From: Acidimicrobiales bacterium | GTDB lineage: Bacteria; Actinomycetota; Acidimicrobiia; Acidimicrobiales; JAHWLA01 | Assembly (NCBI GenBank): GCA_035536915.1 | Contig: DATLNE010000031.1 | Location: 62,001 to 126,000, forward strand | Direction of reading: 5' to 3' | DNA: 64,000 bases | Shown: positions 1-64,000 of the stretch, piece after piece | How positions within the stretch are numbered: the first letter of the stretch is position 1 | How the letters are laid out: each line of letters starts with the position of its first letter | Translations under genes and position numbers: made by a program | The notes under the pieces: generated by a model | What the model saw: the letters and a program-made list of their open reading frames with translations, nothing else | What the model was told of the DNA's origin: nothing | Database searches by the model: none

Positions 1-510
1 CCTAACGCAGTGGCAGGAGACGGCCTCGCATCCCTGCCGCCCTGCCCCACTGGGGCGGGGGCGCCGGCGCCGCCGACCCCTGAGCAACTGGCTCGTGACT
101 TCTGGGCCAGTCGGCAACTCCCGGCTCCCACGCTCGACGTCACCCCCGACTACGCGGTGGCGGGCAAGCGGGTGTTCCTCCAGATCGCCGGCGCCAAGGC
201 GACAACCTTCCACGTCGACAACCCGCTCGGCCCCGCCGTCGACATCAACGCCACCTCTCGCTACGTCGTCGACTGGGGCGACGGCAGCCCGCCGACGACG
301 ACCACCTCGCAGGGCGGCGCTTGGCCCGACGGCGACGTCACCCACGTCTACGACCGCGCCACCACGGCCGTCACCATCCGGGTCACGCAACGGTGGTCGG
401 CCACCTGGACGGCAGGCGGAGGCAGCCCGGGCGGCACCCTCGACGACCTGCAGACGGGCAGCACGTTGACCCTCCGAGTGGAGCAGGTGCAGCCGGTCCG
501 CAATCGTTGA
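1..510 (+). CDS. 3' end of a PKD-like domain protein (5' truncated by window)
   Basis: The frame is open from base 1 and stops at 510, so the true start probably lies upstream; the first in-frame GTG is at 10. The visible protein has a Pro/Ala-rich stretch and then a beta-rich region. The segment YVVDWGDGSP followed by VTHVYDRATTAVTI is the typical W-G-DG ... H-x-Y pattern of PKD/immunoglobulin-like domains, which are usually extracellular. No enzymatic motif is visible. The next gene starts only 5 bases downstream but is a cytosolic methyltransferase, so shared function is not implied. Product identity beyond the PKD-like fold is unknown. Confidence 0.6.
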   Translation, partial: PNAVAGDGLASLPPCPTGAGAPAPPTPEQLARDFWASRQLPAPTLDVTPDYAVAGKRVFLQIAGAKATTFHVDNPLGPAVDINATSRYVVDWGDGSPPTTTTSQGGAWPDGDVTHVYDRATTAVTIRVTQRWSATWTAGGGSPGGTLDDLQTGSTLTLRVEQVQPVRNR

Positions 511-514
511 CCGG

Positions 515-1258
515 GTGACCGACGACGCACCCGACACCGACGACCTCTGGGAGAGCCACGCCGACTGGTGGCAAGCAGGCTTCACCGAAGGAGCCGACGC
601 CGAGTACGAGGAGCAGATCCTCCCCATGGCGGCCGCCCACCTGGCAGGGACCACCCGGGTCCTCGACGTCGGCACCGGTGAGGGCCAGATCGCCCGCCTC
701 GCCGTCAACCGGGCCGACGCCACCACCGTCGTGGGCGTCGACCCCACCTGGGCCCAGATCGCGACGGCCAAGCAACGCGCCCACGGCCCCGACTACGCCC
801 GCGCCGGCGCCGCCCAGCTCCCGTTCGCAGCCCAGTCGTTCGACGCCGTCGTGGCCTGCCTCGTCTTCGAGCACATCGACGACGTCGACCAAGCCATCGC
901 CGAGGTGGCCCGCGTCCTGCAACCGGGCGGCCGCTTCCTGTTCTTCCTCAACCACCCCCTGCTCCAGACGCCTGGAAGTGGCTGGATCGACGATCGCATT
1001 CTGGAGGAGCAGTACTGGCGCATCGGCCTCTACCTCCACGAGGACAAGACGGTCGAAGAGGTCGAGAAGGGCGTCTTCATCCCCTTCATCCACCGCCCGC
1101 TGTCGCGGTACGTGAACGCCCTCGCCGAGAACGGCCTGTCGATCGTCCGCATGGACGAGCCCGCCCCGCCGCCCGGCTTCTTGGCGCGGGCGGCAGAGTA
1201 CGAACAGGCGGCAGCTATACCTCGCCTTCTCTTCGTGCGCGCGCACAAATCAGACTGA
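515..1258 (+). CDS. Class I SAM-dependent methyltransferase
   Basis: This 247-residue protein starts at GTG 515. Motif I is LDVGTGEGQIA (about residues 50-60), the SAM-binding glycine loop. It is followed by an acidic residue at the end of strand 2 (VVGVDPTW), then QLPFAAQSFDAVVA and FEHIDDVDQAIAEVARVL, which match the Methyltransf_11 family. A single-domain size fits small-molecule methyltransferases. The substrate cannot be told from sequence and there is no pathway context. It is followed by an AT-rich hairpin before the PucR gene. Confidence 0.88.
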   Translation: MTDDAPDTDDLWESHADWWQAGFTEGADAEYEEQILPMAAAHLAGTTRVLDVGTGEGQIARLAVNRADATTVVGVDPTWAQIATAKQRAHGPDYARAGAAQLPFAAQSFDAVVACLVFEHIDDVDQAIAEVARVLQPGGRFLFFLNHPLLQTPGSGWIDDRILEEQYWRIGLYLHEDKTVEEVEKGVFIPFIHRPLSRYVNALAENGLSIVRMDEPAPPPGFLARAAEYEQAAAIPRLLFVRAHKSD

Positions 1259-1288
1259 AACGCGCCCTTCGGGGAAAGCTTTTTAAAG

Positions 1289-1324
1289 AAATAACGCGAC
1301 GTGGTGCCTAGTCGCACGTTATTT
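1289..1324. promoter_or_regulatory. AT-rich inverted repeat upstream of the first PucR-type regulator
   Basis: The arms AAATAACG (1289-1296) and CGTTATTT (1317-1324) are perfect complements. They are extended inward by CGAC (1297-1300) and GTCG (1311-1314) with a 2-base bulge. The element is conspicuously AT-rich in a GC-rich background. It lies about 40 bases before the GTG start at 1367, so it may be an operator or a hairpin in the leader. Role inferred from position only. Confidence 0.45.
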
Positions 1325-1366
1325 GGTTATGCCTACGCGCTCACGGAACGGAGGAGAACCCACAAC

Positions 1367-2668
1367 GTGGTCATGGCTGAGCTGCTTTCCATCGTCGCCT
1401 TCCGATCTGAGCTGGCGTCCCGCTTGCGGGCGCGAGCAGACGAATCGGTGGACGCCATCACGTCGAACCTGTACGCCGAAGTCGGCGCCCTGCACGAAGC
1501 CGCAGGGTTCGCCGACGTCGAGAAGCTGCGCGCCCGCATCCGAGGCACAGTGGACGGCTTCATCGGCTTCATCGCCAACGGCACCCCGCTGAGCGGGGCC
1601 GAACGCGAAGCGCTGCACCGGATGGGTGCGGAACGGGCGCGCCACGGCGTGTCGCTGGAGGCCGTCAGCGACACCGTCGACATCACCATGGAGGTGCTGT
1701 GGCGCTTCGTCCGCGAAGTCGTCCAGCAGCCCCCCGTCCCGCCGATCGCTGCCGCCGTGGTGGCCGACATCGGCAGCCAGGCCCACACCTTCGCGGCGGC
1801 CGTACGCGACGCCGTGCTCTCCGGCTTCGCCCTCGAGCGGCGCCACGGGGAGATCGGCCGCATCTACGGCGTCGCCGACATCGTCGACATGCTCGTCGAC
1901 GGCCGGTGGGTGAACCGCCGCGACGTGCTGCGCACGGCCGACGCCCTCGGGGTGGAGGTGAGCGACCCGCTCGCCCTGCTGTTCGTCGTCCCCGTGAGCC
2001 CCGACGGCTACCGCTGCCTTGACGAAGCGGCCCGGCAGGTGGCGGCCGCCGTGCCCAACGCGTGCGCCGGGCGGCTTCGCGGTGAGGCCTTCCGGTACGT
2101 GCCCGTCATCGCCTCCCACGTCGACCCGGCCGCCGCCCGCGCCAGGGTGGCGGAGATCGCCGCCGGGCTCGACGTGCTGGTGCTGGTCGACCAGTCGACG
2201 CACGACCACCGAGGGTTGGCTGCTGCGGCGCGAACCCTGGAGGCGGAGGTCGCCCCCGCCCGGGCCTTGGGCAGGGGACCGGGCGCAGTCGTCACCACGG
2301 GCGAGACCGAGCTCTTCCGACTCCTACGCGAGCTGCCGCTCGAGGCTCGCATGGGCTACACACGCCGCGTCCTGGGGCCGGTGCTCGACCTCCCCAGCGG
2401 CAAAGCCCGCGACGCCGTCGCCACCATGCAGGCCTACTTCCGGGGCCGAGCGGCGGGCCGCCTCGACGAGCGGGCCGCCGACCTCCAGCTCCACCGCAAC
2501 TCGGTGCGCTATCGCCTCGACCGCACACAGGCCCTGTTGGGGCTGAACTTCCGCGACGCGGCCGACCGTCTCCGGGTGGAAGTTGCGCTGGCGCTGTACG
2601 AGCTCATGCGCCAAGAACTGGCCGTCTACGACGACGAAGCGCAGCCCGATGAAGCAGGGAATGCCTGA
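1367..2668 (+). CDS. PucR/CdaR-family transcriptional regulator
   Basis: About 433 residues. The chosen start is GTG 1367, 10 bases after a strong GGAGGAG at 1350-1356; the upstream GTG at 1301 sits inside the hairpin loop and is unlikely. The C-terminal segment LQLHRNSVRYRLDR is the PucR-type helix-turn-helix (HTH_30), and the middle has the CdaR GGDEF-like region. The N-terminal 150 residues are mostly helical. Members of this family sense metabolites through the N-terminal part and activate catabolic genes. A paralogue follows at once on the same strand (2777-4054). No target gene is obvious beside the pair. Confidence 0.87.
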   Translation: MVMAELLSIVAFRSELASRLRARADESVDAITSNLYAEVGALHEAAGFADVEKLRARIRGTVDGFIGFIANGTPLSGAEREALHRMGAERARHGVSLEAVSDTVDITMEVLWRFVREVVQQPPVPPIAAAVVADIGSQAHTFAAAVRDAVLSGFALERRHGEIGRIYGVADIVDMLVDGRWVNRRDVLRTADALGVEVSDPLALLFVVPVSPDGYRCLDEAARQVAAAVPNACAGRLRGEAFRYVPVIASHVDPAAARARVAEIAAGLDVLVLVDQSTHDHRGLAAAARTLEAEVAPARALGRGPGAVVTTGETELFRLLRELPLEARMGYTRRVLGPVLDLPSGKARDAVATMQAYFRGRAAGRLDERAADLQLHRNSVRYRLDRTQALLGLNFRDAADRLRVEVALALYELMRQELAVYDDEAQPDEAGNA

Positions 2669-2776
2669 GCCCACTGGTAACGGGCGCCGGTTCTTGCCAA
2701 AGTGACGCCGATGCGTCGTCCTCCCCGGGGCGGCGCCGGCGGCACCCACCGTCCCCCCGTACCGGAGGAGCAGCCG

Positions 2777-4054
2777 TTGCAGCAGCACCGAAGTGCCGTG
2801 CTGGTGACGTCCGTCGTCGAACGATTGGGCGACGTGCTGTCCGACCTCGTCGACGACATGCACGCGGCCGCCGAGGAGCGATGGCCCTCCTACGGCCGCC
2901 CCGACTTGGCCGAGGTCCGAGCCGACTTCCGCCGAGTGGCCGCTCTGTTCGTCCGCGTGCTCGAAGAACGCCGTGACCTTCGTCCCGACGAGCTCGTCAC
3001 CGTCCACGTCATCGGCGCCCAACGAGCCCGCCAAGGCGTGCCTGCCGACCACATGGTCGACCGTGTGCGCGCCGCCCTGCGAGTGGCATGGGAGCGCCTC
3101 CTCGACCTGGCGGCCGACGACGACGACGCCGGCCTGGCCCTCGTGCGCGACCTGTCGCTGCGGCACATGCAGTTCATGCACGACGTGCTCGACGCGCTGG
3201 AGACCGGCTACGCCACCGAACGCGAGCAGCGGGTGAGTGGCCAGGTCCGGGCTCAAGCCGCCTTTGTCGACCGCCTGCTCGAGGGGCAGTGGGAGGCCGA
3301 CGCCGAGATCCGTTCGCAGGCGGGCGCCCTCGGCCACGACTTGGGGCGACTGTGCGGCCTCCTCATGCTCCTGCCCGGCGGCCCGTCCGACACCGAGGGC
3401 CTGCGCGCCGCGGCGTCCGACCTGGCGGCGAGCGTGCCCGGTGCCGTGGAAGGCCCCATGCGCACCCTGCCTGTCCTGCACGTGGTGACGGTCCTGCCCG
3501 TTGCCTCCACCACGGCGTGGACAGCGGCCATGGCCACGGTGACCGAGGTGGCCGTGCGCCACCGGCTGGTGGTCGTGCCCGTCGACCCCACGCCGCACAC
3601 CAACGCCCTCGCCCACCTCTACCGGCGCGCCCAGCGCTACCTGTCGCTGGCCCACTCGGCGGGCGCGGAGAGCGGCGTCGTCACCGTGAAAGACCTGCGG
3701 CTCTACGCCGTCCTGGCGGGCATTCCCCTGGCCGAGCGGTTGGAGTTCGTGCGCGACATGCTCGGCCCCGTCCTCGACCTGCCTCCCCACAAGGCCCACG
3801 AACTGCTCGAGACGCTCGACGTCGTGTACCGCCGCCGCGGCCGTATCGCCGAGGCCGCAGGCGACCTGCACCTGCACCAGAACTCCATCCGCTACCGGCT
3901 CAACCGCATCGAGCAGTTGACCGGGCTGCGCCTCGACGTGCCTGCCGAACGCATGCACCTCGAGCTCGCCATGCGGCTGCGGTGGGTGGCCAAGGCGGAA
4001 CTGGCCACCCTCGACGACGGCCCCCCGCCGCGGGTGCGCGCCCGGCCTGCTTGA
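2777..4054 (+). CDS. Second PucR/CdaR-family transcriptional regulator
   Basis: The protein is about 425 residues if translation starts at TTG 2777, which has GGAGGAG at 2764-2770 with 6-base spacing. A longer frame from GTG 2702 adds 25 low-complexity residues and lacks a ribosome site. The C-terminus holds LHLHQNSIRYRLNRIEQL, the PucR helix-turn-helix, as in the gene upstream. The middle region resembles the CdaR GGDEF-like domain and the N-terminus is helical. The tandem arrangement and shared layout indicate an old duplication; the two sequences are clearly diverged. Ligand and targets are unknown. Confidence 0.85.
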   Translation: MQQHRSAVLVTSVVERLGDVLSDLVDDMHAAAEERWPSYGRPDLAEVRADFRRVAALFVRVLEERRDLRPDELVTVHVIGAQRARQGVPADHMVDRVRAALRVAWERLLDLAADDDDAGLALVRDLSLRHMQFMHDVLDALETGYATEREQRVSGQVRAQAAFVDRLLEGQWEADAEIRSQAGALGHDLGRLCGLLMLLPGGPSDTEGLRAAASDLAASVPGAVEGPMRTLPVLHVVTVLPVASTTAWTAAMATVTEVAVRHRLVVVPVDPTPHTNALAHLYRRAQRYLSLAHSAGAESGVVTVKDLRLYAVLAGIPLAERLEFVRDMLGPVLDLPPHKAHELLETLDVVYRRRGRIAEAAGDLHLHQNSIRYRLNRIEQLTGLRLDVPAERMHLELAMRLRWVAKAELATLDDGPPPRVRARPA

Positions 4055-4112
4055 ACCGCCCGGCCCGGGGTTACCCTTACAGGCAAACGGCGGACGCAGT
4101 GGGGGGATTTCT

Positions 4113-5141
4113 GTGAGCATCACAACGGCTGAGGGTGCTGGCGACGACTGGCACGACATCGTCGAACAGCACGAGCCTGCGCTTCGCCGTTTCATCGGCC
4201 GGCGCATGGCGAACCGGCACTTGGTCGACGACGCACTGCAGGAGACCTACCTCCGGGCCATTCGCTCGCCGTACGAGCCCGACGGCAAGTGGCTGCGCGC
4301 CCTGGCCCGGCGGGCCTCGGTCGACGTCTACCGGCGCGAGCCGCCCCCCGGCCCCGAGGTCGACCCGCTGTCGTTGGTGGCCGAGTGGGCGGCGGCCGAC
4401 AACGGCGAGGTGCCCGGGTCCGACGAGCACGTGGCCGCGCTGGCGTCGCGCCAAGCCGTGCGCTGGGCCTTCTCGCGCCTGTCGCCCCGGCACCGGCGCC
4501 TGCTGGTCCTGCGCGGCGTGCACGAGCTCACCTACGACGAGATGGCCCGGTCCGAAGGGGTCACGCCCGAGGCCTTGACCTCGGCATTGAACCGGGCCCG
4601 AGAACGCCTCCGGGCCGGCATGCAGGCCTACGAACGCGGCGGGCTCGCCGTCTTCGCCGGCCTCGGCACCCGGCTCCGCATGCGCGTGGCCCGCACCCAC
4701 GCGATGCTCGGGCACCTGCCGCTCGCCGAATTGGCGGGCACCTCGGTGGCCATCGGCTTGGTGGCGGTGGCCTCGTTGGCCCCGAGCGGCGGGCGGGCCA
4801 CGGTGGCGGCCGCCTCGCCTCCTGCCGCAGCGACGGCGACCGATGGCGCCGCCGCGCCCGCGCCCGCCCCCGCCCCCGCAGCCTTGGCCGCGCGGCCCGC
4901 TCCAGGGGCGACGGCACCGAAGCCCGGCCCGGGCACGCCCGAACGCCCGGCACCCGCCGTCGAGGCGGGTGCCGACGTGACGCTGGCGCCCGACGAGAGC
5001 GCCGTCGACCTCACCGTCGACACCGCCGATGCCACTGGTCCCAGCACGACCCGGGCCACAGTGACCTTCAAGTGCTCGCGCAGCGGCCTCCTGGCGCCGA
5101 CATGCCCGCTCTACCGCGAGGTCCCGTCAGGGAACAGGTAG
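4113..5141 (+). CDS. ECF-type sigma factor with C-terminal membrane segment and Ala/Pro-rich tail
   Basis: 342 residues, GTG start. The first ~175 residues form a sigma-70 region 2 (HLVDDALQETYLRAI) and region 4 (LSPRHRRLLVLRGVHELTYDEMA with a helix-turn-helix), as in ECF or SigE-like sigma factors. A hydrophobic helix follows at about residues 205-225 (LAGTSVAIGLVAVASLAP). After that comes about 110 residues rich in Ala and Pro with two Cys near the end. Most ECF factors are soluble and end after region 4, so this one may be membrane-tethered with an outside tail. No anti-sigma gene adjoins it. The 3' end overlaps the convergent small gene by 15 bases. Confidence 0.82.
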   Translation: MSITTAEGAGDDWHDIVEQHEPALRRFIGRRMANRHLVDDALQETYLRAIRSPYEPDGKWLRALARRASVDVYRREPPPGPEVDPLSLVAEWAAADNGEVPGSDEHVAALASRQAVRWAFSRLSPRHRRLLVLRGVHELTYDEMARSEGVTPEALTSALNRARERLRAGMQAYERGGLAVFAGLGTRLRMRVARTHAMLGHLPLAELAGTSVAIGLVAVASLAPSGGRATVAAASPPAAATATDGAAAPAPAPAPAALAARPAPGATAPKPGPGTPERPAPAVEAGADVTLAPDESAVDLTVDTADATGPSTTRATVTFKCSRSGLLAPTCPLYREVPSGNR

Positions 5142-5405
5142 CCAGACCCGCACGGTGACGCCGTTGGGGGCGCCGTTGGGTGCTTCATGGCGGGTGTGGT
5201 CGCCGCCGAGGCCGAGCACCTGCGGCCACGGCGTCGGAACCACGCAGGTGCCCGCGGGCACCACGGTGATGTTCGACTGGCCGGCGCGGTGCACGGCGAC
5301 CTCCGCAGTCACGCAGTCGGCCGCCGCCGGACTGCTCGGCGCGAGCGCAGCAAGCAGCACGACGACGCCGAGGGCGACGCGCCATGTCAAGGCAATTCGG
5401 TTCAT
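5127..5405 (-). CDS. Small secreted protein, function unknown
   Basis: 92 residues. The N-terminus has a clear Sec signal peptide: basic MNRIALTWR, a hydrophobic VALGVVVLLAALAP core and an Ala-rich cleavage region (SPAAA-DC). The mature part is about 62 residues with two Cys that could form a disulfide. No family is recognised. It is convergent with, and overlaps by 15 bases, the sigma-factor gene. An overlapping plus-strand frame here is a shadow with atypical composition. Confidence 0.6.
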   Translation of the reverse strand: MNRIALTWRVALGVVVLLAALAPSSPAAADCVTAEVAVHRAGQSNITVVPAGTCVVPTPWPQVLGLGGDHTRHEAPNGAPNGVTVRVWLPVP

Positions 5406-5522
5406 TACGGGGACCCCTTCCCAGCCGACAAGGCCTCGGAAAATAGGTCTTGCCCACCGGAAGGAACAGAGGCCATTCAGCGATATACAGCCCGAGAACG
5501 CGACGGAGGTTCACAGGTCGAG

Positions 5523-5942
5523 GTGGAAGAGAAGGACGGCAGCCTTCGGCTGCTCATCGAAGAGTTGCGCCGGGCGCCTGACGGGATGGTGTTGCCCTTC
5601 CTCAGCGCGCTCCGCAACCGGCGCGGCGACATTGCCACGGTGCTCGACGGGCGGTCGCTGCGCGTAGAGGTCGTCATCGTCGGCGAGCGGCGGCACACCT
5701 ATCGCCTGGTGTTCACGGCGGCGGGCCACGTGGAGCTGGCGGGCTCGTACGGGTTCGACCCCCACATCCGCTTCGAAGGGACGCCCGACCGCCTCTTCGG
5801 CGTCCTGCTGGGCACGCTCGACACGTTCAGCGCCGTGTACGACCAGGTGCTCACCCTGTACTTCCCGCCCGACGAGCTCGTGCACTACCCGCGCATCCGG
5901 CGCCTGCTGGCCACGCAGGTGGAGGTCTGCCCGAGCCGGTAG
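5523..5942 (+). CDS. Conserved-looking hypothetical protein, possibly SCP2-like fold
   Basis: About 139 residues from GTG 5523; GGAGGT at 5505-5510 is a possible, slightly distant ribosome site. The same frame extends upstream to 5187, but that part is antisense to the secreted protein gene and looks non-coding. The C-terminal half has the alternating pattern of SCP2 sterol-carrier-like domains (HIRFEGTPDRLFGVLLG, then helix). This is a weak resemblance, not an identification. It lies directly upstream of rapZ with about 16 bases between. Confidence 0.6.
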   Translation: MEEKDGSLRLLIEELRRAPDGMVLPFLSALRNRRGDIATVLDGRSLRVEVVIVGERRHTYRLVFTAAGHVELAGSYGFDPHIRFEGTPDRLFGVLLGTLDTFSAVYDQVLTLYFPPDELVHYPRIRRLLATQVEVCPSR

Positions 5943-5958
5943 CGCGGCAGGTGTGAGA

Positions 5959-6825
5959 ATGGCGACGGCCATGAGCGAATACGTCGTCATCACCGGCATG
6001 TCGGGCGCGGGGCGTTCGACGGCAGCCGACACCCTGGAGGACGCGGGCTGGTTCGTCATCGACAACCTGCCGCCGTCGCTCATCGGCAAGGTGGCCGAGC
6101 TCGTGGGGCGGCCCGACTCCGAGACCGAGCGGGTGGCGCTGGTCAGCGGGCGGGGCGGCGGCGAGTACGTGGCCGAGCTGTCGGAAGCCGTCGGCCACCT
6201 GCGCGAGTCGGGGGCCATCGTGCGGGTGCTGTTCCTCGACGCCGCCGACGACGTGCTGGTGCGGCGCTTCGAGAACACCAGGCGCCGCCACCCGCTGGCC
6301 ACCGAGGGCGTGTTCGCAGGCATCACCAAAGAGCGCGAAGTGCTGGAGGCCATCAAGACCCAGGCCGACATCGTGGTCGACACCAGCGACCTCAACGTCC
6401 ACCAACTGCGTGACCGGTTGCTCGACCTGTTCGAGCGCGACGAGCGCGGCCTCGGCATGCAGACCTCGGTGGTGTCGTTCGGCTACAAGCACGGCCTGCC
6501 CCTCGACGTGGACCTCGTGTTCGACTGCCGCTTCCTGCCCAACCCGCACTGGGTCGACGAGCTGCGCCCGTTGACCGGCCTCGACGAGCCGGTGCGCGAC
6601 TACGTGCTCGGCCAACCCGAGACCGACGACTTCCTCGAACGGCTCGACCACCTGCTGGAGCTCCTGCTGCCCGCCTACCGCAAGGAGGGCAAGGCCTACC
6701 TGTCGATAGCCGTGGGCTGCACGGGGGGCCGCCATCGCAGCGTGGTGCTGGCCGAGGAACTGGCCAAGCGGGTGGAAGCCCACGGGTTCAAGCCCTCTGT
6801 CTCGCACCGGGACGTGAACCGGTGA
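5959..6825 (+). CDS. rapZ: RNase adapter / nucleotide-binding protein RapZ (YvcJ)
   Basis: About 288 residues from ATG 5959; GTG 5953 and ATG 5971 are alternatives. The P-loop is GMSGAGRST, with Arg in place of the usual Lys, as in many actinobacterial members. The C-terminal domain carries VGCTGGRHRSVVLAEELA, the strongly conserved RapZ signature. In enterobacteria RapZ controls glucosamine-6-phosphate synthase through small RNA decay; in Gram-positives the YvcJ role is less clear. The stop overlaps the yvcK start by 4 bases, the usual gene order in actinobacteria. Confidence 0.95.
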   Translation: MATAMSEYVVITGMSGAGRSTAADTLEDAGWFVIDNLPPSLIGKVAELVGRPDSETERVALVSGRGGGEYVAELSEAVGHLRESGAIVRVLFLDAADDVLVRRFENTRRRHPLATEGVFAGITKEREVLEAIKTQADIVVDTSDLNVHQLRDRLLDLFERDERGLGMQTSVVSFGYKHGLPLDVDLVFDCRFLPNPHWVDELRPLTGLDEPVRDYVLGQPETDDFLERLDHLLELLLPAYRKEGKAYLSIAVGCTGGRHRSVVLAEELAKRVEAHGFKPSVSHRDVNR

Positions 6826-7706
6826 GCGCCGTGCGCGTCGTGGCCCTGGGAGGCGGGCACGGGCTGGCGGCCACCCTCCAAGCCGTGCGCCGCTACGCCT
6901 CCGACATCACGGCCATCGTGTCGGTGGCCGACGACGGCGGCTCGTCGGGTCGCTTGCGCGAGGCCCTGGGCATCTCCGCCCCTGGCGACATCCGCCGCTG
7001 CCTGGTCGCCCTGAGCGAACCGGAGTCGGTGTGGGCCAAGGCCTTCGAGCACCGCTTCGAGGCGGGCGAGCTGCAGGGCCACGCCGTGGGCAACCTGGTG
7101 ATCGCAGGACTGGCGGCGGCGACCGGCGACTTCACCTCGGCGTTGGCCGAGGCGGGCCGGGCCATCGGCGCCGTGGGCCGGGTGCTGCCCGCCACCACCG
7201 CCCCCGTCGTGCTCAAGGCCGAAGCGGCGGGCGGCGAGGTGCAGGGGCAGGTGAACGTGGCGCAGTCGGGCCGCATCTCCCGCGTCGGCTTGGTCCCTCC
7301 CGACCCCCGCCCGCCCGACGAGGCGCTCGAGGCCATCGCCGAGGCCGACCAGGTGGTGCTCGGCCCCGGTTCGTTGTTCACCAGCATCCTGGCCGCCGTC
7401 GTTGTGCCCGGCATCCGCGACGCCCTGCAGGCGACCCCAGCCCGCAAGGTCTACGTCTGCAACCTGCGGCCCCAGGTTCCCGAGACGGCGGGCTACGACG
7501 TGGCCGCCCACGTGGAGGCGCTGACGGCGCACGGGGTGGAGGTCGACGTGGTCGTCTGCGACCCCACCGAACTGGCCGTCGGGGCCATGCGCACACCGTG
7601 CATCGAGCGGCTGCTGGCCCGCCGCGACGGCCCCGGGCACGACCCGGCGGCCCTGGCCGCCGCACTGTCGGAACTGGCAGGGCTGCCGACCGATCTGGTC
7701 GGATAG
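6822..7706 (+). CDS. yvcK: Gluconeogenesis factor YvcK/CofD-family protein
   Basis: 294 residues, GTG start overlapping the rapZ stop. The N-terminus VVALGGGHGLAATLQAVRR and the segment VSVADDGGSSGRLRE are hallmarks of the CofD-like Rossmann fold shared by YvcK. YvcK proteins bind UDP-sugars and affect cell-envelope and carbon metabolism in Gram-positives; they do not make coenzyme F420. In most actinobacteria whiA follows this gene, but here gap begins 31 bases later. Confidence 0.93.
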   Translation: MSAVRVVALGGGHGLAATLQAVRRYASDITAIVSVADDGGSSGRLREALGISAPGDIRRCLVALSEPESVWAKAFEHRFEAGELQGHAVGNLVIAGLAAATGDFTSALAEAGRAIGAVGRVLPATTAPVVLKAEAAGGEVQGQVNVAQSGRISRVGLVPPDPRPPDEALEAIAEADQVVLGPGSLFTSILAAVVVPGIRDALQATPARKVYVCNLRPQVPETAGYDVAAHVEALTAHGVEVDVVVCDPTELAVGAMRTPCIERLLARRDGPGHDPAALAAALSELAGLPTDLVG

Positions 7707-7736
7707 GACTGTCGAAGGATTACGAGGAGGCCATTC

Positions 7737-8743
<1,007 letters not shown>

Positions 8744-8744
<1 letters not shown>

Positions 8745-9880
8745 TGGTCGCCCCGGTCCCGCAACTCGAAGACCTTCCCGACGTCAGCGGCAAGCGAGTC
8801 CTCCTCCGGGCCGACTTCAACGTCCCGCTGACCGACGGGCGCATCGACGACGACCTGCGCATCCGCGCTGCCCTGCCGACCATCACATGGCTGCAGGAGC
8901 GCGGGGCACAGGTCACGGCGTGCAGCCACCTGGGCCGTCCCAAGGGCACAGCCAATCCCAAGTACGCCATAGACCCGGTGCGCGCTCGCTTGGCCGAGCT
9001 GGCCCCGGGCGTGGAGCTCGTGGAGAACCTGCGCTTCGACGCCGGCGAAGAGGGCAACGACCCCGCCTTCGTCGACACGCTCTGCGAAGGCATGGACGCC
9101 TACGTCGACGATGCCTTCGGCGCCGCCCACCGGGCGCATGCCTCGATCGTCGGCCCGCCCGCCCGCTTGCCCAGCGCGGCCGGGCGCCTGTTGGCCAAAG
9201 AAGTCGAGATCCTCGGCGGCCTGCTCGACAACCCCAAGCGCCCGTTCGTCACCGTGCTCGGCGGCTCCAAGGTGTCCGACAAGCTCGGGGTGATCACGGC
9301 CCTGCTCGAACGCTGCGACGCCCTCGTCATCGGCGGCGGCATGTGCTTCACCTTCCTCAAGGCCCTGGGCCACGAGGTGGGCGACTCGCTGCTCGAAGAG
9401 GACCAGGTCGAGACGTGCCGCAAGCTGCTCGACACGGGCGCTCGCATCCTGCTGCCGTCCGACGTGGTGGCCCTCGGCCCCGGCGGCGAGATCGGCAACC
9501 CCGGCGCAGGCGGCGAGGTGCGCCAGTTCGGCCGCTCCATCCCGGCCGGGTGGAAGGCCCTCGACATCGGCCCGGGTACCGCGGCGGAGTTCGGCGACGA
9601 GGTCAACGAGGCGCGCACGGTGTTCTGGAACGGGCCCATGGGCGTGTTCGAAGATCCCCGCTTCGCGGCGGGCACCGCGGCGGTGGCCCAAGCGGTGGCC
9701 GACTGCTCGGGCTTCACCATCGTGGGCGGCGGCGACAGCGCGGCGGCGCTGGCCAAGTTCGGCCTCGACGACGAAGTGGGCCACGTGTCGACCGGCGGCG
9801 GCGCGTCGCTGGAGTTCCTGGAGCAGGGCGACCTGCCCGGCCTGGCCGCACTGCGAGGAGCACCCAATGCCCGGTCGTAA
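8744..9880 (+). CDS. pgk: Phosphoglycerate kinase
   Basis: 378 residues if it starts at GTG 8744, one base overlapping the gap stop. Conserved elements include RVLLRADFNVPL near the N-terminus, HLGRPKG, VLGGSKVSDKLGV and the C-terminal nucleotide-binding GGGDSAAAL and STGGGASLEFL. It makes ATP and 3-phosphoglycerate from 1,3-bisphosphoglycerate. It is slightly shorter than the usual ~395 residues. The open frame runs on upstream to 7031 across gap and yvcK, but that part is out of frame with those genes and is not coding. Confidence 0.97.
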
Positions 9881-10643
9881 GCCGATCATCAGCGGCAACT
9901 GGAAGATGCACCACAACCACTTCGAAGCCATCCAGATGGTGCAGAAGCTGTCGTACGCCTTGACCAAGGACGACTACGAAGCGGTCGACGTGTCGGTGCA
10001 CCCGCCGTTCACCGACATCCGCTCGGTGCAGACGGTGCTCGACGCCGATCGCATCCCCGTCCTGCTGGGCGCCCAGACCTGCCACTGGGAAGACAAGGGC
10101 GCCTTCACCGGCGAGGTCAGCCCGGGCATGTTGGCCAAGCTCAACGTGGTGCTCGTCATCGTGGGCCACTCCGAACGGCGCCAGCTCTTCGGCGAGACCG
10201 ACGAGACGGCCAACAAGAAGGTGAAGGCGGTCCTGGCCAACGGCATGACGCCCATCCTCTGCGTAGGCGAGACGTTGGAAGAACGCGAGGCAGGCGGCGC
10301 CGAGGAGAAGGTCGCGGCGCAGGTGGAAGCGGGCCTGGCCGGGCTGTCGGCCGACCAGGTGGCCGGGCTCGTGGTGGCCTACGAGCCCATCTGGGCCATC
10401 GGCACCGGCCGCACGGCCACGGCGGAGGACGCCCAGGCCATGTGCGCCCGGGTTCGCACGGTCGTGCAGGGGGCCTTCGGCGACGCTGCGGCGGCCGCCG
10501 TGCGGGTGCAGTACGGCGGTTCCGTGAAGCCCTCCAACATCGCCGAACTGATGGCGCAGCCCGACATCGACGGCGCTTTGGTGGGCGGCGCCAGCCTCGA
10601 TCCCGCGGAGTTCGCACCAATCGTGCAGTACCGCGACGCCTAA
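9867..10643 (+). CDS. tpiA: Triosephosphate isomerase
   Basis: 258 residues. NWKMHHN holds the substrate-binding Asn and Lys, VGHSERR the catalytic His, and AYEPIWAIGTG the catalytic Glu; YGGSVKPSN binds phosphate. It interconverts dihydroxyacetone phosphate and glyceraldehyde 3-phosphate. The start overlaps the pgk stop by 14 bases, which implies translational coupling. secG follows 59 bases later. Confidence 0.98.
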   Translation: MPGRKPIISGNWKMHHNHFEAIQMVQKLSYALTKDDYEAVDVSVHPPFTDIRSVQTVLDADRIPVLLGAQTCHWEDKGAFTGEVSPGMLAKLNVVLVIVGHSERRQLFGETDETANKKVKAVLANGMTPILCVGETLEEREAGGAEEKVAAQVEAGLAGLSADQVAGLVVAYEPIWAIGTGRTATAEDAQAMCARVRTVVQGAFGDAAAAAVRVQYGGSVKPSNIAELMAQPDIDGALVGGASLDPAEFAPIVQYRDA

Positions 10644-10702
10644 TCGCGCGTCGCTGCTGCTACATTCCGACCGGTCCCGCCAGGGGAAGGAGAGCGGACC
10701 TA

Positions 10703-10933
10703 GTGCTTACGGCTGTGATCGTCGTCATCCATGTCATCGTGTCTTTGCTGCTGATCCTCTTGATCCTGCTTCACAGCGGGCGAGGCGGCGGCTTGTCCGA
10801 CATGTTCGGCGGCGGGGTCGGAAGTGCTGCGGCCGGCTCCACCGTGGTGGAACGCAACCTCGACCGGATCACGGTGGCAACCGCTGTCATCTTCGCTTTC
10901 ACCACCGTGCTACTGGCGATACGGCTGCAATGA
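10703..10933 (+). CDS. secG: Preprotein translocase subunit SecG
   Basis: 76 residues from GTG 10703 with AAGGAGAG just upstream. Two membrane helices (about residues 3-25 and 56-75) flank the loop HSGRGGGLSDMFGGG, the conserved SecG glycine-rich loop. SecG assists SecYE in protein export. Its place after tpiA is the usual actinobacterial order. The same frame extends upstream inside tpiA, but that part is not coding. Confidence 0.93.
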   Translation: MLTAVIVVIHVIVSLLLILLILLHSGRGGGLSDMFGGGVGSAAAGSTVVERNLDRITVATAVIFAFTTVLLAIRLQ

Positions 10934-10996
10934 CCACATCGGCGACTACACCCACCCGGTAGGGACCCAAGCCCCCGGGACAAGGAGGTTCCACTC

Positions 10997-12661
10997 GTGC
11001 AACGCAGAGGAGCGAAAGCCCGGCTGCTCGTCCTGGTCAGCTGTCTGGCCCTGGTCGCAGCGGCCTGTGGCGGGGGCGACGACGACGACAACGGCGCGGG
11101 GCAGGGCGGCGGTGATCAAGCCGAGGTCGTGAAGGGCGGCACGATCACCTACGCGTCCGACCAGCAGGTGGGCGGATTCAACAACCTCACCTCGAAGGAC
11201 AACAAGGCGTCGCTGCAGTACATCGTGATCAACGTGTACCCGCAGGCCTTCCGCGCCCTGCCGAACTTCGAAGTGGTGATGGACAAGAACCTGCTCGATT
11301 CCGCCGAGCAGACCAAGGACACGCCGCAGACGGTCGTCTACAAGATCAAGAAGGAAGCCGTGTGGTCCGACGGCACCCCGATCTCGGCCGACGACTTCAT
11401 CTACATGTGGCAGAACCAGAACGGCAAGGACGCCACAATCGACATCGCGTCGAAGACGGGCTACGAGAACGTCGAGTCGGTCACCGGCTCCGACGGCGGC
11501 AAGACCGTCACCGTCGTGTTCACCACACCCTTTGCCGAGTGGAAGTCGCTGTTCGCCAACATGCTTCCGGCTCACATCATGAAGACGGTCCCCGGTGGTT
11601 GGAACACCGGCCTGGCCAACCCCCCGACCTGGTCGGGCGGTCCCTTCAAGATCGCGTCCTACACAAAGGACCAGAGCCTGACGCTCGTGCCCAACGAGAA
11701 GTGGTGGGGCCCGAAGCCGAACCTCGACAGCATCCTCGTGCGATTCGGCCTCACCGCCGCCACCGTGCCGCAGGCGCTGGAGAACAAGGAGATCGACCTC
11801 GCCTATCCGCAGCCGCAGATCGACCTCGTGCAGCGGGTGAAGGCCATCCCCGGCATCAAGAGCGAGATCAACTACGGCCTGAGCTACGAGCACATCGACT
11901 TCAACTTCAAGAACGAGCACCTGGGCGTCAAGGAAGTGCGCCAGGCCATCGCCTGGGGCCTCAACCGCGACGACATCGTGACCCGCACCGTCAAGCAGTT
12001 CGACGAGCGGGGCCAGCGCCTCGACAACCGCATCTGGCTCACCGGCCAGCCGGACTACGAGGCCCACGGCCAGGAGTACCACAAGCGTGACGTCACCAAG
12101 GCCACCGGGGCCCTAGAGAAGGCGGGCTACACCAAGGGTACGGACGGGATCTACGCAAAGGGCGGCAAGAAGCTGTCCCTGCGGATCTCGACCACCGGCG
12201 GCAACGCCCTCCGTGAGCAGACCGAGCAGTTGATCCAGGCCCAGCTGAAGGAAGTCGGCATCGACATCACAATTGCCAACGTCCCCGGCTCGGCGGTGTT
12301 CGACGAGATCTCGGCCGGCAACTTCGACATCGCGCTGTTCGCCTGGGTCGGCACGCCGTTCACCGTGAGCTCCAACAAGGCGATCTTCTCGCCTGGTGGC
12401 GACTCCAACTACGGCAAGTACGAGAACGCCCAGGTCGGCGAGATGTTCAACAAGGCGATCTCGACCCCGGACTCGAAGGAGAGCATCCGGTTGTCGCAGG
12501 AGATCGACAAGCAGGTGTGGGCCGACCTGGCCACCATCCCGCTGTACGCCAAGCCGACGTTCCTGCCCTACCGCGATACCTACGGCAACATTCGCGACAA
12601 CGCGACGACCGAGGGTCCGCTCTGGAACGCCGTCGAAATCGGCAAGAAGCAGGCGGCCTAG
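10997..12661 (+). CDS. ABC transporter substrate-binding lipoprotein, peptide family 5
   Basis: 554 residues, GTG start after AAGGAGG at 10983-10989. The lipoprotein signal ends in ALVAAAC with the lipid-anchored Cys at residue 24, followed by a Gly/Asp-rich linker. The body has the SBP_bac_5 pattern (VWSDGTPISADDFIYMW near residue 125, then NEKWWGPKPNLDSI). Such proteins capture oligopeptides, dipeptides or nickel outside the membrane and deliver them to the permease. A strong terminator follows at 12700-12730, so it may be made in excess over the permease genes downstream. Confidence 0.92.
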   Translation: MQRRGAKARLLVLVSCLALVAAACGGGDDDDNGAGQGGGDQAEVVKGGTITYASDQQVGGFNNLTSKDNKASLQYIVINVYPQAFRALPNFEVVMDKNLLDSAEQTKDTPQTVVYKIKKEAVWSDGTPISADDFIYMWQNQNGKDATIDIASKTGYENVESVTGSDGGKTVTVVFTTPFAEWKSLFANMLPAHIMKTVPGGWNTGLANPPTWSGGPFKIASYTKDQSLTLVPNEKWWGPKPNLDSILVRFGLTAATVPQALENKEIDLAYPQPQIDLVQRVKAIPGIKSEINYGLSYEHIDFNFKNEHLGVKEVRQAIAWGLNRDDIVTRTVKQFDERGQRLDNRIWLTGQPDYEAHGQEYHKRDVTKATGALEKAGYTKGTDGIYAKGGKKLSLRISTTGGNALREQTEQLIQAQLKEVGIDITIANVPGSAVFDEISAGNFDIALFAWVGTPFTVSSNKAIFSPGGDSNYGKYENAQVGEMFNKAISTPDSKESIRLSQEIDKQVWADLATIPLYAKPTFLPYRDTYGNIRDNATTEGPLWNAVEIGKKQAA

Positions 12662-12699
12662 TCTCCGGACGGGTCGTAGCACAGCACTGAAGCAAGCTG

Positions 12700-12730
12700 A
12701 ACGAGGGGCCGGTTCGCCGGCCCCTCGTTT
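12700..12730 (+). terminator. Intrinsic terminator or attenuator after the substrate-binding protein gene
   Basis: A perfect 13-bp stem (12700-12712 with 12717-12729) closes on a TTCG tetraloop and is followed by TTTCGT. It lies between the binding-protein stop (12661) and the permease start (12761). In ABC importer operons such a hairpin often lowers transcription of the membrane genes relative to the binding protein. Confidence 0.85.
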
Positions 12731-12760
12731 CGTCCGTGAGTGCCTACACTCGGGGTGCAG

Positions 12761-13741
12761 ATGCTCGGATTCGTAGTTCGACGGCTGTTGGGCTCGGTGC
12801 TCGTCCTTGCACTGTCGTCCGTGATCGTCTTCACGCTGGTGGCCAACTCAGGCAACCCGTTGTCCGACCTCCAGGGGCGCAACCCTCCGCCCCCGCCCGA
12901 GGTCATCGAGTTGCGCCGCACACAGCTCAACCTCCACAAATCCGCGCCGGAGCGCTACACCATCTGGCTCAAGGGCTTCGTCAAGGGCGACATGGGCCGG
13001 GCCATCGACGGTCGCGAAGTGCGCCCCATGCTGTGGGACCGGCTGAAGATCACCCTGCGCATGGTCCTGGCGGCCATCGCGCTGGCGCTGGTCCTCGCCA
13101 TCACCGTGGGCGTGTTCAGCGCCGTGAAGCAGTACTCGGCGGGTGATTACGCAGCGACCTTCACGGGGTTCCTTTTCTTATCCATGCCCGTGTTCTGGTT
13201 GGCCTTGCTACTGAAGCTGTTCCTGGCCATCCGGCTCAACCGGCTCCTCGGCGACACCTACATCTACACGGTGGGGCACGAGACGCCGAACCTGCAGGGC
13301 AACTTCTTCGACCGCCTCAGCGACTCGGCCGGGCACATGGTCCTGCCCGTGCTGACCCTGGCGCTGATCTACTTCGCCGGCTGGTCCCGTTTCCAGCGCT
13401 CGTCGATGCTCGACGTGCTCAACAGCGACTACCTGCGCTTGGCCCGGGCCAAGGGGTTGCGGCCCCGCCGGGTCATGGTCCGGCATGCCTTGCGCAACGC
13501 CCTGATCCCCATCACCACCGTCGTGGCCATCGACTTCGGCCAGCTCATCGGCGGGGCGGTGATCACCGAAGAGGTCTTCGCCTGGAAGGGCATGGGCGAC
13601 ATGCTCATCGAAGGCATCCGCACCTACGACCCCAACATCGTGCTGGCCTGGCTCATGGTCACGGCGGTGGCGGTCGTGTTGTTCAACCTGATCGCCGACG
13701 TGCTCTACGGCGTCCTCGACCCGAGGATTCGATATGCCTGA
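12761..13741 (+). CDS. Peptide-type ABC transporter permease (DppB/OppB family)
   Basis: About 326 residues from ATG 12761, which fits the family N-terminus MLGFVVRRLLGSVLVL; a GTG at 12740 would add seven residues. There are six predicted membrane helices. The EAA loop near the C-terminus (YLRLARAKGLRPRRVMVRHALRNAL, described in part) contacts the ATPases. It forms the translocation channel with the DppC-type partner that overlaps it by 8 bases. The substrate class is peptides or similar; exact specificity is unknown. Confidence 0.93.
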   Translation: MLGFVVRRLLGSVLVLALSSVIVFTLVANSGNPLSDLQGRNPPPPPEVIELRRTQLNLHKSAPERYTIWLKGFVKGDMGRAIDGREVRPMLWDRLKITLRMVLAAIALALVLAITVGVFSAVKQYSAGDYAATFTGFLFLSMPVFWLALLLKLFLAIRLNRLLGDTYIYTVGHETPNLQGNFFDRLSDSAGHMVLPVLTLALIYFAGWSRFQRSSMLDVLNSDYLRLARAKGLRPRRVMVRHALRNALIPITTVVAIDFGQLIGGAVITEEVFAWKGMGDMLIEGIRTYDPNIVLAWLMVTAVAVVLFNLIADVLYGVLDPRIRYA

Positions 13742-14711
13742 CGCTTCCGACGTCACCACGGGCGAGGGCCTCGGCGGCGGCGTTCCCGCCCCGGCCGGCG
13801 TGGGCGGCGGGGTGCAGCCCACGGCGAGGCCCGAGCGCGAGTTCACCGTCGAAGCCCGCAGCCAGTGGAAGATGGTCTTGCGCCGCTTCCTCTCGCACAA
13901 GCTGGCCGTGGCCAGCCTCTTGGTGCTGGTCTTCGTGATCCTGCTGTCGTTGTTCGGCGGCCGGTTCTGGACCTACGGGTTCGCCGAGATCAGCGACGAG
14001 TACTCCTCGGCGCCGTCGTGGAAGCACCCGTTCGGCACCGACGGCATCGGCCACGACACCTTCGCCCAGGTGCTGCGCGGAGCCCAGCGCTCGGTGACGA
14101 TCGCCTTGTTGGTCGCCTTCCTCTCCACCACCTTCGGCACCCTCATGGGGGCCATCGCGGGCTACTACGGCGGCCTGGTCGACAACGTGCTCATGCGCTT
14201 CACCGACCTGGTGCTCACCGTGCCGTCGTTCGCCATCTACGCCCTGCTGTCGAACCGCTTCGCCAACCGGGCCAACGGCTGGGTGTTCCTCTCCATCGTC
14301 ATCGCCGGGCTGGTGTGGACCCAGATAGCCCGGGTGGTGCGCGGCGTGTTCTTGTCGTTGCGGGAGAAGGAGTTCGTGGAAGCGGCGCGGGCGCTGGGGG
14401 CGGGGAACCGGCGCATCATCTTCCGCCACCTGCTGCCCAACGCGGTGGGGCCGATCATCGTCAACGCCACCATCTCGGTCGCCTTGGCCATCCTCACCGA
14501 GACGGCGCTGTCGTACCTCGGCCTCGGCGTACGCCTGCCCGACACGTCGCTGGGCCTGTTGGTGTCGGAAGGCGCGCAGGCGGCCGAGACCCGGCCGTGG
14601 CTGTTCTACTTCCCGGGCTTGTTCATCATCATCATCGCCCTCACCGTGAACTTCGTCGGTGACGGCCTTCGTGATGCCTTCGACCCGACGCAGAACCAAG
14701 TGCGGGCCTAG
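13734..14711 (+). CDS. Peptide-type ABC transporter permease (DppC/OppC family)
   Basis: 325 residues. A cytosolic N-terminal tail of about 50 residues is Gly/Pro-rich. A first membrane helix follows (LAVASLLVLVFVILLSLFGG), then HPFGTDGIGHDTFAQVLRG, the DppC signature, and five more helices. The EAA loop is FVEAARALGAGNRRIIFRHL. It overlaps the DppB-type gene by 8 bases and is 2 bases from the first ATPase gene, so these genes form one operon. Confidence 0.93.
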   Translation: MPDASDVTTGEGLGGGVPAPAGVGGGVQPTARPEREFTVEARSQWKMVLRRFLSHKLAVASLLVLVFVILLSLFGGRFWTYGFAEISDEYSSAPSWKHPFGTDGIGHDTFAQVLRGAQRSVTIALLVAFLSTTFGTLMGAIAGYYGGLVDNVLMRFTDLVLTVPSFAIYALLSNRFANRANGWVFLSIVIAGLVWTQIARVVRGVFLSLREKEFVEAARALGAGNRRIIFRHLLPNAVGPIIVNATISVALAILTETALSYLGLGVRLPDTSLGLLVSEGAQAAETRPWLFYFPGLFIIIIALTVNFVGDGLRDAFDPTQNQVRA

Positions 14712-14713
14712 CC

Positions 14714-15763
14714 GTGACCACCCCCGTTCTGGAGGTCGAGGACCTCACCGTCGAGTTCGCCACCCACGACGGGGTGGTGCAGGCCGTGCGCGGCGTGACC
14801 TTCGAGCTCGACCCCGGCGAAGTGCTGGCCATCGTGGGGGAGTCGGGCTCGGGCAAGTCCGTCACCTCCCTTGCCGTCATGGGCCTCCTGCCCAAGACGG
14901 CCCGCATTGGCGGCTCGGTCCGTTACAAGGGCAAGGAGCTGCTGGGCCTGCGCGACAAGGACCTCACGTCGGTGCGGGGCAAGGAGATCGCCATGATCTT
15001 CCAAGACCCCATGACGTCGCTCAACCCGGTCTACACGGTGGGGTGGCAGCTGGCCGAGGCGGTCCGGGCCCACCACGACGTCGACAAGCAGGCGGCCAGG
15101 GACCGTGCCGTCGACCTGTTGCAACTGGTGGGCATCCCCAACGCCAAGGAACGGGTCGACAACTACCCGCACGAGTTCTCGGGCGGCATGCGCCAGCGGG
15201 CCGTCATCGCCATGGCCATGGCCAACGACCCCGACGTGATCATCGCCGACGAGCCCACCACCGCCCTCGACGTGACCGTGCAGGCGCAGATCTTGGAGAC
15301 GTTGGAAAAGGCGCAGGACGAGACGGGCGCCGCCATCGTGCTCATCACCCACGACCTCGGCGTCGTGGCGGGCATGGCCGACGAAGTGCTGGTGATGTAC
15401 GCGGGCAAGCCCGTCGAGATCGGCACCGTCGACGACATCTACTACTCGCCGCGCATGCCCTACACGCTCGGCCTGTTGGGTTCGTTGCCCCGCCTCGACG
15501 TGGAGGGCGACACCTTGACGCCGATCAAGGGGGCGCCGCCGTCGTTGATCAACCTGCCGCCGGGCTGCCCGTTCACGCCGCGCTGCCCCATGGCCCGGGC
15601 CAACTGCGACGACGTGGAGCCCCTGCTGCGGCCGATCGAGGGTGCAGGCCATCGGGCGGCCTGCCACTACGCCGAGGAACTGGCGGGCGACGTGCGGGCC
15701 GACTCCGTGTTCGAGGTCGCCACCGTCGACGACGTGGTCACCGGCTCGAGTGAGGGCGCATGA
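14714..15763 (+). CDS. Peptide ABC transporter ATP-binding protein (DppD/OppD family)
   Basis: 349 residues, GTG start. Walker A is [10 protein letters not shown], the Q-loop is [11 protein letters not shown], the ABC signature is SGGMRQR and Walker B is [12 protein letters not shown]. The C-terminal oligopeptide-transporter extension contains a Cys cluster ([15 protein letters not shown]), which in relatives binds an iron-sulfur cluster or metal. It powers import together with the DppF-type ATPase, whose start overlaps its stop by 4 bases. Confidence 0.95.
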
Positions 15764-16788
15764 CTGCCACCGAAGCGGCATCGTCGGGCGAGGCTCGCAC
15801 GGGCGAGCCCATCCTCGAGGTGCGCGACCTGGTCAAGCACTTCCCGGTGACGAGCAGGGGCATCCTGCGCCGCGTCACCGGCCAGGTGCACGCCGTGTGC
15901 GGGGTGTCGTTCGACCTCTACCCGGGCGAGACGTTGGGCATCGTGGGCGAGTCGGGGTGCGGCAAGTCCACCACGGGCCGGGCCATCCTCCGCCTCCACG
16001 ACCCGACGTCGGGCACCGTTCGCTTCCAGGGCACCGACATGGCCGCGATGTCGGCCCGTGACCTGCGCCGGGCGCGCCGCGACATCCAGATTGTCTTCCA
16101 GGATCCCTACGCCTCGCTCAATCCGCGCATGACGGTCAACGACATCGTGGCCGAGCCGCTGGTGATCCACGGGCTGCACAAGGGCAACCGGGCCGCCAAG
16201 GTGCGCGACCTGCTGGGGCTGGTGGGCCTCAACCCCGAGCACGGCAACCGCTACCCGCACGAGTTCTCCGGTGGCCAGCGCCAGCGCGTGGGCGTGGCTC
16301 GCGCCCTGGCCTTGGAGCCCAAGGTGATCGTGCTCGACGAGCCGGTTTCCGCGCTCGACGTGTCGATCCAGGCGGGCGTGGTCAACCTGCTCGAAGAGCT
16401 GCAGGGGCGGCTGGGTCTGGCCTACCTGTTCATCGCCCACGACCTCTCCGTGGTGCGCCACATCTCCGACCGGGTGGCGGTCATGTACCTGGGCAAGGTC
16501 ATGGAGATCGGCACCCGCGAAGACATCTACGAACGGCCCTCGCACCCCTACACCCAGGCACTGCTTTCCGCCGTGCCGCTGCCCGACCCCAAGGCGGAAC
16601 GGCGGCGCAAGCGCATCGTGTTGCAGGGCGACGTGCCGAGCCCGGTCGATCCGCCGTCGGGCTGCCGGTTCCGCACCCGGTGCTGGAAGGCGCAGGAGAT
16701 CTGTGCCGTGGAAGAGCCGCCGCTGGTCGACCGCGGGCAAGGGCACCCGTCCGCGTGCCACTTCGCCGAGATCGCCCAAGTCGTCTAG
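15760..16788 (+). CDS. Peptide ABC transporter ATP-binding protein (DppF/OppF family)
   Basis: 342 residues. Walker [13 protein letters not shown]-loop [13 protein letters not shown], signature [14 protein letters not shown] and Walker [13 protein letters not shown] are all intact. The C-terminal [14 protein letters not shown] repeats the Cys cluster of the DppD-type partner. It overlaps that gene by 4 bases and is directly followed, with no gap, by a second substrate-binding lipoprotein gene. Confidence 0.95.
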
Positions 16789-18381
16789 GTGCGAACGTGG
16801 GTCGCCGCCGTGTTGGCGGCTGTGCTGGTGTCGGGTGCGTGCACGGGCGACGACGACAAGGGCGGCTCGGGGCCTGACGTTCCTGCACCGCCCCAGCGTG
16901 GGGGCGTGCTGCGGGTCGGCGTGGCCACGCTGGGATCGCTCGACCCGGCCCAGGCCCGCTCGGTCGACCAGCTCCTGGTGGCCGACCAGCTCTTCGACAG
17001 CCTCACCGTGTTCGACCCCGCCACCACGGATGCGGCTCCTGCCTTGGCCGCCCGCTGGCAGGCATCGGCCGACCTGCGCCAGTGGGACTTCTTCCTGCGA
17101 CCGGGTGCCACGTTCGCCAACGGACGGGCGCTGACGGCAGCCGACGTGAAGTACACGTTGGAGCGCATCGCCAAGCCGGGCTCAGGTTCCCCCGGCTCCG
17201 ACCTGTTGTCGTTGGTGACCGGCTACTCGGCGTTTGCCGTGCAGGCCACCACGCCCGAGTTGGCCGGCGTGACGGCACCGGCGGCCGACGTGGTGCACAT
17301 CTCGCTCGACCAGCCGTGGTCGGCGTTGCCGCTGGTGTTGAGCAGCCCGGTGTTCGGCGTGGTGCCCAGGGAAGCGGTGGAAGCGCCCGCGCCCGCGCCA
17401 GCGTTCGCCGATGCGCCCGTGGGCAGCGGCCCCTTCGCCATGAAGGCACGGCGCGACGACGTGGTGTCGTTGGCTGCGGTGCCGGGCGGGCGGGCCTTGT
17501 TGGACGGCATCGACTTCGTGCAGGTGCCCGACGTGGCGGGCGGCTACAGCGACTTCGTCGACGGCGAGCTCGACGTGGCGTCAGTCCCGCCCGAGCAGGT
17601 CGACACCGCGGCCCGGCGCTACGGCCGAGACGCCTTCCGTCCTTACCTGGCCGAGTTGTTCTACGGGTTCAACCTCAAGTCGCCCAAGCTGGCCGACCCC
17701 CGCTTCCGTGAGGCGATCGTACGAGGCATCGACCGGCGCTCGATCGTGCGGGCGGTGTACGGCTCGACGGTGACGCCGACCGAGGGCGTGGTGGTGGCCG
17801 GGGTGGCGGGCTCGCAGGAGGACGCCTGCGGCGAGCGGTGCAAGTACAACCCCACCCGAGCCAAGGCGTTGGTCACAGAGGTCTTCGGTGAGGCGCCGCC
17901 GCCCGAAGTGCAACTGGGCTACGACGAGGACGAGGCCCAGGCGGCGGTGGCCAAGGCCATGCAGGCGGGGCTGGCCGAGATCGGCATCAACCTGGTGTTG
18001 GCCCCCAAGTCGCTCAAGGACTACAAGGACTACGCCGTGAGCGGGCAGCAGGAGCTGTTCCGCTTGGGGTGGATCGCCCGCTACCCCTCAGCCGACGACT
18101 TCCTGCCGCCGCTGTTCCTCAGCGGGTCGCCCAACAACCTCACCGGGTTCTCCGTCCCCGCCGTCGACGAGCAGCTGCGGGCCGCTCGGGCCGAGCCCGA
18201 CGCCGCTCGGCGCGCCGAGTTGTTCCGGGCCGCCGAGCGCGCCGTGATGGAGACGCTGCCCGTCATCCCCGTGGCCCAGTTCCACTTGCACACGGTCGTC
18301 TCGTCGCGGGTGCGGGGGCTGGCGCTCACCGCGGCCGGCACGTTCGACGGCGCCGCGGTGTGGCTGGCGCGGCCCGAGTAG
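16789..18381 (+). CDS. Second peptide-family substrate-binding lipoprotein
   Basis: 530 residues, GTG start abutting the DppF-type stop. The lipobox is VLVSGAC with Cys 18, followed by an acidic Gly/Asp linker. The body is SBP_bac_5-like (RVGVATLGSLDPAQARSVD, TFANGRALTAADVKYTLER). It shares only general family similarity with the binding protein at 10997-12661, so one permease may serve two ligand sets. Its last 294 bases are antisense to the 3' part of the ferric-reductase-like frame. Confidence 0.9.
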   Translation: MRTWVAAVLAAVLVSGACTGDDDKGGSGPDVPAPPQRGGVLRVGVATLGSLDPAQARSVDQLLVADQLFDSLTVFDPATTDAAPALAARWQASADLRQWDFFLRPGATFANGRALTAADVKYTLERIAKPGSGSPGSDLLSLVTGYSAFAVQATTPELAGVTAPAADVVHISLDQPWSALPLVLSSPVFGVVPREAVEAPAPAPAFADAPVGSGPFAMKARRDDVVSLAAVPGGRALLDGIDFVQVPDVAGGYSDFVDGELDVASVPPEQVDTAARRYGRDAFRPYLAELFYGFNLKSPKLADPRFREAIVRGIDRRSIVRAVYGSTVTPTEGVVVAGVAGSQEDACGERCKYNPTRAKALVTEVFGEAPPPEVQLGYDEDEAQAAVAKAMQAGLAEIGINLVLAPKSLKDYKDYAVSGQQELFRLGWIARYPSADDFLPPLFLSGSPNNLTGFSVPAVDEQLRAARAEPDAARRAELFRAAERAVMETLPVIPVAQFHLHTVVSSRVRGLALTAAGTFDGAAVWLARPE

Positions 18382-18888
18382 TCGGTAGACGGCGAGGAAG
18401 ACGAAGCAGGCGGCGATGAGCAGGCCGGTGCCTTGCACGGCGGGGTTGCGGGCCTCGGTGCCCGCGGTGAAGACGTGGATGGTCGCCGTGACGAACAGCA
18501 GGAAGCTGGTGGCGTGGATGCGCCGCCACCACCGGCGGGGGATGCGGCGCATGAACAGGCTGGTGACTTCGACGGCGACGAGCACGTAGAGGCTGGCCAC
18601 ACCCCAGGCCACCGGCCCCGGCCGCCACTGCGAGGCCATGGGCACGAACGTCTCGGCCCAGCCGAACTGCGCCCAACTGTCGGCCACCAGGCCGAGCACG
18701 TGCACGCCGGTGAAGACGAGCGAGAGGGCGCCGAGGAAGCGGTGGAGGTCGAGCAGCCACGGCTTGGTCGGCTTGCCCGTGGTGATGCGAGTGGACAGGA
18801 GCAGTCCCCACAGAATGGCCGCGGTGAGCAACCACCACGAGGTGAGCCCGCCGGCGCGGGCGACGTACCACCAGAGCTTGTCGTTCAT
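18088..18888 (-). CDS. Ferric-reductase-like transmembrane protein with odd C-terminal extension
   Basis: The frame gives 266 residues from ATG 18888. The first ~170 are a convincing ferric-reductase-like membrane domain: MNDKLWWYVARAGGLTSWWL, then helices with His in LLDLHRFLGALSLVFTGVHV and in IHATSFLLFVTATIHVF that could ligate heme. After FLAVYRLLG (about residue 172) the rest is polar, Arg/Gly-rich and antisense to the upstream lipoprotein gene. The first in-frame stop is only at 18088. The tail may be a genuine overprint or the result of a lost stop. Its start overlaps the apbE stop (ATGA). It is likely an electron carrier to an extracytoplasmic acceptor. Confidence 0.75.
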   Translation of the reverse strand: MNDKLWWYVARAGGLTSWWLLTAAILWGLLLSTRITTGKPTKPWLLDLHRFLGALSLVFTGVHVLGLVADSWAQFGWAETFVPMASQWRPGPVAWGVASLYVLVAVEVTSLFMRRIPRRWWRRIHATSFLLFVTATIHVFTAGTEARNPAVQGTGLLIAACFVFLAVYRLLGPRQPHRGAVERAGRGERQPPHPRRDDRVQVELGHGDDGQRLHHGALGGPEQLGAPSGVGLGPSGPQLLVDGGDGEPGEVVGRPAEEQRRQEVVG

Positions 18889-19643
18889 GATCGAAGGAAG
18901 GCCGCTTTCGCCTGTGTCTCGGCTTGCCACGCTTCCGGTGCGGTGACGGTGACCGCCACGGTGTCGGTTGCCGCGGGCGCGCCGGTACGGGGATCGATGA
19001 GGTGGTGCCGCGTGCCGTCGCCCCAGTGCCGCTTGGCCCGGCTGGTGGTGGCGACGGCGTTGTCGTCGAGGGTGACGGTGGTGAGGTCGTTGCTCAGGTC
19101 GTCGGGGTCTTCGACGGCGACGACCCAGTCGGTACCTCGTACGCGGATGTCGCCGCCGATGTTGATGCAGCAGTCGTCGTCGAAGTCGGCGGCCACGAGG
19201 TCGGCGGCATAGCCCTTGCCGATGCCGCCGAGGTCGAGGGCGACGTGCGGGGGGAGGGTGACGGTTGTGGTGCCGACGGCGATGTCGGCGCAACCGGGCG
19301 AGGGCGTGGGTTCGTAGTCGGGGGCGGGGAGGCCGGGGTCGAACGAGCGGGTGTAGCCCGCGGCGCGGAGGGCGGGGAGCACGGTGGGGTCGTAGAGGCC
19401 GTCCGTGATGTGCCACGCGTTGACGGCCTTGGCGACGACGTCGCGGGTCGCTTTGGAGACGACGCAGGTGCGGCCCGCGTTGGCGTTGAGGCGGCAGAGC
19501 TCGCTGGTGGGCCGGAAGCGGCTCCACTTGGCTTCCAGGTCTTCGATGTGCTGCTGGGCGCGGTCGAGGTGGCGCTCGCCGCCGGAGCGGACGATCACGT
19601 GGCAGGTCGTGCCCATGGCGCGGAAGGTGCGTTCAGCTACCAC
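18885..19643 (-). CDS. apbE: FAD:protein FMN transferase (ApbE)
   Basis: 252 residues. Conserved ApbE elements are FRAMGTTCHV at the N-terminus, ALDLGGIGKGYAADL, NIGGDIRVRG and HHLIDPRTGAPA, which bind FAD and Mg. The enzyme moves FMN from FAD onto a Thr or Ser of a target protein. No signal peptide or lipobox is seen, so it is probably cytosolic or uses another route. It overlaps the genes on both sides (11 and 4 bases). No neighbour shows a canonical FMN-binding domain to be its substrate. Confidence 0.92.
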   Translation of the reverse strand: MVAERTFRAMGTTCHVIVRSGGERHLDRAQQHIEDLEAKWSRFRPTSELCRLNANAGRTCVVSKATRDVVAKAVNAWHITDGLYDPTVLPALRAAGYTRSFDPGLPAPDYEPTPSPGCADIAVGTTTVTLPPHVALDLGGIGKGYAADLVAADFDDDCCINIGGDIRVRGTDWVVAVEDPDDLSNDLTTVTLDDNAVATTSRAKRHWGDGTRHHLIDPRTGAPAATDTVAVTVTAPEAWQAETQAKAAFLRS

Positions 19644-20148
19644 CGGAACGAGTGACCGCCTTGGGCTTGGGGGCAGGCTTGGGCTTGGGCGCGGCGGCCG
19701 TTTTGGCGGGTGCCGAAGCGGACGGCCGCGCCGCCGGCCGCGCCGTCGTGGCGGGAGCAGCGGCGGCCGACGGCACTTGTGTGCGTTGCACGATCACGAT
19801 CTCGACGATCTTGCGGCGGGGCGGCGGCGCCGGTGCCGGGGCAGGTTCCGCCTCCACCAGGTGCACTTCCTGCTGGGGACGCTCGGCGGCGGCCATCGCC
19901 GTCATCAACCCGAACGTCGCCGACGCGCTGGCTCCCGCCACCACGATCCGCGCCGCCGCCGCGGCATGCCGCCGCTTCGTCGGTTTCGCAGAAGTCGCGC
20001 GGCGGCGCGCGACTTCTGCGACATCGTCGGCGGAATTCGTCTCAGCGCCGGTGGGTGTCGGCTCGGCCCGCTCCGCCCGCAGCCGAGCCAATTGTGCCCG
20101 CCGGTCTTCGGCCGACGGGCGTTGCCGTTCGACGTCGTCAGTCGTCAT
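19633..20148 (-). CDS. Single-pass membrane protein with Pro/Ala-rich tail, unknown function
   Basis: 171 residues from ATG 20148. A charged, Arg-rich N-terminus of about 68 residues precedes one membrane helix (RIVVAGASASATFGLMTAMA). After it comes a short ordered segment (KIVEIVIVQRTQVP) and a low-complexity Pro/Ala/Lys tail. The helix start contains S-A-T, a partial match to the ApbE flavinylation motif (usually DxxS/T-G/S-A-T), but the Asp is missing. It overlaps the gene before it and apbE by 11 bases each. No family is recognised. Confidence 0.7.
   Translation of the reverse strand: MTTDDVERQRPSAEDRRAQLARLRAERAEPTPTGAETNSADDVAEVARRRATSAKPTKRRHAAAAARIVVAGASASATFGLMTAMAAAERPQQEVHLVEAEPAPAPAPPPRRKIVEIVIVQRTQVPSAAAAPATTARPAARPSASAPAKTAAAPKPKPAPKPKAVTRSGGS
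19987..20020. repeat. Perfect 15-bp inverted repeat inside a coding sequence
   Basis: CGCAGAAGTCGCGCG (19987-20001) and its exact complement (20006-20020) are separated by 4 bases. It lies within the 19633-20148 gene, in the segment coding for the Arg-rich N-terminus. The hairpin would be very stable in the mRNA. Confidence 0.7.
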
Positions 20149-20599
20149 CCGACCCGCCGCCGCCCGAGCCGCTGCGGTCGTCGTCTCCGCTCCTGCGGCC
20201 GCTGTTCGTGCTGCCGGGCCCGGAGTTGTCGCTGCGGGCGTCGTCACCGCCGTGGTCGTCGATGGTGGTCGACGTCGTCGTCCTCGTGCGGCGTGGCGCG
20301 GTGGTCGGCGTCGTGCCTGCGCCGTTGCCGTCGTCGATCGTGGTCGGCGTCAGGGTGGTGGTCGCCGTCGACTCGCCGACTTCGACGACCCGTGTCTCGA
20401 CTTCGACCTCGGGCTCGGTGGTCGAGGTGGTGTCCTCCGACGAGAGCGGCGTGAAGGTGCCGACGTTGTCGCTGTTGCCTGCCATGCCGAAGAGCCCGAA
20501 GTTGGCGCCCACGGCCAGGGCGGCAGTCAGCGCCGTTGCCGCGACGGCACCGGCAGTCGCCAGTGCGGTCCGGCGGTTGAGGGGCCGTTCGCGAGTCAT
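20138..20599 (-). CDS. Membrane-anchored low-complexity Thr/Ser/Asp-rich protein
   Basis: 153 residues from ATG 20599. The N-terminus RPLNRRTALATAGAVAATAL resembles a Tat- or Sec-type signal anchor. The rest is extracytoplasmic, with many Thr (STTEPEVEVETR, TTTLTPTT), and ends in a Ser/Gly/Asp-rich tail. It is the first gene of the four-gene minus-strand operon with the second membrane protein, apbE and the ferric-reductase-like gene. It is divergent from the response-regulator gene by 84 bases, a shared promoter region. Confidence 0.65.
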   Translation of the reverse strand: MTRERPLNRRTALATAGAVAATALTAALAVGANFGLFGMAGNSDNVGTFTPLSSEDTTSTTEPEVEVETRVVEVGESTATTTLTPTTIDDGNGAGTTPTTAPRRTRTTTSTTIDDHGGDDARSDNSGPGSTNSGRRSGDDDRSGSGGGGSDDD

Positions 20600-20683
20600 G
20601 GCTTCATCGTCGGCTTCTCGCCGGGGAAATGGAACCAAGGAACGGCAAAGCCTTGGCAAAGGTCGCACGGCACCCCCGTCGGG

Positions 20684-21361
20684 ATGTGCGACCGTAGTGA
20701 GGTGCGGGTGCTCATCGTCGAAGACGACGACGCCATTGCCGAACCGTTGGCAAAGGGCCTCGAACGAGAGGGTTTTTCGGTCGAGCGGGTGGCCACCGGC
20801 GGCGCGGCGCTGGACGCCGAGGAGCCCGATGTCGTGCTGCTCGACCTCGGGCTGCCCGACATCGACGGCTACGAGGTGTGCCGGCGCATGCGGGCGCGGT
20901 CCGACGTGCCGATCATCGTGCTGACGGCTCGATCGGAAGAGGTGGATCGGGTGGTGGGGCTGGAGCTCGGCGCGGATGACTACGTGGTCAAGCCCTTCGG
21001 GTTCCGTGAGCTCGTGGCCCGGATGCGAGCGGTCACCCGACGGCGGGCGCCGCGCGAGCGCGCCGACGGGCCGATGTCGATCGGGTCGATGACGATCGAC
21101 CGGCGCACCCGGCGCATCGCCGTGAACGGCGAGGTCGTCGACCTCACGCCCAAGGAATACGACCTGGTGTCGTTGCTGGCCCAGGACCCGGGGGCGTTGT
21201 ACGAGCGTCAGCAGATCATGGAGCAGGTGTGGGGCCAGCCGTCTTACGGGCCGACGAAGACGCTCGACGTGCACGTGGCCGCCATCCGCAAGAAGCTCGG
21301 TGACCCGCGCTGGATCGAGACGGTGCGGGGCGTGGGCTTCCGGCTGCAAGCGGTGCCGTGA
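20684..21361 (+). CDS. Two-component response regulator, OmpR/PhoB family
   Basis: 225 residues from ATG 20684; GTG 20702, giving VRVLIVEDDD, is an equally plausible start. The receiver domain has the acidic pocket VEDDD, the phospho-acceptor Asp in VVLLDLGLPDIDG (about residue 52) and the Lys in DDYVVKPFG. The C-terminal winged helix ends in RWIETVRGVGFRLQ. It overlaps the histidine kinase gene by 4 bases. The divergent apbE operon is the likely target. The open frame upstream to 19652 is antisense to that operon and is not coding. Confidence 0.93.
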   Translation: MCDRSEVRVLIVEDDDAIAEPLAKGLEREGFSVERVATGGAALDAEEPDVVLLDLGLPDIDGYEVCRRMRARSDVPIIVLTARSEEVDRVVGLELGADDYVVKPFGFRELVARMRAVTRRRAPRERADGPMSIGSMTIDRRTRRIAVNGEVVDLTPKEYDLVSLLAQDPGALYERQQIMEQVWGQPSYGPTKTLDVHVAAIRKKLGDPRWIETVRGVGFRLQAVP

Positions 21362-22815
21362 CCCGGCGCCTGCTGATCGGCTACCTGTCGGTCACCGCCT
21401 TCATGCTGGTGATCCTCGAGGTGCCGCTGGGCGCCACCTTCGCCCGCTTCGAGCGCAGCAACCTCATCGCCGGTGTGGAACGCGACGCGCTGACGATCGC
21501 CCTGCACGTGGAGGAGTCGTTGGAGGAGGGGCGCCACGCCGAGTTGCAAGGGGTGGTCGACCGCTACGAGGCGACGACCGGTGGGCGGGCGGTGGTGGTC
21601 GACCGCCAAGGCACCCTGCTGGCCGACTCCGACCCGCTCGCACCCGGTCCCCGTGACTTCGCCGGCAGGCCGGAGGTGGCCGGGGCGTTGGAAGGCAAGC
21701 AGGTGCGGGGGTTCCGACGGTCCGACACGCTCGACACCGAGCTGCTGTACGTCGCCGTGCCGGTGGTCAGCGGCAACGAGCTGCGTGGCGTGGTCCGCAT
21801 CACGTACCCGGCGTCGGTGATGCAGCAGCGCATCGTGCGCACGTGGGCAGTGTTGGCGGGCGTGGGGCTGGTGGTGTTGGGGTTCGTAACCTTGTTGTCG
21901 TTGCGGTTGGCGCGGGCGGTGACCCAGCCGTTGCGAGAGCTCGAAGCGGCGGCGTCGCGCTTGGGGGAGGGCGAGCTCGACGCCCGGGCACCGGTGCCCG
22001 ACGGGCCGTCGGAGCTGCGGTTGTTGGCCGAGGAGTTCAACGCCACCGCGGCCAAGTTGGAACGCTTGGTCGATGCCCAGCGGGCGTTCGTGGCCGACGC
22101 GTCGCACCAGTTGCGCACGCCGCTGGCCGCGTTGCGGTTGCGGTTGGAGGTGTTGCAAGGGGATGTGCCGGAACGGGCACGCGAGGACGTCGAGGGCGCG
22201 TTGGCGGAGGTGCACCGGCTGTCGAGGTTGGTGAACGGATTGTTGGAGTTGGCCCGAGCCGAGCACCGGCCGTCGAACTGCGTGCCTGTCGATGTGGCTG
22301 GCGTGCTCCACGACCGGCGCACAACCTGGGCGCCGTTGGCCGAGGAGCGGGAGGTGTCGCTGGTCGACCGAGCCGCCGACGGCGTCGTCGCCTCGGCAGC
22401 GCCGGGCAACCTGGAGCAGGTGCTCGACAACCTGATCGCCAACGCCGTCGAGGTCTCACCCGCGGGCCGGACGGTGACGCTGACGGCAAAGGTTGTCGAC
22501 GAGTGGATCGAGGTGCACGTGGTCGACGAAGGCCCCGGCATGGCGCCCGAGCGGCGGGCGGCGGCGTTCGACCGGTTCTGGCACGCAGCTGGCGACGCCG
22601 GTTCGTCGATCGGCGGCTTCGGCATCGGGTTGGCGATCGTGCGGCAACTGGTGGTGGCCGACGGGGGAGAGGTGGAACTCTTGGAGGCGCCCGGCGGCGG
22701 CCTCGACGCCTGCGTTCGACTGCGCCCCGCCCGCCGTTCGGCGAAGCGCCCGACGCCAGCAGAGGACGAAGCCGACCGCGCTAAAGTGACCGACCGCGCC
22801 GGTCCGCCGGTGTGA
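21358..22815 (+). CDS. Sensor histidine kinase with HAMP domain
   Basis: 485 residues, GTG start. Two membrane helices (about 4-24 and 164-186) bracket an extracytoplasmic sensor of about 130 residues. A HAMP linker (RAVTQPLRELEAAASRLGEG) follows, then the phospho-acceptor His in VADASHQLRTPLAALR (about residue 248), and an ATPase domain with NLIANAVE, VVDEGPGM and GGFGIGLAIV. It is paired with the response regulator upstream. The ligand is unknown; context with the flavin/ferric-reductase-like genes suggests redox or envelope stress. Confidence 0.93.
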   Translation: MTRRLLIGYLSVTAFMLVILEVPLGATFARFERSNLIAGVERDALTIALHVEESLEEGRHAELQGVVDRYEATTGGRAVVVDRQGTLLADSDPLAPGPRDFAGRPEVAGALEGKQVRGFRRSDTLDTELLYVAVPVVSGNELRGVVRITYPASVMQQRIVRTWAVLAGVGLVVLGFVTLLSLRLARAVTQPLRELEAAASRLGEGELDARAPVPDGPSELRLLAEEFNATAAKLERLVDAQRAFVADASHQLRTPLAALRLRLEVLQGDVPERAREDVEGALAEVHRLSRLVNGLLELARAEHRPSNCVPVDVAGVLHDRRTTWAPLAEEREVSLVDRAADGVVASAAPGNLEQVLDNLIANAVEVSPAGRTVTLTAKVVDEWIEVHVVDEGPGMAPERRAAAFDRFWHAAGDAGSSIGGFGIGLAIVRQLVVADGGEVELLEAPGGGLDACVRLRPARRSAKRPTPAEDEADRAKVTDRAGPPV

Positions 22816-22819
22816 CCAC

Positions 22820-22903
22820 GTCGGAGTGGCGGAATAGGCAGACGCGCTAGCTTGAGGGGCTAGTGCCCGCAAGGGCGTGGGGGTTCAAGTCCCCCCTCCG
22901 ACA
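22820..22903 (+). tRNA. tRNA-Leu (anticodon GAG)
   Basis: The 7-bp acceptor stem GTCGGAG (22820-22826) pairs with CTCCGAC (22896-22902), discriminator A at 22903. The anticodon stem CTAGC/GCTAG encloses loop TTGAGGG with GAG at 22854-22856. A long variable arm and the T-arm GGGGGTTCAAGTCCCCC fit a class II leucine tRNA. CCA is not encoded. Its 3' end abuts a recombinase remnant, consistent with use as an integration site. Confidence 0.95.
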
Positions 22904-23430
22904 CGACGGTTTCCTACATGGAACCTCGCCTGTAACCCGCACGCACCTGGCGTCGGGATCGAACCGCATGTGGATGCCAAGTTGCTCCAGCAGGCGGTTG
23001 CGCTCTGCGGCGTCAGCATCCCCCCAAGGCGGCCGCAGCAGCCCGCAATGACCGATCAGGGCTACCGGCTTCGCCCGCTGCGGACAGGTCGCTACGAGCG
23101 GGCCGTCCGACTACAGCGGCGAGCAATTGGGTGGCGATGGCCCGTTCCGCCGACGTTCCGCGATCCACTTGCCGATGACGGCTGCGTCCCCACCCTCGTC
23201 TCACGCGGCCTTGTAGCTCACCAGCCGCGCGTTGCAGCGGTCGATGGTGTCCCGCGCCCGCTGATCGGCCTCCGCGTCCTGCTAGTCGTCGCTGCCCTCC
23301 TCAATCGCAGCCACGAGCGCGGCCAGCGTGGTGTCGATGTGGTCTGCATCGAACATCCTCTCCAGCCAGGGCTGCACTGTCGAGGATCACGTCTTCACGC
23401 ACGTCGACCGTCTTCGGGTGCCTGCCGATT
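22904..23430 (-). pseudogene. Decayed serine recombinase, C-terminal fragment
   Basis: The minus strand encodes pieces of the C-terminal part of a large serine recombinase in shifting frames. They run, in order: GRHPKTVDVREDVILD (near 23426-23380), WLERMFDADHIDTTLAALV, ARDTIDRCNARLVSYKAA, DEGGDAAVIGKWIAE and finally AERNRLLEQLGIHMRFDPDA near the tRNA. At least two in-frame stops and several frame changes separate them. Intact relatives run about 500 residues; the catalytic N-terminal half is absent. It is probably the relic of the element that brought in the neighbouring AbiE-like pair. Confidence 0.78.
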
Positions 23431-23510
23431 GGTGGTGGCGTACTTCGTGGTGGCCGGACCGCTGTTGTTTCGCAGGACGGCCACTTTCTCAAAGCGGGAA
23501 ACTAAGAATC

Positions 23511-23547
23511 TTGCGAAACTCATCTGAGTTGCCTGTAAACTCAGAGC
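23511..23547 (+). promoter_or_regulatory. Candidate leaderless promoter with ACTCA operator repeats
   Basis: AACTCA (23517-23522) and TGAGTT (23525-23530) form an inverted repeat with a 2-base spacer, and a third copy AACTCA lies at 23538-23543, 4 bases before GTG 23548. TTGCGA at 23511 and TAAACT at 23536 could be -35 and -10 boxes. That places the transcript start at or next to the GTG. A regulator bound here would block the promoter; the winged-helix protein encoded downstream is the obvious candidate. Confidence 0.55.
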
Positions 23548-24678
23548 GTGGTTGTGAGACAAGCAGCCGACCTAGTTGAAGCGGCCCTGAAACTACTGGC
23601 CTCGCGCTTGCCGCCGGGCTGGACGGTTGAGCGCGCTGCGGGCCAGGGCGCGGGCACGGGGGAAGGCGACGCCCTGTTCGCGTTCAGCACCCAAGGCGGG
23701 ATGGGGATGGGCAGCGCCATCGTCGAGGCCAAACCCGGCTTCGCTGCAGCCGATGTCGAGCGTCTGCTCGGGGGCCTGACCCGCCGGCTCCGAGAAGCAG
23801 CTGGCTCCCGCGCCATCCTGCTCGTCAGCGACTTCCTCTCACCCCGAACCCGCCAGCGGCTGGCTGAGGAGGACATCAGCTACCTCGACCTCACCGGCAA
23901 CATTCGCCTCGTGATGCAGCAGCCACCGATTTTCGTGGAGACGGCGGGCGCGGATCGACGGCCGTCGGACAAGACGTCCAAGCGGGTCGTAGGGCTCTCC
24001 GGCGTGAAGGTCGGTCGAGTCGTCCGCTTCGTCGCCGAGGTGGTCCCGCCCTATGGCGTCAACGACATCGAGGAGGCGACCGGGATCAGTCGTGGTTACG
24101 TGAGCCGGGTCCTTGACCGCCTCGCTGACGAGGCGCTGATCCGCCGGGACCCGCGAGGACCGGTCGAAGCGGTCGAGTGGCTGGCGATGCTGCGACAGCG
24201 GGGCCAGTCGGTCGACTTGTTCCGCGCAAACACTACCCGGACGTATTTCGCTCCGAACGGTGCCCGGGCCGTGTTCGAGTCGCTGCCTCGCTCGACGGTT
24301 GGCAACACGGTCGTTGTCACCGGATCATTCGCTGCCGTCCGAAAGGCACCGATCGCCGCCCCTGCGCTACTCGTGATGTACCTCGTCCCGGGCGGGGCGC
24401 TTCCGAAGTTCGAAGACATCGAGAAGGAACTGGGGCTGCTCCCCGCCGACGAAGCCGCCGAAGTCGCATTGCTCTGGCCGTCCAACGATCGAGTCGTCGA
24501 GGACACGTGGGCCGCCGACGGCGTTCAGTTCGTCAACCTGCCGCAGCTCGCTGTCGACTGCCTCGGGGGGAGCGGACGGATGCCGTCTGAAGGCGACGCG
24601 CTGCTTGAGTGGATGCAGGCGAACACCGACGCCTGGCAGTATCCCTCGCTGGCGGCCTACCGGGAGCGTCGCCGATGA
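23548..24678 (+). CDS. AbiEi-like winged-helix antitoxin/regulator
   Basis: 376 residues from GTG 23548. The N-terminal ~130 residues look like a nuclease-type or AbiEi-type fold (SAIVEAKPGFAAADVERLL, then RAILLVSDFLSPRTRQRL and SYLDLTGNIRLV). A winged helix follows at about 165-215 (YGVNDIEEATGISRGYVSRV). The C-terminal half is mixed alpha/beta with no known motif. Its stop overlaps the nucleotidyltransferase-like gene start (ATGA), the layout of type IV toxin-antitoxin pairs. In AbiE systems this partner represses its own promoter and offsets the toxin. Confidence 0.68.
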   Translation: MVVRQAADLVEAALKLLASRLPPGWTVERAAGQGAGTGEGDALFAFSTQGGMGMGSAIVEAKPGFAAADVERLLGGLTRRLREAAGSRAILLVSDFLSPRTRQRLAEEDISYLDLTGNIRLVMQQPPIFVETAGADRRPSDKTSKRVVGLSGVKVGRVVRFVAEVVPPYGVNDIEEATGISRGYVSRVLDRLADEALIRRDPRGPVEAVEWLAMLRQRGQSVDLFRANTTRTYFAPNGARAVFESLPRSTVGNTVVVTGSFAAVRKAPIAAPALLVMYLVPGGALPKFEDIEKELGLLPADEAAEVALLWPSNDRVVEDTWAADGVQFVNLPQLAVDCLGGSGRMPSEGDALLEWMQANTDAWQYPSLAAYRERRR

Positions 24679-25511
24679 GTGCCGATCCCTATTACGTCGC
24701 GGCCCGGCGAGTGTTGCTCGACGCTCTTGAAGACCTCGCTGAGCACCGCGATGCGATCGTCGTCGTCGGCGCGCAAGCTGTCTATCTCCGATCCGGGGCA
24801 ACGAACGTCGGCGTTGCGGAGTACACGACCGACGGCGACCTGGCCGTCGACAGCGATCGCCTCACCGACATTCCGCTGCTCGAAGACGTCATGGGGGTTC
24901 GGTTCGGTCACGCGCTGGGGCCGATGGGAGTAGAGCAGCCCGGCGTCTGGACTCGAACCGTGGAAGTCGACGGCGAGGTGATCGACATCCCCGTCGACCT
25001 CATCGTTCCCGAGGGCATCGCGCCGCCCGGAGGCAGCCGAGGGGCGCGCCTCGGGCTCCACGGCAAGCGGGCAGCGCGCAAGGCGGTGGGTCTCGAAGCG
25101 GCGATCCTCGACAACGACGTGCTCACGATAAAGGCACTAGAGCCGAAGGATGCCCGGGCCATCGACAGCCGAGTTGCCGGACCGACCGCACTCTTGATCG
25201 CAAAGGCGCACAAGATCCAGGATCGCCTCGAGCAGTCGACGAGACCGGACCGGCTGATCGACAAGGACGCCTCCGATGTCTACCGCCTCATGCTGACCAC
25301 GCCGGCGGAGCGGATCAACGAAGTCGCAGCGACGCTGCGCGACGACCGACGGGTCGCAGGGTCGGCACAGCGAGGGCTCGAGTTCCTGCGGGCCCAGTTC
25401 GGCGCGCGGCGCGCGCCAGGCGTGGTGATGGCCGTCCGCGCGCTCCGCCTTGGCGTTCCGGAGGAACGCGTTCGCGCTGTCTGCGTCAACTTCATCGCAA
25501 GCCTGTCGTAG
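24675..25511 (+). CDS. Nucleotidyltransferase-like protein, AbiEii-type toxin candidate
   Basis: 278 residues from ATG 24675, which overlaps the upstream stop; the frame also extends to 24609. Near the N-terminus VVVGAQAVYLRSG is followed by YTTDGDLAVD with D53 and D55, the G-A-x-A ... D-x-D arrangement of minimal nucleotidyltransferases and AbiEii. A helical region follows (GPTALLIAKAHKIQDRLEQ). AbiEii toxins transfer nucleotides, in some cases to tRNA; substrate here is unknown. Its codon use is similar to its neighbours, with somewhat more A/T at third positions. Confidence 0.68.
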   Translation: MSADPYYVAARRVLLDALEDLAEHRDAIVVVGAQAVYLRSGATNVGVAEYTTDGDLAVDSDRLTDIPLLEDVMGVRFGHALGPMGVEQPGVWTRTVEVDGEVIDIPVDLIVPEGIAPPGGSRGARLGLHGKRAARKAVGLEAAILDNDVLTIKALEPKDARAIDSRVAGPTALLIAKAHKIQDRLEQSTRPDRLIDKDASDVYRLMLTTPAERINEVAATLRDDRRVAGSAQRGLEFLRAQFGARRAPGVVMAVRALRLGVPEERVRAVCVNFIASLS

Positions 25512-25970
25512 GCGGTGACGGGACGCCCCGATTCACTGACCAGTGAGCCTGGTCGAGGTCGTATGCCGGCGTGTCCTTCTGTCTGTTCTCAGGTTTAGGC
25601 AAGGCGTAACCATGGCCGGACCGCGACAGCGACGAAGCACCCCCCTTTCGCGCTATCCCGCTCGCTGACGCGGCCACCGGCGCACTACCGCCGAGGACGC
25701 GACGGTGGCGGCCGCCCGTGCCGAGTCTGATGCTCGCGGTCGTACGATCGAAGATGCGTATGAGAAAGTCCTCGACACCGGCAAAGCGTGGCGTTGGTAA
25801 TGACATCCCCTACCGGGCGCTGGCCGTGGACAGGACGTGGCATACGCCCCATGCGCCGCGCTCGTGAGCGGTCATGGCCGACCCGGGCAGGGAAAGAGAG
25901 TGGGAATTGCAGGCGATGTCGAAGCGCGGTGACTTCGGTTCGGGGTCGGGTGTGACTGCGCCCGGATGTC
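25512..25970. other. Gene-poor stretch with a degraded coding remnant
   Basis: No intact gene is supported in these ~460 bases. On the plus strand, 25681-25800 reads as a short protein-like tail (TVAAARAESDARGRTIEDAY, ending KAWRW before a TAA) preceded closely by a stop, so it looks like a cut-off gene end. Its parent family is not recognised. The region separates the AbiE-like pair from the SOD-like gene and probably marks the far edge of the acquired segment. Confidence 0.4.
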
Positions 25971-26007
25971 GCGAGGGGTCGCGGCGGCTCCGGGCGCGAC
26001 CCCTCGC
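25971..26007. terminator. Hairpin terminator of the SOD-like gene
   Basis: A perfect 13-bp stem (25971-25983 with 25995-26007) with an 11-base loop lies 8 bases beyond the minus-strand stop at 26016. No T-run follows on the minus strand; on the plus strand the stem is followed by GATGTTTT. It may act in both directions. Confidence 0.6.
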
Positions 26008-26015
26008 CGATGTTT

Positions 26016-26549
26016 TCAGAAGGCGACGGGGAGGCAGGCCCAGCGTGATCCGGCGGCACCGGTGACGTGGTCGGTGTGCAATGCGTGGATGACGACTGAG
26101 CCGGCGGCTCCCGACGGGATGGTGAACGGCACGGTGGCCGAGGCGTAGCCGGTGCCGTTCGGCTGCACGGTGATGTCGAGCCAGACCTCGGTCTCGTCGG
26201 AGATGTCTTGGCCACCGGTGGTGTTGTAGTGGGGCCCGGCGGCTGCGCCGTTGCCTTCGATGCACGTACCGCTATGCACGTGCGCGCCGAGGACGCTGCC
26301 TGCTGCGGCGTGGTCGATGCCCTGCACCTTGAGGGTGACGGTCGTCGACCCGGCGGACTCGGTGGCGGTGACCTGCGCGGTGGCGTTGTCGGTGGGCTGG
26401 GCAGTCGCGGTCTGCAGGTCGCGGAGCTCGCCCGCGGCGCGGGCGCTGGTGGGCGCCAGGGCGCCACTCGGTGATGCTGCGGTGACGAAGATCGCAGCGG
26501 CGACCGCAACGATGCACGATGCGGTTCGGATCAGCGGGTTGGATGCCAT
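26016..26549 (-). CDS. Secreted Cu/Zn-superoxide-dismutase-like protein lacking Zn ligands
   Basis: 177 residues from ATG 26549, with a signal peptide (about residues 1-39, Ala-rich cleavage site). The SOD beta-barrel pattern is present: GAHVHSGTC gives H90 and H92, GPHYN gives H107, and SVVIHALH gives H155, matching the four copper ligands. Cys 96 and Cys 172 would form the usual disulfide. The zinc loop that normally carries two more His and an Asp is short and without His. It may be a copper-only enzyme or a non-enzymatic relative. It is divergent from an ECF sigma operon. Confidence 0.75.
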   Translation of the reverse strand: MASNPLIRTASCIVAVAAAIFVTAASPSGALAPTSARAAGELRDLQTATAQPTDNATAQVTATESAGSTTVTLKVQGIDHAAAGSVLGAHVHSGTCIEGNGAAAGPHYNTTGGQDISDETEVWLDITVQPNGTGYASATVPFTIPSGAAGSVVIHALHTDHVTGAAGSRWACLPVAF

Positions 26550-26615
26550 TGGGTAGTCGGTCCTCCGGGTCGGTTTTCGATCGGTCACCGGTGCTGTCGC
26601 GTCCTCCCACCCGAA

Positions 26616-26640
26616 CGGTTCTCCGCCCATGGGAGAACCG
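26616..26640. promoter_or_regulatory. Palindromic operator candidate between SOD-like and ECF sigma genes
   Basis: CGGTTCTCC (26616-26624) and GGAGAACCG (26632-26640) are perfect 9-bp arms with a 7-base spacer. It sits in the 121-base divergent intergenic region, 30 bases before ATG 26671. The ATG at 26629 lies inside the palindrome, one reason to prefer the later start. Confidence 0.55.
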
Positions 26641-26670
26641 CTGAGGCCGCCCGGCGCGACAGTGAGGGTG

Positions 26671-27201
26671 ATGAGGACGGACGCGGAACTCCTGCTGGCG
26701 GTCGCCGACAACGACCGCGGCGCGTTTCGGGAGCTGCACGACCGCCACGTCCCCTGGGTGACTTCGCGCCTCGCCCGCCGCTGTGCCGATCATGAGGTGA
26801 TCGCCGAGGCCGTGCAGGACACCTTCGTCGCCATATGGAAAGGCGCGTCGAGGTGGGACGGGCGAGGCGAGCCCGCGGCCTGGATGTGGGGCATCGCCAT
26901 CCGCCGCCTCGTCGCCGTGTTGCGCACCCGCCAACGGTGGTCCCGGCCCCGCAGGCCGCTCGGCGCCCGGTCCGACGAGGTCGTCGTAGCGGCCGAAGAG
27001 CAGGTGTTGTACGGCGTGGAGCACGGCGATCTCGGGGGAGCCCTGCTGCGCCTGTCGCCCGAGCTACGGGTGGTCGTACAGGCAACGGTCCTCGACGGAC
27101 TGTCGACCCGCGAGGCCGCCCGCCTCCTGGGCATCCCCCAAGGAACCGTGAAGACGCGCATGATGCGCGCCCGCGCCGAGCTTCGAGGAGCGCTCGCATG
27201 A
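26671..27201 (+). CDS. ECF-family RNA polymerase sigma factor
   Basis: About 176 residues from ATG 26671; ATG 26629 would add 14 residues. Region 2 is seen as FRELHDRHVPWVTSRLARR and EAVQDTFVAIWKGASRWDG. Region 4 is LSPELRVVVQATVLDGLSTREAARLLGI followed by PQGTVKTRMMRARAEL. It overlaps the anti-sigma gene by 4 bases. Such factors usually drive their own operon plus a small regulon in response to an envelope signal; the divergent SOD-like gene may belong to it. Confidence 0.92.
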   Translation: MRTDAELLLAVADNDRGAFRELHDRHVPWVTSRLARRCADHEVIAEAVQDTFVAIWKGASRWDGRGEPAAWMWGIAIRRLVAVLRTRQRWSRPRRPLGARSDEVVVAAEEQVLYGVEHGDLGGALLRLSPELRVVVQATVLDGLSTREAARLLGIPQGTVKTRMMRARAELRGALA

Positions 27202-28043
27202 CCAACGCCACCTGGCACGCCACCCCCGCGGTACTGGCCCGGTTCGCCAACGATCCAACCGCCGTCGACGACGCAACCGCGGCATCGGTCGAGGTCCACC
27301 TCCTCTCCTGCGATCGCTGCCGGGCCGAGGTGGCGCGCCTCGCCGAGCCGGCGTCGACGGCAGCAAGCTGGGACGCGGTGGCCGATCGCATCGACCGGCC
27401 GCGGGTCCCCCTGCTGCAAGCGGTCCTCCAGCTTCTCGGCTTCCAGAGCGGCCCGGCCCGGCTGGCGGCGGCGACGCCCGGACTTCGCCTCTCCGGCCTC
27501 ACGGCAGTCGTGGGGCTTACTGCTCTCGCGGTGACGGCCGCCCGCCACCTCGACGCCGGAGGCCCCTTCCTCATGCTGGCCCCGCTCGCCCCGCTCGCCG
27601 GCGTCGTCCTCACCTTTGCCGCCGCCGCCGACCCCGCGGGCGAGAGCGGACTGGCCACCGCCATGCACGGTGCCGGCCTGGCGCTACGTCGGGCCACGGC
27701 CGTCCTCGTCCTGGCCTTCACCGTCCTCGCCATCGGAGCAATTGCGGTGCCCTCGTTGGGGTCGGCGCCGCTCGGATGGGTCCTTCCGGCCTGCGCCGTC
27801 GCCCTCGGCAGCCTTGCCCTCGGCACGTGGGTTCGCCTCGAAGCGGCCGTGGGCGCGCTTGCCGCCACCTGGGTGCTCGGGGTGGGCGCCGTCCGCTACA
27901 TCGACGGCTTCGACCGCCCCTTCGCCGACACAGTGTTCTTCACCCCGGCCGGGCAGGTGATCGCCCTCGCCCTCACCGTGGGGGCAGGCATCGTCTTGGC
28001 CGCCCGGGCCGATCGTTATTCGACCTTGGAGGCAAGGCTGTGA
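27198..28043 (+). CDS. Zinc-finger anti-sigma factor with multi-pass membrane domain
   Basis: 281 residues from ATG 27198. The N-terminal cytosolic part has the zf-HC2 pattern H34-x3-C38-x2-C41 (VEVHLLSCDRCRAEVARL), the mark of ZAS anti-sigma factors. After about residue 95 come some six hydrophobic segments, more than the single helix usual for this class. It is coupled by 4-base overlaps to the sigma gene upstream and the ABC ATPase downstream. It probably holds the sigma factor until a signal linked to the transporter is received. Confidence 0.88.
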   Translation: MTNATWHATPAVLARFANDPTAVDDATAASVEVHLLSCDRCRAEVARLAEPASTAASWDAVADRIDRPRVPLLQAVLQLLGFQSGPARLAAATPGLRLSGLTAVVGLTALAVTAARHLDAGGPFLMLAPLAPLAGVVLTFAAAADPAGESGLATAMHGAGLALRRATAVLVLAFTVLAIGAIAVPSLGSAPLGWVLPACAVALGSLALGTWVRLEAAVGALAATWVLGVGAVRYIDGFDRPFADTVFFTPAGQVIALALTVGAGIVLAARADRYSTLEARL

Positions 28044-28912
28044 ACGCATCTCTCGGCGTGTCCGTGACCGGGTTGCGCAAGCGCTTCGGCTCCACCGTCG
28101 CCCTCGACGGCGTCGACGCCGCCTTCGCCCCTGGGGTCAACGGCCTGCTCGGCCCCAACGGCGCCGGGAAGACCACGCTGCTGCGCATCCTCGCCACCGT
28201 CCTGCGCGCCGACGGCGGGACCGTCGATGCGTTCGGCCTCGACCCGTCGACAGGGAACGATCGCTTGGCGCTGCGGCGGCAGCTCGGGTACCTCCCGCAG
28301 GAACCCGGGTTCCACGATCACTTCACCGCCTTCGAGTTCGTGGACTACGTCGCCATCCTCAAGGAGTGGGCCGACCGCAAGGCCCGACACGACGAGGTGC
28401 GTCGAGTCCTCTCCCTCGTCGGCCTCGACGCGGTCATGCACAAGCGCATCCGCGAGCTTTCGGGAGGCATGCGCCGACGCTTGGCAATCGCCCAGTCGTT
28501 CATCGGGTGCCCGAAGCTCTTGGTCCTGGACGAGCCCACCGCCGGGCTCGACCCCGAGCAGCGACTCCGCTTCCGGGAGCTGCTCGGGACCCAAGCGGCG
28601 GGGGCCACGGTGTTGCTGTCGACGCATCAGACCGACGATGTCGCCGCCCTCTGCCAGCGAGTGGTCGTGCTCCTCGAAGGAAAGATCCGCTACGCCGGTG
28701 CCCCGACAGGACTGGCAGCGATGGCCGAAGGGCGGGTGTGGCTCGCACGAGATCGAGACGCCGGTGCACAGTTGGCGTGGATCGCCGCCGACGGACAGGT
28801 TCGCCACATCGGCGACCCACCGGCAGGGGCGCAGCTCGTCGAACCCACGGTCGAAGACGGTTACCTGCTGTTGGCGGGCCGGAGCGCCATCGAGCAAGCA
28901 AGCGCGGCGTGA
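28040..28912 (+). CDS. ABC transporter ATP-binding protein
   Basis: 290 residues, GTG start. Walker A is GPNGAGKTTL, the Q-loop area is LGYLPQEPGF, signature LSGGMRRRLAIAQS, and Walker B LLVLDEPTAGLDPEQ, followed by the switch His in STHQTDDV. The family is the ABC-2/drug-exporter type (CcmA-like). The last 80 residues are extra. It is coupled by 4-base overlap to the anti-sigma gene and to the membrane protein downstream, its likely permease. Confidence 0.93.
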   Translation: MNASLGVSVTGLRKRFGSTVALDGVDAAFAPGVNGLLGPNGAGKTTLLRILATVLRADGGTVDAFGLDPSTGNDRLALRRQLGYLPQEPGFHDHFTAFEFVDYVAILKEWADRKARHDEVRRVLSLVGLDAVMHKRIRELSGGMRRRLAIAQSFIGCPKLLVLDEPTAGLDPEQRLRFRELLGTQAAGATVLLSTHQTDDVAALCQRVVVLLEGKIRYAGAPTGLAAMAEGRVWLARDRDAGAQLAWIAADGQVRHIGDPPAGAQLVEPTVEDGYLLLAGRSAIEQASAA

Positions 28913-30693
28913 CCCAACGCCTCGTTCCCGTGCTGGCGGGCGTGTTGGCGACGACGGTCGTCGGCGGCGTCCTCACCGGTTCACTGGTGCTCCCGCTCGT
29001 CTCCGTCGGACCGATCGGGGCGCTCCTCTTGTACGCCGCCATCTCCGGCCGCCGGTCGGCGGTCGCCGAGCTGCCGTGGTCGCCGCCGGTGGTCGCCGCG
29101 CCGGTGCTCTGCACGCCCGGTAGCTCATGGCAGGTGGCGGCCGCCCTCGGCCGCGCCGAGTCGCGCCAACTCGCCGTCAGCCCGTGGTTCGGCGTCGCAC
29201 TCGGTTTCCTCGCCATCTTCCTCGTGATGTTCGGTGTCGTCTACGCCGGTGAAAACGGCGACGTCTGGCATCAGGCGGCCGCCATGACGCCGTGGTTCGC
29301 CCACCCCGTCGCCGGGATGACCATCCTCGCCGTACACCGGGCGGTGACGCGGCCTGTGCGAGACGGGTCGGACGAGCTGTTCAAGTCGTGCCCGACCGAG
29401 CCTGTCGTGCGCGCCATGGGACTCCTGCGCACTGCGATCGTGCCGGTCACGATCTTCGTCGGCTTCCTCGTCGTCTACGGGGTCGCTGTCGTGGTGGGCA
29501 GCCCCAACCTCCACGGCCCCGTCTCGATCAACACGCTGCCTCTCCTGCTGGCCGGGCCTGTGCTCGTGGCGGGCGCGGTGGGCCTTGGCGTCGCGCTGGG
29601 GTTGTGGGTGCGGTTCGGGCTGGCGCCGGTCGTCGCCGTCGTCGGTGTCGGCCTGCTCTCCCTCAAGCTGGCCACGGCGGGCGATCCGGGGTGGAACGGC
29701 TCGTCGGCGTTGTCGACCTTCGGCCCCGACAGCGGCTCGCCACTGCTCCATTCCCTGTCGCCCACCTGGTGGTACCTGCTGTGGCTGGTGGCGCTTGTCG
29801 CGCTCGTCGCCGTGGTGGCGATGGCGCGCTATCGACTCGACCGGCCGGTTCGCCTCGCCGCCGCCGTGGGCGTCGTGGTGGCCATGGTGGCCGCTTTGTT
29901 CGGCACGGCCGGCCCCGACGCCGAGACGGCTCGGCATGTCGCCGACCTCATCGCCCGGCCCGCGTCGCATCAGGCGTGCGACCGGGTCGGTGCGCTCGTC
30001 GACGTCTGCACGTACCGCGACTACAACGAGCTGCATGCGAGCATCGTGGCGGCGGTCGCTCCCGTGGCCCGGGCGCTCCCCGCTCGGGCGCAGCCGATCA
30101 CGCTGCGTCAGGGCTTCGGGGGCACCGAAGGCGACCTGCCCGTCGAGGTCCGCCGTCTGCTCCCGGCCGGGGTGCCTTCGCCCGGCGAGGGCGAGGTTGA
30201 AATCGGCTTTGCCTCTGCCGACAACGCCCTTCTCGAGTACCGGTTGCTCGTGGCGTTTGCCGCGCTTGGCCTTCGCTTACGGAGCGACGCCCTCGACCAC
30301 GGGCCGTTGGTGATCGCCGGCGAAGCGCGGGGGGTCGTCGCCTTGTGGCTCGCCGCCCGCGGCCTCGACCCGGGCGACGCCGTCGGCCTTGCCACGGTCG
30401 AGCAACCCGGCGTCTCCGACAACAACCTCCGCGGGGGCGCAGGATCGGACGCGTTCGAACTGGGCCTGGCCTGGCCCGAGATGTGCGGTCCCGTCGTGTG
30501 GGCGCCACAGGACCTTGCCGCGGCCCGGGCGCTGATGCGCGCCCCCGAGGCCGAGGTCGCGGCGATCGTCGATGCCGGGTTCGCCCGCTGGTCGCAGCCC
30601 ACGACCACGACCGACGACTTGCTGGCTGCGCTCGGCCTCCCGACGGTCGGCCCGGCCTCGAGGATCACCAGCCGAACCGAGAGCCACTGCTGA
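28909..30693 (+). CDS. Large ABC-exporter-type membrane protein with soluble C-terminal domain
   Basis: 594 residues from GTG 28909. The first ~345 residues contain about ten hydrophobic helices in ABC-2-permease style. The C-terminal ~250 residues are soluble (from about ETARHVADLIARPASHQ onward), with two Cys pairs and no recognised domain. It overlaps the ATPase gene by 4 bases, so it is likely the channel partner. The soluble part could face outside and handle the cargo or sense the signal. The frame also extends upstream into the ATPase gene but is shadow there. Confidence 0.75.
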   Translation: MTQRLVPVLAGVLATTVVGGVLTGSLVLPLVSVGPIGALLLYAAISGRRSAVAELPWSPPVVAAPVLCTPGSSWQVAAALGRAESRQLAVSPWFGVALGFLAIFLVMFGVVYAGENGDVWHQAAAMTPWFAHPVAGMTILAVHRAVTRPVRDGSDELFKSCPTEPVVRAMGLLRTAIVPVTIFVGFLVVYGVAVVVGSPNLHGPVSINTLPLLLAGPVLVAGAVGLGVALGLWVRFGLAPVVAVVGVGLLSLKLATAGDPGWNGSSALSTFGPDSGSPLLHSLSPTWWYLLWLVALVALVAVVAMARYRLDRPVRLAAAVGVVVAMVAALFGTAGPDAETARHVADLIARPASHQACDRVGALVDVCTYRDYNELHASIVAAVAPVARALPARAQPITLRQGFGGTEGDLPVEVRRLLPAGVPSPGEGEVEIGFASADNALLEYRLLVAFAALGLRLRSDALDHGPLVIAGEARGVVALWLAARGLDPGDAVGLATVEQPGVSDNNLRGGAGSDAFELGLAWPEMCGPVVWAPQDLAAARALMRAPEAEVAAIVDAGFARWSQPTTTTDDLLAALGLPTVGPASRITSRTESHC

Positions 30694-31304
30694 TGCCGAG
30701 CGTGTCGGTCCTGGCTCGCGCCGCGTGGCCGACTGCGAAGGCGGCGCACCTCGGCTCCACAGCCGCCACCGTCGCCCTGGCCGCCTTGCCTGCGGTGGTG
30801 ACGGTCGGACGTGGCGGCACCGAGGTGGGAACCGCCGTCGTGGCCCTCGTGCTCGGAGCCGGTGCCAGCCTGGCGTGGGCCGTCGACGATGCGGGCCGCG
30901 ACTCGCTGATCGCCATGCCCGTGAGCGCGCCCGTTCGCGCCGCGGTGCGGGTGCTCGCCGCCGCTGTCGTCGCCGCGCTCGTCACCGGCGCCGGACTCGG
31001 CGTCGTCGCTGCCGGCCCCGGCCTTCCCTCCGACCTCGCCGATCGCGTGCCCGAGGGCACGGCCGCCGCGGCCATCGCCCTGGCGGTGGCATTCGCTGCC
31101 GCTCGGCGCGGCGAGAGGACATCCGGCGCCACCGGCGTGAGCGTGGGGCTGCTCGTCCCCGTCGCAGTTGCCGCGCTCGCCATGCGATGGCCGAGCTCGT
31201 TTCCCACGTTCGGCTCCGGGCCGCTGCACAGTCGTTGGTGGCTTCTCGCTGCCGCCGGAGTGGTGGTGGTCACGCGCAGTGGACGAGATCCCGCCCGTCG
31301 CTAG
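30693..31304 (+). CDS. Multi-pass membrane protein, last gene of the ECF/ABC operon
   Basis: 203 residues, with an ATG overlapping the previous stop by one base. About six hydrophobic segments rich in Ala and Val are seen (VALAALPAVVTVG, AAVVAALVTGAGLGVVAAG and others). No family is recognised. Position suggests a second membrane subunit of the exporter. Confidence 0.72.
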   Translation: MPSVSVLARAAWPTAKAAHLGSTAATVALAALPAVVTVGRGGTEVGTAVVALVLGAGASLAWAVDDAGRDSLIAMPVSAPVRAAVRVLAAAVVAALVTGAGLGVVAAGPGLPSDLADRVPEGTAAAAIALAVAFAAARRGERTSGATGVSVGLLVPVAVAALAMRWPSSFPTFGSGPLHSRWWLLAAAGVVVVTRSGRDPARR

Positions 31305-31451
31305 GGGCGTCACGCCCGTTGCGTGGCCGCAACCGCGAAGTGCGGGAACGGCTCGTGCTCGTCGGTCAGGTCGAGGCGGACCATGCTCATCGTGCGAAAG
31401 GTGGTGAGGCACGGTAGCGATTGTCACCTTCGCCCACACTGGGGACGACGC

Positions 31452-32009
31452 CTACAGCGCGCGGTAGCGGAGGCGTACGACGCCGCTGCTGAATCGGTGC
31501 TCGTCGAGGAGGACGAGGTCGGCGCGCGTGTCGGCCTGGAGCGCCGGGTTGCGCCCACCGAGGACGACGGGCCAGACGAAGAGGTGGCACTCGTCGACCA
31601 GCCCGGCCTTGAACGCCTGGGCCGCCAGGTTCGGGCCGCCCACGAGGAGGTCACGGCCCGCCTCTGCCTTCAAGTCGAGCACCGCGCCGGCGTCGAAGTG
31701 GCGCTCCAACCGGCTGTTGGCGGTGGGTACGGTCGACAGGGTGGTGGAGTAGACGACTTTGTCCGCGGCCTGCCAGGCGTCGGCGAACTCCCTCGTCATG
31801 TCGGACTGCGCAGCCAGGGCCGGGTCGGTCTCCCAGACGGCCATGGTCTCGTACATGCGCCGCCCGTAGAGGTACGTGCCCGCCGAGCGCATGATTTCGG
31901 TGATCGACACGAACACCTCGTTGTCGCGGGGCGCCCAGTCGAAAGCACCCCGTGCGTCTTCGGTCCAGCCGTCGAGCGACATGTTCGACGCGTAGATCAG
32001 CTTGGCCAT
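31452..32009 (-). CDS. Dihydrofolate-reductase-like (RibD C-terminal domain) protein
   Basis: 185 residues from ATG 32009. It begins MAKLIYASNMSLDG, then YLYGRRMYETMAVW and DLLVGGPNLAAQAFKAGLVD, the pattern of the RibD_C/DHFR-like family of small NADPH reductases. True folate reduction is unlikely for this subgroup; the substrate is unknown. It is convergent with the ECF/ABC operon. The 147-base gap between them holds only a possible 26-codon minus-strand remnant. Confidence 0.9.
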   Translation of the reverse strand: MAKLIYASNMSLDGWTEDARGAFDWAPRDNEVFVSITEIMRSAGTYLYGRRMYETMAVWETDPALAAQSDMTREFADAWQAADKVVYSTTLSTVPTANSRLERHFDAGAVLDLKAEAGRDLLVGGPNLAAQAFKAGLVDECHLFVWPVVLGGRNPALQADTRADLVLLDEHRFSSGVVRLRYRAL

Positions 32010-32101
32010 CGTATGCTCCCAGTCTCCACCGACTCACTCGACGAGCTTGTCGTCCGACGGTAGTAGTCGGCTCGCTCGGCCCCGCATCTTTGACGAACGG
32101 T

Positions 32102-32263
32102 ATGAATAGAAGATCCTCGAAGGGATCGGCGTCGTCGTCTTCGACGTTGTCCAGCGCCGACGGCCCCTGGGACCTGTTGGCCAACAGCACCGGCGCGCTC
32201 GCCACCGCGGTGGCACTCGAAGCGGTGAGGTGGCTCCACCGAGCGGCGTCCTCGGCGCGGTAG
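32102..32263 (+). CDS. Possible 53-residue small ORF upstream of lanB
   Basis: ATG 32102 to TAG 32263. The N-terminal half is Ser-rich and the second half is a likely amphipathic or weakly hydrophobic helix (DLLANSTGALATAVALEAVR). No Cys is present, so it is not a lanthipeptide precursor. No ribosome site is clear. It lies in the 290-base gap between the DHFR-like gene and lanB, on the lanB strand, where nothing else is seen. Confidence 0.3.
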   Translation: MNRRSSKGSASSSSTLSSADGPWDLLANSTGALATAVALEAVRWLHRAASSAR

Positions 32264-32298
32264 CCGCCGCCCGCCGGCATTTCAGCGATCATTGCCCG

Positions 32299-35283
32299 AT
32301 GGGCAGTGCGCTGCGGCCGAGCGGCTTCTTCGCCTTCCGCGCTCCGGCGCTGCCGTTGTCGACCCTCGTCGACTGGGCCGACGGCGTACAGGCACCCACG
32401 GCCGCTCCTGGCGATCTCGCTGCCGCCCTCGAGCGCGACCGCGCCCTGCTGCGGGGGCGCTTGGCCGCACTGGCCCAACGGCCGGAGATCGCCGACGCCG
32501 TGGCCTTGGCCTCCCCCGACCTCATGGACGCCGTTCGCCATCGGCCCGACGACCCCGGCACGATCGCTGCCTTCGTGCGGTACCTGGCGCGCATGGCCGC
32601 CCGCTGCACGCCCTTCGGCGCATTCGCGGGATGCGGAGTCGGAGTGGTGGGCGACCGCCTGGCGGTGCGGTTGGCTGCGCCCGACTCGTGGCAGCAGCAT
32701 CGCCGGCTCGACGGCGACTACCTCGACGCGTTGGCGCGGTCGCGGGTCGAGGCCCTGCGCCCCCGTATCACCGTGCGCCCCAACGACAGCCTCCATGCCG
32801 ACGTCGGTCGGTGGCGGTACGTGAGCACGCGGCCCGACGGCGACGAACGCAGCTTCACCCTGGTGGAGGTGGCCGACTCCGACCACCTCAGGCGCGCCCT
32901 GGATGCCTGCCGCCACGGCGCACCGCTCGACGCCGTGGTCGACGCGGTCGTCGGCGGCGGGGTGGAACGCGACCGGGCGGCGCGTTACGTCGACCAACTG
33001 CTCGACGCGCAGGTCGTCGTCGCCGAGTTGGCGGTGCGCGTCACCGGGGGCGACCCGGCCGCCACCCTGGCCGACGACCTCGAAGCACTGGGCGACGCCG
33101 AGACGGCCGCCACCGTGCGGAGCCTGGCCGACGACCCCAGCGTCTCCGCCCGCTCGATCCAAGTCGACACCGTCACCCCCGCCGACGAAGCGGTGCTGCC
33201 TCGTGCCGCCGTCGACGAGATCGCACGCGCCGTCGAGGTGTTGCGACGCATCGCGCCGGTACCCGCCGCCACTGCGTTCGACCGCTTCAAGGAGGCGTTC
33301 GCCGAACGGTACGAAGAAGCCGAGGTGCCGCTGCTCGACGCCCTCGACGAGGAGACGGGCATCGGCTTCGGCGCCGATGCCGACCCGGCGCCGTTGTTGC
33401 GCGACCTCCGTCTCCCGCCGTCGCCGAAACCGTCGGTCGCCTACGGCGCTCGTGAGGAAACCTTGTTGGCGCTGTTGCACCGCGCCTGGGCAACCGGCGC
33501 CTTGGAGGTGACGCTCGGCCCTGACGACGTCGAGGCCATGGCCCGCCCCGACGCCCTCCCGCTGCCCGCCGCACTGGCCGCAGTCGTCGTGCCCGCCCGC
33601 GTCGACGGCGGCGTGCAGTACGTGCTGCATGCTGCGGTCGGCCCGTCGGGTGCGCGCCTGCTCGGCCGCTTCTGCCACGCCGATCCCGCGCTCGAAGCGC
33701 ACGTGCGCGCCCATGTGGCCGACGAAGAAGCGCTCGACCCCGACGCCGTGTTCGCCGAGATCGTGCACCTGCCGTCGGGGCGCATGCTCAACGTGTCGGC
33801 TCGGCCCGTGCTGCGTGCCTACGAGGTCGAGTGGCTCGGTCGTTCCGGCGCGCCGCCCGAACGTCGCCTGGCCGCTGCCGACTTGCTGCTGTCCTTGCGC
33901 GGCGGCCGCTTCGTGCTGCGCTCGCGCTCGCTCGACTGCCGGGTCGTGCCGCGGCTCACCAATGCCCACAACGTCCATCGCCGGTCGCCCGGCGTCTACC
34001 GGTTCCTCGCCGCGCTCCAGGCCGACGGCGTGGCCGAGTGGACCAACTGGTCGTGGCAGCCCTTCGGGGGCGCGCCGTTCACGCCCAGGGTCAGGTGGGG
34101 CCAGGTCGTCCTGGCCCGAGCGCGGTGGTCGGCCACCGGCGGCGAGTTGCAGGCGCTCGACGGGTGGGAGGCGGTGCAGGCGTGGCGGGCCGAGCGGCGA
34201 CTTCCTCGCTGGGCCTGCCTGATCGAGGGCGACAACGTGTTGCCCTTCGACCTCGACAACGCGCTGAGCGTCGACGTGTTGGTGCGCGCCGCACGCCGCC
34301 GCGCCACCGCCACCTTCGAGGAGCTGTTCCCCGGCCCCGACGAGTTGGTGGCAACGGCAGCCGACGGCGATCGCGCCGTGGAACTGGTGATCCCCTTGGT
34401 GCAGTCGCAGCCCGTCGTCCCGGCCCCCGTGTCGCGGCCTGCGGCACCCGTGCGCCGGGTGTTCCCGCCGGGCTCGGAATGGAGCTACGTGAAGCTGCAC
34501 ACCGGTCCGGCCACGGCCGACCGCCTGCTGCGCGACCACGTGCGTCCGTTCGTGCGCGACCTGATGACATCGGGGCAGGCCGACTGCTGGTTCTTCGTGC
34601 GCTATGACAACCAGCTGCGCGTGCGTGCACGGGGTGCGTCCTTGGAACCGCTCGCCACTCGGGCCGTCGAAGAAGGGCTGGCCTCCGACGCCGAGGTGGC
34701 GACGTACCGGCGCGAGGTCGAGCGCTACGGCGGGCCCGAGGGCATCGCCATCGCCGAACAGGTCTTCCACGCCGACTCCGACGCCGCCGTCGACCTGCTC
34801 GCCTTGTTCGAGCCGGGCGCCCCTGGCCACGACGCCCGTTGGCGGATCGGTGTGTTCGGCACCGACATGTTGTTGCGCGACTTCGGCCTCGACGCTGCCG
34901 CCCGCACCCGTTTCGCCCGTCGCATGGAGAAGGCGTTCGAGCACGAGTTCAGAGCCGACGCCGCACTGCGCACCGCTGTGTCCGCCCGAGCGCGAGCCGA
35001 ACGCAACGCCGTCACCCTGCTGCTGGCCGCCACGCCCGACAGCGAGCATGCGTTGGCCCCGGGCATCGCCGTAGTGGCGGAACGATCGAGCCGCATCGCC
35101 CCGTTGGCGGCCCAGTTGCACGCCCTCGGCGCGCCCGTCGAGCAACTGGCGGAATCGTTCGTGCACATGTGGCTCGATCGCCTGTGCCGCTCGCAGAACC
35201 GGTTCCACGAATACGTCACCTATGCCCTGCTCGCCCGGATGGCCCGCAACACGAGCACGCCGCCGAAAACCGGTTCATACTGA
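32299..35283 (+). CDS. lanB: Class I lanthipeptide dehydratase LanB
   Basis: 994 residues from ATG 32299, normal for full-length LanB. The N-terminal glutamylation domain begins SGFFAFRAPALPLSTL and includes RCTPFGAFAG, a strongly conserved LanB segment. The C-terminal ~260 residues (from SEWSYVKLHTGPATADRLL) form the SpaB_C glutamate-elimination domain, including WFFVRYDNQLRVR and HMWLDRLCRSQNRFHEY. It uses glutamyl-tRNA to dehydrate Ser/Thr of the precursor. The two precursor genes begin 4 bases downstream, with lanC after them, so all four form one unit. Confidence 0.93.
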   Translation: MGSALRPSGFFAFRAPALPLSTLVDWADGVQAPTAAPGDLAAALERDRALLRGRLAALAQRPEIADAVALASPDLMDAVRHRPDDPGTIAAFVRYLARMAARCTPFGAFAGCGVGVVGDRLAVRLAAPDSWQQHRRLDGDYLDALARSRVEALRPRITVRPNDSLHADVGRWRYVSTRPDGDERSFTLVEVADSDHLRRALDACRHGAPLDAVVDAVVGGGVERDRAARYVDQLLDAQVVVAELAVRVTGGDPAATLADDLEALGDAETAATVRSLADDPSVSARSIQVDTVTPADEAVLPRAAVDEIARAVEVLRRIAPVPAATAFDRFKEAFAERYEEAEVPLLDALDEETGIGFGADADPAPLLRDLRLPPSPKPSVAYGAREETLLALLHRAWATGALEVTLGPDDVEAMARPDALPLPAALAAVVVPARVDGGVQYVLHAAVGPSGARLLGRFCHADPALEAHVRAHVADEEALDPDAVFAEIVHLPSGRMLNVSARPVLRAYEVEWLGRSGAPPERRLAAADLLLSLRGGRFVLRSRSLDCRVVPRLTNAHNVHRRSPGVYRFLAALQADGVAEWTNWSWQPFGGAPFTPRVRWGQVVLARARWSATGGELQALDGWEAVQAWRAERRLPRWACLIEGDNVLPFDLDNALSVDVLVRAARRRATATFEELFPGPDELVATAADGDRAVELVIPLVQSQPVVPAPVSRPAAPVRRVFPPGSEWSYVKLHTGPATADRLLRDHVRPFVRDLMTSGQADCWFFVRYDNQLRVRARGASLEPLATRAVEEGLASDAEVATYRREVERYGGPEGIAIAEQVFHADSDAAVDLLALFEPGAPGHDARWRIGVFGTDMLLRDFGLDAAARTRFARRMEKAFEHEFRADAALRTAVSARARAERNAVTLLLAATPDSEHALAPGIAVVAERSSRIAPLAAQLHALGAPVEQLAESFVHMWLDRLCRSQNRFHEYVTYALLARMARNTSTPPKTGSY

Positions 35284-35287
35284 CCCT

Positions 35288-35431
35288 ATGAGCGACGACC
35301 GGAACATCGACGAGGCCGACGATCTCGACCTGGTGCCCGACGCATTGAAGGACCTGACGGTGCCGGGCGAGGACGACGTGCGCGGGGGCGCCGCCACCCC
35401 CGGGAGAAACTGCGAGTGCGGGACGGCTTGA
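35288..35431 (+). CDS. Lanthipeptide precursor 1
   Basis: 47 residues from ATG 35288, 4 bases after lanB. The acidic leader has DLVPDALKDLTV and ends DDVRGG. The predicted 13-residue core is AATPGRNCECGTA (residues 35-47), with Thr 37 and Thr 46 as dehydration sites and Cys 42 and Cys 44 for rings. The TPGxxC spacing could give a methyllanthionine ring. Its stop shares one base with the next precursor's ATG. The identification rests on position, size, acidic leader, Gly-Gly and Thr/Cys core. Confidence 0.85.
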   Translation: MSDDRNIDEADDLDLVPDALKDLTVPGEDDVRGGAATPGRNCECGTA

Positions 35432-35583
35432 TGGGCGGCGACTCGCCGGAGGGGACCGGCGACCTCGACCGCGACCTCGTGCCTGATGCGCTCAAGGACC
35501 TGACGGTCTCGCCGGACGAGGGCGACGACGTCGCCGGCGGTGCCACCACGCCTGGCGGCGGCTGTTACGCCGGCACCTGGTGA
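35431..35583 (+). CDS. Lanthipeptide precursor 2
   Basis: 50 residues, ATG overlapping the previous stop (TGATG). The leader repeats DLVPDALKDLTV and ends DDVAGG. The predicted core is ATTPGGGCYAGTW (residues 38-50), also 13 residues, with Thr 39, 40, 49 and a single Cys 45. Compared with precursor 1 the motif A-x-T-P-G-x-x-C-x-x-G-T-x is kept. The shared leader shows that one LanB serves both. Two different products from one enzyme set, or a two-peptide product, are both possible. Confidence 0.85.
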   Translation: MGGDSPEGTGDLDRDLVPDALKDLTVSPDEGDDVAGGATTPGGGCYAGTW

Positions 35584-35602
35584 ACGCCCCGGCGTCGCCG
35601 GC

Positions 35603-36637
35603 GTGGAGGTAGTCGAGCCCTACCAGCACCTCGCCGGGTTGGGGCGCCCGCCTTTGCGTTCGTTCGGCCACGGGGCGGCAGGCGTGGCCTACGCGTTGTG
35701 GCGCTGCGCCACGCTGACGGGCGACGACGACGCAGGGCGGGCCGCCCTCGCCTGGGCGGCCGAAGCGCAGTCGGCCGTGCACGAGCCCGACGCCTTTGTC
35801 GGCCCGCCCCCGGTCTTCCCCGACGGGGCGTTCCCGTTGACGACGTCGTTGTACTTCGGCGAGGCCGGCGTGTGGTGCGTTTCCGCCTTGCTCGGAGCCG
35901 GCGGCGTCGAGCGCTTCGTCGACATCGCCGAGCGCTGTCCCGAGCAGTCCGTCGACGTGGTCGGCGGCGCCGCCGGGCTCCTCCTCGGGCTCGCCCTCCT
36001 CGTGGAGCAGCTCCACGCGCCCGCGGCTCGATCGGCAGGCGAACGACTGGTGGTTCGGTTGGCGCCGGCACCCACCTTGCCGTTGCTGGGCGCCGCCCAC
36101 GGGCGGGCGGGCATCGTCCACGCCCGGTTGCGGTGGTGCCAGGCGACGGGGGCGCAACCCGACGAGCACGTGCGCGACGAGCTCGGCCGGCTGTTGGCCG
36201 CCGAGGTGGGCAAAGGACGATGGCCCCGCCGCTCCGACACCGACGAGGCATGGCCCGGGTGGTGCCACGGCAGCGCCGGGTGGGCACAGCTGTGGACCTT
36301 GGCCGCCGAGGTCACCGGTGACGACTCGTTCGTGGCACCCGCCGAACGAGCCGCCGCCTACGCGCTCGCCCACGGCGGCGGAGGAGCGAGCCTGTGCTGC
36401 GGCGCCGGCGGCCATGCCTACGCCGCCCTCGCCGTCTACCGGGCCACCGGGGAGCGGGCGTGGTTGGCGCAGGCCCACCGCGCTGCCGAGCGGGCTGCGG
36501 TCGAACCGGCCGGCGATCGGTTCCCTGAGCACAGCCTGTGGGGTGGGACCCTCGGTGCGTCGCTCCTGGCCGTCGAGCTCGCCTACCCCGACGCAGCGGC
36601 ACTGCCGCTGTACCGCAGCCTCAGGCCGTCCTCGTAG
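35603..36637 (+). CDS. lanC: Lanthipeptide cyclase LanC
   Basis: About 344 residues from GTG 35603; GTG 35540 would overlap precursor 2 and add 21 residues. Conserved LanC features are SFGHGAAGVAYAL, LGAAHGRAGIVHA, WCHGSAGWA and SLCCGAGGHAYA. Zinc ligands would be Cys 221 (in WCHG) and Cys 265-Cys 266 (in CCG), where most LanC have Cys-His. It adds precursor Cys thiols to dehydrated residues to form thioether rings. No ribosome site is strong, so translation may be coupled to the precursors. Confidence 0.93.
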   Translation: MEVVEPYQHLAGLGRPPLRSFGHGAAGVAYALWRCATLTGDDDAGRAALAWAAEAQSAVHEPDAFVGPPPVFPDGAFPLTTSLYFGEAGVWCVSALLGAGGVERFVDIAERCPEQSVDVVGGAAGLLLGLALLVEQLHAPAARSAGERLVVRLAPAPTLPLLGAAHGRAGIVHARLRWCQATGAQPDEHVRDELGRLLAAEVGKGRWPRRSDTDEAWPGWCHGSAGWAQLWTLAAEVTGDDSFVAPAERAAAYALAHGGGGASLCCGAGGHAYAALAVYRATGERAWLAQAHRAAERAAVEPAGDRFPEHSLWGGTLGASLLAVELAYPDAAALPLYRSLRPSS

Positions 36638-36648
36638 GCACGGCGCCG

Positions 36649-36831
36649 ATGGCGTTCCGCACGATTATCGAGCCGTTCCGCATCAAAGCCGTCGAGCCGA
36701 GGTGGTGCGCCTGGCCCGGCCTCGGCGGGTCTACACGGAGGCCGACAAGCTGCGGGGCTTCCGCATTTGTGGAGCAGGCACCGTGGCTGCGCCATTTCAC
36801 CGCTCGGCTGGAGCCGCTGCCTGCGGGCTGA
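36649..36831 (+). pseudogene. Collapsed tryptophanase/tyrosine phenol-lyase gene
   Basis: The frame opens with MAFRTIIEPFRIKAVEP, the typical N-terminus of tryptophanase-family beta-eliminating lyases. It closes with VEQAPWLRHFTARLEPL, the typical C-terminus. Between them another frame reads EVVRLARPRRVYTEADKLRG, the helix just before the C-terminal strand. About 400 internal residues, including the PLP-binding Lys, are missing. The remnant is 183 bases long, with two frame changes. It is the product of a large internal deletion. Confidence 0.78.
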
Positions 36832-36832
36832 C

Positions 36833-38707
36833 CTACACGGCGGGCGACGGTGACCACCTGACGGCCGGTCCCTCGCTGCCGAAGAACCGCCGTCGGATGC
36901 GCTCGCGCAGAGGACCACCGGTGCGGGCGGCGTCGTGCGCCGCTAGTCGCACCTCTCGCCGCTGCAGCCGCTCTTCCATGATCGTCGCCAACTCGTCGAG
37001 CCACTCCGGGTGCGCCTGCAGAAGCGGCTGGTACTGGCGGAAGCCGATCTCCAGCACCAGTGCCCCGCCGACGGCGCGCACGGTGGCGCTGCGCCGTTCG
37101 CCGGTCAGCAACGACATCTCGCCCACCACCGCGCCGCGCCCCATCGTCTCCACCAGCACGTCGTCGCCGTCGTCGCGCCGCAGGAGGATCTCGACCTCGC
37201 CGTCGCCGACGACGAACAGCGAGTCGCCCGCGTCGCCTTGCACCACAAACCGCTCGGTCGGGCCCAGCAACAAGGGCCGCACGGCGGCGGCCAGGTCGCG
37301 CAAGTCGTCAGGGGAGAGCATGCGCAGGATGGCCACCTCGGTGAGCAGCGCCTCGATCTCCGCAGTGGTGGGCGTCGTCTGGTCGACGGGCTCCGTCACG
37401 TCGAGGCGCTCGCTGTAGCCGTCGCGCCGCTGCAGGACGGCAACGCCCTCGGGGCGGTGCATGTGGGCCTCCAGCAGGCTCACCTGCACGGGCACGCTCT
37501 CATCGCCCGCGTGGTCCATGAGGCCACGGACTTTGGCCCACTCCGCCACCGCGTTCATCGACGCCCGGTACTGGTGGCACGCGGTGGCGTAGAGCCCCTC
37601 GTGGCCGGCGACCGACCACCGCTGCCACAGGACCCGCTCGCGCACCGAACGGGGGAAGAAGCCGAGCTCGGGGAAGGCGGCCGCCGTTTGGCGCAGCACG
37701 GCCCGCTCGGCGTCGCGGAACACCCGTTGCCAGGTCTCCTGGGCGTTGTGGTGGTTGGCCCCCGCCAGTTCGATGGCGTGCTTGAGGTCGTCGTGGTGCA
37801 CGTGGAGGAACTGCAACGTCGCCCGCTTCTTCTGGAGCAGGTTCATGGCCGACACCGGTCCCGTGCGCGGTCGGCCCATCCGGGGGAACTCGATGGTGCG
37901 CAACGCCCACACGCGCCGCCAGGCGTCGGGGTCGAGGCGGCCTCGGATGTCGCGGTACGCCTCGTTCGTCTCGAAGGCGGCGCGCTCGGCGGGGTCGAGC
38001 AGGTCGCCTGCTTCGTCGCGCACCGCTTCGAACACGCCGAGGCACGTGAGCAGTTCGAGGTAAACGCCCACCCGCAACAACCAGGCGGGGTCGGTGAGGT
38101 GGCGCTGCTTGCCGACGATGTCGGCGACGAGGGCGCGGGTGTAGAGCGCGGCCTTGTCGCCCCCGATGCGCAGGACGGGGAACCACGGGTGGTACTCCAC
38201 GCCCGGGTCGTCCACGCCCGCGGCGGCGGCTTGGCGGGCGGTGTCGGCGGTCAGCAGCCGCTCGATGATGCGTTCGTACAGCAGCCCCAGCCGGCTCACC
38301 TCGCACAGGTCGAGCGCGGTGGCGTCGGCTGCCACCTCGTGGCCGTCGCGGACGACGCGCACTCGCACATGCACCTGTTGCAGAAAGCCCACTGAGAAGC
38401 CGAGGTCGACGCCGGCCATGTCGTCGTCGGGCGCCACCGTGAGGCGATGGCGTCCGTCGCTGTCGACGGCGAGCGGCCGGTGGTGCCAGCCGGGCACTGG
38501 CCTGCCGCCCACTTCCACGGTGGCGTCGACGTCGTCGCCCGACGCCAACCCGGCCACGTCGAAGAGGACGATGGCCTGGTTCGAGCCGTCGGCCGCGCCC
38601 GTCACCAACGCTGCGCAGTCGCTGGAACCGAGCCCTGGGTGCATGGCTTCGTCGGTGGGCCGCCGTCCGGGCACGAAGCGCACGATCCGGCACGTCGTCG
38701 CGTTCAC
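36833..38707 (-). CDS. Cyclic-nucleotide-binding-domain protein with large uncharacterised N-terminal region
   Basis: 624 residues from GTG 38707; ATG 38644 is an alternative. The last ~150 residues are a cNMP-binding domain (VQGDAGDSLFVVGDGEVEIL, then GAVVGEMSLLTGERRSATVRA, the phosphate-binding cassette). The N-terminal ~460 residues are helical after residue 130 (LLQKKRATLQFLHVHHDDL, ANHHNAQETWQRVFRDAE) and match no family I recognise. It is divergent from the acyl-CoA-dehydrogenase-like gene with only 20 bases between starts. Confidence 0.78.
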   Translation of the reverse strand: MNATTCRIVRFVPGRRPTDEAMHPGLGSSDCAALVTGAADGSNQAIVLFDVAGLASGDDVDATVEVGGRPVPGWHHRPLAVDSDGRHRLTVAPDDDMAGVDLGFSVGFLQQVHVRVRVVRDGHEVAADATALDLCEVSRLGLLYERIIERLLTADTARQAAAAGVDDPGVEYHPWFPVLRIGGDKAALYTRALVADIVGKQRHLTDPAWLLRVGVYLELLTCLGVFEAVRDEAGDLLDPAERAAFETNEAYRDIRGRLDPDAWRRVWALRTIEFPRMGRPRTGPVSAMNLLQKKRATLQFLHVHHDDLKHAIELAGANHHNAQETWQRVFRDAERAVLRQTAAAFPELGFFPRSVRERVLWQRWSVAGHEGLYATACHQYRASMNAVAEWAKVRGLMDHAGDESVPVQVSLLEAHMHRPEGVAVLQRRDGYSERLDVTEPVDQTTPTTAEIEALLTEVAILRMLSPDDLRDLAAAVRPLLLGPTERFVVQGDAGDSLFVVGDGEVEILLRRDDGDDVLVETMGRGAVVGEMSLLTGERRSATVRAVGGALVLEIGFRQYQPLLQAHPEWLDELATIMEERLQRREVRLAAHDAARTGGPLRERIRRRFFGSEGPAVRWSPSPAV

Positions 38708-38727
38708 GGCTGCGTTACCGTTCCGCC

Positions 38728-39885
38728 ATGGCGACGGAGAACCCCCTGTTGGCAGCCGCTCGGGGCCTGGGGCCCACCATTCGGGCGGCGGCCGAGCAGA
38801 CCGAGCAGCAGCGGTGCCTGCCCGCCGAGGTGGTGCAGGCCATGACCGAGGCCGGCCTGTTCGGCATGGCCGTGGCTGCAGCGCGTGGTGGCCCCGAGCT
38901 CGACCCGGTGGGCCAGATCGACGTGATCGAGGAGGTGGCGTTCTCCGACGGCTCGACCGGGTGGTGCCTGATGATCGGCTGCGACACCGGCTACTGGTCG
39001 GCGTGGGTCTCCGACGACGCGGCCGACGGCCTGTGGGCCGACAACCCGTTGGGACCGAGCGCCATCGTGCTGGCGCCCGGCGGCACGGGCGTGGCCGTCG
39101 ACGGCGGCTACCGGGTGAGCGGGCGGTGGCCCTTCGGCAGCGGCCGGGCCCATTGCGACGTGGTGGGAGCGGGCTTCCTCGTCACCGGGGCCGACGGGGG
39201 TTTCGTGCTCGGCGACGACGGCATGCCCGTGTGGCGCATCGCCTTCGTGCCCGTGGCGGAGTCGACAACCGTCGACACCTGGCACACCACCGGGCTGGCC
39301 GGCACCGCCAGCAACGACTTCACCCTCGACGGCGTGTTCGTGGCCCAGGAACGCACCTGCGACCTGCGAGGTACGTCGCAGCGCAGCGAGCCGCTGTACG
39401 CCGTCGGGAACTTCTTCCTCTCCAAGATGGGGGCCGTGCCCCTCGGCATCGCCCGCCGGGCCTTGGAGGAGTTCGTCACCTTGGCGGGCACCAAGGTGCA
39501 GATGCCCGCCATGAACCACCTGCGCGACGAGCCCTTCGTGCAGGTCTCCGTGGCCGACGCCGACGCCCGCTTGGGCGCGGCGCGGGCGTGGCTGCGGCAG
39601 GTGACCGGCGAGGTGTACGCCGCAGTGTCGACAGGGGAGCAGCCCTCGTTGGCGCTGCGAGGCCGCCTGCGCATGGCCGTCACCCACGCTGCCCACACGT
39701 CGAAGGACGTGGCCGGCCTCGTCTACGAACTGGCGGGGGGTGGCGCCGTCTACAAGCCGGGCATCTTCGACCGATGCCTGCGCGACGTGACCACGGCGTG
39801 CCAGCACATCGTGCTGCAGCGCAAGAACACCGCCGCCTTCGGCCGTGCCCTGCTCGGGTTGGAGCCCGAGGCCCTGTTCGTGTAG
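38728..39885 (+). CDS. Acyl-CoA-dehydrogenase-fold flavoprotein
   Basis: 385 residues. The N-terminal helices (LPAEVVQAMTEAGLFGMAV), the middle beta domain (YRVSGRWPFGSGRAHCDVV) and the C-terminal helices match the acyl-CoA dehydrogenase superfamily. The GRWPFGSG motif and lack of an obvious catalytic Glu point to the flavin monooxygenase branch (HsaA/DszC-like), which accepts reduced flavin. A partner flavin reductase is not adjacent. Substrate unknown. Confidence 0.85.
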   Translation: MATENPLLAAARGLGPTIRAAAEQTEQQRCLPAEVVQAMTEAGLFGMAVAAARGGPELDPVGQIDVIEEVAFSDGSTGWCLMIGCDTGYWSAWVSDDAADGLWADNPLGPSAIVLAPGGTGVAVDGGYRVSGRWPFGSGRAHCDVVGAGFLVTGADGGFVLGDDGMPVWRIAFVPVAESTTVDTWHTTGLAGTASNDFTLDGVFVAQERTCDLRGTSQRSEPLYAVGNFFLSKMGAVPLGIARRALEEFVTLAGTKVQMPAMNHLRDEPFVQVSVADADARLGAARAWLRQVTGEVYAAVSTGEQPSLALRGRLRMAVTHAAHTSKDVAGLVYELAGGGAVYKPGIFDRCLRDVTTACQHIVLQRKNTAAFGRALLGLEPEALFV

Positions 39886-39899
39886 CCCGCGCATTGCGG

Positions 39900-40340
39900 T
39901 CAGCCGTCGAAGGCGGCGAGGACGAGCGCGGCGTGGTCGGCCAGCCGTTCGAGCAGGTCGACGCCGCGTTGGTGGTCGGTCGCGGTACGCGTGGGGTCGA
40001 GCACAGCCAGGGTGCCGAGCACCTCGCCTTCGTGCACGATCGGCGCAGCCAGGATCACGTCGGGACTGTAGCCGGCCCGCGCCGCCGTCCCGTGGCTGTA
40101 GCCGGGCTCGCGTACCGCGCCGGTCACCACCAACGTCTGGCGGGTGGCTGCGGCCCGTCCGAGGATCCCTTCCTCTCGCGGCATGCGGGTGCCGATCAGC
40201 ACGTCGGCACCGACACCCGACACGCCGCGGAACACGAGTTCGTCGCCGACGAGGACCACGAGCGACGACGTGGTCGCGCCGAAGGCGGTGCGGGCGACCT
40301 CGGTGACCGAGGTGAGCAGTGCCGTCAGGTCGACCGACAT
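39900..40340 (-). CDS. GAF-domain protein
   Basis: 146 residues from ATG 40340. Nearly the whole protein is one GAF domain: LVVLVGDELVFRGVSGVG, then LVVTGAVREPGYSH and VILAAPIVHEGEVLGTLAVL. GAF domains bind small ligands or chromophores. There is no output domain, so it may act on a partner. The open frame extends upstream to 40841 but that part is antisense to the SRPBCC gene. Confidence 0.85.
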   Translation of the reverse strand: MSVDLTALLTSVTEVARTAFGATTSSLVVLVGDELVFRGVSGVGADVLIGTRMPREEGILGRAAATRQTLVVTGAVREPGYSHGTAARAGYSPDVILAAPIVHEGEVLGTLAVLDPTRTATDHQRGVDLLERLADHAALVLAAFDG

Positions 40341-40428
40341 TCGTCCAGTCTTGCACTCGCGCAACCGTTTGTTCTGCCCGGGTGGAGCGGACGTTTGTCG
40401 GCCCTGCCGGCCGGGCACGGTGGCGCCG

Positions 40429-41358
40429 ATGACGGCGACGACGCAACCAGACGAACAAGGCGAGGGCATGGCCCGCGTGCTCGGGTGGGCGAGCCTGGCG
40501 CTGGCCGTCCCCCAGCTCGTCACGCCCAAAAAGGTCCTGCGGCTGGCCGGGGTGCACCCCGGGACGGCGAGCGCCTCGCTGGTGCGGTTGGTGGGCGTCC
40601 GTGAGCTCGGCGCCGCCGCCGGGCTTCTGAGCAAGCCCAAGCAGGGCGCCTGGCTGTGGGCTCGGGTGGCGGGTGATGCCATGGACCTGGCCCTGCTGGG
40701 CCGGGCGCTGCGGGGCGCAGGCACATCCCCTCGTCGCCTGACGCCGGCGACGGCTGCCGTGGTGGGCATCACCGCCCTCGACATCGTGGCCGGGCTCCAG
40801 CGCAATCGTGCTGCCAAGGCGGAAGGGGCGACGGCTACCACACGGGCCCGTAGCGCGGTGACCGTGAACCGGCCCCGGGCCGAGGTCTACAAGTTCTGGC
40901 GGCAGTTCGAGAACCTGCCGCAGTTCATGCACCACCTCGAGGCGGTCGACGAACACGCCGACGGGCGGTCGCACTGGAAGGCCAAGGCGCCCTTCGGCCG
41001 CACCGTCGAGTGGGACGCCGAGATCGTGGAGGACATCCCCGAGCAGCACATCGCCTGGCGGGCGCTGCCCGGCTCCGACGTCGACAACCGCGGCGTGGTC
41101 GGCTTCCGCGACGCCCCAGGCGGGCGCGGCACCGAGGTGCTGGTGGAACTGGCTTTCGAGCCGCCCGGCGGGCCGCTCGGCGCGGTGGCGGCCAAGCTCT
41201 TCGGCGAGCACCCCGACCAGCAGATCGCCGACGACCTCCGGCGCTTCAAGCAGATCATGGAGACGGGCGAGATCGTGGTGTCGGACGCCAGCCGCGACGG
41301 CACCAAGACCCTCAACCAGGTGCGCCAGCGCGACGCCCAGCCAGGGGAGGCCCGATGA
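40429..41358 (+). CDS. SRPBCC-family protein with N-terminal membrane region
   Basis: 309 residues from ATG 40429. The first ~130 residues are hydrophobic with three or four helices ([19 protein letters not shown] and others). The second half is an SRPBCC/polyketide-cyclase-like domain beginning [21 protein letters not shown] and containing [10 protein letters not shown]. Relatives with this layout are common next to alcohol dehydrogenases in actinobacteria. Its stop overlaps the dehydrogenase start (ATGA). Function unknown. Confidence 0.85.
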
Positions 41359-42527
41359 AGGCGAACTGCTGGATGGGGATCAACCGCGTCGAGGTGCGTG
41401 AGGTCGACGACCCCAAGATCCTCAACCGCCGTGACGCCGTCGTGCGTGTCACGTCCACGGCCATCTGCGGCTCCGACCTCCACCTCTACGACGGTTACGT
41501 GCCGACCATGGAGAAGGGCGACATCCTCGGCCACGAGTTCATGGGCGAGGTGGTCGAGGTGGGTTCCGGCGTCGACAACCTGCGCGAGGGCGACCGGGTG
41601 GTGGTGCCGTTCCCCATCGCCTGCGGCGCCTGCCTCATGTGCGAGAAGGGGCTGTACGCCGCGTGTGAGAACTCCAACCCCAACGCGGGCATGGCCGAGA
41701 AGCTGTTCGGGCATCCCTCGGCGGGCATCTTCGGCTACTCGCACCTCACCGGCGGCTACGCAGGCGGCCAGGCCGAGTACGTGCGGGTGCCGTTCGCCGA
41801 CGTGGGGCCTCTGAAGATCGAGAGCGACCTCACCGACGAGCAGGTGCTGTTCCTCTCCGACATCCTCCCCACGGGCTACATGGGCGCCGAGTTCTGCGAC
41901 ATCAAGCCCGGCGACGTCATCGCCGTGTGGGGCGCGGGGCCTGTGGGCCTCTTCGCCATGGTCTCGGCCCACCTGCTGGGGGCGTCGCAGGTCATCGCCA
42001 TCGACCGTTTCGACTACCGCCTCGAAATGGCGCGTGAGAAGGCCGGAGCCGAGACGATCAACTACGACCAGGTCGACGTCAACGAGGCGCTGAAGGACAT
42101 GACCGGCGGCCGCGGCCCCGACGCCTGCATCGACGCCGTGGGCCTCGAAGCCCACCACGGCTTCGCCCCCATCCATGCCTACGACCGGGTGAAGCAGGCG
42201 GCCCGCATGGAGACGGAGCGGGCCCACGCTTTGCGCCAGGCCATCACCTGTTGCCGCAACGGCGGCATCGTGTCGGTCATCGGGGTCTACGGCGGGATGG
42301 TCGACAAGTTCCCGATGGGTGCGGTGGTGAACAGGGGACTCACCATCAAGGCCGGCCAGTGCCACGTGCACCGCTACATGCGGCCGCTGCTGGAGCGCAT
42401 CGAGAAGGGCGAGATCGACCCCACCTTCGTGATCACCCACCGCCTCCCGCTGGCGGAGGCGGCGCACGGCTACCAGATCTTCAAGAAGAAGCAGGAGGAC
42501 TGCGTCAAGGTCGTGCTCAGCGCTTGA
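41355..42527 (+). CDS. Zinc-dependent alcohol dehydrogenase (formaldehyde-dehydrogenase-like)
   Basis: 390 residues from ATG 41355 with GGGGAGG just upstream. Catalytic zinc ligands are C38 (AICGSDLH) and H60-E61 (LGHEFMG). The structural zinc site has C90, C93, C96 and C104. The NAD-binding motif is [11 protein letters not shown]. The long insertion before the cofactor domain matches the glutathione-independent formaldehyde dehydrogenase group. It oxidises an alcohol or aldehyde with NAD(P); actual substrate is unknown. Confidence 0.93.
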
Positions 42528-42682
42528 GCCGCGGCAGCGGCGCCACGCGACTACGTTCGTGACCGCAACACCGAGAGGTACACACACCACGCAACGGCGC
42601 TCCCTTGGGGGGGGATCTCGGCCTTTCGTGCATCCAGCGGAGCGCGCTCGCGCCCGCTTCTTAATCGAAAGGGAAACCGTAG

Positions 42683-43198
42683 ATGAAGCGTCCAGCCGTA
42701 CTGGTATTGCCAATCCTGATTGCACTCGCCAGCCTTGGAGTGCAGCCCGCGTCGGCCCAGGAGGACGTGTGCACCGGCACCGGAAACATGTCCACGGGAT
42801 CTGGGCTTGGCGAGCTACCCACGCAAGTCACCACCACGTTCTCAATCACTTTCACCGCTGGCACGTGTGCCCTCGGTCTCGGGTTTGCAGCCTCCGGCAC
42901 GCTGACAGGGGCCTGCGGTCACTTCACAGGCAGTGGCATCTCGAACTTCGGGCAGCGGTTCGCGCTCACGAGCATGGGGGCAGTCGTCGTGCTGACCGGC
43001 CGCGTGACGGGAGTCATGACGGTCGTCGAGGATCCGACTGATGCAGGCTCCTGCACGACTGGAAGCGCCAGGCGGTTCGTCGTCGGGGCGGTGTTCACGA
43101 AAGATCCCCCTTGTCCACCCGGTTATGCGTACGTATTCCGCGAGCAGACAATCAATGGCGTCGGGGTCTACGTCGAGACATGCTGGCCGCTGGCGTAG
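42683..43198 (+). CDS. Secreted protein, function unknown
   Basis: 171 residues. The signal peptide is MKRPAVLVLPILIALASLG with cleavage after ASA. GAAAGGG precedes the ATG. The mature part is Gly/Thr-rich, beta-like and has six Cys (e.g. DVCTGTGN, GTCALGLG, ETCWPLA), which could form three disulfides. No family is recognised. The 155-base gap upstream holds a run of eight G and no clear gene. Confidence 0.72.
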   Translation: MKRPAVLVLPILIALASLGVQPASAQEDVCTGTGNMSTGSGLGELPTQVTTTFSITFTAGTCALGLGFAASGTLTGACGHFTGSGISNFGQRFALTSMGAVVVLTGRVTGVMTVVEDPTDAGSCTTGSARRFVVGAVFTKDPPCPPGYAYVFREQTINGVGVYVETCWPLA

Positions 43199-43203
43199 CG
43201 ATG

Positions 43204-43452
43204 TCAGCCTGAACGGCGCCGTCGCAGGGGCGGCACCGTGCGGGGTGCTTGCTGGCGGGGCGGGAGCTCCGTCAGCAACGCAGTCGTGGCCTCGGCCACC
43301 TGGCGAACGGCTCGTTCGAATGGCTCGACCGTGCGAGGCGAGACACTTTGCACGCCGCTTACCTTGCGCACATACTGCCGAGCAGCGGCCTCGATCTCTT
43401 CGGCCGTCGCCGCAGGCGCCAGCCCTCGAAGGGTCGTGATATTGCGGCACAT
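43204..43452 (-). CDS. DUF2277-family small protein
   Basis: 82 residues from ATG 43452 (MCRNITTLRG, the usual family start); a start at 43461 adds three residues. The pattern PAATAEEIEAAARQYVRKVSG and FERAVRQVAEATTALL matches DUF2277, a family of short proteins of unknown role. The C-terminus is Pro/Arg-rich. It lies just left of the insertion sequence, on the opposite strand. Confidence 0.82.
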   Translation of the reverse strand: MCRNITTLRGLAPAATAEEIEAAARQYVRKVSGVQSVSPRTVEPFERAVRQVAEATTALLTELPPRQQAPRTVPPLRRRRSG

Positions 43453-43520
43453 GGCGCCCACGCTAGGCCTTCCACTTCACGGGTTGACGTTGCAGGTCCG
43501 CCATCGAGCGGTCCCGGCGG

Positions 43521-44545
43521 TGGACCCTTTGTTTCCTTCCACAGAGACAGAGGAGCCCACCGCCGTGACGCCGGAACAGATCATCCACCATCGACGCCTT
43601 GTCGTCCTGCACCAGGCGGGCCACAAGCCCGTGGCCGAGGTCTGCCGCGACCACGGCATCAGCCGCACGACCTACTACCGCTGGGCAGGCCGTGCCCGCC
43701 GCTACGGCCTCGCCGGGCTGATGCCCAAGGACCGCCGCCCGCCCGTGATGCCCAACGCCACGCCGCCCGACGTCGTGGAGGCGGTGCTGGCCGAGGCGGT
43801 GGCGCGGCCGACGCTCGGCGCGGGTCGCCTCGTCGAGCACCTGGCCGAGCGCGGCATCGTGCTGTCGGCCTCGGGCGTGCAGAAGCTGCTCGTGCGCCAC
43901 TGCCTGGGGCGCCGGGCCCAGCGGGTGCGGGCGCTGGCCCAGATCACCGCGGCGGACAGCGGCCTAATGACCGACGACGCCCGCTCGGGGCCGTTCGGCT
44001 TCTGCCCTTTCGCTGCCCGCCCGGGCGACCCCGTGGCCCTCGACACCTTCTACGTGGGGCGCCTGAAGGGCGTAGGCCAGGTGTGGCAGCTCACCGCCGT
44101 CGACACCGCCACGCGCTGGGCCGTCGTGCATCTCTTCGTGGGTGATAAGACCGCCGAGCGCGCCGTCGCCTTCGTCGACCACGTCGTGGAGCGCCTGGCG
44201 GCCGTCGGCGTCGAACTGCACCGCGTCCTCAGCGACAACGGGCCGGAGTTCTTCGGTCTCGCCTTCCGCCACGCCATGGCCGACCGTGGCCTCGACCACC
44301 ACCGCATCCCGCCCCGTTCGCTCAACCACAACGCAGTGTGCGAGCGATTCCAGGGCACGGTGCTCGAGGAGTTCTACCGGCCTGCGTTCCACCGGCAGCG
44401 CTTCGACACTGCGGCCCAGCTCGACGGCCAGCTCCAGGGCTGGGTCCACCGCTACAACACCCGTCGCCGCAACCGCGGCGACTTCATGCGCGGCCCACGC
44501 CGCTCGACGTGCAGAACTCGCATCGATGACACAACCGAGGGTCCA
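43521..44545 (+). mobile_element. IS481-like insertion sequence, about 1,025 bp
   Basis: The left end TGGACCCTTTGTT (43521) and the right end, whose complement reads TGGACCCTCGGTT (from 44545 inward), match at 11 of 13 positions as terminal inverted repeats. They frame a DDE transposase. No matching target duplication is seen in the immediate flanks, so the element may be old or its flanks rearranged. Confidence 0.72.
43565..44529 (+). pseudogene. IS481-like transposase with C-terminal frameshift
   Basis: From GTG 43565 it has a helix-turn-helix (VAEVCRDHGISRTTYYRWAG) and an integrase core with Asp in VALDTFYVGR, Asp in LSDNGPEFF and Glu in NAVCERFQG, all three catalytic residues. Near 44490 the frame breaks: the normal family ending TPLDVQNSHR is read in another frame, closing at TGA 44527-44529. 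Without correction the frame runs on to 44662 through unrelated sequence. One missing base explains this. The catalytic core is intact, so residual activity is not excluded. Confidence 0.78.
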
Positions 44546-44836
44546 TCTGTCGCCTCGGCTCGTGGAGCGGAAGGAACCCGGCGCCTTCCACACGACGTTG
44601 CATGTGGCCCGCTCGCCCCCGGCGGAAATTGGCTACAACGTGGCCGGGCTCTACCTCGATGACATGGGCCGAGAGTTTGGCGATGGTCGCCTGCTGCGGC
44701 CTCGTCGTCATCGGCCACCCGACGACGACGAGTGGCCCGTCCTACGGGGTGCGGCCTTACACGTTGGAGCGACCGCTGACCGCCCGGGTGCCCCTCGTGA
44801 GTGGACGGCTGGCCGCCGCCACGGTTTGATCGTCGT
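44546..44836. other. Non-coding or remnant stretch between insertion sequence and molybdoenzyme gene
   Basis: Several short frames cross this 291-base stretch but none has a convincing start, composition or family match. The longest (plus strand, ending near 44829) ends GPSYGVRPYTLERPLTA. The promoter of the molybdoenzyme operon should lie here. Confidence 0.4.
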
Positions 44837-47083
44837 ATGACAGGGCGGCAGACCGGGCCCGAGGACGAAGCGGCGGGGCCGACGGCGGTCGTGTCTGCCC
44901 TGCGCCACGCGCTGCCTGCCATGGGGGTGCGGCGCACGGCGGCCACCATGCTGCGCATCAACCAGCCTGACGGCTTCGACTGCCCGGGCTGCGCGTGGCC
45001 CGAGCCGCCGCCGGGCGAGCGCAGCCATGCGGAGTTCTGTGAGAACGGGGCCAAGGCGCTGGCCGAGGAAGCGACCACCAAGCGCATCGGGCCGGAGTTC
45101 TTCGCCGCACACACCGTCGCCGACCTGTCGGCCCATGACGACTTCTGGCTGGGCCAACAGGGCCGCCTGACCGAGCCCATGGTCCGGCGGGCAGGCAGCG
45201 AACGCTACGAGCCCATCGGCTGGGACGACGCCTTCGCCTTGGTGGCCGACCGACTCAACGAGTTGGCGTCGCCCGACGAAGCCGTCTTCTACACGTCGGG
45301 CCGCACCAACAACGAGGCGGCCTTCCTCTACCAACTCTTCGTGCGCCAGTTCGGCACCAACAACCTGCCCGACTGCTCCAACATGTGCCACGAGTCGAGC
45401 GGCGTCGCCTTGGGCGAGACCATCGGGATCGGCAAAGGCACCGTCACCCTGGCCGACTTCGCCGTCGCCGACCTCGTGCTCGTGGTGGGCCAGAACCCCG
45501 GCACCAACCACCCCCGCATGCTCGGCGCCCTCGAAGGCACCAAGCGCAACGGCGGCCGCATCGTGGCCGTCAACCCCCTCCCCGAGGCAGGCCTCACCCG
45601 TTTCCGGAACCCGCAAAAAGCCCGGGGCTGGATCGGCAAGGGCACGCAACTGGCCGACCGCTTCGTGCAGGTTCGGGTCAACGGCGACCTGGCGTTGTTC
45701 CTCGGGCTCAATCGGCTGCTGATCGAAGCCGATGCCGTCGACCGCGCCTTCGTCGACCAGCACACCACCGGCTTCGACGACTACGCCGCCGCCCTCAAAG
45801 AGCTCGACTGGGCCGAACTGGAGGCGGCGTCGGGCATCGGGCGGGCCGACGTCGAAGCCTTGCGCGACGAGGTGCTGGCCGCCGACAAGGTGATCGTGTG
45901 CTGGGCCATGGGCCTGACCCAGCACCGCAACTCGGTGGCCACCATCCGCGAGCTCGTGAACTTCTGCCTCCTGCGGGGAAACATCGGCCGTCCGGGCGCC
46001 GGGCTGTGCCCGGTGCGAGGCCACTCCAACGTGCAAGGCGACCGCACCATGGGCATCACCGAGCAACCTGGCCCCGCCTTCCTCGCGGCGCTGAGGACAG
46101 AGTTCGCCTTCGACCCGCCCACCCGCTCGGGCTTCGACACGGTCGACGCCATTAACGCCATGGCCGAGGGCCGCGCCAAGGTGTTCTTCGGCCTGGGCGG
46201 CAACTTCGTGGCCGCCGCGCCCGACACCGCGGCGACCACCGCGGCCCTGCGCCGGTGCCGCCTCACCGTGCACGTCTCCACCAAGTTGAACCGCTCGCAC
46301 CTCGTCACCGGCGAGGAGGCCCTGATCCTGCCGTGCCTCGGTCGCACCGAACGCGACCGCGGCCAGTTCGTCACCGTCGAGGACTCCATGGGCTTGGTGC
46401 ACGCATCGACGGGACGGCTGGCCCCCGCCTCGCCGCACCTGCTCTCCGAAGTGGCGATCGTGGCCCGACTGGCGGCCCGCACCCTCGGCGGCCGCTCCAC
46501 TGTCGACTGGACCCGCTTCGAAGCCGACTACGACGCCGTGCGCGACGCCGTCGCCCGGGTGGTGCCCGGCTTCGACGACTTCAACCATCGGGTGCGCGAA
46601 CCGGGCGGCTTCGCCCTCCCCAACGGCCCTCGCGACGCCCGCCGGTTCGACACGCCGACTGGGCGAGCCCGCTTCAGCGTCAACCCGCTCACCGTGGCCA
46701 GTGCGCCGCCAGGGCGCCTCATGCTCATGACCGTCCGGTCGCACGACCAGTTCAACACCACCATCTACGGCCTCGACGACCGCTACCGCGGCATCCGCAA
46801 CGACCGCCGCGTGGTGTTCGTCAGCCCCGACGACCTCCGCCCGCTCGGCTTGTCCGACGGCACCGTGGTGGACCTGGTGGGGGAGCACCACGACGGCGAG
46901 CGCCGGGCCGAGCGCTTCCGCATCGTGTCCTACCCGGTGACGCCGGGCACCTGCGCGGCCTACTTCCCCGAAGCCAACGTGCTGGTGCCCCTCGACAGCA
47001 CCGCCGAGGGCAGCAACACGCCGACGTCGAAGTCGGTCGTCGTTCGGCTTGAGCCCTCGGGCCACGTACCATTTGTTCGATGA
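44837..47083 (+). CDS. YdeP/FdhF-like molybdopterin oxidoreductase
   Basis: 748 residues from ATG 44837. The N-terminal GFDCPGCAWPEP (C49, C52) is the YdeP-type two-Cys motif rather than the four-Cys iron-sulfur site of most formate dehydrogenases. Molybdopterin-binding segments follow: VFYTSGRTNNEAAFLYQLF, SNMCHESSGVAL, and RSHDQFNTTIYG near the C-terminus. E. coli YdeP is linked to acid resistance; the reaction is not established. Its stop overlaps the start of a MEDS-STAS gene, an unusual pairing. Confidence 0.92.
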   Translation: MTGRQTGPEDEAAGPTAVVSALRHALPAMGVRRTAATMLRINQPDGFDCPGCAWPEPPPGERSHAEFCENGAKALAEEATTKRIGPEFFAAHTVADLSAHDDFWLGQQGRLTEPMVRRAGSERYEPIGWDDAFALVADRLNELASPDEAVFYTSGRTNNEAAFLYQLFVRQFGTNNLPDCSNMCHESSGVALGETIGIGKGTVTLADFAVADLVLVVGQNPGTNHPRMLGALEGTKRNGGRIVAVNPLPEAGLTRFRNPQKARGWIGKGTQLADRFVQVRVNGDLALFLGLNRLLIEADAVDRAFVDQHTTGFDDYAAALKELDWAELEAASGIGRADVEALRDEVLAADKVIVCWAMGLTQHRNSVATIRELVNFCLLRGNIGRPGAGLCPVRGHSNVQGDRTMGITEQPGPAFLAALRTEFAFDPPTRSGFDTVDAINAMAEGRAKVFFGLGGNFVAAAPDTAATTAALRRCRLTVHVSTKLNRSHLVTGEEALILPCLGRTERDRGQFVTVEDSMGLVHASTGRLAPASPHLLSEVAIVARLAARTLGGRSTVDWTRFEADYDAVRDAVARVVPGFDDFNHRVREPGGFALPNGPRDARRFDTPTGRARFSVNPLTVASAPPGRLMLMTVRSHDQFNTTIYGLDDRYRGIRNDRRVVFVSPDDLRPLGLSDGTVVDLVGEHHDGERRAERFRIVSYPVTPGTCAAYFPEANVLVPLDSTAEGSNTPTSKSVVVRLEPSGHVPFVR

Positions 47084-47907
47084 CCAGTGGGACGAGGACG
47101 ACCGGCGCGGTGGCCGATATCGGCGCGCTCGCTCCCGGCGAGCACGTGTGCTGGGCGGTCGACACCGACGACGACTACCACCGGCTGGCGACCTCGTGCA
47201 TGGCTGCAGGCACGAACGACGGCGACAAGGTCTTCTATTTCGGGCCCGAAGCGACGTTGGCGGCCTCGCCCGGGCCTGCCGCAGCCACAGCGGCCCTCGA
47301 CCCGGCCGTCACCGTCCTGGGTGGCGGCGCGCTGGTGCCCAGCGTCATGCTGGAGATGTTCCATCGTGAAGCCGCCTCGGCGGCCAAGGAGGGCTATCGG
47401 GCCCTTCGAGTTGTCGCCGACATGGACTGGGTGGCCAGGCGGGTCACCCCTGAAGAGCTGACTGCTTTCGAATTGAACCTCGACGCCGTCGTCCACCAAC
47501 TCGGTGCCGTCGTGATCTGTGCCTACCGCACCACTACGTACTCGGCCGAGGAGGTCGCGCAGGTGAACACCGTGCACCCGCAGGAGTTCGGCCGACCCCC
47601 CGACAACCTCGGCTTCCGCGTCTGGAGTGGCGGCCCGCAATGCTGGGACGTCGCCGGCGAGGTCGACTGCTTCAATGCCGACGCCTTCGGCTTCGCCTTG
47701 GCCTCGGCGGCTGCGTCCGGCCCCGTCCGGGTGCGGCTCACGGGCTTGGCCTTCATCGACGTGGCGGGCATGCGTGCCATCGCCACCGCCGCCGCGTCGG
47801 TCCCGACCGTTCGCATCCAACTCGAAGGCCCGTCGGAAACGTTCGTGCGGTGCTGGACGCTGCTCGGCTACGACGCCCTGGCGCCGGTCGTGGAAGTGGT
47901 CCGATGA
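47080..47907 (+). CDS. MEDS-STAS protein (candidate anti-sigma antagonist)
   Basis: 275 residues, ATG overlapping the molybdoenzyme stop. Residues 1-165 are a MEDS (DcmR-type sensory) domain: GEHVCWAVDTDDDYHRLA, ALRVVADMDWV and TVHPQEFG. Residues ~180-275 form a STAS domain (VRLTGLAFIDVAGMRAIATA), as in anti-sigma antagonists; the usual phosphorylatable Ser is replaced by Ala-Gly (DVAGM). It overlaps the next gene by 4 bases, whose ATPase domain is its likely partner. Confidence 0.86.
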   Translation: MTSGTRTTGAVADIGALAPGEHVCWAVDTDDDYHRLATSCMAAGTNDGDKVFYFGPEATLAASPGPAAATAALDPAVTVLGGGALVPSVMLEMFHREAASAAKEGYRALRVVADMDWVARRVTPEELTAFELNLDAVVHQLGAVVICAYRTTTYSAEEVAQVNTVHPQEFGRPPDNLGFRVWSGGPQCWDVAGEVDCFNADAFGFALASAAASGPVRVRLTGLAFIDVAGMRAIATAAASVPTVRIQLEGPSETFVRCWTLLGYDALAPVVEVVR

Positions 47908-48860
47908 CGACGACGTCCGCGCTGGGATCCACCGGCTACGAGAGCGCCTTCCGGCACGAGGCGCTGTTCTACGCAGGCCTCGACGAGTTCCGTGACCGCA
48001 TGGTCGAGTTCATCGGCGAAGGCGTCGATGCGGGCGAGCCGGTGCTGGTCGTGGTGAATGCGGCCAAGGTGGCCATGCTCACCGCCGCCCTCGGCCCCAA
48101 GGCCGCAGGCGTGCAGTTCGCCGACATGGCCGACGTCGGCCAGAACCCCGCTCGTATCATCCCCGTGTGGCGCGACTTCGTGGCCACCCACGGCGGCGAG
48201 GGCCGCCCCATGCGTGGCGTAGGCGAGCCCGCCTATGCCGAACGCACGGCCGACGAGATGGTCGAATGCCGCAGCCACGAGTCGCTGCTGAACGTGGCGT
48301 TCGCCGAGAGCCCCGGCTGGTGGCTCTTGTGCCCGTACGACACGACCACGCTCGACCCCGCGGTGGTGGCCGACGCCCGTCGCACCCATCCCTACGTGAT
48401 GTCGGGCGGCACATGCGCAGGCAGCGACTGCTTCGACACCGAGGGCACGCTGCACTCGCTGGCCCAGCCTTTGCCCGAGCCGCCGTTCACGCCGCAGGAA
48501 CTGTCGTTCCAACCGCGGCGCCTCGACGAGGTGCGCGGGTTCGTGTCGCGCCACGCCATGGCCTGCGGCCTCGCACCGCTGCGCATCGACGACCTGGTGC
48601 TGGCTGTGCACGAGTTGGCCACCAACAGCCTCCGCCACGGCGGCGGCGAGGGCACCGTGCGCTTGTGGCGCGACGGCAGCGCCGTGGTGTGCGAGGTGCG
48701 CGACACCGGCGTGATCAACGAGCCCATGATCGGCCGTTACCGTCCTGCCGCAGAGCAAGAGGGCGGCCGCGGCCTGTGGCTGGTGAACCAGCTCTGCGAC
48801 CTCGTGCAGGTGCGGTCTTCGGCGGCGGGCAGCATCGTCCGCCTCCGCATGAACGTCTAG
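47904..48860 (+). CDS. MEDS-ATPase protein (candidate RsbW-like anti-sigma kinase)
   Basis: 318 residues from ATG 47904. A MEDS domain (HEALFYAGLDEFRDRMVEF ... RTHPYVMSGG) is followed by a GHKL ATPase domain: N box LAVHELATNSLRHGGG, G1 EVRDTGV, G2 GGRGLWLVNQL. This is the layout of actinobacterial anti-sigma regulatory kinases. With the STAS protein upstream it makes a partner-switching module; the sigma factor target is not encoded here. Confidence 0.88.
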   Translation: MTTTSALGSTGYESAFRHEALFYAGLDEFRDRMVEFIGEGVDAGEPVLVVVNAAKVAMLTAALGPKAAGVQFADMADVGQNPARIIPVWRDFVATHGGEGRPMRGVGEPAYAERTADEMVECRSHESLLNVAFAESPGWWLLCPYDTTTLDPAVVADARRTHPYVMSGGTCAGSDCFDTEGTLHSLAQPLPEPPFTPQELSFQPRRLDEVRGFVSRHAMACGLAPLRIDDLVLAVHELATNSLRHGGGEGTVRLWRDGSAVVCEVRDTGVINEPMIGRYRPAAEQEGGRGLWLVNQLCDLVQVRSSAAGSIVRLRMNV

Positions 48861-48862
48861 TT

Positions 48863-49435
48863 CTAGGGGCGTCGACCCGCCAGGTCGAGCAGCTTGGCCT
48901 GGAGGGGCGCGTCGTCGGGCACGGTGCCGCTGCGACCCTTGCCGAAGATGCCGCCTGTGGCCAGGTCGTCGGCCATCGGTTCCATGCCGCCGTAGAGCAG
49001 TTCCACGACCTCGGCATCGAGTTGCTCGCCGGCGCCGATGGCGCGGGCCAGGTCCCATGCGTGCAGCGCCTGGTCGGCGATGCGGAAGCCGAAGAGCTGG
49101 AAGCCGGGGATAGGGCCTGCGGTGGGGTGGGCGCACGTGCGCTCGAGGGCGCCGTCTTCGGCGAAGGCCGCCCGTTGTGCGGCCACGCTGTCGAGGAACG
49201 AGGCCAAAGGGTTGTCGCCGAGGAAGTCGCTGCCCCACGCGGCCACGACCTCTTCGGACGTGGCCCCGTGCAGGAGGGCGACCGACATGCGGTTGGCCCC
49301 GACCACGTGGTTGACGAGGGCGCGCACCGACCACTGCTCACACGGCGTCGGCGCCTCCCACTGGTCGGCCCGCACCGCCCGCAGGCGCCGTTCGAAGTCC
49401 GCCGCCGACCGGTCGAGAGCCTCGAAGAAGTCCAT
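48863..49435 (-). CDS. DinB-fold TIGR03086-family metal-binding protein
   Basis: 190 residues from ATG 49435. The segment APTPCEQWSVRALVNHVVG with H43, and later ADQALHAWDLA, are typical of the actinobacterial TIGR03086/mycothiol-dependent enzyme superfamily. Members bind a metal through three His and may act on thiol adducts. It is convergent with the MEDS-ATPase gene (2 bases apart). The specific reaction is unknown. Confidence 0.87.
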   Translation of the reverse strand: MDFFEALDRSAADFERRLRAVRADQWEAPTPCEQWSVRALVNHVVGANRMSVALLHGATSEEVVAAWGSDFLGDNPLASFLDSVAAQRAAFAEDGALERTCAHPTAGPIPGFQLFGFRIADQALHAWDLARAIGAGEQLDAEVVELLYGGMEPMADDLATGGIFGKGRSGTVPDDAPLQAKLLDLAGRRP

Positions 49436-49477
49436 GGGCGGAGCGTACTTTGGGCGTCGCGGGGTACAGCGAGGCCC

Positions 49478-50125
49478 ATGTCGACGTCTCTTCCTGGTGC
49501 CGTGGCGCGGGCGGGCGCCGCCGCGCTGTTCGGCGCACTGACCGCAGGCAGGCGCAAGCGAGTCTTCCACCCGGTCGGCGGCGGCTTCGAGGCGACGTTC
49601 AACCCGGTGGCCGGTGCCTTCGACGCCCCGTTGTTCGCCGACGGCGAGCCCCGGCGGGCGGTGGTGCGCATGTCGAAAGGGATCGGGTTGCCCGGCCGCC
49701 TGCCCGACGTGCTCGGCTTCGCCGTGAAGATCCTCGAGCCCGAGCAGGACTTCCTGCTCGTCACCTCTGGCAGCGCCCCCGGCGCCCGCCACCTGCTGTG
49801 GCCCGCGGCCGACGCCTGCGCCCGGCCGTACTCGTCGATCCTGTTCTTCCGGGCCGGCTGCGAGACGGTCGTGTTCGGCGGCGAGCTGACCGAGGAGCGC
49901 ACGTTCCGCTTGACGGCGGCCACGGCCACCGGCCCGTGGCGCGCGGCCGGTTTCGTCGAGCTGCACGACCCGCTGCCCGACGAGGTGTCGCAGGAACTGC
50001 ACTTCAACCCCGCCAACAGCGGTGGCGGCATCGAGCCCGTCGGCCCCCTGAACCGCCTCCGCGACGCCGCCTACCGCGCCAGCCAACGCGCCCGCGCCGA
50101 ACACCAGACCACCACCACCGGCTGA
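49478..50125 (+). CDS. Catalase-like (heme-binding fold) protein, tentative
   Basis: 215 residues from ATG 49478. The run RRAVVRMSKGIGLPGRLPDV followed by LGFAVKILEPEQDFLLVTS resembles the catalase core (vRFS..g.pD.rGFAvKf...DflgnN). It is much shorter than a full catalase, and the catalytic His and the proximal Tyr cannot be placed. It could be a small catalase-related protein or another fold. The next gene is convergent, 15 bases away. Confidence 0.55.
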   Translation: MSTSLPGAVARAGAAALFGALTAGRRKRVFHPVGGGFEATFNPVAGAFDAPLFADGEPRRAVVRMSKGIGLPGRLPDVLGFAVKILEPEQDFLLVTSGSAPGARHLLWPAADACARPYSSILFFRAGCETVVFGGELTEERTFRLTAATATGPWRAAGFVELHDPLPDEVSQELHFNPANSGGGIEPVGPLNRLRDAAYRASQRARAEHQTTTTG

Positions 50126-50140
50126 GAGTGCGACGTGTAG

Positions 50141-51304
50141 CTACCGCGAAGTCAACGTGCCCGGTGGTCGGGTGGTGCGGGTTCGGCCCCGTGGGTCGGT
50201 GATCACCAGGGTGCCGTCGGGCTTGAGCTTTTCGGACCAACCCGGCTGGTGGCCGAGGTGGTGGTGCCTGCTGCACTTGAGCACCAGGTTGTCGAGGCTG
50301 GTGGTGCCGCCGTCGTGCCACGGGACCACGTGATGGGCCTCGCACCACTGCGACGGGCGGTCGCACCCCTCGAAGCGGCAGTGCCGATCACGCAGGACCA
50401 GCGCCGACCACAGCGGGGCCGGGATCGTGCGGGTGGAGGTGCCGTAGTCGAGGATCGTGCTCCGGCCGTCGGTCACCACTCGGTGGATCGCTGCGTCGCA
50501 CGCCAGCGCCTGCACCGCCGAGGCGTCGAGCAGCCCGCCGCCGACGAAGCTGCCGCCCTTGCCCCGCACCAGGGCGTCGTAGTCGACCACCACGTTGAGG
50601 TGCGGCCGGTGCCTGCCACCGCGCCGACCGCTCTGGTGGTCGAGGAAGAACCTGCAGACATCGACCAGCGCGTCCGCCCGCCGCTGCGACGGCAGCACGT
50701 CGGGGTCGTCGACCATTGCCAAGCGCAACGCCGTGGCCACCGTCTCGCCGCCCAGCGGGTCCAACGAACCCGTGAGGTCCCACTGGCCGTCCAAGGTCTG
50801 CGAGAGGTGCACGCCTTGGTCGAACGTGGGCTCGATGTCGAGCGTCGCCTTCCACTGCTGCATGGCCACCGCCGTGTCGGCCACCGACAGGTCGACCAAC
50901 GCGGGCACGACCGCCGCCTCGTGCTCTGCGAACTCCGGCGTGGCGTTGCGCACGATCGCTTGCACTTGGCCGCCCGACAGAGCCCCTGACAACCAGCACG
51001 CCGCCGTCATCGGCAGGGTGCGGAGCTTCTTCGCAGTGGACGCCGCTGACTTGGCGGTGCTCGACGTCATGCCCGCGTGGTGCCGCAGCCAGGCCGTCAT
51101 CGACGTCGCTCCGTCGAGCTCCCACATCGCCTCGGCGTCGAACTCGCCGACCGCCGCCGCCAGCTTCGCGTTGAGCAGGTCCGCCACCTTCAAGACCTCT
51201 GCCAGGGCGTCGCCGTCGAGCGGAACTTCCAGCTTTTCGACGACGTCCCGCAGTTCTCCAACCACGCTCTGATCGTACACACGTTCGATCAGCAAATCAA
51301 GCAA
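50141..51304 (-). CDS. DUF222 / HNH endonuclease
   Basis: 387 residues. The N-terminal DUF222 region (LNAKLAAAVGEFDAEAMWEL, SMTAWLRHHAGM) is followed by a C-terminal HNH nuclease (CRFEGCDRPSQWCEAHHVVP, then DNLVLKCSRHHHLGH). This family is multi-copy in many actinobacteria and its role is unclear; it can seed homologous repeats in genomes. It ends in a Pro/Arg/Thr-rich tail. Confidence 0.92.
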   Translation of the reverse strand: MLDLLIERVYDQSVVGELRDVVEKLEVPLDGDALAEVLKVADLLNAKLAAAVGEFDAEAMWELDGATSMTAWLRHHAGMTSSTAKSAASTAKKLRTLPMTAACWLSGALSGGQVQAIVRNATPEFAEHEAAVVPALVDLSVADTAVAMQQWKATLDIEPTFDQGVHLSQTLDGQWDLTGSLDPLGGETVATALRLAMVDDPDVLPSQRRADALVDVCRFFLDHQSGRRGGRHRPHLNVVVDYDALVRGKGGSFVGGGLLDASAVQALACDAAIHRVVTDGRSTILDYGTSTRTIPAPLWSALVLRDRHCRFEGCDRPSQWCEAHHVVPWHDGGTTSLDNLVLKCSRHHHLGHQPGWSEKLKPDGTLVITDPRGRTRTTRPPGTLTSR

Positions 51305-51338
51305 AAACCCTTGTAAACAAAGGGAATTCTGCCCGTCT

Positions 51339-52421
51339 TTAGGGCTGGATGCGCACCACAGACGTCGTCACCGCATCGAGCACGTCGAGCCGCGGCGTGA
51401 CCCCGATGCCCGGCCCCGTCGGCACCGCCAAGTTCCCTTCGGCATCGAGCACGAACGGCTCGGTGAGGTCCTCGGCGTAATAGCGGTCCGACGCCGCCAG
51501 GTCGGCAGGCAACGTGAAGCCGGGGAGCGCGGCCACGGCCAGCGCCGCCGCCCGCCCGATGCCGCTCTCCAGCATCCCGCCGCACCACGCGGGCACCCCC
51601 CGCTCCACGCACACGTCGTGCACCCGCCGGGCCTCCCGGTAGCCACCGACCCGACCGGGCTTGATGTTCACCACCGAGCACGCGCCCAACTCCAAGGCCA
51701 CCAACGCGTCGTCGGCCGACTCGATCGACTCGTCGAGGCACACCGGCGTCGCTATGCGCCGCGCCAGCGCGGCGTGCCCCAGCAGGTCACGAGCGGGCAG
51801 GGGCTGTTCGACCAGCACCAGCCCGAAGCGGTCGAGGCTCGCCAGGTGCTCGACGTGGTCACGGGTGTACGACCCGTTGGCGTCGACCTGCACCTGAACC
51901 CCGTCACCGAAGCGGTCGCGCACGGCCGCCAACGGCTCGACGTCCCACCCCGGCTCGATCTTCAGCTTCACCCGCCGGTACCCCGAGGCCACCGCGGTGC
52001 CCATCCGGTCGAGCAGGTCGGGCACCGACCCCGTGAACCCGATGGCCGCCCCCACTGCCACCCGCTGCTGGGTCGCTCCCAAGAACTCGGCCAGCGACCG
52101 CCCCTCGGCCCGCAACGACACGTCGAGCACGGCGCCCTCCACTGCCGCCCTGGCCATGTGGTGGCCCACGACCCGCACGCCCGCAGCGCCCGCCAGCAAC
52201 GCAGGCGCGAAGTAGCGCTCGATCACCGCGTGCGCACCCTCGACGTACTCGGCCGTATAACCGGGCTCGCCCAACGCTGCGCACTCGCCCCACCCGTCGC
52301 CTTCGTCGGTGCCCACCCGCACCAGTAACAGGTCGCGCACCGACGTCGTGCCCGCCGCGGTGCGGAACGGGGTCGCCAACGGGAGCGCGACGCGGCGCAG
52401 TTCGACTTCCTCGACCCTCAC
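51339..52421 (-). CDS. menC: o-Succinylbenzoate synthase / N-acylamino acid racemase (NSAR/OSBS subgroup)
   Basis: About 360 residues from GTG 52421; a longer frame starts at 52496. Enolase-superfamily residues are visible: the K-x-K pair in VKLKIEPGWD, the metal ligands in VQVDANGSY, VEQPL and CLDESI, and the Lys in NIKPGRVGG. WCGGMLESGIGRAA closes the barrel. The subgroup makes o-succinylbenzoate in menaquinone synthesis, but some members racemise N-succinyl amino acids. No other men gene is nearby, so which role applies is open. It is divergent from a TetR gene. Confidence 0.88.
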   Translation of the reverse strand: MRVEEVELRRVALPLATPFRTAAGTTSVRDLLLVRVGTDEGDGWGECAALGEPGYTAEYVEGAHAVIERYFAPALLAGAAGVRVVGHHMARAAVEGAVLDVSLRAEGRSLAEFLGATQQRVAVGAAIGFTGSVPDLLDRMGTAVASGYRRVKLKIEPGWDVEPLAAVRDRFGDGVQVQVDANGSYTRDHVEHLASLDRFGLVLVEQPLPARDLLGHAALARRIATPVCLDESIESADDALVALELGACSVVNIKPGRVGGYREARRVHDVCVERGVPAWCGGMLESGIGRAAALAVAALPGFTLPADLAASDRYYAEDLTEPFVLDAEGNLAVPTGPGIGVTPRLDVLDAVTTSVVRIQP

Positions 52422-52510
52422 GGCGCCTCTATGGAGGCTCGCGATGACAGGAAAAGCAACGTGATGCAAAGGAGTGGCGTCATCGGCTCCTATCATGCGA
52501 CACGAACGTC

Positions 52511-53140
52511 ATGACCGTAGACACGCAGCAGCCCACGCTTCGGGATCGGCTTCTCGACGCAGGCCGATCGGTGTTCGCCGATGTCGGCTACGCAGCCGCC
52601 ACCGTCGACGACATCATCGACCGCGCCGCTGCCTCCCGTGCCACGTTCTACCGCTACTTCAAGAGCAAGGAAGACTTGTTCTGGGTGCTCACCGGCTCCT
52701 GTTTCGCTGATCTCAAGACGGTGATCGGCGAGCTGCGCACCGTCGATGCCGGCCCCGACGGGCGCCGGGCGCTCGAAGAGCTGTTCGCCCGTTTTGGGGA
52801 AGTGTTCGCCCGCCACGGCGGTGTCATCCGGGCCTACTTCGAACGACGGGTGGAGCCCGACTCCCCGCTGCAAGCCGAGGCGGCCAACGTGCTCGGCTCC
52901 TTCGTCGAGGCCGTGGCCGCTTCCATCAAGGAGAACGCCGCGCCGTCGGCCGTCGACCCCGAGCTGCAGGCGGCCATGCTCTTCCTCTTGCTGAGCCGCT
53001 CGTTCGAGTACGCCACATCCCGGTACTCCACGATCGACCCCGGCCGGCTGCCCTCGACGCTGGCGGCCATGGTGCACCGGGCCTACTACGGCGCCACACC
53101 AGAGGCTCCCACCACCCGCCTCCGCGTCGGCCGGCGTTAG
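52511..53140 (+). CDS. TetR-family regulator
   Basis: 209 residues. The helix-turn-helix is near the N-terminus: LRDRLLDAGRSVFADVGYAA, then IIDRAAASRATFYRYFKSKE. The C-terminal ligand domain is all-helical and not assignable. It is divergent from menC (90 bases apart) and convergent with a second TetR gene, overlapping its stop by 4 bases. It may control menC or itself. Confidence 0.93.
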   Translation: MTVDTQQPTLRDRLLDAGRSVFADVGYAAATVDDIIDRAAASRATFYRYFKSKEDLFWVLTGSCFADLKTVIGELRTVDAGPDGRRALEELFARFGEVFARHGGVIRAYFERRVEPDSPLQAEAANVLGSFVEAVAASIKENAAPSAVDPELQAAMLFLLLSRSFEYATSRYSTIDPGRLPSTLAAMVHRAYYGATPEAPTTRLRVGRR

Positions 53141-53811
53141 GACGATTCGGCCGCAGCGCCGAACAGCGACCGATAGAGGAACTCGCTCAGCCCGTTGACC
53201 AGTTCGTCGAAGCCGACCATGAGGTCGCCGATGAACACGGCCCGGTTGGCCGCCTCGATCATGGCGTGCACGGCCAGGGCGGCCACGTTGGGGTCGACGC
53301 CCTCCGGCCTCGCCGCCCGAATGCGGTCGGCCAGTGACGTCGTCCACGCTCCCAGGTTGCTCATGGCGAACGACGCCACCTTGGGGTTGTCGAGGCTCGT
53401 CATGGCGTCGGTGATGGCGGCGAGCACAGGCCCGTGGCGTTGCAAGACGCTGCACACCTGCTCGACCCACTGGCGCACGGCGGCCGCGCCTTCGGGGCCA
53501 GGTTCGAAGGCGGGGACCGAAGTGAGCACCGAGTTCACCTCGACCTCGATCTCTTGGAGGATGGCGACGAGCAGGTCGTCCTTGTCCTCGAAGTACACGT
53601 AGAACGTCCCGTGCGAGGTGCCTGCTCGTTTGGCGACCCGCGCCACTCGCGCCCCGGCGTACCCGTAGGCCGTGAGCTCGGCTACAGCAGCATCGAGCAG
53701 CTTCACCAGGGTGCGGCGCCCCCGCTCCCGAGTAGCTCGGGCGGCCGACGCTCGTGGCCACCGGTTTTCAGCTGCATCGTCTGCACCGGTGCCCGCGTCG
53801 GTGCTGGTCAA
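53137..53811 (-). CDS. TetR-family regulator
   Basis: 224 residues with a TTG start at 53811. The helix-turn-helix is LLDAAVAELTAYGYAGARVA, then VAKRAGTSHGTFYVYFEDKD. Its start is 5 bases from a perfect 13-bp inverted repeat (53817-53846), the kind of site TetR proteins bind for self-repression. The C-terminal helices include WVEQVCSVLQRHGPVLAAIT, common in regulators of lipid or steroid degradation. Confidence 0.92.
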   Translation of the reverse strand: MTSTDAGTGADDAAENRWPRASAARATRERGRRTLVKLLDAAVAELTAYGYAGARVARVAKRAGTSHGTFYVYFEDKDDLLVAILQEIEVEVNSVLTSVPAFEPGPEGAAAVRQWVEQVCSVLQRHGPVLAAITDAMTSLDNPKVASFAMSNLGAWTTSLADRIRAARPEGVDPNVAALAVHAMIEAANRAVFIGDLMVGFDELVNGLSEFLYRSLFGAAAESS

Positions 53812-53816
53812 TAGAA

Positions 53817-53846
53817 CCTGCCTTCGTCGATTGCGACGAAGGCAGG
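53817..53846. promoter_or_regulatory. 30-bp palindrome, candidate TetR operator
   Basis: CCTGCCTTCGTCG (53817-53829) and its exact complement (53834-53846) are separated by ATTG. It lies directly in front of the TTG start of the minus-strand TetR gene. A bound dimer would block its transcription; as RNA it would hide the ribosome site. Confidence 0.65.
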
Positions 53847-53885
53847 GTACTACGGAGGGGGCGCTCTACGGCAGCCGAAAAAGGC

Positions 53886-53961
53886 GGCCGGTCGACGCCG
53901 GCTACGCGGGAAGCGACGCCGACCGGCCTATTTCTGCGACGCGGGGGGCACGTCGCAGAAA
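53886..53961. repeat. Two further inverted repeats in the same intergenic region
   Basis: GGCCGGTCG (53886-53894) pairs with CGACCGGCC (53920-53928). Immediately after, TTTCTGCGACG (53931-53941) pairs with CGTCGCAGAAA (53951-53961) around a G-rich loop. With the palindrome at 53817 this makes three hairpins in 145 bases. Confidence 0.6.
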
Positions 53962-54260
53962 CCTGTCCGAGCACCAAGCTCGGAAGCTTGGAACTCAAGT
54001 TAGTTGAATACTACGTCTCACGACCGTTCATGTCCAATCAAGAAGGAAATTCTGATCGGGACACTCTGCTTTGAGACACTTCTATCATATCTTTGCCCGC
54101 GAACCGCGCACCCCAATCGCCCGGGGGTCGCGTCGCTCTTCTCCTGGTAACGGTAACGCTGTTTTGCGGTCTACGCAGGCGGTACCCCATTTCTTCGCAT
54201 GAAGACAGAAGGTATCCTCCCTTCGGACGCGGCCGCGGGGGCGAAAGGTCGGTGGGCACG
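53962..54260. other. Intergenic region before the third MEDS gene
   Basis: No gene is supported here, and base composition is less GC-rich than the flanks. A GTTT at 54161 and GGTACC at 54181 with 16 bases between resemble the -35/-10 of actinobacterial SigB/SigF-type promoters, about 75 bases before ATG 54261. This is a weak assignment. A GGTAAC direct repeat (54146 and 54152) precedes it. Confidence 0.35.
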
Positions 54261-55067
54261 ATGCAGGTCGACGACGGGCGTCACGCTTGCTGCTACTACG
54301 ACGACGACGCTCAGCGCGACGTCGTCGTGGGGCAGTTCCTGGCCGACGGCGTGGCTCGGCATCAGCGGCTGCTGTACCTCTCCGACGGCACGGCGCCCGA
54401 GGTCGTGGCCCGCCTGCTCGACGCCCGTGGCATCGACAGCGCCGCCTTGCTGCGCTCCGGTGGCTTGGCCGTGGAGCCGGCTGCGACCGCGTACCTGGCG
54501 GGGGGCACCTTCGACCCCGACGACGTCAAGGACCTGGTGCGCGTACGGGTGCACGACGCCTTGGCTGCGGGCTACGCCGGCTTGCGGGTCACCGCCGAGA
54601 TGGGTTGGGCGACCCGCGGCGCGCCCGGCACCGAGCGCTTGGACGAGTACGAGCGCGACGTCAACGCGCTGTTCGACGAAGGCTCCCTGGTCGGCTTGTG
54701 CCAGTACGACCGTCGTGTCTTCGACAGCGCCGCGGTGGCGCTGGCGTGTCATCACGAGGTGTGCGGCTCGGCGGGCTTCGTCGCCAGTCGGCGCAACGGC
54801 ACCATGCGCGTGGCGGGCGAGGTCGACTTCAACGACAGCGACGTCCTGGCCGCCTGCATCGCCGCCGGCGACCTCGACGTCGACCTGGCCGACGTCGCCT
54901 TCGTCGACATCGCAGCCGTGCGCGCCCTCGTATCGGCGGCGCGCCGCCTGCCCGCCGGTGCCGCCCTGGTGCTGCGCAACGTGCCGCCCGTGGTCGAGCG
55001 GCTGTTGGCCCTCACCGGCTGGGGCGCCACCCCGCAGCTTCGGGCAGAGGTTCGACTCGCCCGCTGA
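54261..55067 (+). CDS. MEDS-STAS-like protein
   Basis: 268 residues from ATG 54261 (GTG 54252 possible). The MEDS domain reads HACCYYDDDAQRDVVVGQFL, LRVTAEMGWA and GLCQYDRRVF. The C-terminal ~85 residues (GTMRVAGEVDFNDSDVLAAC, VDLADVAFVDIAAVRAL) are STAS-like without the usual Ser. It is a paralogue of the protein at 47080-47907, here without an ATPase partner. Its 3' end overlaps the convergent fumarylacetoacetase gene by 56 bases. Confidence 0.82.
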   Translation: MQVDDGRHACCYYDDDAQRDVVVGQFLADGVARHQRLLYLSDGTAPEVVARLLDARGIDSAALLRSGGLAVEPAATAYLAGGTFDPDDVKDLVRVRVHDALAAGYAGLRVTAEMGWATRGAPGTERLDEYERDVNALFDEGSLVGLCQYDRRVFDSAAVALACHHEVCGSAGFVASRRNGTMRVAGEVDFNDSDVLAACIAAGDLDVDLADVAFVDIAAVRALVSAARRLPAGAALVLRNVPPVVERLLALTGWGATPQLRAEVRLAR

Positions 55068-56112
55068 CCTCGCCGATCGAGGAGCGGATGGTGGCCACGT
55101 CGCCGTCCTGGAGGAACGTGCGGGTGGAGCCGTCGTCGAGCGTCAGCGGCCGCTCGCCCCGCCACGTCAGTTCGATGAGGCTGCCGAACGAGTCGGGCTC
55201 CCAGCCCGAGATGGTGCCGCTGGCGTAGAGGTCGCCGGTGCGCATGGCGGCGCCGTTGACGGTGGCATTGGCGACCAGCTGGGCTGGGCCCCACGTCAGC
55301 TCGCGGGCGTTGGTGCGAGAGACCACGGTGCCGTTGAGCTCCAGGGCGAGGTCGAGGTCGGGCACCCGCGGGCCGTCGACGCGCAGGTAGGGGTCGACGT
55401 CCTGGGGCGGCCCCTCTACCAAGGGGACTGCTGCGGCGGGGGTGACCCACGCCGAGACCGACGTGGCGAACGACTTGCCCAGGTGCGGCCCGAGCGGCTG
55501 GTACTCGAACGACTGGATGTCGCGGGCCGACCAGTCGTTCACGACGACGAAGCCGAAGATGTGGTCCCAGGCCTGCTCTGTGGGAACCGGGTGCCCGCGT
55601 TCGGAGCCCACACCCACGATCACCCCCAGTTCGACCTCGACGTCGAGCATGGCGGTGGGCCGCAGCGTCGGGCGTTCGTCGCCCGGTCGTACCGTTAGTC
55701 CCTGTGGGCGGTAGACAGGCTCGCCGCTGACGACCAGGGTGGCAGCCCGGCCGTGGTAGCCGACCGGCAGGTGGCGCCAGTTGGGGAGCAGCGGCTCGCT
55801 GTCGGGCCGGAACATGCGACCCAGGTTGGTGGCGTGCGACTCCGAGGCGTAGAAGTCGACGTAGTCGGCGGGCCGCCACGGGAGCACGAGTGTCACTTCG
55901 GCCAGCGGCGTCAGCAGTTCCTCGCGTGGCTCCATGTCGGCCAGGCGGTTGTAGGCCTCCCGCCACGCCGTGGGGCCTGCGGCCATGAAGGCGTTGAGGG
56001 CGGGCTCGGCGAACACGGGGTCGTCGAGCGCTCGGGCCAGGTCGACCACGTGGTCGCCGACGCGCCCGACGCAACCTGTTGTGCGGGTGACCCCGTAGGA
56101 GCTAACCCGCAT
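55012..56112 (-). CDS. fahA: Fumarylacetoacetase
   Basis: 366 residues from an ATG at 56112 that overlaps the aminotransferase-DinB stop by 11 bases. Catalytic-core segments are YVDFYASESHATNLGRMF, LPVGYHGRAATL, DVEVELGVIVG and FGFVVVNDWSARDIQ, with acidic metal ligands. It splits fumarylacetoacetate into fumarate and acetoacetate, the last step of tyrosine breakdown. It is the last gene of the hpd operon. Confidence 0.94.
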   Translation of the reverse strand: MRVSSYGVTRTTGCVGRVGDHVVDLARALDDPVFAEPALNAFMAAGPTAWREAYNRLADMEPREELLTPLAEVTLVLPWRPADYVDFYASESHATNLGRMFRPDSEPLLPNWRHLPVGYHGRAATLVVSGEPVYRPQGLTVRPGDERPTLRPTAMLDVEVELGVIVGVGSERGHPVPTEQAWDHIFGFVVVNDWSARDIQSFEYQPLGPHLGKSFATSVSAWVTPAAAVPLVEGPPQDVDPYLRVDGPRVPDLDLALELNGTVVSRTNARELTWGPAQLVANATVNGAAMRTGDLYASGTISGWEPDSFGSLIELTWRGERPLTLDDGSTRTFLQDGDVATIRSSIGEVSGRVEPLPEAAGWRPSR

Positions 56113-57583
56113 CGAGCTTCTCCAACTGGTCGGCGTGCTCTTCGTAGTGGCCGACGAGGAACTCGTCGAGGATGCGGGGCACGTCCATGGCGCCCAGCTT
56201 CGAGTGCACGCCGTGGCGCCGCCAGTCCTCGGGCGACAACGACGACACCACGTGGGCCAAGCGGTCGAGCGCGCGCATGGCCGCCGTCAGGTGCGCCCGC
56301 CGCTCGTCGTGTCGGTGCCCGTCGATCCATCGCACCCGCGCTGGGTCGGACTTCACCCGGCCGAACGGCGCCCCGTCGGACGCCAGCACCTTGTCGAGCT
56401 CGACCAACCAGTAGCGGCCGAACTCGCCGATGTGCGCCCACGCCTGCCCCTCGTCCCACCGTTCGGTGCCGCCTGGGTCGGGATCGGTCAGCCCCCGCCG
56501 GGGAGTGTCGGCCAAGCGCGGCAAGCGCGCCCGCACGCCGTCGATGCGGTCGAGCACGGCCGCCACCCGGGAGGCGTGCGTGGGGTCGTCGGCCGGCGGC
56601 AAGCCGGCCAGGAAGCGGTCGTTCTCCTCGGGCGTGCCGATGGTGACGCGCATGCCTTCCGGGAACGGGCGGGTCACCACGCCGGGCACGTCCACAGTGG
56701 GCATCCACACGAAGTTGGCCTGCGAGTCGGGCGTGGCGTAGCCCAGCTCGAACAGCGCCCGCCGCACCCGAGTGCGTTCGGCCACCACGGCGGCCACCCG
56801 CTCGTGCAGCTCGTCGTCGGCCGCGAGCGAGGCCAGGGCGGCGGCCTGCGCCACGGCGTTGACGGCGAAGGGGATCAGCACCTTGTCGACCACGGCCACC
56901 ACTTCGGGGTCGGCAACCATGTAGCCGATGCGCAGTCCGGCCAGTCCGTAGGCCTTGGAGAAGGTGCGCAGGACGACGACGTTGGGATGTGCCTTCACCC
57001 GGGCGAGGCCGTCGACGACGTCGTCGCGGGTGACGAACTCGCGGTAGGCCTCGTCGAGCACGACCAGGCACGTGGGCGGCACGTCGCCCAGGAAGGCGGT
57101 GAGCCCGCTGTCGTCGAGCGCCGTGCCGGTCGGGTTGTTGGGGTTGGCCAGCAGCACCAGCTTGGTCCGCTCGGTGATGCGCAGCGCACCGACGTCGATG
57201 GTGTCTCGCACCAGCGGCGCGGTCACCGCCTCGGCCCCGGCGATCGTCGTCATGATCGGGTACGCCTCGAACGACCGCCACCCGAAGGCGACCTCGTCAC
57301 CGGGGCCGGCGTAGGCCAGGCACAGCTGTTGCAGCAGACCCACGCTGCCGCACCCCACCGCAATGCACTCCGCCGGCACGTGCAGCCGCGCCGCCACTGC
57401 TTCGCGCACGGCGGTGGCGTGGTGGTCGGGGTACCGGTTGATGCGGGCGCCGGCGTCGGCCAGGGCGGCTCGCACCGACGGCAGCGGGTCGAAGGGCTGC
57501 TCGTTCGACGAGAGCTTGGCCGAGCCCTCGACGCTCCGGCCGGGCCGGTACGAGGGGAGGTCGGCGATGGCGGGGCGAGGCAT
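56102..57583 (-). CDS. HisC-like aminotransferase fused to a C-terminal DinB-like domain
   Basis: 493 residues. Residues 1-~330 are a class I/II aminotransferase of the HisC/aromatic type: KLSSNEQPFDPLPS, LANPNNPTG, VLDEAYREF and the PLP-binding Lys 210 in RTFSKAYGLAGLRIGY. HisC proteins end near residue 350. Here ~160 more residues follow, with WDEGQAWAHIGEFGRYW (H384), HRHDERRAHL (H423, H425, H431) and VGHYEEHADQL (H479, H483), a DinB-like helix bundle with possible three-His metal site. In this operon the first part probably converts tyrosine or phenylalanine to the keto acid. The role of the second part is open. Confidence 0.85.
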   Translation of the reverse strand: MPRPAIADLPSYRPGRSVEGSAKLSSNEQPFDPLPSVRAALADAGARINRYPDHHATAVREAVAARLHVPAECIAVGCGSVGLLQQLCLAYAGPGDEVAFGWRSFEAYPIMTTIAGAEAVTAPLVRDTIDVGALRITERTKLVLLANPNNPTGTALDDSGLTAFLGDVPPTCLVVLDEAYREFVTRDDVVDGLARVKAHPNVVVLRTFSKAYGLAGLRIGYMVADPEVVAVVDKVLIPFAVNAVAQAAALASLAADDELHERVAAVVAERTRVRRALFELGYATPDSQANFVWMPTVDVPGVVTRPFPEGMRVTIGTPEENDRFLAGLPPADDPTHASRVAAVLDRIDGVRARLPRLADTPRRGLTDPDPGGTERWDEGQAWAHIGEFGRYWLVELDKVLASDGAPFGRVKSDPARVRWIDGHRHDERRAHLTAAMRALDRLAHVVSSLSPEDWRRHGVHSKLGAMDVPRILDEFLVGHYEEHADQLEKLDAG

Positions 57584-57587
57584 GGCC

Positions 57588-58700
57588 TCAGAGATTGCCG
57601 CGGCGCTCCTGCTCGCGCTCGATGGCTTCGAACAAGGCCTTGAAGTTGCCCTCGCCGAAGCCGCCGGCGCCTTCGCGCTGGATGACCTCGAAGAACAACG
57701 TGGGCCGGTCGCCGAACGTCTCGGTGAAGACCTGGAGCAGGTAGCCGCCCGACTCGCGGTCGACGAGGATGCCGAGGCGCGACAGGTCGTGCCACGGGAG
57801 GTCGATGCCGTCGAGGCGGCGGCGGGCGTCCTCGTAGTAGCTGGGCGGGGGAGTGAGGAAGCGCACGCCCCGGTCGCGCAACGACGCCACCGAGCCCACG
57901 ATGTCGTCGGTGGCCATGGCGATGTGCTGCACGCCGGGGCCGCCGTAGGCGTCGAGGTACTCCTGAATCTGGCTCTTGCGCCGGCCCTCGGCAGGCTCGT
58001 TGATGGGCATGACGATGCGGCCGCCGTTGTGTACCACGGTCGAGCGCAAGGCCGAGTACTCCGTCGAGATCTGGTCGCGATCGAAGTGCGTCATCTGCCG
58101 GAACCCGAAGGTGTCCTCGTAGAAGCGCACCCACCCCTCCAGCACGCCCTCTTCCACGTTGCCGACGATGTGGTCGATGGTGCGCAGCCGCGCCGGGTCG
58201 CCGATGCGGGGCTCGAACAGCCGCTCGGTGGTGAAGCCGGGGCCGAAGCCGTCGTAGGCGCTTCGGTCGACGAAGGCGTGCACGGTGTCGCCGTAAGTGG
58301 CGACCTCGGCGGTGACCACGATGCCGCCGTCGCCCCGGTGCTCGTGCGGCGGCGTGACCGGCTCGGCGCCCCGCTCGACGGCGGCCCGGAAGGCGTGCTC
58401 CACGTCGGGCACCTCGAAGCACAGGCGCTTCACGCCGTCGCCGTGGGTGCGCACGTGGGCCATGACCTCGGAGTCGGGCGTGAGGCCGGCGGTGACGACG
58501 AAACGGATGTCGCCCTGCTGGAGGAGCCAGCTGGTGCGGTCGCGCACGCCGGTCTCGGGGCCTGCGTAGCCGACGACGTCGAAGCCGAAGCCGGTGGCCA
58601 ACCAGTGGGCGGAGGCTCGGGCGTTGCCCACCCACATCTCGACGGCGTCCCATCCCGTCAGCAACTCTGCGGGGGCGACAGTCGCAGCGGTGAGCGTCAT
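57588..58700 (-). CDS. hpd: 4-Hydroxyphenylpyruvate dioxygenase
   Basis: 370 residues. Two vicinal-oxygen-chelate halves are seen. Iron ligands lie in IDHIVGNVEEG, in GVQHIAMATDDIV and as a Glu near FFEVIQREGAGGFGEGNFKALF, the family ending. It turns 4-hydroxyphenylpyruvate into homogentisate with O2. It is the first gene of the minus-strand operon, 4 bases ahead of the aminotransferase-DinB gene. It is divergent from phenylalanine hydroxylase (118 bases). Confidence 0.96.
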   Translation of the reverse strand: MTLTAATVAPAELLTGWDAVEMWVGNARASAHWLATGFGFDVVGYAGPETGVRDRTSWLLQQGDIRFVVTAGLTPDSEVMAHVRTHGDGVKRLCFEVPDVEHAFRAAVERGAEPVTPPHEHRGDGGIVVTAEVATYGDTVHAFVDRSAYDGFGPGFTTERLFEPRIGDPARLRTIDHIVGNVEEGVLEGWVRFYEDTFGFRQMTHFDRDQISTEYSALRSTVVHNGGRIVMPINEPAEGRRKSQIQEYLDAYGGPGVQHIAMATDDIVGSVASLRDRGVRFLTPPPSYYEDARRRLDGIDLPWHDLSRLGILVDRESGGYLLQVFTETFGDRPTLFFEVIQREGAGGFGEGNFKALFEAIEREQERRGNL

Positions 58701-58818
58701 GTCTCCGGTATGCCCCTCGATCCCCGAACTGTCAACATCAGCCGCCGTTCGTTAGGCAGATTGCCCAGTTCTCCCGAGAGAGGTAGACGAACTGCGTCCG
58801 TCGGGGTACGACAGGGCT

Positions 58819-59691
58819 ATGGCCTACTCGCCGGTGACGGCGCTCGACGGAGCAGTGCGGGTCGAGCTCAGCGAGGACCACCCCGGCTTTGCCGATCCGG
58901 CCTATCGGCGCCGGCGCGACGACCTGGCGGCGTTGGCCCTCGACTACCAGCCCGGCGACCCCATCCCCACGCCGACCTACACCGAGACGGAGCACGAGGT
59001 GTGGCGCATCGTCAGCCGGGAGCTGGCGGTCAAGCACCGGGAGTACGCCAACCGGGAGTTCCTGGAGGCGGTCGAGGCGCTGGCCTTGCCCCGAGACCGC
59101 ATTCCCCAGTTGCACGAGGTGACCGAGCGGCTGGCGCCGCTCACCGGGTGGAAGTACCTGCCCGTGGCCGGGTTGGCCCCGCTGTGCGACTTCTACGGCT
59201 CGTTCGCCGACGGCACCTTCCACTCCACGCAGTACATCCGCCACCACTCGGTCCCGCTCTACACGCCCGAGCCCGACATCGTGCACGAGGTGCTGGGCCA
59301 CGCCAACCAGTTGGCCCACCCTGAGTTCGCGGCGTTGTGTCGGGTGGTGGGGCAGGTGGTGCGGCGGCTGGAGACGCCCGAGGCGCTGCTGTTCCTGTCG
59401 AAGGTGTTCTGGTTCACCTTCGAGTTCGGCGTGGCGTGGGAGGGGAGCGAGCTGCGGACGTACGGGGCGGGGGTCCTGTCGTCGTACGGCGAGCTCGACA
59501 ACTTCCGCAAGGCCGAGATCCGGCCCCTCGACTGGGGCGCCATGGGGACACTCGACTACGACATCACCCACTACCAGCCGGTGCTGTTCGCGGCGCCGTC
59601 GATCCCGGCGTTGGTGGAGGAGCTGCGGGGGTTCCTCGAAGGCTTCGACGACGAGACGGCGTTGCGGTGGACGACCTCGACCGCCGCCTGA
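58819..59691 (+). CDS. phhA: Phenylalanine 4-monooxygenase
   Basis: 290 residues. The iron site is HEVLGH (His 156 and 161) in VPLYTPEPDIVHEVLGHANQ, with the Glu in FWFTFEFGVAWEG. It is the single-domain bacterial form without a regulatory ACT domain. It makes tyrosine from phenylalanine with a pterin cofactor and O2. The Lrp regulator gene overlaps its 3' end by 25 bases. No pterin carbinolamine dehydratase is in the window. Confidence 0.95.
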   Translation: MAYSPVTALDGAVRVELSEDHPGFADPAYRRRRDDLAALALDYQPGDPIPTPTYTETEHEVWRIVSRELAVKHREYANREFLEAVEALALPRDRIPQLHEVTERLAPLTGWKYLPVAGLAPLCDFYGSFADGTFHSTQYIRHHSVPLYTPEPDIVHEVLGHANQLAHPEFAALCRVVGQVVRRLETPEALLFLSKVFWFTFEFGVAWEGSELRTYGAGVLSSYGELDNFRKAEIRPLDWGAMGTLDYDITHYQPVLFAAPSIPALVEELRGFLEGFDDETALRWTTSTAA

Positions 59692-60128
59692 TCGCCACGC
59701 TGGCGGCGCAGCCCCGGGCGGGGGTGCTCACGCTGGCGCGGATGATGGGCGTGAACCGCAACACCGTGCAAGCCCGGCTCGACAAGCTGGTGGCCCGGGG
59801 GATCATCACCGGCTTCGGGCCCGACGTGTCGCTCAAGGCGGTCGGCTACGACGTGCTGGCCTTTGTCACGCTGGAGATCGCCCAAGGCCGTACGCCCGAC
59901 GTGCTCGACCACCTGCGCGACATCCCCGAGGTGGTCGAGGCCCACATGGTCACGGGCATGGGCGACCTGTTCTTGCGGGTGGTGGCCCGGTCGAACGAAG
60001 ACCTGGCCCGGGTGATCAACCGCATCCTGGAGATCGCCGGCATCAACCGCACGACGACGCTGCTGGCCCTGTCGACCCCCATCCCCACCCGCACGCTCCC
60101 CGCCATCCAAGCCACCGCCGACCCCTGA
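59667..60128 (+). CDS. Lrp/AsnC-family regulator
   Basis: 153 residues from GTG 59667, inside the phenylalanine hydroxylase 3' end. The N-terminal helix-turn-helix is LIATLAAQPRAGVLTLARMM and GVNRNTVQARLDKL; the C-terminal RAM domain (AFVTLEIAQGR, EAHMVTGMGDLFLRVVA) binds amino acids. It likely controls the phenylalanine/tyrosine genes on both sides. Confidence 0.93.
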   Translation: MDDLDRRLIATLAAQPRAGVLTLARMMGVNRNTVQARLDKLVARGIITGFGPDVSLKAVGYDVLAFVTLEIAQGRTPDVLDHLRDIPEVVEAHMVTGMGDLFLRVVARSNEDLARVINRILEIAGINRTTTLLALSTPIPTRTLPAIQATADP

Positions 60129-60135
60129 CCCTCGT

Positions 60136-60183
60136 TCTGGCACCCCGTTTTGCGGCGCCTGCGCAGCAAAACGGGGTGCCAGA
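60136..60183. terminator. Long bidirectional hairpin terminator
   Basis: An 18-bp perfect stem (60136-60153 with 60166-60183) and 12-base loop separate the convergent Lrp gene (stop 60128) and ABC permease gene (stop 60200). The arms include CCCCGTTTTGC, giving T-runs in both directions. Confidence 0.8.
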
Positions 60184-60199
60184 GCGGGCGGCTTCGCAG

Positions 60200-61024
60200 C
60201 TAGGAGCGGACGTGGCGGGCGAAGCCGCGGGCCCCGGCGACCAAGGAGACGACCAACATGGCGGCCAACGCCGGGAAGACGGCGGCGGGCGAGAGGTGGG
60301 GGACGTCCGTAAGTGATGCCCGCAGGCCTTCGTTCAGGTACATGAGCGGGTTGAGGAGCACGAGCAACTGGACCCACCTGACGGTCGACAGCGAGCTCCA
60401 GGTGTAGAACACGGCGCCCAGGAACGTCAGCGGCAACACGATGATGGTGAAGAACAGCATCACGTGCCGGGCGTCGAACATCGTCCCGATGGCCAGCCCC
60501 AGGGAGGCGGCCAGGAGCGATCCCAGCAGCAGCGTGGGAACGAGCAACGCGAAGTCGACGTCGAGGTGCACCGGCGTAGCGGGCACGACGTATGCCAGGG
60601 GAAAGACCACGAGGGCGGCGATAAGCGACTGCGACGCCCCCGACAGGGCACGCGCCACGACGACCCCGGTCAGCGGCACCGGCGCCATGGCCCGGTCGTC
60701 GATCTCCCGGGTGAAGCCGATCTCCTGAACCAGTTGGAGGGCGACGGACTGAATGCCTTGCATGACCATGGCCAGCCCGACGACTCCGGACAGAAGCATG
60801 GCCGAGAACGCCTCTGCTCCCGCCGCGCCCCCGACTGCCTGCCCGATCCGCGGGAACAGGTAGGTGAACACGAACATGAGCATGAGCGGCTGCATCACCG
60901 TGCGCAGCAGGAAGGGGACGAACGTGCGCCGCACGACGAACAGGTCGCGAGCGAACAGGGCTGCGCACGACCGGGCGTAGGTCGGCAATCCCGCCCGTCG
61001 AGGCTCCGGGCTCAAGAGGATCAC
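60200..61024 (-). CDS. ABC-2-type exporter permease (DrrB-like)
   Basis: 274 residues from ATG 61024, overlapping the ATPase stop by 4 bases. Six membrane helices are predicted. The pattern FVPFLLRTVMQPLMLMFVFT near the N-terminus and NPLMYLNEGLRASLTDVPHL near the end match the DrrB/NodJ group of drug or lipid exporters. It is the last gene of the minus-strand operon. Confidence 0.92.
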   Translation of the reverse strand: MILLSPEPRRAGLPTYARSCAALFARDLFVVRRTFVPFLLRTVMQPLMLMFVFTYLFPRIGQAVGGAAGAEAFSAMLLSGVVGLAMVMQGIQSVALQLVQEIGFTREIDDRAMAPVPLTGVVVARALSGASQSLIAALVVFPLAYVVPATPVHLDVDFALLVPTLLLGSLLAASLGLAIGTMFDARHVMLFFTIIVLPLTFLGAVFYTWSSLSTVRWVQLLVLLNPLMYLNEGLRASLTDVPHLSPAAVFPALAAMLVVSLVAGARGFARHVRS

Positions 61025-61965
61025 TCCCGCAACTCCCTTCCCGTCAGTTCGACAAAGACGCTTTCCAGCGTTCGCTCGACCACGGAGAAGTCGGTGACGA
61101 CCGTTGCCGTGCGCTCTGCCACGGCGCCCACCAAGGCGAGAGGCGAACCATCGCGGACGAAGGAGAACACCACGCTGCTGCCGTTCACCGAGGACGCCGC
61201 GGCCACCCGAGGATCGTCGCCCAGTACGGAGGCGAACAGGTCGGCGTCGCCTTCTACCGCCACACGAGCCTCGACGCGGCCGCCGCCGTCCTTCAGCTCC
61301 GACGGCGTCCCCCGTACGAGTATCCGGCCTGCGTCGATGATGGCCACTTCGTCACAGAGCAGGTCGGCTTCCTCCATGTAATGGGTGGTCAGGACGATCG
61401 TGTGGCCTTCCGAGCGAAGAGTCTGCAGGACGTCCCACAAGGCCAGCCTGCTCTGCGGGTCGAGCCCGGCCGTCGGCTCGTCGAGGAACAGGACCTCGGG
61501 GTCGTGCAACGCAGCCCGGGCGATCATCAGCCGTTGCACCATGCCGCCGGACAGGAGGTGCACGTCGCCGCCCGCCCGTTCGGTCAGCTTGAACTGCTCC
61601 AGCAACCGGTCGGCCGCCCGCTGCGAGTCGCGTCGGCCCATGCCGAAGTACCTGCCATGGAACACGAGGTTGTCGCGCACGTTCAGCGAGCGGTCGAGGG
61701 TGTTCTCCTGGGGTACCACGCCGATGCGTCGTCGCACCTCGGCGGGCCGACGGGCGGTGTCGATCCCGCAGATCGACACGGTTCCCGACGTCGGTGCCAC
61801 CCGGGTGGTCAGCATGCCTGCCGTCGTCGTCTTCCCCGCGCCGTTGGGGCCGAGCAAGCCGAAGATGCACCCTCGTCGCACGGCGAGGTCGAGTGAGTCC
61901 ACGGCTCGAAGCCCGTTGGAGTACACCTTGGTCAACGCCGCCGCCTCGATGACGTAGTCGTTCAC
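61021..61965 (-). CDS. ABC exporter ATP-binding protein (DrrA-like)
   Basis: 314 residues. Walker A GPNGAGKTTTAGMLTT, Q-loop GVVPQENTLDRSL, signature LSGGMVQRLMIARA and Walker B VLFLDEPTAGLDPQSR are intact. A C-terminal extension of about 80 residues is as in DrrA-type ATPases. With the permease it would export a hydrophobic compound or lipid. It is coupled by 4-base overlap to the amidase gene upstream. Confidence 0.93.
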   Translation of the reverse strand: MNDYVIEAAALTKVYSNGLRAVDSLDLAVRRGCIFGLLGPNGAGKTTTAGMLTTRVAPTSGTVSICGIDTARRPAEVRRRIGVVPQENTLDRSLNVRDNLVFHGRYFGMGRRDSQRAADRLLEQFKLTERAGGDVHLLSGGMVQRLMIARAALHDPEVLFLDEPTAGLDPQSRLALWDVLQTLRSEGHTIVLTTHYMEEADLLCDEVAIIDAGRILVRGTPSELKDGGGRVEARVAVEGDADLFASVLGDDPRVAAASSVNGSSVVFSFVRDGSPLALVGAVAERTATVVTDFSVVERTLESVFVELTGRELRE

Positions 61966-63344
61966 AGCGCCCCCTCGATCGACGCGGCGAGAGACAGCAA
62001 GAGGTCTTCGCGGCCCGGCGGGCCCACCAGTTGCACACCTACCGGCAAGCCCGTGGCATCTCTGCCTGCGGGCATGCTGAGGGCGGGTTGGCCGGTGACG
62101 TTGAAGGGCTGGGTGAACGCGATGTGGCGTGCCACCAGGCGGGTCACGGCGAGCGGGTCGCCCGGCGGGGGGTCGTAGTCGGCCAACGGCACCGCCGGCT
62201 CCGGCACGGTGGGCGTGAGGAGGATGTCGATGTCACCCTGACGCTCGATCACGGCTGCACCCCAGACGTGCACACGGGTGCGGGCTGCTTCGTAGGCCTC
62301 GGCCCCGACGGGCTCGGTCGGCGCAGCCAAGGCCCAGGTGTAGGGCTCGACGTCGGCTTCGCCGAGCTCGCGCCCCAGTGCCTGGGCGATGCGAGCCATG
62401 CGCGCCCGTGCACCGACCCGGGCAAGAGTACGCAGGGCGTCGAGGGGTGCCCCCTCGAACACGCCGGCGACCACGTCAAGGCGATGCCCGGCGTGGCGGA
62501 GCGCTTCGACGGTGCGATCCACCGCCGCAGCGCACGAGGGCGCGATGGGGCCGGCTTCCAACACGCCGATGCGCAAGGTGTGCGGCGGGCGTGTGACGGC
62601 CTCGATGAACGAGGGCGGCGTGGCGGCCGGGTGATAGAGCTGGCCCGGCACGGCTCCGGCCAGCGCGTCGAGGAGGCCGCCCATGTCGCGCACCGAGCGG
62701 GCAAGGCCGAACTCGACCGCATAGGGGTCGACGAAGTCGGAGGGCAACGGCATGCGTCCCCGGGACGGCTTGAGCCCGTACACGCCACACCAAGCGGCGG
62801 GGATGCGGAGGCTGCCCGCCAAGTCGTTGCCGTGGGCAAAGGGCACCGCACCCACGGCGACGGCGACTGCCGAGCCGCCCGAGGATCCGCCGGGGGAGCG
62901 CTCGGGGGCCCAAGGGTTGCGGGTCGGGCCGTTGGCGAGTGGCTGGGTGGTGGTCTGGAGCCCCAGCTCAGACGTCGCGCCTCGGCCCACGGCGATAAGC
63001 CCACTGGCGCGTAGGCGCTGCCCGAGCGGCGTATCGGCAGGCGACCGGTAGCCCGCGTTCCGCAGCACGCGGTTGCCCATGGTGAAGGGCATGCCCGCCT
63101 GGGTCGCCCCCAGGTCCTTGAGGAGGAAGGGGACGCAGGCGAAGGGGCCGGAGCGGTCGCTTCGGCGGGCGGCATCGACGGCTTCGTCACCGAGGTCGGC
63201 GGAAAGGCAGTTGAACCGTTCGTGGGCCTCGCGCGTCCGCTCGACTGCTTCGGTGACCGCTTCCACCGGGTCGAGGTCGCCGCGCCGGATGGCCTCGGCA
63301 AATCCGGTGGCGTCGGCGCCCTGGACCTCGTCGAGCAGCGTCAT
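61962..63344 (-). CDS. Amidase-signature enzyme
   Basis: 460 residues from ATG 63344. The Ser-Ser-Lys triad of the family is visible: Lys in VPFLLKDLGAT, the middle Ser and nucleophile Ser in ERSPGGSSGGSAVAVAVGAV and NDLAGSLRIPAAWCG. Such enzymes hydrolyse amides or esters of diverse substrates. It is coupled by 4-base overlaps to the exporter and to the GNAT gene, so it may process an exported compound. It lacks the features of a GatA tRNA amidotransferase context. Confidence 0.91.
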   Translation of the reverse strand: MTLLDEVQGADATGFAEAIRRGDLDPVEAVTEAVERTREAHERFNCLSADLGDEAVDAARRSDRSGPFACVPFLLKDLGATQAGMPFTMGNRVLRNAGYRSPADTPLGQRLRASGLIAVGRGATSELGLQTTTQPLANGPTRNPWAPERSPGGSSGGSAVAVAVGAVPFAHGNDLAGSLRIPAAWCGVYGLKPSRGRMPLPSDFVDPYAVEFGLARSVRDMGGLLDALAGAVPGQLYHPAATPPSFIEAVTRPPHTLRIGVLEAGPIAPSCAAAVDRTVEALRHAGHRLDVVAGVFEGAPLDALRTLARVGARARMARIAQALGRELGEADVEPYTWALAAPTEPVGAEAYEAARTRVHVWGAAVIERQGDIDILLTPTVPEPAVPLADYDPPPGDPLAVTRLVARHIAFTQPFNVTGQPALSMPAGRDATGLPVGVQLVGPPGREDLLLSLAASIEGAL

Positions 63345-64000
63345 CGGGCGAGCTGGGTGAACGCATCGAAGAACGCGGTTGTCGCACCGATGACGCTCGA
63401 CGGCGCGAACGTGGCTCCGTTGAACTCCGGCCGCGCCGGCCGGGTCCCTCCCTCGACGCGGAGCAGGCGTTCCACGTAGGCCTCGAGCGCGCCGGTCAGC
63501 GACGGGGCCGACTGCGCAATCGCCTCCTCGTAGCCCAGCGTGAGGTCGGTGACGTACAGCCACCCCACCGTGCCGGGCGGGATGGCCCATCCGACGGGCA
63601 AGGGCATGTCACCATGGCGGAAGCTGATCTCGGCGCCGCTGAAGGACCACTCGATGTCCAGCCCGCATGCCTGGATGTGCTCGAACAACGCCAACATCGC
63701 GGACCGATGGTGGGTGTCGAGCACGGCTAAGAAACGATCCTCGTCCCAGACCGGCTTGCGCATGTACACGCGCTCGAATCCGTCCTCTTCGCGTTGGTCG
63801 AAGACCGTGAAACCAGCTGCTTGATACAGGGCGATGTTCTCTGTCATGCGCACGTTGGTGTGAAGTCGAAGCTCGCTCACGCCGGCAGCCCGCGCCTGCG
63901 CCTCTGCGTGCATGAGAAAATGCACGCCCAGCCCCCGCTTCTGGTACGTGGGCGTGATCGCCGCGTTCTCGATGTACACATGGTCGTCGGCCACCTTGAC
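63341..64000 (-). CDS. GNAT acetyltransferase with C-terminal extra domain (5' end beyond window)
   Basis: The frame is open to the right edge, so the true start is probably outside; the first in-frame GTG is at 63994. The visible part has the acetyl-CoA site TYQKRGLGVHFLMHAEA and the GNAT end NVRMTENIALYQAAGF. The next ~130 residues (from VWDEDRFLAVLDTHHRSAML) are an additional domain not typical of GNAT, with no recognised family. The stop overlaps the amidase start by 4 bases. Confidence 0.8.
   Translation of the reverse strand, partial: VKVADDHVYIENAAITPTYQKRGLGVHFLMHAEAQARAAGVSELRLHTNVRMTENIALYQAAGFTVFDQREEDGFERVYMRKPVWDEDRFLAVLDTHHRSAMLALFEHIQACGLDIEWSFSGAEISFRHGDMPLPVGWAIPPGTVGWLYVTDLTLGYEEAIAQSAPSLTGALEAYVERLLRVEGGTRPARPEFNGATFAPSSVIGATTAFFDAFTQLAR

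Follow-up and report, generated by a model that had tools for sequence, protein, structure and literature searches.

The locus described here lies in a window of 64,000 nucleotides (the whole stretch of DNA that was analysed) from an Acidimicrobiales bacterium. It raises the question of what a LanB-type dehydratase, two very short precursor peptides and a LanC-type cyclase, encoded side by side, make together, and whether they act alone. A first-pass annotation had called it a compact class I lanthipeptide cluster with two tandem 13-residue cores of an unfamiliar pattern.

Gene layout, leaders and cores

All four genes, lanB, two precursors and lanC, were found on the plus strand, and the first three are spaced as tightly as had been described: four bases separate the lanB stop from precursor 1, and the precursor 2 ATG overlaps the precursor 1 stop by one base (TGATG). 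An in-frame GTG at 32230 is an alternative start for lanB, and the start of lanC is ambiguous between GTG 35603 and GTG 35540, the latter of which would overlap precursor 2. Precursors 1 and 2 were recovered in a genome-wide search with a precursor profile at E values of 3.8e-21 and 6.8e-19, respectively; searches of Pfam and NCBIfam gave no model for them. The ABC genes at 28040-30690 were rejected as a candidate exporter because they have no C39 domain, and an unlinked protein on contig C17 was preferred (see below).

Table 1. Features of the lanthipeptide locus, in window coordinates.
Feature	Position	Strand	Remarks
LanB, class I dehydratase	32299..35283	+	994 aa; ATG start; PF04738 + PF14028
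Precursor 1	35288..35431	+	47 aa; MSDDRNIDEADDLDLVPDALKDLTVPGEDDVRGGAATPGRNCECGTA; ORF, common leader
Leader motif DLVPDALKDLTV, precursor 1	35327..35362	+	peptide identical to precursor 2 copy
Predicted core 1, AATPGRNCECGTA	35390..35428	+	after GG (putative cleavage site); Thr3, Cys8, Cys10, Thr12
Precursor 2	35431..35583	+	50 aa; MGGDSPEGTGDLDRDLVPDALKDLTVSPDEGDDVAGGATTPGGGCYAGTW; ORF
Leader motif DLVPDALKDLTV, precursor 2	35473..35508	+	peptide identical to precursor 1 copy
Predicted core 2, ATTPGGGCYAGTW	35542..35580	+	after GG; Thr2/Thr3, single Cys8, Thr12
LanC, stand-alone cyclase	35603..36637	+	344 aa from GTG 35603; PF05147 E 2.2e-26
LanC first zinc motif, W-C-H-G (Cys221)	36260..36271	+	Cys conserved throughout the alignment
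LanC second zinc motif, L-C-C-G (Cys265-Cys266)	36392..36403	+	CCG replaces usual CHG

The leader that the two precursors had been said to share is indeed identical in both peptides over the motif DLVPDALKDLTV, and the precursor 1 leader is common to five other precursors. This 12-residue motif is encoded by 36 bases, of which 7 differ between the two copies; every one of these differences is synonymous, which argues that the leader peptide is under selection. This repetition with synonymous changes only, together with a relative in another genome (G277, described below) that has the same register, argues that the cluster is not a product of chance. Leaders of a similar type are already known: Walker et al. 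report LxLxKx5L leaders with a GG end, often accompanied by a C39 protease, in class I precursors from Bacteroidetes (PMC7268733). The window leader, L-D-L-V-P-D-A-L-K-D-L...GG, has the spacing of LxLxKx5L and the GG end, with Pro at the Lys position, and to judge from this match it is probably a variant of the already described type.

The reported core pattern, A-x-T-P-G-x-x-C-x-x-G-T-x, is present in both window precursors, and no description of it was found in the literature searched, so that here the impression of unfamiliarity stands. The G277 core, ATTRVRACYCGTI, has no "PG", which widens the pattern to A-x-T-x4-C-x2-G-T-x. Precursor 2 has a single Cys, in agreement with the earlier suggestion that it forms only one ring. 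Precursor 1, despite its two Cys, is by its predicted core likewise limited to one ring in the usual direction, because only one Thr lies upstream of a Cys. The likely products of the cluster are very small peptides, each with one sulfur-bridged ring. According to a 2024 survey, lanthipeptides of the (methyl)lanthionine type with just one Cys had not been experimentally defined (PMC11251773).

Matching precursors in the genome and in related arrays

The assembly comprises 3.2 Mb in 54 contigs and is 99.5% complete; the assignment of contigs C3, C17 and C31 to a single organism depends on this assembly, with its 0.58% contamination. The genome encodes one PF14028, one PF05147 (LANC_like) and one PF03412 protein. 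The precursor profile found exactly five precursors in it, namely the window pair and a tandem of three on C3 (110891-111288, minus strand); weak matches on C14 and C44 were rejected, as they fall inside ordinary reading frames. The C3 cores (GGNTSGRCM, FRSMGCQL and FRSAGCYF) are only 8-9 residues long, and all three contain S/T-x-x-C. The exporter on C17 consists of two cNMP-binding domains, a C39 peptidase and an ABC exporter, and is similar at >1100 bits to exporters beside precursor arrays at four other loci (L035, L050, L057 and L061). The description of a compact four-gene cluster is thus correct for the four genes that stand together, but three more precursors and the genome's only putative GG-cleaving exporter are on other contigs.

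Two further GG peptides adjoin the C17 exporter, with cores that have one Cys and no Ser/Thr. The leader end of the other precursors is kept in them, whereas the P-x-x-L/I-K-D-L segment is missing. This points to a division of the leader, in which LanB would read the segment and the exporter the end.

Precursors of the same leader type are found as arrays elsewhere. At L035 and in the Nitriliruptoraceae MAGs L050, L057 and L061, ≈6 to 11 of them surround a LanB, with an exporter at all four loci and a CHG LanC at L035, L057 and L061. All loci together, among them the window, C3, G277 and one acidobacterial locus, yielded 41 precursors, of which 30 contain a single Cys; in 36, the first Cys is preceded by Ser/Thr. 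For C3 and the arrays, manual merging of near-identical cores left 27 distinct ones. In 20 of these, the first Cys has an S/T exactly two residues ahead of it, compared to a mean of 4.6 and a maximum of 13 in 20,000 shuffles. The window cores have S/T-x4-C, in contrast to the S/T-x-x-C of the arrays.

In G277, which belongs to the same order but another family, a precursor (...AVRGG-ATTRVRACYCGTI) with a 13-residue core and the leader register of the window precursors lies directly before a CCG LanC, beyond which there is an ABC exporter gene. No LanB was found in this assembly, which is 85% complete. Among ≈300 genomes of the order, the precursor profile was found only in the window genome and G277, and the window-type LanC only in these two and, kinase-fused, in G018. 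With so few carriers in both taxon searches, the system is rare within the order.

The strongest competing explanation, to which we would give perhaps one chance in four, is that the window holds an ordinary class I cluster that serves just its own two precursors. The C3 peptides would then come from a separate pathway, perhaps involving the ferritin-like protein encoded next to them, and would resemble the window peptides at the leader end merely through use of a common exporter. The C3 locus has its own neighbor, a ferritin-like gene (with a weak PF03405 match, below cut-off), its cores differ from those of the window in length and ring spacing, and the C17 peptides demonstrate that the same leader end can accompany cores with no Ser/Thr. 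However, the C3 leaders carry the P-x-x-L/I-K-D-L segment that is absent from the C17 peptides, their cores share the Ser/Thr spacing of the LanB-linked arrays, and the genome has neither a second LanB nor a second LanC.

A dehydratase and a cyclase of different descent

Pfam matches extend across the whole length of LanB (PF04738, E 5.9e-130; PF14028, E 2e-51), and its best PDB sequence match is MibB (5ehk; E 1.2e-33), with NisB next. In the PDB match alignment, R774/R776 and R809 correspond to NisB R784/R786 and R826, residues of the elimination reaction. His956, in the stretch SFVHM, is invariant in a three-sequence alignment and is presumably the equivalent of NisB His961. The loop before R774 is shortened to DN, vs. 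DPxxH in relatives. By its domain content, LanB is a full-length class I dehydratase that has both the glutamylation and the elimination domain; the presence of the latter led us to reject a PEARL-type, split-LanB amino-acid ligase. A single-sequence LanB scan of the genome contigs gave no matches, and a three-sequence profile found 51 loci. In a tree of 49 LanBs, the window protein is placed in an all-actinobacterial group of nine (support 96) that includes the array-associated LanBs. Two LanBs of the same order, in G009 and G066, were considered as sister clusters and set aside, since no matching precursor was found near either; that of G066 adjoins YcaO-like and ThiF-like genes (read by eye) and appears to belong to another RiPP type.

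The cyclase has a different background. When the window LanC was aligned with nine LanCs whose genes adjoin those of related LanBs, the invariant columns Asp118, His166, Cys221 and Cys265 were all kept, but column 266, which is His in all nine relatives, is Cys in the window protein, as it also is in L024, L025 and L092. The window and G277 LanCs are 51% identical. In trees of 27 and 33 sequences, these two cluster with kinase-fused cyclases (that of G690 in both trees and that of G018 in the second; support 100/100), and a long branch separates this clade from every CHG LanC found beside a related LanB. The G690 CCG LanC was also considered as a possible LanM, but was rejected as a kinase-fused protein; that of G018, in which the kinase was read by eye, lacks a LanB or a precursor in its neighborhood. 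A search of plasmids with LanC found no counterpart.

Judged from the motif and the trees, the window LanC is outside the class I (CHG) lineage and has a three-Cys zinc site. Since it carries CCG and clusters with kinase-fused cyclases, the dehydratase and the cyclase evidently have different histories, with a class I LanB paired with a CCG cyclase. The earlier class I assignment is therefore apt for LanB, which has both domains, but not for LanC, which is CCG and of the kinase-fused lineage, and we have filed the locus as a class I variant because its LanC is not of the CHG lineage, a trait that is usual in class I without being strictly required of it.

We considered the possibility that LanC closes no ring, leaving a linear dehydrated peptide or one to which another thiol is added (compare eukaryotic LanCL with glutathione). 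The AlphaFold2 model of LanC (mean pLDDT 80.5) has its best PDB fold matches in the eukaryotic LanCL2/LanCL1, followed by CuvL, MadC and NisC, and some precursors in the related arrays have no Cys, or no Ser/Thr before the Cys. Nevertheless, sequence and trees place LanC with the bacterial kinase-fused synthetases, a precursor adjoins LanC in both the window genome and G277, and a Cys downstream of Ser/Thr is kept in nearly all cores. We regard a LanC that closes no ring as improbable.

Proposed pathway and comparison with known systems

In the pathway that we propose, LanB would recognize the common leader segment L-D-L-x-P-x-x-L/I-K-D-L and dehydrate Thr/Ser of the short cores, by tRNA-Glu-dependent glutamylation followed by elimination. 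LanC, with its CCG site, would then form a single thioether ring, which in both window cores most likely joins Thr3 to Cys8, although in core 2 it could run from either Thr2 or Thr3 to Cys8. The C39 protease-ABC exporter encoded on C17 would cut after the DDVxGG end and export the ring. The same LanB/LanC pair would process the three C3 precursors in trans, with a Ser/Thr-x-x-Cys ring. As to the role of the product, we can only guess at a small secreted signal or a bacteriocin-like peptide.

We consider it quite probable that one class I machine makes small, mostly one-ring lanthipeptides from scattered precursors. To the more specific proposal we would give about even chances: that the system is a class I counterpart of the prochlorosins, in which a LanB and a kinase-lineage CCG cyclase act in trans on leader-matched precursors from several genomic loci to give one-ring lanthipeptides of 8-13 residues, and which belongs to a wider actinobacterial group whose LanBs adjoin arrays of tiny precursors, most of them with one Cys. 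The one-machine explanation is supported by the complete LanB with its conserved elimination residues, by the family and fold matches of LanC, by the single copies of the enzymes and exporter against five matching precursors, by the similarity of the exporter to those of the arrays, by the C17 peptides, which set the exporter part of the leader apart from the LanB part, by the clustering of LanB with array-associated LanBs and the enrichment of S/T-x-x-C, and by the side-by-side precursor and CCG LanC in G277. It is weakened by the different spacing in the window cores, by the ferritin-like neighbor of the C3 peptides, which might belong to another pathway, by the missing LanB in G277, by the shortened LanB loop and by the dependence of the contig linkage on the assembly.

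The nisin ring B motif is TPGC. That the two window peptides, with the same leader, one operon and a TPG resembling this motif, form a two-component antibacterial lantibiotic is unlikely, given cores that are alike with no distinct alpha and beta, no dedicated immunity or lantibiotic regulator nearby, and a lipid II motif that is incomplete (ring TPGxxC vs. TPGC) and of which PG is absent from G277. A SxxxCTP(G/S)C motif is described in PMC7268733.

The locus is of a known kind, a class I lanthipeptide system, and on the features described above it is an unusual variant, with its B-CCC pair, minimal cores, and unlinked precursors and exporter. It offers a compact four-gene test of a single-Cys lanthipeptide and of the pairing of LanB with a CCG cyclase. 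ProcM, SyncM and similar CCG LanMs are known to accept a wide range of substrates (PMC10027976), and because the CCG cyclase is paired here with an unrelated dehydratase, one can ask whether substrate tolerance goes with the CCG site or with the LanM architecture. The related precursor arrays are predicted to be ready natural libraries of one-ring peptides.

Among described systems, the Bacteroidetes class I type (PMC7268733) resembles the present one in its full-length LanB, its L-x-L-x-x-x5-L leader ending in Gly-Gly and the C39-type exporter in the genome. It differs in that here Pro replaces Lys, the host is an actinomycetotan, the exporter is unlinked, the cyclase has CCG rather than CHG, and the cores have 8-13 residues with mostly one Cys. 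The class II prochlorosins, made by CCG LanMs (ProcM, and likewise SyncM; PMC10027976, PMC10783134), share with it the CCG site and the GG cleavage, which is predicted here, as well as conserved leaders with divergent cores and precursors scattered in the genome (here, three of five on C3). Unlike the prochlorosins, the present system has only five precursors, with an LxLx...KDL leader rather than Nif11, and would use a LanB and glutamyl-tRNA in place of a LanM kinase-type dehydratase. The LanM architecture itself is absent, with a stand-alone LanC, LanB as the dehydratase and a single LANC_like protein in the genome. The kinase-fused CCG synthetases of class IV (L025 in G690 and L092 in G018) are the nearest relatives of the window cyclase, but in these a protein kinase domain forms one polypeptide with the cyclase, whereas in the window the cyclase is a separate protein beside LanB. 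The same combination as in the window, a LanB with a three-Cys cyclase, is the B-CCC class of the 2024 survey, which comprises only two peptides, both computationally predicted and neither characterized (PMC11251773).

Genes flanking the lanthipeptide cluster

Upstream of lanB, a row of consecutive genes on the same strand runs from a sigma factor to a membrane protein. Downstream of lanC, the protein with a cNMP-binding domain showed weak similarity, under the cut-off, to TIGR03896 (bacteriocin transport-associated). The tRNA-Pro(cgg) predicted by ARAGORN inside its reading frame was not called by Rfam, and is therefore probably a false positive.

Features at the cluster flanks and at related loci
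Feature	Location	Strand
ECF sigma factor, putative anti-sigma, ABC ATPase, large membrane permease, further membrane protein	window 26629-31304	+
605-624 aa protein, cNMP-binding domain at C-terminal end, N-terminal part unassigned	window 36833-38707	minus
tRNA-Pro(cgg) call	window 37913-37985	+
Ferritin-like protein (weak PF03405 match, under cut-off)	L007 (G000 contig C3) 10904-11842	minus
Two tandem GG-leader peptides, with small neighbour protein	L079 (G000 contig C17) 6796-7025 with 6360-6821	both minus
Kinase-fused CCG cyclase	L025 (G690) 5148-8713	

Other peptide loci of the source genome

The three tandem precursors on contig C3 are immediately followed by the ferritin-like gene, whose product is a possible additional modifying enzyme. 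On contig C17, the GG-leader peptides, whose cores (RRADPCEGGE and RLAVGDPCDGGE) have a single Cys and lack Ser and Thr, adjoin the small protein and the genome's only C39 exporter. By eye, the small protein looks like a 2-oxoglutarate oxygenase; a Pfam search returned no match for it. This locus may represent another RiPP type.

Precursor arrays and the kinase-fused cyclase in relatives

At L035 and three loci from Nitriliruptoraceae MAGs (L050, L057 and L061), a class I LanB is surrounded by about 6-11 tiny precursors. The core TTFNCPTSH is the same in all three Nitriliruptoraceae loci, and most remaining cores vary. In G690, the kinase-fused CCG cyclase is preceded by a protein that by eye is HopA1-type-lyase-like. 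Together the two may make up a split, class IV/V-like synthetase whose cyclase is of the three-Cys kind.

Follow-up and report, generated by a model that had tools for sequence, protein, structure and literature searches.

The functional unit at this locus of the window (the whole 64,000-nucleotide stretch of DNA analyzed here) is, with about even confidence on our part, a two-gene pair encoding a MEDS-STAS protein and a MEDS-ATPase that resembles RsbV and RsbW and would be gated by ligands without phosphorylation, the adjoining ydeP-like gene being a mere neighbor. The initial annotation had described a YdeP-type oxidoreductase, a MEDS-STAS protein and a MEDS-ATPase overlapping by 4 bases each, and we confirmed the ORFs, the families and the junctions. 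The ydeP-like gene (44837-47083), the MEDS-STAS gene (47080-47907) and the MEDS-ATPase gene (47904-48860) lie head to tail on the same (+) strand, and both junctions, ydeP/MEDS-STAS and MEDS-STAS/MEDS-ATPase, are 4-base ATGA overlaps, the first of which presupposes the ATG at 47080 as the start of MEDS-STAS. No Shine-Dalgarno sequence was seen before this ATG, and an alternative start, a GTG at 47110 with GAGG upstream, would leave a 27-base gap after ydeP. A promoter and terminator scan returned nothing above chance. As the upstream neighbor, the ydeP enzyme is probably co-transcribed with the pair.

We found ydeP beside MEDS genes in no other genome sampled. For 80 named close relatives of ydeP (~58-68% identity, including Streptomyces, Planotetraspora, Amycolatopsis, Mycolicibacterium, and Aquihabitans), we inspected flanks of up to 8 kb per side, some of them shorter at contig ends, and detected a MEDS gene in 0 of 80, whether we searched by blastp using the MEDS domains of the window's three proteins or with an iterated profile. 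The gene neighbors of ydeP vary from genome to genome. Within a sample of the order (148 genomes), a TIGR01701 member over the cut-off was present in 22 and a MEDS match in 33, and the two stood side by side in this genome only. Within a sample of the class (395 genomes), a close ydeP relative occurred in 19, a close MEDS-ATPase in 22 and both in four, and this genome was the only one with both on one contig. Genome-level co-occurrence of ydeP and MEDS-ATPase was slightly above chance (p = 0.016, with this genome included and relatedness uncorrected). Since MEDS genes are absent near the 80 relatives and a contig is shared only here, the coupling of ydeP to the MEDS pair is specific to this lineage; the region has been rearranged, and an IS481-like transposase adjoins it. 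The initial annotation had treated the molybdoenzyme as coupled to the pair and had named routine separation in relatives as a sign of chance adjacency; such separation is what the 80 relatives and the 148 and 395 genomes display, the trio not being kept together as a conserved ydeP-MEDS-MEDS module. Our best explanation sees no conserved functional tie between the enzyme and the MEDS pair, and the molybdoenzyme link is not worth pursuing as a conserved system.

The transposase ORF (43463-44662, +; NF033577, 212 bits, just under the cut-off of 224) ends ~175 bases upstream of ydeP. Since the genome has just one copy of it and its flanks show no clear repeats, a mobile unit made by this transposase was not established. 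In the one same-genus genome compared (G001, 76% complete and without a comparable ydeP), the genes that flank the locus are scattered in another order among different contigs, and for this reason no clean empty site was found there. MEDS matches number just three in the genome of the window (3.2 Mb, 54 contigs), none more than 8 kb from the others. The third, absent from the initial annotation's account, is a second and unpaired MEDS-STAS gene at about 54261-55067 (+). The two MEDS-STAS proteins of the genome are only ~25% identical, although all three MEDS genes lie within 8 kb.

The ydeP product itself belongs to the FdhF/YdeP family (TIGR01701, 922 bits versus a cut-off of 582), of which it is a full-length member, with ~58-68% identity to orthologues in Planotetraspora, Streptomyces, and other genera. 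It differs from the other family members examined in being the sole copy that adjoins MEDS genes, and it falls far under the cut-off of the E. coli YdeP acid-resistance equivalog (NF007406, 719 bits versus 1473). It also fails the formate dehydrogenase alpha subunit equivalog (TIGR01591, 253 bits versus 666). In an alignment with 1aa6, the active-site residues Sec140 (here Cys), His141, and Arg333 of FdhF have conserved counterparts. At its N-terminus (44837-45060), there are three Cys only (49, 52, and 69) where formate dehydrogenase H uses four for a 4Fe-4S cluster. The ydeP gene has been called uncharacterized (PMC13094775).

The pair, on the other hand, recurs without ydeP. The product of 47080-47907 combines a MEDS domain (PF14417, 9.5e-25) with a STAS domain (PF01740, 24.5 bits versus a cut-off of 22.6), and that of 47904-48860 combines MEDS (2.8e-33) with HATPase_c_2 (3.5e-20) and passes the 'anti-sigma factor RsbA family' model NF041045 (360 bits versus a cut-off of 210). 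Adjoining MEDS-STAS and MEDS-ATPase genes were found in nine pairs (G000, G037, G018, G139, G121, G031, G140, G186, and G581), only one of which has ydeP beside it. The two ORFs overlap by 1-13 bases in all eight pairs measured, by exactly 4 in five of them, and occur in either order, while the upstream genes, read by eye, vary (SDR-type in G037, Ogt-like in G018, and FAD-monooxygenase-like in G186). The STAS and ATPase genes are a genuine recurrent pair of the RsbV/RsbW type. Two results count against our best explanation here. The identity matrices of the partners from eight pairs are not correlated (Mantel r -0.12, p = 0.71), so co-inheritance of the partners was rejected, an unexpected outcome if they form an obligate complex; the window STAS is nearest to that of G186 (40%) and the window ATPase to that of G037 (51%). 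In addition, MEDS-ATPase is often found with no adjoining MEDS-STAS within flanks of ~1.5 kb.

As in RsbV/RsbW and SpoIIAA/SpoIIAB, STAS and HATPase_c_2 proteins are encoded side by side, and the STAS fold, the ATPase fold, and the N-box Glu/Asn are shared. The window pair differs in having an N-terminal MEDS domain on both halves, in having no sigma gene alongside, and in the residue at the phospho-acceptor site. The phosphorylated residue in those systems is the serine after Asp, Ser56 of RsbV and Ser58 of SpoIIAA. When the RsbV motif MDSTG is aligned with FIDVAG of the window MEDS-STAS, Val228 (codon 47761-47763, +) falls at this serine. Across 13 MEDS-STAS proteins, the column reads V, I, V, L, G, H, V, C, V, H, V, C, and H, with Ser/Thr in 0 of 13 and likewise never at the following residue; the second MEDS-STAS of the genome (54261-55067) has Ile. 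Among STAS domains without MEDS retrieved with the same profile, Ser occupies the site in 14 of 20 (Fisher p = 5e-5 versus MEDS-STAS, an optimistic value because the sequences are related, with controls that are the STAS domains most like the profile). The N-box Glu237 and Asn241 of the MEDS-ATPase are invariant in 14 of 14 aligned rows. Since the N-box is kept and the STAS serine is missing, the ATPase half does not appear degenerate, while the STAS half is beyond control by phosphorylation at the usual residue. Partner switching is driven by phosphorylation of the conserved STAS serine in the systems reviewed in PMC8256260, and the same loss of the acceptor beside an intact N-box makes such textbook switching of this STAS unlikely. 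The earlier description of a partner-switching pair therefore stands as regards a recurrent RsbV/RsbW-type pair, while its phosphorylation sense is doubtful. Phosphorylation at another MEDS-STAS residue is possible and counts against our best explanation.

In AlphaFold2 models of the two proteins (mean pLDDT of 83 for MEDS-STAS and 90 for MEDS-ATPase), the ATPase half matches the anti-sigma structures SpoIIAB, RsbW, and UsfX. The matches to the model of MEDS-STAS are KaiC, Rad51/DMC1, and RecA, with RsbV among them too. By inspection, GxxxxGK[ST] is absent from both proteins of the window pair, and the MEDS domain thus resembles a KaiC/RecA-type fold that has no P-loop. Four of its residues are invariant (H22, E131, C147, and H166 in MEDS-STAS; H18, E126, C143, and H162 in MEDS-ATPase), and this His, Glu, Cys, and His possibly mark a candidate ligand site. 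A passage in PMC11507031, citing Anantharaman and Aravind 2005, describes MEDS as sensing simple hydrocarbon derivatives and gives a hypothesized role for it in SigB control in actinobacteria. The window proteins share the MEDS domain with DcmR-type sensors and MEDS histidine kinases, for which hydrocarbon-derivative sensing is reported (PMC11507031; a kinase example is in PMC11784639), and differ from them in that the output is a STAS domain or an anti-sigma-type ATPase rather than a DNA-binding or histidine-kinase domain. Ligand binding by the window MEDS domains would follow from this literature and the fold, and we counted this against our best explanation.

In the mechanism that we propose, the MEDS-ATPase, as a protein of RsbW/SpoIIAB type, would hold a sigma factor or another regulator, and MEDS-STAS would bind and sequester it in the fashion of RsbV. 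Since MEDS-STAS cannot be turned off via phosphorylation at the usual serine, the on/off state would most likely be decided by small molecules acting on the two KaiC-like MEDS domains and altering partner binding. We infer the binding, the target, the ligand, and the direction of the switch; the domain content, the gene overlap, the recurrence of the pair without ydeP, the loss of the phospho-acceptor, and the retention of the N-box were observed directly. A broader and tentative suggestion, which we think is rather less likely to hold, is that these pairs constitute phosphorylation-independent partner switching, in which ligands on two degenerate KaiC-like domains replace the kinase/phosphatase cycle and which was repeatedly assembled from exchangeable partners. 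If the pair does work without phosphorylation, it would amount to a less complex anti-sigma partner switch under direct ligand gating, and it would explain why Ser/Thr never occupies the STAS site in the proteins examined. The pair also makes the idea of MEDS action in SigB-type regulation testable on defined proteins. A MEDS domain fused to an anti-sigma-type ATPase is already known, and the MEDS-ATPase is a full-length member of that NF041045 RsbA family; what is new is the non-phosphorylatable STAS and the overlapping pairing with a MEDS-STAS that is itself no member (31 bits). A limited literature search, which does not prove absence, found no dedicated paper on MEDS-STAS/MEDS-ATPase pairs or on MEDS with STAS or RsbA.

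The genome has four SigB/F-type sigma genes, two of which exceed the TIGR02980 cut-off while the other two narrowly miss it. None lies beside the window pair, the nearest being on other contigs, and this counts against our best explanation. An RsbW-like gene is directly upstream of two of the four, and the other two (C45 and C14), which have none, are candidate first targets of the MEDS-ATPase; their presence speaks for our best explanation. It is unlikely, in our estimate, that the pair instead controls a non-sigma process, for example an enzyme or a cyclase, as in some non-canonical STAS systems. PMC8256260 reviews STAS systems whose outputs are different or unknown, and no sigma gene adjoins the pairs that we read by eye, but the structures closest to the ATPase half are anti-sigma factors, the NCBI family is named as such (NF041045), and the genome offers SigB/F-type sigma factors that lack a neighboring anti-sigma gene.

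The kept N-box Glu and Asn also fit a canonical switch in which the MEDS-ATPase phosphorylates a separate stand-alone STAS and MEDS-STAS serves that kinase only as a regulator or decoy; the same genome does encode further STAS domains that carry Ser at this position (L008). However, the gene-level partner in the nine pairs is MEDS-STAS and not a stand-alone STAS, and we regard this alternative as quite improbable. We give the least credence to a single operon in which both MEDS domains sense a substrate or product of the YdeP-type enzyme and set a sigma factor for ydeP and other genes. The three same-strand genes with ATGA junctions, the link of MEDS to simple hydrocarbon derivatives (PMC11507031), and the weak genome-level co-occurrence (p 0.016) agree with it, but neither the 80 close ydeP relatives nor any other genome in the order and class samples shows the linkage, a transposase sits immediately upstream, and comparison with the same-genus genome shows the region to be rearranged. 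The initial annotation's proposal of a common ligand running from enzyme to sensors loses its basis along with the coupling, though it could still hold in this one genome. We retain the proposed ligand-gated two-gene pair as our best explanation.

Several other features of the genome were observed. Upstream of two SigB/F-type sigma genes lie RsbW-like genes (L261:1011-1427 and the end of L262:2246-3502, -) that have DELLFGLM and DELCFALI at the place of the expected N-box Asn, and ATP binding by these anti-sigma-like proteins may therefore depart from the usual mode. An HNH/DUF222-like ORF at 50141-51304 (-) is closely matched by a second copy that the genome carries on a different contig (L211:574-1803, -) and is possibly a mobile or repeated gene. 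Finally, 55012-59691 carries apparent phenylalanine/tyrosine breakdown genes (fumarylacetoacetase-like, aminotransferase-like, HPPD-like, and phenylalanine 4-monooxygenase).

Follow-up and report, generated by a model that had tools for sequence, protein, structure and literature searches.

A gene in the tyrosine degradation operon of an Acidimicrobiales bacterium encodes an aminotransferase with a DinB-fold tail, and we consider it likely that the product is a two-domain tyrosine-degradation enzyme whose tail is a maleylacetoacetate isomerase, probably dependent on mycothiol in this organism. The preliminary description of the window (the whole stretch of DNA analysed, 64,000 nucleotides) had proposed that the tail may supply the isomerase missing from the pathway. 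This proposal is supported by the fold of the tail, a histidine triad, the position in the operon, and the absence of the glutathione-dependent isomerase MaiA; catalysis and the use of mycothiol are what we infer from these features. Across genomes, genes for the candidate isomerase (EC 5.2.1.2) are linked to hmgA, hpd, and fahA.

Fusion gene, operon, and aminotransferase head

The fusion is read from the window as a single open frame of 493 codons on the minus strand (56102..57583), with its ATG at 57583 and its stop at 56102-56104. It starts after a 4-base gap from the end of the upstream gene hpd (4-hydroxyphenylpyruvate dioxygenase; 57588..58700, minus strand), which scores 414 bits on TIGR01263, above the cut-off. 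At its 3' end it overlaps by 11 bases with fahA (fumarylacetoacetate hydrolase; 55012..56112, minus strand), which matches FAA_hydrolase (1.4e-37) and scores 338 bits on TIGR01266 (fumarylacetoacetase), slightly below the cut-off of 375. The order hpd, fusion, fahA in the preliminary description is borne out, and we add the strand (minus), which it had not given. Upstream of hpd and transcribed divergently are genes for a phenylalanine 4-monooxygenase (phenylalanine hydroxylase; 58819..59691, plus strand; 287 bits on NF008877, above the cut-off) and for an Lrp/AsnC-type regulator (59691..60128, plus strand; AsnC_trans_reg, 5.5e-19). Relatives of the latter also occur near other hpd operons, and it is the probable regulator of the operon described here.

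The head (about residues 1-333; 56585..57583, minus strand) is a Pat/HisC-like aminotransferase, matching Aminotran_1_2 at 1.4e-48 and the Pat/HisC-like NCBIfam model NF002878 at 443 bits (cut-off 374). Its best solved relative is 4r2n, a "putative phenylalanine aminotransferase" (E = 2.6e-91), which consists of the same domain in 367 residues and lacks a DinB tail. The motifs NPNNPTG (at residue 147) and SKAYGLAG (209-216), which contains the PLP lysine, are intact. In the head, the window copy lacks short stretches of ~10-13 residues that its fused relatives have, near the N terminus and before RVTIG (57450-57545 and 56630-56720, minus strand), and to judge from this comparison the activity of the head may be altered. 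A model of the full-length fusion has a mean pLDDT of 77, with the head poor in parts. Since the same head-tail fusion recurs in three further genomes, among them that of the isolate Desertimonas flava, it is not an accident of assembly.

Fold and predicted metal site of the tail

The tail (about residues 334-493; 56105..56584, minus strand) is a candidate maleylacetoacetate isomerase on the basis of AlphaFold and Foldseek results and of genomic context. It scores 17.9 bits on Pfam DinB_2 (E = 0.0043), below the gathering cut-off of 24.8, and has no meaningful NCBIfam match, so automatic annotation would overlook it. DinB_2 is nevertheless matched by 25 of 28 aligned family members (best 3.1e-10), and several close relatives (L023, L067, L068, and L080 among them) lie above its gathering cut-off. 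MDMPI_N is matched weakly by 16 of the 28, but not by the window copy, which ends at the DinB bundle and has no MDMPI-specific C-terminal domain.

The preliminary description had asked for a structure prediction compared with mycothiol-dependent maleylpyruvate isomerase. The AlphaFold model of the tail, built from the 28-sequence alignment, is a confident DinB four-helix bundle (mean pLDDT 96.2), and that isomerase is indeed among its structural neighbours. In Foldseek comparisons with the PDB, the model matches YfiT (1rxq; TM 0.74, probability 1.00), the mycothiol-dependent maleylpyruvate isomerase (2nsf/2nsg; TM 0.67, probability 1.00), and 8f5v (TM 0.61), the mycothiol S-transferase of M. 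tuberculosis with mycothiol and zinc. The sequence profile of the tail reaches 2rd9 (3e-6) and 1rxq (0.007), and some of its relatives match the YfiT or MST models weakly. In a profile comparison with another MDMPI-like protein of the window, the tail gave no match.

The metal triad of DinB proteins usually draws its first residue from helix 2 and the other two, spaced by four, from helix 4. The predicted triad of the tail has this layout, with H384 (codon 56432..56434, minus strand) in helix 2 of the model and H479 (56147..56149, minus strand) and H483 (56135..56137, minus strand), four residues apart, in helix 4. These are the residues, at the same positions, that the preliminary description had singled out as possible metal ligands; it had held that a model lacking a metal site would count against its proposal, and we find that all 39 family members compared keep the predicted triad. 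By fold topology the three histidines would correspond to the metal site of 2nsf. Also invariant in all 39 are R409 of the PFGR motif (56357..56359, minus strand), a putative anion-binding residue, and E374, W376, W392, G408, H460, G464, E481, Q486, and L487.

Relatives of the tail and the missing isomerase

A scan of species-representative genomes with a profile of five tails, made without regard to context, yielded 42 loci in Actinomycetota, Chloroflexota, and Dormibacterota, together with single bins labelled Steroidobacteraceae and Bacillota. Most of these relatives are stand-alone proteins. Context was counted over 44 loci (the 42 plus G004 and G018), many of them on short contigs. A gene for an FAH-family hydrolase lies within 1 kb in 35 of the 44, mostly 0-140 bases away; hmgA is present in 26, hpd in 11, and either of the two (within 8 kb) in 27. 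Among 15 more distant DinB genes used as a control, one has an FAH neighbour and none has hmgA or hpd. The differences (P = 7e-7 for FAH and 1.5e-5 for hmgA or hpd, Fisher's test) are indicative only, because the controls are few, a part of them comes from a single family, and related loci do not count as independent observations. In a sample of 397 genomes of the order, 65 carry hmgA; the five that have a close DinB copy are all among them (P = 1e-4).

The arrangement of these loci varies. Stand-alone relatives, for which the preliminary description had suggested a search, occupy the same operon position as the fusion, for example in G004, where the order is pah-hpd-DinB-fahA-hmgA. Desertimonas flava (Acidimicrobiia) and L067 have hpd-[aminotransferase-DinB fusion]-fahA-hmgA, and G037 has the fusion followed by fahA. 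In Chloroflexota, an FAH-DinB pair is followed by hmgA (L071, L072, and L075); three loci that are from Dormibacterota or labelled Chloroflexi (L088, L099, and L105) have hpd-hmgA-aminotransferase-FAH-DinB. Four FAH-DinB pairs (L069, L076, L086, and L101) have no hmgA or hpd in their flanks, and since some relatives thus adjoin only an FAH-family gene, with no hmgA seen, the substrate may vary.

Phylogenetically, the tail of the window protein falls into one clade with the remaining fused copies and the stand-alone copy of G004 (support 99/94). Such a topology fits either a single fusion in Actinomycetota, later split again, or a fusion that postdates the divergence of G004. DinB domains of the tail family are also fused in frame to a PALP enzyme (threonine dehydratase/serine racemase-like) in three Chloroflexota-type loci (L080:7992-9422, L084:324-1769, and L089:8001-9449). 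These separate, independent fusions indicate that the DinB domain is a self-contained unit, joined to other enzymes on more than one occasion. The joining of head and tail could serve co-expression only.

One family of the order (f32) holds two further DinB subfamilies that have the same histidine triad (L055-L062). We rejected these genes as encoding the same enzyme: they form distant branches and are not near hmgA or fahA. In the window itself, a second DinB-type protein (48863-49433, minus strand; MDMPI_N, 48 bits) lies ~6 kb beyond fahA; it is a possible alternative isomerase, and no link to the pathway was seen.

Where the cis-trans isomerase of tyrosine degradation has been described, it is a glutathione transferase. 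The preliminary description had noted that no maleylacetoacetate isomerase is seen in the window, and there is none to be found in the rest of the genome either: MaiA (TIGR01262) has no match at E ≤ 1 in the whole genome, which is 99.5% complete. The same description had named a separate isomerase encoded with hmgA elsewhere in the genome as an observation that would speak against the tail. The genome does have a divergent hmgA (L022:944-2119, on contig C24; HgmA_N above the cut-off), with neighbours that resemble NADH dehydrogenase subunits and unrelated genes; no DinB gene was found there, and an isomerase adjoining hmgA was rejected. The hmgA group to which it belongs scores 42 bits on TIGR01015, against a cut-off of 511, so standard annotation may miss hmgA of this type. 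Relatives of this type of hmgA sit in complete pah-hpd-fahA operons.

MaiA is likewise below the cut-off or absent in all 46 DinB-bearing genomes (a number in which G037/G405 and G049/G427 are counted twice) and in 60 further genomes of the order that have hmgA, nearly all of which also lack a close copy of the tail-type DinB. We rejected the idea that the missing enzyme is MaiA or some other glutathione transferase, none of which scores above the cut-off in this genome, the carriers, or the hmgA-bearing relatives. The 60 genomes also weaken the argument from a missing isomerase, since they show that the step can apparently proceed without a tail-type DinB, or by means of another enzyme. Six of the MaiA-less genomes (G007, G041, G058, G078, G103, and G211) have compact hpd-fahA-hmgA operons, most of them with pah, that hold no isomerase candidate (L150, L151, L158, L156, L157, and L154, respectively), and no substitute gene common to the DinB-less hmgA operons was found among those sampled. 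Thiol-driven isomerisation of maleylacetoacetate can be spontaneous, and the DinB-less genomes may use this or an unlinked enzyme. Because the absence of MaiA is not specific to carriers, the case for the tail as isomerase rests on adjacency and fold and not on absence.

Other roles for the domain can be set against the same observations. The nearest solved folds include YfiT and mycothiol S-transferase, thiol transferases of the DinB superfamily whose models are weakly matched by some relatives, and the pathway intermediates are electrophiles; the tail might thus conjugate a thiol to reactive maleyl- or fumarylacetoacetate, or to homogentisate quinones, as a detoxifying S-transferase, and not be the pathway isomerase. 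We regard this as unlikely, given that at most loci the DinB gene directly adjoins that of the FAH hydrolase, which mirrors an isomerase-hydrolase pair, that MaiA is absent, and that fusion to the first enzyme of the pathway is not what a clean-up role would lead one to expect. The four FAH-DinB pairs without hmgA or hpd raise the thought that the domain at such loci isomerises a related substrate (of the maleylpyruvate type, for example) and that the copy in the tyrosine operon is a recruited paralogue of loose specificity. With hmgA or hpd at 27 of the 44 loci, spread over three phyla, and with many of the hmgA-less contigs short, this appears improbable.

The fusion, seen both in the window and in relatives, would also suit a tail that is non-catalytic and stabilises, dimerises, or regulates the aminotransferase. 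Stand-alone versions in the same operon position, the unrelated PALP-family fusions in Chloroflexota-type loci, and the invariance of all the catalytic-type residues argue against such a role, to which we give very little credence.

Proposed reaction, cofactor, and significance

For the isomerase that we favour, we propose the following scheme. The head would convert tyrosine to 4-hydroxyphenylpyruvate, or phenylalanine to phenylpyruvate, by transamination, and HmgA, encoded elsewhere in the genome, would cleave the ring to give maleylacetoacetate, which the tail would convert to fumarylacetoacetate, the substrate of FahA. H384, H479, and H483 would coordinate a divalent metal, which in turn would bind and activate a thiol of low molecular weight, probably mycothiol here, while R409 and neighbouring residues would hold the dicarboxylate. 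Reversible addition of the thiol to the cis double bond would permit rotation, and elimination would give the trans isomer. This mechanism is modelled on the Corynebacterium gentisate pathway, and the metal, thiol, substrate, and catalysis assigned to the tail are all predictions. In C. glutamicum, NCgl2918 isomerises maleylpyruvate using mycothiol (PMC4360819).

The tail shares the DinB four-helix bundle with that enzyme (2nsf/2nsg; MDMPI_N). The maleylpyruvate isomerase, however, has 240 residues with an extra C-terminal part that the tail lacks, its sequence identity to the tail is near 12%, and it belongs to the gentisate pathway, whereas the tail is linked to homogentisate genes and fused to an aminotransferase. 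Maleylpyruvate isomerase takes the product of a ring-cleaving dioxygenase and passes its own on to an FAH-family hydrolase; the homogentisate route here can be read as the same series of dioxygenase, DinB isomerase, and FAH hydrolase. The zeta-class glutathione transferase MaiA/HmgC (TIGR01262) has the reaction and pathway position proposed for the tail, but is glutathione-dependent and unrelated to it in fold and sequence. The bacillithiol transferases YfiT/BstA and the mycothiol S-transferase (1rxq and 8f5v) share the fold and the His-rich metal site predicted in the tail, but carry out general conjugation of electrophiles and resemble it weakly in sequence.

Actinomycetota have mycothiol in place of glutathione. 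The genome under study encodes an MshA-like protein of 435 bits (curated cut-off 462). It also encodes an MshC-like protein, with 415 bits as MshC, below the cut-off, against 354 as CysS; an ordinary CysS is present separately. Mycothiol is probably the cofactor in this organism. Of the other Actinomycetota tested, all but G004 give a comparable MshA match, as do the tested genomes of Dormibacterota type. MshA at E ≤ 1e-60 is absent in eight out of eight non-actinobacterial, Chloroflexota-type carriers, two MshC-like matches in such carriers look like CysS, and no BshC was found in 24 genomes, which rules against bacillithiol as the cofactor in Chloroflexota; these absences are provisional because the bins are incomplete. 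Given that neither MshA nor BshC was seen in the Chloroflexota carriers, mycothiol probably does not serve as cofactor throughout the family. More tentatively, and with considerable doubt, we suggest that in Acidimicrobiia, Dormibacterota, and Chloroflexota the place of MaiA is taken by an as yet unnamed DinB-fold family of maleylacetoacetate isomerases, whose members in Chloroflexota use another thiol or the metal alone in place of mycothiol or bacillithiol.

We know of no enzyme for the isomerisation of maleylacetoacetate in bacteria without glutathione. A literature search of partial coverage returned no paper that joins DinB with homogentisate and none that names a DinB-like maleylacetoacetate isomerase. 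The prediction is directly testable with the protein of the isolate Desertimonas flava. If it is true, a DinB-fold replacement fills the isomerase gap in three phyla and an unannotated DinB family gains a function; the DinB fold would then have taken the same role in two sister pathways, those of gentisate and homogentisate.
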